Assembly (NCBI GenBank): GCA_001799195.1
Contig: MGSU01000093.1
Span: 1 to 11,973 of the forward strand
Direction: 5' to 3'
DNA: 11,973 nt
DNA from: Deltaproteobacteria bacterium RIFOXYA12_FULL_61_11
Lineage (GTDB): Bacteria; Bdellovibrionota_F; JAHFAK01; YA12-FULL-61-11
Positions 1 to 11,973 of the stretch are shown one piece after another (position 1 is the first letter of the stretch; each line of letters opens with the position of its first letter). Both the position numbers and the translations under genes were made by a program. The notes below the pieces were generated by a model. That model saw nothing but the letters and a program-made list of their open reading frames with translations. It ran no database searches and was not told the DNA's origin.

Positions 1-1693
1 TGCAAGCAGATTTGTCGGCATTCAGGATCTTCCCACTGGGGCAGCACCAGGTCGGCGTGCTGCCGGAGAGACATTGGGTACTGGCCGACCCCGTGGGCTT
101 CGCGTACTGATTGCAATAGAGCCCGCTCCCGCAGGGGGAGAGCGTCGGCGGATCGATACAGGCGGTCTTGGTGTCGTTGAGGAGCTTCCCGCTCGGGCAG
201 CACCAGTTGGCCACCCCGGCAGACAGACACTGCGTACTGGAGGCGCCGCTCGGTTTCGAGGCCGAGGTGGTGCAATACAGACCACCGCCGCAGTTTGCCA
301 GGGTCGGTGGGTCGACACAGGCGGTTTTGGCGTCGTTGAGGATCTTGCCGCTGTTGCAGCACCAACCAGGACTGCCCCGCCACAGGCACTGGTGGGTCTC
401 TCCGCTGGGCCGGGGTTCGGTGACGCAATACAGCCCCACCGCACAGGGGTCCAGGGTCGGAGCGACCGAGGGATCGATGCAGACGTTCTTCGCGTCGTTC
501 AGGACCTTGCCGGCCGGACAGCACCAGGCAGGGGTTCCATTCGACAGGCATTGTTGCTCGGCCGCTTCGCCCGGCCTGGTGGTGGGAGTACAATAGAGTC
601 CGGTACTACACGGTTGCATGGGCGGATCAATACAGGCGGTATGGGCCTCGTTCAACACCTTCCCAGGATCGCAGCACCAGCCTACCGCACCGCCGGTGGC
701 GTGTTGGCATTGGTGGGCAGGGCCGGTAGGCTGGGATTCTTGGCAGGAAAGCCCCCCGCCGCAGGTCGGCAGCGCGGGCGGAGCTTCGGGCGCGACGCAC
801 GAATTCCTGGCCGCGTTGAGGACTTTGTCGGCCGGGCAACACCACGTGTAGTCCCCGAGGATGTTGATGCACAGTTGGCCGTACCCACTGGGTATCTGGT
901 CGGGCGTACAGTACAGACCGTCTCCGGCGGGATGATTGTCACACAGGGGAAGGACCTCGGCGCCGAAACCGGGTTTGACGCAGGCGGTCTTGGCCTGGTT
1001 CAGGGTACGGTCGGTCGGGCAGCACCAGAACTCGGTCGGCCCGGCTCCCATGCAGTGGGTCCGCCATCCGCGGAGAGCGGATGAGGTGATGCATTCCAAA
1101 CCGGCTGGGCAGGCTTCCAGACCGCCACCGACAACGACCGGCACCTCGGGATTCGCGCAGCGCTTGGTTTTGTTGGTAAGGGTCGCTGCACAATCGAAGG
1201 CGGTGAAGCCCTCCTGGAAACAAGCCTGGCAAGCCCCCCTGGCCTCCTCGGAGGAGAGTTGCTGGTCGCACTGGGAGGGCGTGGTCAAGAAAGCCTCGGT
1301 ACAGGCGTCTTCGCGACACGAATACATCTGGGGCGTCCCGCCGAACATCATCTGGACGCCGATCCAGCCGAGCTCCAGAGTACCCGCGTCACTTGAGGCG
1401 AATTTCTTCCAGGGCCCACAGTCGCAGTACATGCTGGTAAGGGTCTCCCCTTCGAAGACCGTATAAAAGGTACCGCCGCTGTCCCAACAATTGGTGCAGA
1501 GCACCTTCTTGGCAGCTTCCTCCGCGGCCCAAGCGTCCGCGAGGCCATCGCACATGCTGCGCGGCAAGGGCTGGGCGTCCGCGAAACGCGGGACGAAGCT
1601 CGGCCCCGTGGAGGCTTGGTCCGAATCCAGGGTGATCCCTCGACACCCCAGCAGGGTCACGGCGCTCGCCAATGCGATCAGGTACGTCCTCAT
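1..1693 (-). CDS. Cys-rich tandem-repeat lipoprotein, 3' end off the left edge (partial)
   Basis: I do not recognise the family. Reading down from the ATG at 1693-1691 the frame stays open for 564 codons to the window edge, so the C-terminus is missing. The signal peptide is short and ends in lipobox LLGC with Cys17 as the predicted lipidated residue; the next residue is Arg, not Asp, which by the E. coli rule favours the outer membrane. Residues about 46-190 form a Cys-rich N-terminal domain shared with the gene upstream (PRSMCDGL, LGWIGV, YCDC). From residue 195 come seven repeats of 44-49 residues (195, 251, 311, 362, 417, 468, 521), each with six Cys in the order C-GLxC-C-WCC-C and ending near GKVLNDAKTAC. 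The start is supported by GGAGG (1702-1706) 8 nt upstream. It lies 59 bp after the stop of its paralogue, probably in one operon. The cysteines probably form disulfides in the periplasm or outside the cell (inference). Confidence 0.9.
   Translation of the reverse strand, partial: MRTYLIALASAVTLLGCRGITLDSDQASTGPSFVPRFADAQPLPRSMCDGLADAWAAEEAAKKVLCTNCWDSGGTFYTVFEGETLTSMYCDCGPWKKFASSDAGTLELGWIGVQMMFGGTPQMYSCREDACTEAFLTTPSQCDQQLSSEEARGACQACFQEGFTAFDCAATLTNKTKRCANPEVPVVVGGGLEACPAGLECITSSALRGWRTHCMGAGPTEFWCCPTDRTLNQAKTACVKPGFGAEVLPLCDNHPAGDGLYCTPDQIPSGYGQLCINILGDYTWCCPADKVLNAARNSCVAPEAPPALPTCGGGLSCQESQPTGPAHQCQHATGGAVGWCCDPGKVLNEAHTACIDPPMQPCSTGLYCTPTTRPGEAAEQQCLSNGTPAWCCPAGKVLNDAKNVCIDPSVAPTLDPCAVGLYCVTEPRPSGETHQCLWRGSPGWCCNSGKILNDAKTACVDPPTLANCGGGLYCTTSASKPSGASSTQCLSAGVANWCCPSGKLLNDTKTACIDPPTLSPCGSGLYCNQYAKPTGSASTQCLSGSTPTWCCPSGKILNADKSAC
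2..1111 (-). repeat. Seven tandem Cys-rich repeat units within the partial lipoprotein gene
   Basis: These are the DNA copies of residues 195-564. The best conserved core, repeated through the block, encodes WCCPSGK followed by LNDAKTAC and then a [DN]PP linker. Units 3-7 are more alike than units 1-2, which have longer linkers and match units 1-2 of the upstream paralogue. This suggests later duplication of the downstream units. The last unit is cut by the window edge, so the total copy number is unknown. Confidence 0.85.
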
Positions 1694-1752
1694 ACTTCCC
1701 CCCTCCACTACGCTCAGAAAACCGACCACCAGGATTCCGCCGACCCCGGGGT
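1694..1752 (-). other. Short spacer between the two paralogous lipoprotein genes
   Basis: The spacer is 59 bp. On the minus strand it starts with a 10-bp palindrome, ACCCCGGGGT (1743-1752), right after the upstream stop, and ends with a Shine-Dalgarno-like GGAGGGGGG before the downstream ATG. I see no stem with a U-tract and no good -35/-10 pair. Co-transcription of the two genes is the simplest reading. Confidence 0.5.
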
Positions 1753-3582
1753 TCAGTTCGCCCAGGCAGGTTCCAACCCGGACCACTTCACGTTGTTGGG
1801 TTCGCGCCAATCGAGCCGGCAACAATGAACCCCATCGGCGAAATCGACGAACCCCAGCGAGAGGTTGATCGAGGCCGTGCCGCTCACGGGTTGGGCGTTG
1901 CAGTGCGACCTCGAGACGCCGCAGACGTTGAGCTGCATGCAGTTGCTGTGCGGGATGCTCGAGCACTTGGTCGGATCGTAGACCTGGGCGCTCGGTGGAT
2001 TGACACAGGCGGTCTTGGCATCGTTGAGGACCTTGCCCAGGTCGCAGCACCAGCCCGGGGTCCCAGCCCAAATGCACTGGTGCGCGGAACCGGTCGGCTG
2101 AGTGCGCACGCAATAGAGTCCATGGCCGCAGGCGACGAGTTCGTCGGTGTCGGCAGGAGGATTGATGCAAGCGTCCCGGGCATCATTGAGAACCTTGCCG
2201 CTCGGGCAGCAGTGGTATTCGGTACCCCAGGCCGCATCTTGGCAATGTCGGTCCCATCCCGTCGGCTGCCGTTGCGAGGTGCAGTGCAGCCCACTTGGGC
2301 AGGTCGGAAGGGTTTCGCCGCCACCAGGAGCCGGATCGGTGCAACGGAGGTTGGTGTTGTCCCAAGTCTTATTTGCACCACAGTTACAGGTCGAGTTGCT
2401 CCAGGTACCCGATGCGCGCAAACAATGAGTACACGTGTTACCGGTGGAAAAACCGATCGGGGGGGGGGGAGTCACTGAGGCGCAACTTGGATGAATGCAA
2501 CCCTGGCCGATCTCGAAGGTATAGGTCGCAGGGCAGGTGCAGGCGCGCCTCGGGGTGCGGGTCACGACGTAATCGGCAGTACCGCCGGTGCTGGAACAGC
2601 GGCTGGCGCAAGCTTGGTCGTCGACACAGGAGTGCGCCCCATCGGGCAGGGTGTCGACCGGCGCGGCCGGGTCGAGGCAGCGGGACTTGTCGTCCGAGAG
2701 GACCTTTCCCGCCGCACAGCACCACATGCCGTTCCCAACGAGGTTGATGCAGGTTTTCTCATACCCGGAGGGCCGGCGATCGCTGGTGCACTGGAGCCCA
2801 TCGCCGGCGGCGTCCTGATCGCACAAGGGTAAACCCTCGGCACCGATGTCCCGCAAGACGCAGGCGGTCTTGGCCGCGTTCAGCGTGCGGGTGGTCGGGC
2901 AACAATACTCATGTTCCCCGGCTCCCCCGAGACAGTGCGTGGCCCAACCGCGGAGCGCTGCCCCCTGGGTGCACTCGAGTCCCTGGGGACAAGGTTCGAG
3001 CTCGCCCGCCTGTTCTGCTGGGGGCGTCGTGAGGTCGAGACAGTGCTTGAGCTTGTTGGCCACGGAGAACGCGCAATCGAAATGTTTCCCGGCTTGCAGG
3101 CACTCCTGGCAGGCGGTCTTGGCTTCCTCTGCAACGAGCTCCTGGCACACCGCAGCCGTGGTCACGGTAGCAGTCGGGCAGACCTCGTCGCGGCAACCGC
3201 CGACCGTGGGATTTGCCCCGAAGAGGGAGGTGACCCCGATCCAACCCATTTCCAGATCGCTGTGCTCGTCCATGGCGAAGTGCTGCCAGGCAGGGCAGTC
3301 GCAGTAGACCGCTGCGAGCTCAGCGCCCTCGACCCGCTGGTACATGGTGCCGGCGCTCTCATAACAGTTGTTGCAGACCACGCGCCAGGCCCGCCCGATG
3401 TCGGTACCATCTTCCAAACCGTCACACATGTTGCGCGGCAGCACGGTATCGCCGGTACCGAAGCGCGGGGTCAAGCCGGGCGAAGACTCGTCCTCTCCCG
3501 CATTGATGGAAAGTCCGCAGGAAACCAGCCCCATGAGCGCACAAAGGGCGAACAGGGAGACAACCATATTGAAGTTCTTCAT
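1753..3582 (-). CDS. Cys-rich tandem-repeat lipoprotein (complete paralogue)
   Basis: 609 residues; family not recognised. I chose the ATG at 3582-3580 because it gives a clean lipoprotein signal (MKNFNMVVSLFALCALMG, then LVSC with Cys22). An in-frame ATG 33 codons earlier would put an unlikely charged stretch before it. The ribosome site is weak (GGGGGG 4 nt upstream). Residues 48-185 match the N-terminal domain of the downstream paralogue (MCDGL, YCDC, MGWIGV, CxxC pairs). Repeat units lie at about 198-242, 254-302, 428-476 and 485-530. Between the second and third units, residues 319-416 form a different Cys-rich segment absent from the paralogue, with two modules ending in TCxC/CNC and CxHP/CTDP. 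The C-terminal 79 residues are unique, with a CCRLDW motif near the end. An 11-C run lies at codons 372-375. Likely a surface or periplasmic disulfide-rich protein (inference). Confidence 0.9.
   Translation of the reverse strand: MKNFNMVVSLFALCALMGLVSCGLSINAGEDESSPGLTPRFGTGDTVLPRNMCDGLEDGTDIGRAWRVVCNNCYESAGTMYQRVEGAELAAVYCDCPAWQHFAMDEHSDLEMGWIGVTSLFGANPTVGGCRDEVCPTATVTTAAVCQELVAEEAKTACQECLQAGKHFDCAFSVANKLKHCLDLTTPPAEQAGELEPCPQGLECTQGAALRGWATHCLGGAGEHEYCCPTTRTLNAAKTACVLRDIGAEGLPLCDQDAAGDGLQCTSDRRPSGYEKTCINLVGNGMWCCAAGKVLSDDKSRCLDPAAPVDTLPDGAHSCVDDQACASRCSSTGGTADYVVTRTPRRACTCPATYTFEIGQGCIHPSCASVTPPPPIGFSTGNTCTHCLRASGTWSNSTCNCGANKTWDNTNLRCTDPAPGGGETLPTCPSGLHCTSQRQPTGWDRHCQDAAWGTEYHCCPSGKVLNDARDACINPPADTDELVACGHGLYCVRTQPTGSAHQCIWAGTPGWCCDLGKVLNDAKTACVNPPSAQVYDPTKCSSIPHSNCMQLNVCGVSRSHCNAQPVSGTASINLSLGFVDFADGVHCCRLDWREPNNVKWSGLEPAWAN
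1993..2991 (-). repeat. Four Cys-rich repeat units with an unrelated Cys-rich insert
   Basis: This encodes residues 198-530 of the complete lipoprotein. Units 1-2 (2677-2991) and units 3-4 (1993-2301) follow the same six-Cys pattern as the downstream gene. They are separated by an insert of about 98 residues of different Cys spacing. The final unit carries GKVLNDAKTAC, which is also found in the neighbour. Confidence 0.75.
2459..2469 (-). repeat. 11-bp homopolymer (C11 on the coding strand) inside the lipoprotein gene
   Basis: Eleven G on the plus strand, read as C on the coding strand, encode Pro372-Pro375. The frame is intact with 11. One extra C gives a stop (TAA) after seven more residues. 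One C fewer switches to another open frame that continues for about 190 codons to a stop near 1884. Runs this long in a coding region are typical of slipped-strand contingency loci; function here is inferred. Confidence 0.7.
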
Positions 3583-3671
3583 GAAACCCCCCACGAGTCC
3601 TCGAGCCCCTCCAGGATACCGCACATGACGCGCTGTGGCAAGACCGGGCCGCTTTTCTTTCTCAGGCAGGG

Positions 3672-3700
3672 ACCATAGCACTATTGCAGAAGAGGTGCAA
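3672..3700 (-). promoter_or_regulatory. Candidate promoter for the Cys-rich lipoprotein genes
   Basis: On the minus strand TTGCAC (3700-3695) is followed after 17 nt by TATGGT (3677-3672), preceded by TGC as in an extended -10. The predicted start is near 3665, leaving a leader of about 80 nt. The 10-mer TGCTATGGTC recurs exactly upstream of the subtilase-like gene. Confidence 0.45.
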
Positions 3701-3756
3701 TCCCCTCACGGCCACGTGCGTGGGCTTGGATTTCCCGTCCAGGGGCCTCGCCTGCC

Positions 3757-3785
3757 TTGACAGGTGCGAAGGGGTTTGTTTGGAT
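3757..3785 (+). promoter_or_regulatory. Candidate promoter for mtnP
   Basis: A perfect TTGACA (3757-3762), a 17-nt spacer and a weak TTGGAT (3780-3785) lie about 40 nt upstream of the start codon. The -35 sits inside an imperfect inverted repeat (CCTG...CAGG, 3751-3764), a possible operator. Only the -35 is strong. Confidence 0.4.
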
Positions 3786-3810
3786 GCCCTCACACTGTAA
3801 CTCCAGGCTG

Positions 3811-3817
3811 AAGGAGG
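3811..3817 (+). promoter_or_regulatory. Strong ribosome binding site fixing a GTG start for mtnP
   Basis: AAGGAGG lies 6 nt before the GTG at 3824. No in-frame ATG fits the family N-terminus, so this site decides the start. Confidence 0.85.
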
Positions 3818-3823
3818 ATTTTC

Positions 3824-4684
3824 GTGAGCAAGGATTTGGTCATCGGCATTATCGGCGGCACCGGGTTGACCCGGATGGACAACCTCGCGGTCACCGAGGA
3901 ATTGACCGTTTCCACCCCGTTCGGACCGCCCTCGGACGCTATCCTCAAAGCCAAGATCTGGGGCCGCGAGGTGTTCTTCCTGCCCCGGCACGGCCGGGGG
4001 CATCGCATTCCGCCGCATCGCATCAACTACCGCGCCAACGTGTTCGCGCTCAAGTCCCTTGGGGTCGAGATCATCCTCTCGGTCTCGGCGGTCGGCAGCA
4101 TGCGCGAGAGCATCGTCCCGGGCCAACTGGTCTTCCCCGACCAGTTCCTCGATCGTACCAAACAGCGGCCGGGTACCTTCTTCGACGAGGGACTCGTGGC
4201 TCACGTACCGTTCGCCGATCCTCTCTGTCCCCATCTCCGGGCCAAGCTGACCAAGGCCGCCGAACGCCTGTCCATCCCGCACCACACGGGTGGCACCTAT
4301 GTCTGCATCGAGGGTCCCCAGTTCTCCACCCGCGCCGAGAGCCTCTTCTACCGCTCCCTCGGCGTCGAGGTCATCGGCATGACCAATGCCACCGAAGCTC
4401 GGCTGGCCCGTGAGGCCGAATGTTGCTATGCGACCATCGCCCTGGCCACGGATTACGACTGCTGGCATACCTCCGAGGCCTCGGTCTCGGTCGAGGCCGT
4501 TATGCGCCTCTTCGCCGAGAACGTGGAAAAGGCGAAGTCGATCATCAGCGAGGTGGTCAAGGACCTCGGTCCCTACGATTGCCCCTGCCGCAGCGCCTTG
4601 GCCAACACCATCACCACAGAACGCGACGCCATCGACCCCGAGGTCGCCCGGCGGCTTGCTCCGCTGGTGGGCAAGTATCTGTGA
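3824..4684 (+). CDS. mtnP: S-methyl-5'-thioadenosine phosphorylase
   Basis: 286 residues, the usual length. This cytosolic enzyme of methionine salvage and polyamine recycling splits methylthioadenosine with phosphate into adenine and 5-methylthioribose 1-phosphate; family members are trimers. Visible motifs: IGGTGL (10-15, phosphate loop), LPRHGRGH (53-60), SAVGSM (88-93), the family signature EGPQFSTRAES (163-173), GMTNATEA (185-192) and TDYDCW (209-214). Asp210 and Asp212 in the last motif select a 6-aminopurine, favouring MTA over the inosine or guanosine enzymes. A CPC motif (253-255) matches many bacterial members. The Pro usual in the GMTxxPEA motif is Thr here (190). The GTG start is fixed by AAGGAGG. 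The stop overlaps the start of the following lipoprotein gene. No other salvage gene is visible nearby. Confidence 0.95.
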   Translation: MSKDLVIGIIGGTGLTRMDNLAVTEELTVSTPFGPPSDAILKAKIWGREVFFLPRHGRGHRIPPHRINYRANVFALKSLGVEIILSVSAVGSMRESIVPGQLVFPDQFLDRTKQRPGTFFDEGLVAHVPFADPLCPHLRAKLTKAAERLSIPHHTGGTYVCIEGPQFSTRAESLFYRSLGVEVIGMTNATEARLAREAECCYATIALATDYDCWHTSEASVSVEAVMRLFAENVEKAKSIISEVVKDLGPYDCPCRSALANTITTERDAIDPEVARRLAPLVGKYL

Positions 4685-5751
4685 GCAAACGCTGCCGAGT
4701 CCCTGTCGGGGCTACTCCTCTCGCTAGGTATCGGACGATCCTGCACGTTCTCCTGTTCGGCCTGCTCGTTCTCGGCATCCTGGCCTGCACCGAACCCATC
4801 GTCGCGCCGGAAGAACCCGTCGACTCGCCGCTCATCCCCGGGCCTGTCCCCGAGCAAAGCCAAACCACTCCCGGTGAACCCGAGCCGCCGATCCCGGTTC
4901 AAGCTTCGGTGAGCGCCGATGCGCAGGAACCCGAACCGCAACCGGTCGTCCCGGTCCCTCCAACCTGCACCGGTGAGTACGCCTACCTGCACGGCGACCT
5001 GTGGCCATACTGGTACAATATGCGCGTGGCCTGCGACCCGGAGCACCGTGCATGGTGGCGGTGCGAACGCATCGAGGGTACGGGCGCTCCCGCCTGTGCA
5101 GGCGATAAAGACCGCTACGAACACTGCATCGCCGAATGGAACGGCGGCCACTGCATGGCCGGGGTCTACGCTCCCTCCGACACCACGGGATGCTGGGTGT
5201 GTCCTGAGAAATGGCCGCAGGGGCGTTGCGACACGAGGACCTTCGACTACGACGCTCCGGAAATCTGGGGTACCTACTACGGGGTGCAATGGTCGTCGCA
5301 CACCAACCTGCATCGCTTCCTGACCCTGAAGGTCCAGGCGTCAGACGGCGGTTTGATCGCGGCGTTCTCCTCCTGTCCCGGCGACGAGGAGTGCTACATG
5401 AAGGGGTTGGACAATCACGGACCCGGTCCGGCCCCGCAAGGCTCTATCCAGACCCACCCCGACGAGGATCGCTTCACCGCCCGTTTCGGTTCCTTCGCCT
5501 GCATCAGGCTCCCCGGGAACACGGCACTCACCTTGAAAGCCTCGTGGATGAACGAATTCTGCCACACGTGCGCCGAGGATTACCCGAGCTTCCCGCACAC
5601 ACCGTGTTGGACGGCCGACCTGCCGTTCACCTTCGAGGCCGGCTACCATTATCTCTGGACCGAGCGAGGGATTGAACGCTTGCCCGGATGTGCTGGACCT
5701 CCGGAGGACCTCGCCGCCCGTTTCCCCGAGGCCCGGTGCTCGACCGAATAA
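4681..5751 (+). CDS. Cys-rich lipoprotein of unknown function, coupled to mtnP
   Basis: 356 residues from a GTG at 4681 that overlaps the mtnP stop (GTGA). An in-frame ATG inside mtnP (4420) would add an Arg/His-rich stretch that looks like out-of-frame translation, so I reject it. Domains in order: a basic n-region (1-19), a hydrophobic helix (20-35) ending GILAC with Cys36 the likely lipidated residue, a Pro/Glu-rich linker (38-94), then a globular part (95-356) with 17 Cys and many Trp and Tyr (for example HGDLWPYWYN, WWRCERIEG). The even spread of cysteines suggests several disulfides outside the cytoplasm. I do not recognise the fold. No obvious similarity to the repeats of the left-hand lipoproteins. 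Coupling to mtnP suggests shared expression, not necessarily shared function. Confidence 0.85.
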   Translation: MSKRCRVPVGATPLARYRTILHVLLFGLLVLGILACTEPIVAPEEPVDSPLIPGPVPEQSQTTPGEPEPPIPVQASVSADAQEPEPQPVVPVPPTCTGEYAYLHGDLWPYWYNMRVACDPEHRAWWRCERIEGTGAPACAGDKDRYEHCIAEWNGGHCMAGVYAPSDTTGCWVCPEKWPQGRCDTRTFDYDAPEIWGTYYGVQWSSHTNLHRFLTLKVQASDGGLIAAFSSCPGDEECYMKGLDNHGPGPAPQGSIQTHPDEDRFTARFGSFACIRLPGNTALTLKASWMNEFCHTCAEDYPSFPHTPCWTADLPFTFEAGYHYLWTERGIERLPGCAGPPEDLAARFPEARCSTE

Positions 5752-5763
5752 AGGACGCCCAGA

Positions 5764-7809
5764 CTATTCCGCAGGAAGCGGAGCCGTCTTCTCCATCCAG
5801 TGCTGCCACTGCGGCAGAGCGCGTGCTTCGGACTTCCCGAGCAAGCCCTTCCGCAGCTCCGGACCCGCCCCGCCCGCAATGGCCAAGTCGACCCAGGTCG
5901 AAAAGCGCGGTTCGGTGAAGAGTTCGGGCCGGGAGAGGACCTGCCGCGCGCAGATCGTCACCTTCGTGCGATCCCCCGAACGGAGCAAGGCCTCGACCAG
6001 GCCGGGCCATTCTTCCTTGCCGCGCACATCCTCGCGCCAGAGCAACAAGCGAGCGAGCACTTCGTAGGCCAACCGATGCGAGGCCAGGGCTTCCTCGACC
6101 CACCTGCCCCAAGCCGGCTCGGCGACGACCCAAGGGTGGACGAGCACCGATTGTAATGCCAACCGCCCTTGGGCCTTGCACAATGCGGTCACCAGCGTGG
6201 ACCAACCCTCGACCCGTTTCGCTCCTGGCAAGGCTAACAGCTCGGCCACATGCTCGTCGCCGAGCGTTCCTGCCCGCCAGGCCTTGCCGACCCTGTCAGC
6301 CCAGTCGGAGAGGTTCAGCGCTTCTGCAGAGGCAAAGAGCACACAGAGTTCGGCCGGGTCACGTGTTCTCGAAGCTCGGTCGATCCCGCCGAACAGGGCG
6401 ACCGCACCGGGCCTCCGCAAGAGGTCGAGCTTGGATCCGCGCGGATAGGTCGAGCGGTCGAAGAGGGGTGCAATAGCCTCGAAGGGGCAGAAGTTGAATA
6501 CGCCCCAATCTATTCCGGCACGGCGGTAGAGTTCGCAGAGGTTGTCCCGCGCTGCTGCCCGTTCTTCGGACCTGGATGCCCGATGGTAGCGCTGGAGAGC
6601 CGCCGTATAGGCATCCCAGTTCGGTTCGCACGCGTCGGTCTCCTCGGGCAGGGGTTTCCCGGGCGAGAAAACTCGGGCCCCCTGGAGTTCTTGTGCCAAC
6701 TCGCGCAGACGGAGACGGGTGCGCTCCCAGTGCTCTTCGTCCTGCTCAGGCGTGGCCAAGGGCGAGAGTTCCTCACCGGCAGTACCTCCGGTGAGCGCCC
6801 GGGCCAACAAGACGGCGAGGGGGAGGTTGGGCAGACCGAAGCCGGTCTCGGGATCATGGCCGGCTGGCCCGAGGTCGGTGGCCGTGGCTTCGAGCACCTG
6901 TCTGGCTTGCAGCGCGGTGAGGGTCGGCGCGACCTTGAACAGGATTTGGAAGGCGGCGCTGACCATAGGAGCGGCCGCAGAGGTGTTCGCGAACAGGCCG
7001 AAGGGGGTGCGCACGCGCTTGTCCGCCGGTGCTGCGAACGCAACGGCAGGTCCGAAATTACTGGTCAGGGCGTAGTAGCGGTCGAGTTGGAGCCCTTGGT
7101 TGGTGACCCCGACCACCTGGCGGAGAGTGGTCGGGAACCAGTCGGCGAGCACGGCCTCGTTGCCCATGGCCCAAACGAAGAGGGTGCGGTTCTGCGCCCT
7201 GATCCGCCCGAGCAGGTCCTGCACTCTGGGAGAGGCTCGGTCGTGGAAGTACGAGGTCGAGAGGTTGACCACGCGAATGTCCGGGTCGGTCAAAACTTTC
7301 TCGAGGAACTCGGCCAACAGGGCATCGTACGCCGCATCCAACGCGGTCCTGTCCTCCGGGGCTATCCCCGCCAATCCGGGCGCGTAATCGAAATAATGGT
7401 GTTTGACCGACCAGGGCGGCGCAAGCGAAGCCCGCCGGTCGAGCGAGGTCTGCAGGCCCAGAACATGGCTGGCATGCTCGGCGCCCAGCTCGTCGTTCAG
7501 AACCGGGGGACCTGCAACAGTGGGTTTGAGAGGGGGGTTGAGGGTTACCACGGTGAGCGGTGCGAAGACCGGGTGCGCCGGAAGTTCGCCCTTGTCGAAC
7601 TGCGCGGTCTGCACCGGCTGGTGCTGTTCTTCCGCGGTGAGGTAGAGGTCCCAGTCCGAGTGCAGCAGGGCCTGGGCCCAGTACCGCGGGACCTCCTCGA
7701 CGACGTCGGAGAAGGGACAGCCCGCGGGGGCCGGGAGACCTGCCGGAGGCGCCTCACCGAAGAGGAGACCGGGCAGGAGCAGCGCGAGGAACAGGGCGGT
7801 GCGGGTCAT
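5764..7809 (-). CDS. Secreted subtilisin-like (S8 family) protein with helical C-terminal region; catalytic Asp apparently replaced
   Basis: 681 residues from the ATG at 7809-7807, chosen because it begins a Sec signal peptide (MTRTALFLALLLPGLLFGEA). An earlier in-frame ATG adds 55 residues lacking signal character. No good ribosome site is visible. Residues about 80-335 carry the subtilase motifs: HASHVLG (112-118, like HGTHVAG), VVNLSTS (180-186), AMGNEA (214-219, oxyanion Asn217) and NTSAAAPMVS (275-284, Ser277). The strand that normally ends in the catalytic Asp reads VVTLNPPL, giving Asn91 at that position. It may therefore be inactive or use another acid. Residues about 340-681 are helical, with repeated W-x2-(L/W)V patterns like a HEAT-type solenoid. 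The gene converges on the mtnP/lipoprotein pair and is divergent from the 8040 gene. Periplasmic or secreted role inferred. Confidence 0.85.
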   Translation of the reverse strand: MTRTALFLALLLPGLLFGEAPPAGLPAPAGCPFSDVVEEVPRYWAQALLHSDWDLYLTAEEQHQPVQTAQFDKGELPAHPVFAPLTVVTLNPPLKPTVAGPPVLNDELGAEHASHVLGLQTSLDRRASLAPPWSVKHHYFDYAPGLAGIAPEDRTALDAAYDALLAEFLEKVLTDPDIRVVNLSTSYFHDRASPRVQDLLGRIRAQNRTLFVWAMGNEAVLADWFPTTLRQVVGVTNQGLQLDRYYALTSNFGPAVAFAAPADKRVRTPFGLFANTSAAAPMVSAAFQILFKVAPTLTALQARQVLEATATDLGPAGHDPETGFGLPNLPLAVLLARALTGGTAGEELSPLATPEQDEEHWERTRLRLRELAQELQGARVFSPGKPLPEETDACEPNWDAYTAALQRYHRASRSEERAAARDNLCELYRRAGIDWGVFNFCPFEAIAPLFDRSTYPRGSKLDLLRRPGAVALFGGIDRASRTRDPAELCVLFASAEALNLSDWADRVGKAWRAGTLGDEHVAELLALPGAKRVEGWSTLVTALCKAQGRLALQSVLVHPWVVAEPAWGRWVEEALASHRLAYEVLARLLLWREDVRGKEEWPGLVEALLRSGDRTKVTICARQVLSRPELFTEPRFSTWVDLAIAGGAGPELRKGLLGKSEARALPQWQHWMEKTAPLPAE

Positions 7810-7839
7810 GGACGCTAACACGTCAGTTCTTCTGTCCCG

Positions 7840-7848
7840 ACCATAGCA
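7840..7848 (-). promoter_or_regulatory. Candidate extended -10 element for the subtilase-like gene
   Basis: TGCTATGGT on the minus strand, the same sequence as in the promoter upstream of 3582. No convincing -35 hexamer is found 16-18 nt upstream. The predicted leader is about 25 nt. Confidence 0.35.
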
Positions 7849-7899
7849 GAGCCCGGGGCGGTTGCGCGAGTCTACATTTGGAGGCACTCTTCGGCGGGT

Positions 7900-7915
7900 G
7901 TATCGGAACCGATAC
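7900..7915. promoter_or_regulatory. Perfect 16-bp palindrome, candidate operator 1
   Basis: GTATCGG, AA, CCGATAC: 7-bp arms with a 2-bp centre. It lies 91 bp upstream of the subtilase-like start and 125 bp upstream of the 8040 gene. It is not followed by a T-run, so an operator is more likely than a terminator. The regulator is unknown. Confidence 0.5.
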
Positions 7916-7940
7916 GCTTTCGCGCACCACAGAATCCTTA

Positions 7941-7956
7941 CTGTATGAAAATACAG
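7941..7956. promoter_or_regulatory. Perfect inverted repeat CTGT-N8-ACAG, candidate operator 2 (LexA-box-like)
   Basis: CTGTAT, GAAA, ATACAG. This matches the CTGT-N8-ACAG form and AT-rich core of the LexA box known from gamma- and betaproteobacteria. Its right arm overlaps GATAAT (7956-7961), a possible -10 for the gene at 8040, where a bound repressor would block RNA polymerase. Many delta-type lineages use other LexA boxes, so the regulator is uncertain. Confidence 0.4.
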
Positions 7957-8039
7957 ATAATCACTGTGGCCCAAGAATTGTACTCGACCTCACCCAAGCA
8001 ACGGAACACCGTCGCAACCATGATCCTTCGGAGGAACCC

Positions 8040-8564
8040 ATGAAGAAGCTCGCACTCACCCTGGCTCTGTTGAGCTGCTCGGTAGCTCTGGCGGCCCACG
8101 AATCGGACACCGTCTCGGAGATGAAGCGGCAGCGCGAGGTGCTCAACGCCCTGCGGGTACCCACCGTGGTGCTGGAAAACCTTCTCCACAAACGAGAGTT
8201 CCTGACCGCGAACACGGTCGAGGAGGGGATGTTCGTCACCACGCTGTTCAGCCTGCGCCAGACCTATGACCTCGCGCTGGACGACACGAAAGTCGTCCGC
8301 TCCTTCAAGGTGAAGGGAGGAGCCATCGGCCGGGTGATCACGGTGCAGCGCGATCGCGCCCGGGTCGATTTCTGGATCGAATTCCCCGGCGAGGAGTGCC
8401 GCGACCTCCAACTCAACGGGTGCATCTACCAGTTCAGCATGTGGAACGGCGAACGCGCCACCTCGCTCAAGGCTCTGACCGAGGCAGAATTCTATCGTTG
8501 CACGGGCTACACCCAGCAACAAGTGAACGAGATCTTGATCGACGAGGACCAGGGTCGCGGGTAA
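8040..8564 (+). CDS. Small exported protein of unknown function
   Basis: 174 residues; not recognised. The start is set by GGAGG (8030-8034) 5 nt before ATG and by a clear signal peptide (MKKLALTLALLSCSVALA). Cleavage after VALA (residue 18) gives a mature form starting AHESD. A lipobox-like LLSC (10-13) makes a lipoprotein possible but less likely, as its hydrophobic stretch would be very short. The mature part is mixed alpha/beta: a charged helix (about 20-60), a strand-rich middle (about 80-120: VVRSFKVKGGAIGRVITV, then RARVDFWIEF) and three Cys (C121, C128, C154) in EECRD, NGCIYQF and YRCTGY. The acidic tail ends EDQGRG. It sits behind the palindrome-containing region, divergent from the subtilase-like gene, and 156 bp before the large lipoprotein gene, which seems to have its own promoter. 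Confidence 0.8.
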   Translation: MKKLALTLALLSCSVALAAHESDTVSEMKRQREVLNALRVPTVVLENLLHKREFLTANTVEEGMFVTTLFSLRQTYDLALDDTKVVRSFKVKGGAIGRVITVQRDRARVDFWIEFPGEECRDLQLNGCIYQFSMWNGERATSLKALTEAEFYRCTGYTQQQVNEILIDEDQGRG

Positions 8565-8720
8565 GGACCCCCCAGCGTACCGGCCGGACTTTCTCGGATG
8601 CTCGTGCCAAAAATCTTGATAGCCTCGCCTGCTCGAACCTGCTATGCTGCTCCATCCCGAAGTAACTACAACGACGATCTTCGACGAGGATCGGGACAAC
8701 TCTTCACGACGAGGTGATCC
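8565..8720 (+). other. 156-bp intergenic region before the large lipoprotein gene
   Basis: It contains an 8-bp CCGGCCGG palindrome (8580-8587) without a T-run, an extended -10 (8640-8648), and a leader with repeated CGACGA motifs ending in GAGGTGA (8711-8717) before the ATG. No convincing intrinsic terminator is seen for the 8040 gene. Confidence 0.5.
8640..8648 (+). promoter_or_regulatory. Candidate extended -10 element for the large lipoprotein gene
   Basis: TGCTATGCT differs by one base from the TGCTATGGT found upstream of two other genes in the window. A TTGATA lies 21 nt upstream (8616-8621), too far for an ideal -35. The predicted leader is about 65 nt. Confidence 0.35.
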
Positions 8721-11588
8721 ATGTTTCTCACGCGTTTTCTTTGGATTGTGTGCGGTGTGGCACTTGCCTTGGGTTGCCAGCCGACCGGGGAGAAACCCGA
8801 TGAATCTGGTGAGAAGCCGACGGACGTCAGCCCCGACAGCAGCGAAACGGCCCCACCGGCCGAGGCACCGATCATCAACGCCGTCCTCGGACATGAAGCA
8901 ATGGATGGATCGATCGGCGACGCGCTCGTCGTTCTCGGGCGCAACTTCGGACCGAACTGCACGGTCGAGGTCTTCGATCCGCGGGGAGCCCCGGTGCCGA
9001 TCCGCGTTTCGTTCGAGAACGCCACGACTCTGCTCTTGACCCTGCTCGAACCCGAGAAGCTCGGACCGGGCGATTACAAGCTGTTGCTGGAAAACGAGGC
9101 CGGCGGCACCGAGCACCGGGTCAGTCTGCTGCGCGGCGAGGACGGCCAGGCCTGCTGGGACCTCGACGGCGACGGCACGAAGGACCAGGAAGAGGACGCC
9201 AACGCCGACGGCACGGTCGATGTCCAGGATTGCCGCGGTCCAAGCGCGACCGCGGGTCAAGCCTGCTGGGACCTCGACGGCGACGGCAAAAAGGACGAAG
9301 AGGAGGACGTCAACGCCGACGGCACGGTCGATGTCCAGGATTGCCGCGGCGAACCGGGACGACCAGTGCTCTGGCAGGGCAGCCTGGCCGAGCCGCCCGC
9401 TTCACCCGAGGAGAATTGGCTCTACTACGACACCACCCAGCAGAAGAACTTCTGGTATCGGGGAGATGCCTGGGTGGAACTCGGTCCGGGCGGCCAGGCC
9501 GAACCGCCTTTCGACCTCGGCGACGAGGCGATACCGCCGATGCAGAGCACTGCGCTTGACTACCAGGTCCAGCTCCTGGGTGAACCAACCGCTCCGGTCA
9601 CCTTCTACCTGCTCGCCGCGCCGCAGGATATGGCCATCAACGCCGCGACGGGCCAGGTCACCTGGGAACCGGGCCCCTGGCAAGCCCCCGGCGACTACAG
9701 CTTCCTCGTCCTGGCGCTCGATGCCGCCGGTCACACCGCTTACCGCGGCTACGTCGTCTCGCTGGTGGACATCTGGCCGCCGGAAGCCGGTGGCGTCAGC
9801 CTTTCTTGTTCCAGGTTCTACGACGAATTGAGCTATGAAGAAACTTGCTGGACCAACGAGCCCTTCCCCGACGTAGAACTCTACGCCTACGATGCGGATC
9901 TGATGCGGCTGGCCTTGACCCAGGCCGACCTGGAGCAGACAACCTGGATCGAGTACCAATGGTACTATGAAGGCTTCGACCTCAGCATCGGTGGGGACGG
10001 ACCCAAAGAGGTATTGGCCCAGTTCGCGGACCTTTCCGGTAATGCAAGCGAGGTCGTGGTCCAACAGGTCGTGCTCGACACCGCGGCGCCACAGGTCAGC
10101 GAGGTCGTACTCGAGCACGGTGAAGTCAGCACCGACAACCTCGAGGTAGCCGTGACGGTCTCTGTGCTCGATCCAGGCGGGCGGATCGCCCGGATTATTG
10201 TCTCCGAGAGCGAAGAGGCACCGGTGCTCTGGTCGTCCAACGACGACTGGTATTACTACAATGAAGAGTATTTCGACGACTTCCTCGAGGTGGGCTACTC
10301 GGTAGCCGGACTGAGCGAGGCCTATACCGAGTTCACGGTGGACACTCCGGCAGAGCAACTCGATCTCGAGTTGGCCTATACCTTCCAGGACTGGAATTCG
10401 GGCCAGAAGACCCTCTACGTCTGGACCGTGGACCTGGCCGGAAACCTCTCGGACGCGGCTCAAGCCAGTATCGAGCTGCACTCGCCTATTGTCTTCTACG
10501 GGACCTATGGGACCGAGGAAGCGGAGTATCTGGGCTACCTACCCCGCGCCGACGCAGAAGGCTTCACCTTGATCGGCCTGTACGATACCTGGTACGACTT
10601 CTGGGAGTCGGAGGATACGGCAAAACTTCTGATCACCTTCCTTGATGCCCAGGGCGAACAAGACGCAACCCGGATCCTGGAGAATCCTCGCCTGACCACG
10701 TTGACCGCTGCCGTAGCCAGGCCGGACGGGGGGTACCTGGTTGCTGGTCTGCGTACGGTAGAAGAGATGATGGTGCCGACCATCCTAGCCCTGGATGCCT
10801 CGGGCGACCTGGTCTGGCAGCACACCTACCCGTTCGACCAACCTGCGTCTTTCACTTCCATGAACGTCACTCTCGACGGCGGTTTTATCGCCGCCGGTTA
10901 CGTTCAGGATGAGTATTATGAATACGAGTATTATGAGATGACGCAGGAACCCTTCCTGCTTCGCGCCGATGCCGAAGGACACCAACTTTGGCAATCCTTC
11001 CCCGAGATGGGGACGAGCACCCGTGCGGTGATCGGCGACGTCCTTGAGGCTGAAGATGGTGGATTTCTCTGGCCCCTGGTCGATGGTGATGCCGAGGAGG
11101 CCTGGCTTATCAAGAGCGATGTCTCGGGCGATGAGTTGTGGCGGAAGAGCTTACCCTCGAGCTTCAATGTAACGACCCCCATCAAGGCAAGGACGACTGC
11201 GGAGGGAGGATACCTGGTACTTGGCAGTGCAACGAGCTACCTGGAAGGCGGACTCAAGGTGTACAAGCTGGACAGCGAGCGCAATCTCGAGTGGACCTAC
11301 ACCACCGACGAAGGCGAAGGTATCGCCTGGGCTGTCGAAGTCCTGGAGCTGCCCGACGGTGGCTTCCTCCTCCTCGGACAGCAGTTTTCAGGGTCGTACC
11401 CGCAAACGCAAATGTATGCAATACTGCTGCACCTCGATGCCCAAGGGCAACTCCTCGATACCCTGCCGATCCAGGGGGTGATGCCGAACGACCTCCGCTT
11501 AACCGAGAGCGGCGCCGTGGCCCTGAGCGGTTGTACCTTCGACTATGAGAACGAGGTCGCGGACCAGGTTTTGTTGCTGCTCGAGTAA
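8721..11588 (+). CDS. Large multidomain lipoprotein: TIG, EF-hand-like repeats, Ig-like domains and a beta-propeller-like C-terminus
   Basis: 955 residues. The ATG follows GAGGTGA (8711-8717). The signal peptide ends ALGC with Cys19 lipidated; a Lys/Glu/Pro/Ser linker follows to about 48. Residues 50-137 look like an IPT/TIG domain (GDALVVLGRNFG). Residues 142-210 hold two near-identical Ca-binding units, each CWDLDGDG...EED then NADGTVDVQDC; this resembles modules I associate with DUF7151 (from memory, unverified). Residues 215-255 form a small Trp/Tyr module, and 265-350 a cadherin/Ig-like domain (INAATGQVTW, LALDAAGH). Two or three Ig-like domains follow (352-590). Residues 591-955 show seven DGGF/Y-type motifs (613, 669, 719, 779, 828, 879, 930) spaced 49-60 residues, as in a seven-bladed propeller. 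The protein is very acidic with Tyr/Trp clusters. Likely a cell-surface adhesin or binding protein needing calcium (inference). Confidence 0.88.
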   Translation: MFLTRFLWIVCGVALALGCQPTGEKPDESGEKPTDVSPDSSETAPPAEAPIINAVLGHEAMDGSIGDALVVLGRNFGPNCTVEVFDPRGAPVPIRVSFENATTLLLTLLEPEKLGPGDYKLLLENEAGGTEHRVSLLRGEDGQACWDLDGDGTKDQEEDANADGTVDVQDCRGPSATAGQACWDLDGDGKKDEEEDVNADGTVDVQDCRGEPGRPVLWQGSLAEPPASPEENWLYYDTTQQKNFWYRGDAWVELGPGGQAEPPFDLGDEAIPPMQSTALDYQVQLLGEPTAPVTFYLLAAPQDMAINAATGQVTWEPGPWQAPGDYSFLVLALDAAGHTAYRGYVVSLVDIWPPEAGGVSLSCSRFYDELSYEETCWTNEPFPDVELYAYDADLMRLALTQADLEQTTWIEYQWYYEGFDLSIGGDGPKEVLAQFADLSGNASEVVVQQVVLDTAAPQVSEVVLEHGEVSTDNLEVAVTVSVLDPGGRIARIIVSESEEAPVLWSSNDDWYYYNEEYFDDFLEVGYSVAGLSEAYTEFTVDTPAEQLDLELAYTFQDWNSGQKTLYVWTVDLAGNLSDAAQASIELHSPIVFYGTYGTEEAEYLGYLPRADAEGFTLIGLYDTWYDFWESEDTAKLLITFLDAQGEQDATRILENPRLTTLTAAVARPDGGYLVAGLRTVEEMMVPTILALDASGDLVWQHTYPFDQPASFTSMNVTLDGGFIAAGYVQDEYYEYEYYEMTQEPFLLRADAEGHQLWQSFPEMGTSTRAVIGDVLEAEDGGFLWPLVDGDAEEAWLIKSDVSGDELWRKSLPSSFNVTTPIKARTTAEGGYLVLGSATSYLEGGLKVYKLDSERNLEWTYTTDEGEGIAWAVEVLELPDGGFLLLGQQFSGSYPQTQMYAILLHLDAQGQLLDTLPIQGVMPNDLRLTESGAVALSGCTFDYENEVADQVLLLLE
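9144..9350 (+). repeat. Duplicated EF-hand-like unit (two 96-bp copies)
   Basis: Copies at 9144-9239 and 9255-9350 are identical at 87 of 96 bases by my count. Each encodes two overlapping loops with Asp/Asn at positions 1, 3, 5 and 9 and an acid at position 12 (for example D147, D149, D151, D155, E158). In total four potential Ca sites. The high DNA identity points to recent duplication or gene conversion. Confidence 0.8.
10911..10936 (+). repeat. Short AT-rich direct repeat encoding an EYYEYEYYE tract
   Basis: GAGTATTATGA occurs at 10911-10921 and 10926-10936 in frame, a 15-bp period. It encodes Tyr/Glu-rich residues 731-739 in the loop after the third propeller-like motif. The TAT and GAA/GAG codons are unlike the GC-ending codons around it. 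Confidence 0.6.
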
Positions 11589-11621
11589 GGACACCGCTCG
11601 CCGACTTCGTTTGGGTGATGC

Positions 11622-11973
11622 ATGGAACAACTCGTTGTTCTCGGACTTCTCGCCGCGGTCTTTCCGATTGTCCTCCATATCATCGCCATCGTGCGTGCCA
11701 GGCGTGGAGCGCAGCACATCCGTCTGCTGGAAGCTGAGCATCAAGACCTGTGTTTGGAAAGTGATACCACGAGGAAGCAGGTCGCAAGTCTCATTACGGA
11801 AGTTACGAACCTCAGACATGAACTTGCCAAGCTCGCATATCCCGGAGAAGGCGTATCGCCACCGCCAACAGAGCGCAATCAGCCCCCGGTCGCACCGGCC
11901 GTAGTTCGAGTCGAGCCTGAGTCGGCGACTTCAACGGAACCTATTCTTGCTCCCCCTTACCTGCCCACCGTAC
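11622..11973 (+). CDS. N-terminus of a membrane protein with coiled coil (partial, runs off the right edge); possibly DUF2339-like
   Basis: 117 codons are visible. The ATG at 11622 is the first possible start, since an in-frame TGA lies just before it (11616-11618). The ribosome site is weak. Residues 1-24 form a hydrophobic transmembrane helix (VVLGLLAAVFPIVLHIIAIV) followed by basic RARR. Residues about 30-72 are a heptad-like coiled coil (IRLLEAEHQ, LITEVTNLRHELAKL), and then a Pro-rich linker runs to the edge. This layout resembles the start of DUF2339 multi-pass membrane proteins, but the diagnostic part is outside the window. It lies 33 bp after the large lipoprotein gene with no terminator between, so the two are probably co-transcribed. 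Confidence 0.7.
   Translation, partial: MEQLVVLGLLAAVFPIVLHIIAIVRARRGAQHIRLLEAEHQDLCLESDTTRKQVASLITEVTNLRHELAKLAYPGEGVSPPPTERNQPPVAPAVVRVEPESATSTEPILAPPYLPTV

What the first reader, a model, noticed from the sequence alone, without database searches (positions are those of the whole stretch)
2459..2469. Eleven-C tract inside a surface lipoprotein gene: possible phase-variation switch
The coding strand has C11 at codons 372-375 of 609. Seen directly: with 11 the gene is intact, with 12 it stops seven residues later, and with 10 it enters a different frame open for about 190 codons. Long poly-G/C runs in envelope genes are a known contingency mechanism (Neisseria, Campylobacter, Helicobacter), but I know of no well-established case in this kind of Cys-rich lipoprotein. 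The -1 product would keep the N-terminal domain and the first two repeats and gain a new C-terminus, so both off states could still export the conserved domain.
Basis: partly seen in the sequence, partly recalled or inferred. Interest (0 to 1): 0.62.

Follow-up and report, generated by a model that had tools for sequence, protein, structure and literature searches.

The report
Poly-C proline tract in lipoprotein gene
A run of eleven Cs really sits in frame inside a lipoprotein gene of an uncultured bacterium and would break the gene if its length slipped by one base, but nothing available shows that it does slip; it is most likely a slippage-prone stretch coding for prolines in an insertion-tolerant part of the protein, although such stretches are oddly concentrated in this genome's lipoprotein genes.

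Summary
The + strand has G11 at 2459-2469, which is C11 on the coding strand, codons 372-375 of a 609-codon Cys-rich lipoprotein gene. The frame consequences are as stated. The interpretation (phase-variation switch) is undecided and, I think, less likely than not.

Against a switch: C-run lengths in this 4.64-Mb draft genome fall off geometrically with no long tail (43, 15, 3, 2, 1 runs of 9-13; 9.3 C11 positions extrapolated from C6 and C9, 10 observed). No coding run of 9 or more that I examined shows an OFF, frame-broken gene. C9-C10 runs also lie in RuvB, a polyketide synthase and an acyl-CoA dehydrogenase. MutS and MutL homologues are present. The tract is 61% into the gene, and the paralogue lacks it.

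For a switch: among Pro-Pro-Pro segments, poly-C coding is strongly enriched in lipoprotein genes (12/23 versus 7/63, odds ratio 8.7, p=1.5e-4; weaker with stricter definitions). Pro-Pro segments and G, A or T runs show no such bias. Five of the six tracts of 11 or more lie in frame in envelope-type genes.

Length variation, the defining test, needs reads or strains that I could not obtain. No orthologue was found.

The parts
2459..2469 (-). C11 tract (G11 on +), codons 372-375, encodes Pro-Pro-Pro-Pro
1753..3582 (-). Cys-rich repeat lipoprotein gene, 609 aa; no Pfam family found
3517..3528 (-). lipobox L-V-S-C (residues 19-22) ending the signal peptide MKNFNMVVSLFALCALMGLVSC
   Evidence: direct reading; lipobox assignment is by motif only
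2438..2440 (-). stop reached if the tract gains one base (381-aa product)
   Evidence: ORF 2438-2725
1884..1886 (-). stop reached if the tract loses one base (565-aa product; 190 out-of-frame codons with non-coding codon usage)
   Evidence: ORF 1884-2381
2323..2661 (-). segment (about residues 308-420) around the tract, poorly alignable to the paralogue; no convincing second copy in the genome
2..1693 (-). adjacent tandem paralogue (47% identical over about 304 N-terminal residues, runs off the contig end), lacks the tract

Best explanation
The C11 is a slippage-prone stretch of CCC proline codons in a non-conserved, insertion-tolerant part of an envelope lipoprotein. Shown: the gene is in frame, the tract codes four prolines, and its length lies on the genome's ordinary geometric run-length curve. 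Inferred: the tract grew by occasional slippage because added or lost prolines there are tolerated; single-base slips do occur at an elevated but low rate and are simply loss-of-function mutations removed by selection; there is no dedicated ON/OFF switch. The bias of such tracts towards lipoproteins reflects where CCC proline runs can expand with little cost.
For: C-run positions per genome: C6 3097, C9 95, C11 10, C12 4, C13 1, a constant ratio of about 0.31 per base with no heavy tail. None of the coding runs of 9 or more shows a frame-broken gene: 41 runs lie in called genes, and the C13 and G11 runs missed by the gene caller were inspected. By comparison roughly half of nalP alleles in meningococci are OFF. 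Runs of 9-10 lie in RuvB (G10), a polyketide synthase (C10), a helix-turn-helix regulator (C10) and an acyl-CoA dehydrogenase (G9). 23 of the 64 runs were scored non-coding, at about 3.5 times the coding density in the 0.6-Mb sample, as expected where purging is weaker. The adjacent paralogue lacks the tract and no other copy of the segment was found. MutS and MutL homologues are present. In lipoproteins the tracts scatter along the gene, two in the last 10%, poor places for an OFF switch.
Against: Simple tolerance does not readily explain why only poly-C, and not G, A or T runs, is enriched in lipoprotein genes, nor why their Pro-Pro-Pro segments are poly-C coded while their Pro-Pro segments use codons as elsewhere. 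Against a second-order Markov model, the standard used for Bordetella, C11 positions are about 4.5-fold in excess. Five of the six longest tracts lie in frame in envelope-type genes.
Confidence: 0.62

Rival explanations
1. A true contingency locus: replication slippage at C11 reversibly switches the lipoprotein between full length (C11, C8, C14) and truncated forms, as one of a set of lipoprotein and envelope genes carrying poly-C tracts.
For: Position and frame logic are right. The tract exceeds the length of 9 used to call poly-G/C candidates and falls in the 6-15 range of nalP. Poly-C-coded PPP is enriched in lipoproteins: 12/23 versus 7/63, OR 8.7, p=1.5e-4; OR 5.8, p=0.003 and OR 5.6, p=0.02 with two other lipoprotein definitions. 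The six tracts of 11 or more are a C13 in an RmlD homologue, two C12 in lipoprotein genes, a G11 in a TonB-like gene, this C11, and one non-coding C11.
Against: No length variation seen or testable. No OFF allele in the examined coding tracts. No over-long tail, whereas Neisseria poly-G tracts reach 14-40 and Bordetella C/G tracts reach 35. The tract is 61% into the gene. No conservation of the tract in the paralogue.
Confidence: 0.25
2. Plain chance: a PPPP stretch happened to use CCC codons; the tract is stable and has no history of slippage.
For: CCC is about 40% of Pro codons; recoding the protein gives C11 or longer in 6% of draws; run counts fit low-order expectations within a few-fold.
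Against: PPP segments of lipoproteins use CCC far more than PP segments do, which codon usage alone does not predict.
Confidence: 0.09
3. A programmed frameshift or transcript slippage at the C run makes a second C-terminus from the 190-codon -1 frame.
For: The -1 frame is open for 190 codons.
Against: That frame has non-coding codon usage (-0.35 per codon) and an opening of this length arises in 4% of recodings.
Confidence: 0.02
4. The tract length in this draft assembly is wrong.
For: Homopolymers are error-prone, and the genome is a 342-contig draft.
Against: The assembled length keeps a 609-codon frame open, and every examined coding run of 9 or more is likewise in frame.
Confidence: 0.02

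Closest known systems
HpuA of Neisseria meningitidis (phase-variable lipoprotein, poly-G in the ORF; PMC3786947)
   Same: lipoprotein gene with an in-frame G/C homopolymer whose slippage truncates it
   Different: switching is documented in isolates there; unrelated protein; no variation evidence here
NalP/MspA of Neisseria meningitidis (poly-C in the ORF; PMC3723659)
   Same: poly-C tract of similar length in a surface-protein gene
   Different: lengths 6-15 with many OFF alleles there; only C11/ON known here
Bordetella homopolymeric tracts (PMC1891110)
   Same: GC-rich genome where C/G runs of 9 or more exceed a second-order Markov expectation, many in envelope genes
   Different: tracts there reach 35 bases and most vary between species; here the maximum is 13 and variation is untested

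Membership tests
Simple-sequence contingency (phase-variable) locus | homopolymer of 9 or more G/C in an ORF or promoter | tested here: met
   C11 in the ORF; cutoff from PMC5953494
Simple-sequence contingency (phase-variable) locus | single-unit slippage abolishes or changes the product | tested here: met
   381-aa and 565-aa products
Simple-sequence contingency (phase-variable) locus | tract length varies among cells or strains | not testable with these tools
   no reads; no second strain or orthologue found
Simple-sequence contingency (phase-variable) locus | tracts over-represented and over-long genome-wide | tested here: inconclusive
   no excess over the geometric tail; 4.5-fold over order-2 Markov, 2-fold over orders 3-4, below order 1; maximum length 13
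Simple-sequence contingency (phase-variable) locus | tracts concentrated in surface or envelope genes | tested here: met
   poly-C PPP enriched in lipoprotein genes; but runs also in RuvB, PKS and others
Simple-sequence contingency (phase-variable) locus | a share of loci caught in the OFF state in any one genome | tested here: not met
   no broken gene at the examined coding runs
Simple-sequence contingency (phase-variable) locus | tract conserved in position among homologues | tested here: inconclusive
   paralogue lacks it; no orthologues available

The most novel reading that the evidence does not exclude
This uncultured lineage carries a poly-C 'phasome' of roughly a dozen or more lipoprotein genes, plus O-antigen and TonB-type genes, in which slippage within Pro-coding linkers switches surface lipoproteins on and off, with the Cys-rich repeat lipoprotein as one member. 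That would be stochastic surface variation in a bacterium from a phylum with only two genomes in the collection searched.
Probability: 0.17. Interest if true: 0.6.

Novelty: new member of a known kind. Interest (0 to 1): 0.3.

Why it matters
If the tract switches, it would extend contingency loci, known mainly from host-adapted pathogens and commensals, to a poorly known bacterial lineage, and the genome-wide poly-C bias in lipoproteins would give a ready list of candidates. If it does not, it is a warning that long poly-C runs in GC-rich genomes follow from Pro codons in linkers and are weak evidence for phase variation on their own.

Tried and rejected
Orthologues: none in 59 and then 386 genomes, in the phylum (only two genomes held), in two scans of GTDB species genomes, or by flank pattern in viral contigs. 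Only the tandem paralogue and fragments in the same genome matched. Pfam and NCBIfam name no family for either lipoprotein. An OFF-state search flagged one run (L113); I also inspected other discordant runs (L050, L054). These proved to be adjacent intact genes or intergenic runs. Structure prediction failed (two-row alignment, mean pLDDT 36), so the linker position is inferred from sequence only. My first impression, that the run-length curve alone settles it as chance, was dropped when the lipoprotein enrichment appeared. One lipoprotein definition was loosened after seeing the list of runs, so I report three definitions, including the original and a stricter one.

Full report
Observation. 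The window carries G11 at 2459-2469 on the + strand. On the coding strand this is C11, starting exactly at codon 372 of the gene complement(1753..3582), and it encodes Pro372-Pro375 (VTPPPPIG). With 12 Cs the product ends 6 residues after the tract (381 aa). With 10 Cs it continues 190 codons in another frame (565 aa). The 190-codon frame is not a hidden gene: its codon usage is strongly non-coding, and an opening that long arises in 4% of synonymous recodings.

Setting. The gene encodes a 609-aa lipoprotein (signal peptide ending in the lipobox LVSC) with Cys-rich repeats of the type 'CxxGLxC...PxG...C...WCCPxGKVLNxAKxAC'. No Pfam or NCBIfam family matches. A tandem paralogue follows (2-1693, same strand, 47% identical over about 304 N-terminal residues, running off the contig end), and it lacks the tract. 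The segment around the tract (about residues 308-420) aligns poorly to the paralogue and has no convincing second copy in the genome. The window is contig C93 of a 4.64-Mb, 342-contig, 87%-complete draft genome whose phylum has only one other genome held. No orthologue was found in a search of 386 genomes or in two GTDB-wide scans.

Is the tract more than chance? In the window alone it is unusual: 7 of 200 shuffles contain one. In the genome it is not. Positions that start k consecutive Cs (either strand) number 3097 for k=6 and 95 for k=9. From the listed places there are 43 runs of 9, 15 of 10, 3 of 11, 2 of 12 and 1 of 13. The fall is geometric at 0.31 per base; from k=6 and 9 one predicts 9.3 positions at k=11 and 10 are seen. 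Against Markov models the k=11 count is below order 1 (15.4), about twice orders 3-4 (5.0-5.8) and 4.5 times order 2 (2.2). The order-2 criterion was used to nominate Bordetella tracts (PMC1891110), so a modest slippage-like excess exists, but not the very long tracts of established phase-variable genomes (14-40 in Neisseria, PMC5953494; up to 35 in Bordetella). The Markov parameters come from 0.88 Mb of sequence partly chosen around C9 runs, which has little effect at low orders.

Census of all 64 runs. I fetched the surroundings of every run of 9 or more and called genes by codon usage. 23 were scored non-coding, 25 are C and 16 are G on a coding strand. The scoring is approximate: two of the 23 (the C13 and one G11) turned out on inspection to be in frame in an RmlD homologue and a TonB-like gene. 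Runs of 9-10 also occur in RuvB (G10), a polyketide synthase (C10, named from its sequence, not searched), a helix-turn-helix regulator (C10) and an acyl-CoA dehydrogenase (G9). No run showed a gene whose frame is broken at the tract: the flagged case and the other discordant runs I inspected were two adjacent intact genes or intergenic runs. If such tracts switched freely, many should be caught OFF in one genome; roughly half of nalP alleles are OFF in meningococci (PMC3723659). A consensus assembly could hide minority OFF alleles, so this argues against balanced switching, not against rare switching.

The unexpected signal. Among Pro-Pro-Pro segments, poly-C coding is strongly enriched in lipoprotein genes: 12 of 23 segments in lipoproteins versus 7 of 63 elsewhere (OR 8.7, p=1.5e-4). 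With the original heuristic OR 5.8, p=0.003; with a strict lipobox OR 5.6, p=0.02, or p=0.06 without the focal gene. Pro-Pro segments show no such difference (OR about 1), and G, A and T runs are not enriched in lipoproteins. So neither proline content, nor codon usage, nor a general tolerance of homopolymers explains it fully. The six tracts of 11 or more are: C13 in an RmlD homologue, C12 at codons 3-6 just before the signal peptide of a lipoprotein gene, C12 in another lipoprotein linker, G11 in a TonB-like gene, this C11, and one non-coding C11.

Mechanism judged most likely (0.62): a slippage-prone CCC proline stretch in an insertion-tolerant part of an envelope protein, grown by tolerated changes in multiples of three, with one-base slips being ordinary deleterious mutations. 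Shown: in-frame tract, Pro coding, ordinary run-length curve, no OFF genes seen, MutS and MutL homologues present. Inferred: tolerance and slippage history; the structure model was too poor to help. The main rival (0.25) is a real contingency locus. What would separate them is tract-length counts in reads or strains, which I could not obtain.

Comparison with the known. It would work like the in-ORF tracts of HpuA, itself a lipoprotein (PMC3786947), and NalP/MspA. It meets the structural criteria (length, frame effect, gene class) but fails or leaves open the population criteria (OFF alleles, length variation, over-long tail), so I do not file it as a phase-variable locus. The novelty label 'new member of a known kind' refers to slippage-prone homopolymer tracts in coding sequence, not to a demonstrated switch.

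Noticed in passing
G000 genome-wide; L122, L125, L126, L078, L080, L084, L065, L056, L057, L114, L121: Pro-Pro-Pro segments in lipoprotein genes are preferentially coded by uninterrupted C runs of 9-12, unlike other genes and unlike Pro-Pro segments.
   Followed up: yes
L128:7496-7507 (G000:C68): C12 at codons 3-6 of a 392-aa lipoprotein gene, just upstream of the signal peptide; a better-placed candidate switch than the focal tract (5' end, or 5' UTR if a later start is used).
   Followed up: partly
L055:3258-3270 (G000:C248): C13, the longest C run found, in frame near the start of an RmlD (dTDP-rhamnose synthesis) homologue.
   Followed up: partly
L051:2676-2685: RuvB gene with an in-frame G10 run, a useful negative control for tract instability.
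   Followed up: partly
G058:C1:1356980-1357000: An uninterrupted C21 run in an unrelated single-contig genome met while comparing C-run counts; context not examined.
   Followed up: no
window 2-1693 and 1753-3582; L061 (G000:C128), L062 (G000:C2): Family of Cys-rich repeat lipoproteins (WCCPxGKVLNxAKxAC repeats) with no Pfam or NCBIfam match and no homologue found outside this genome.
   Followed up: partly
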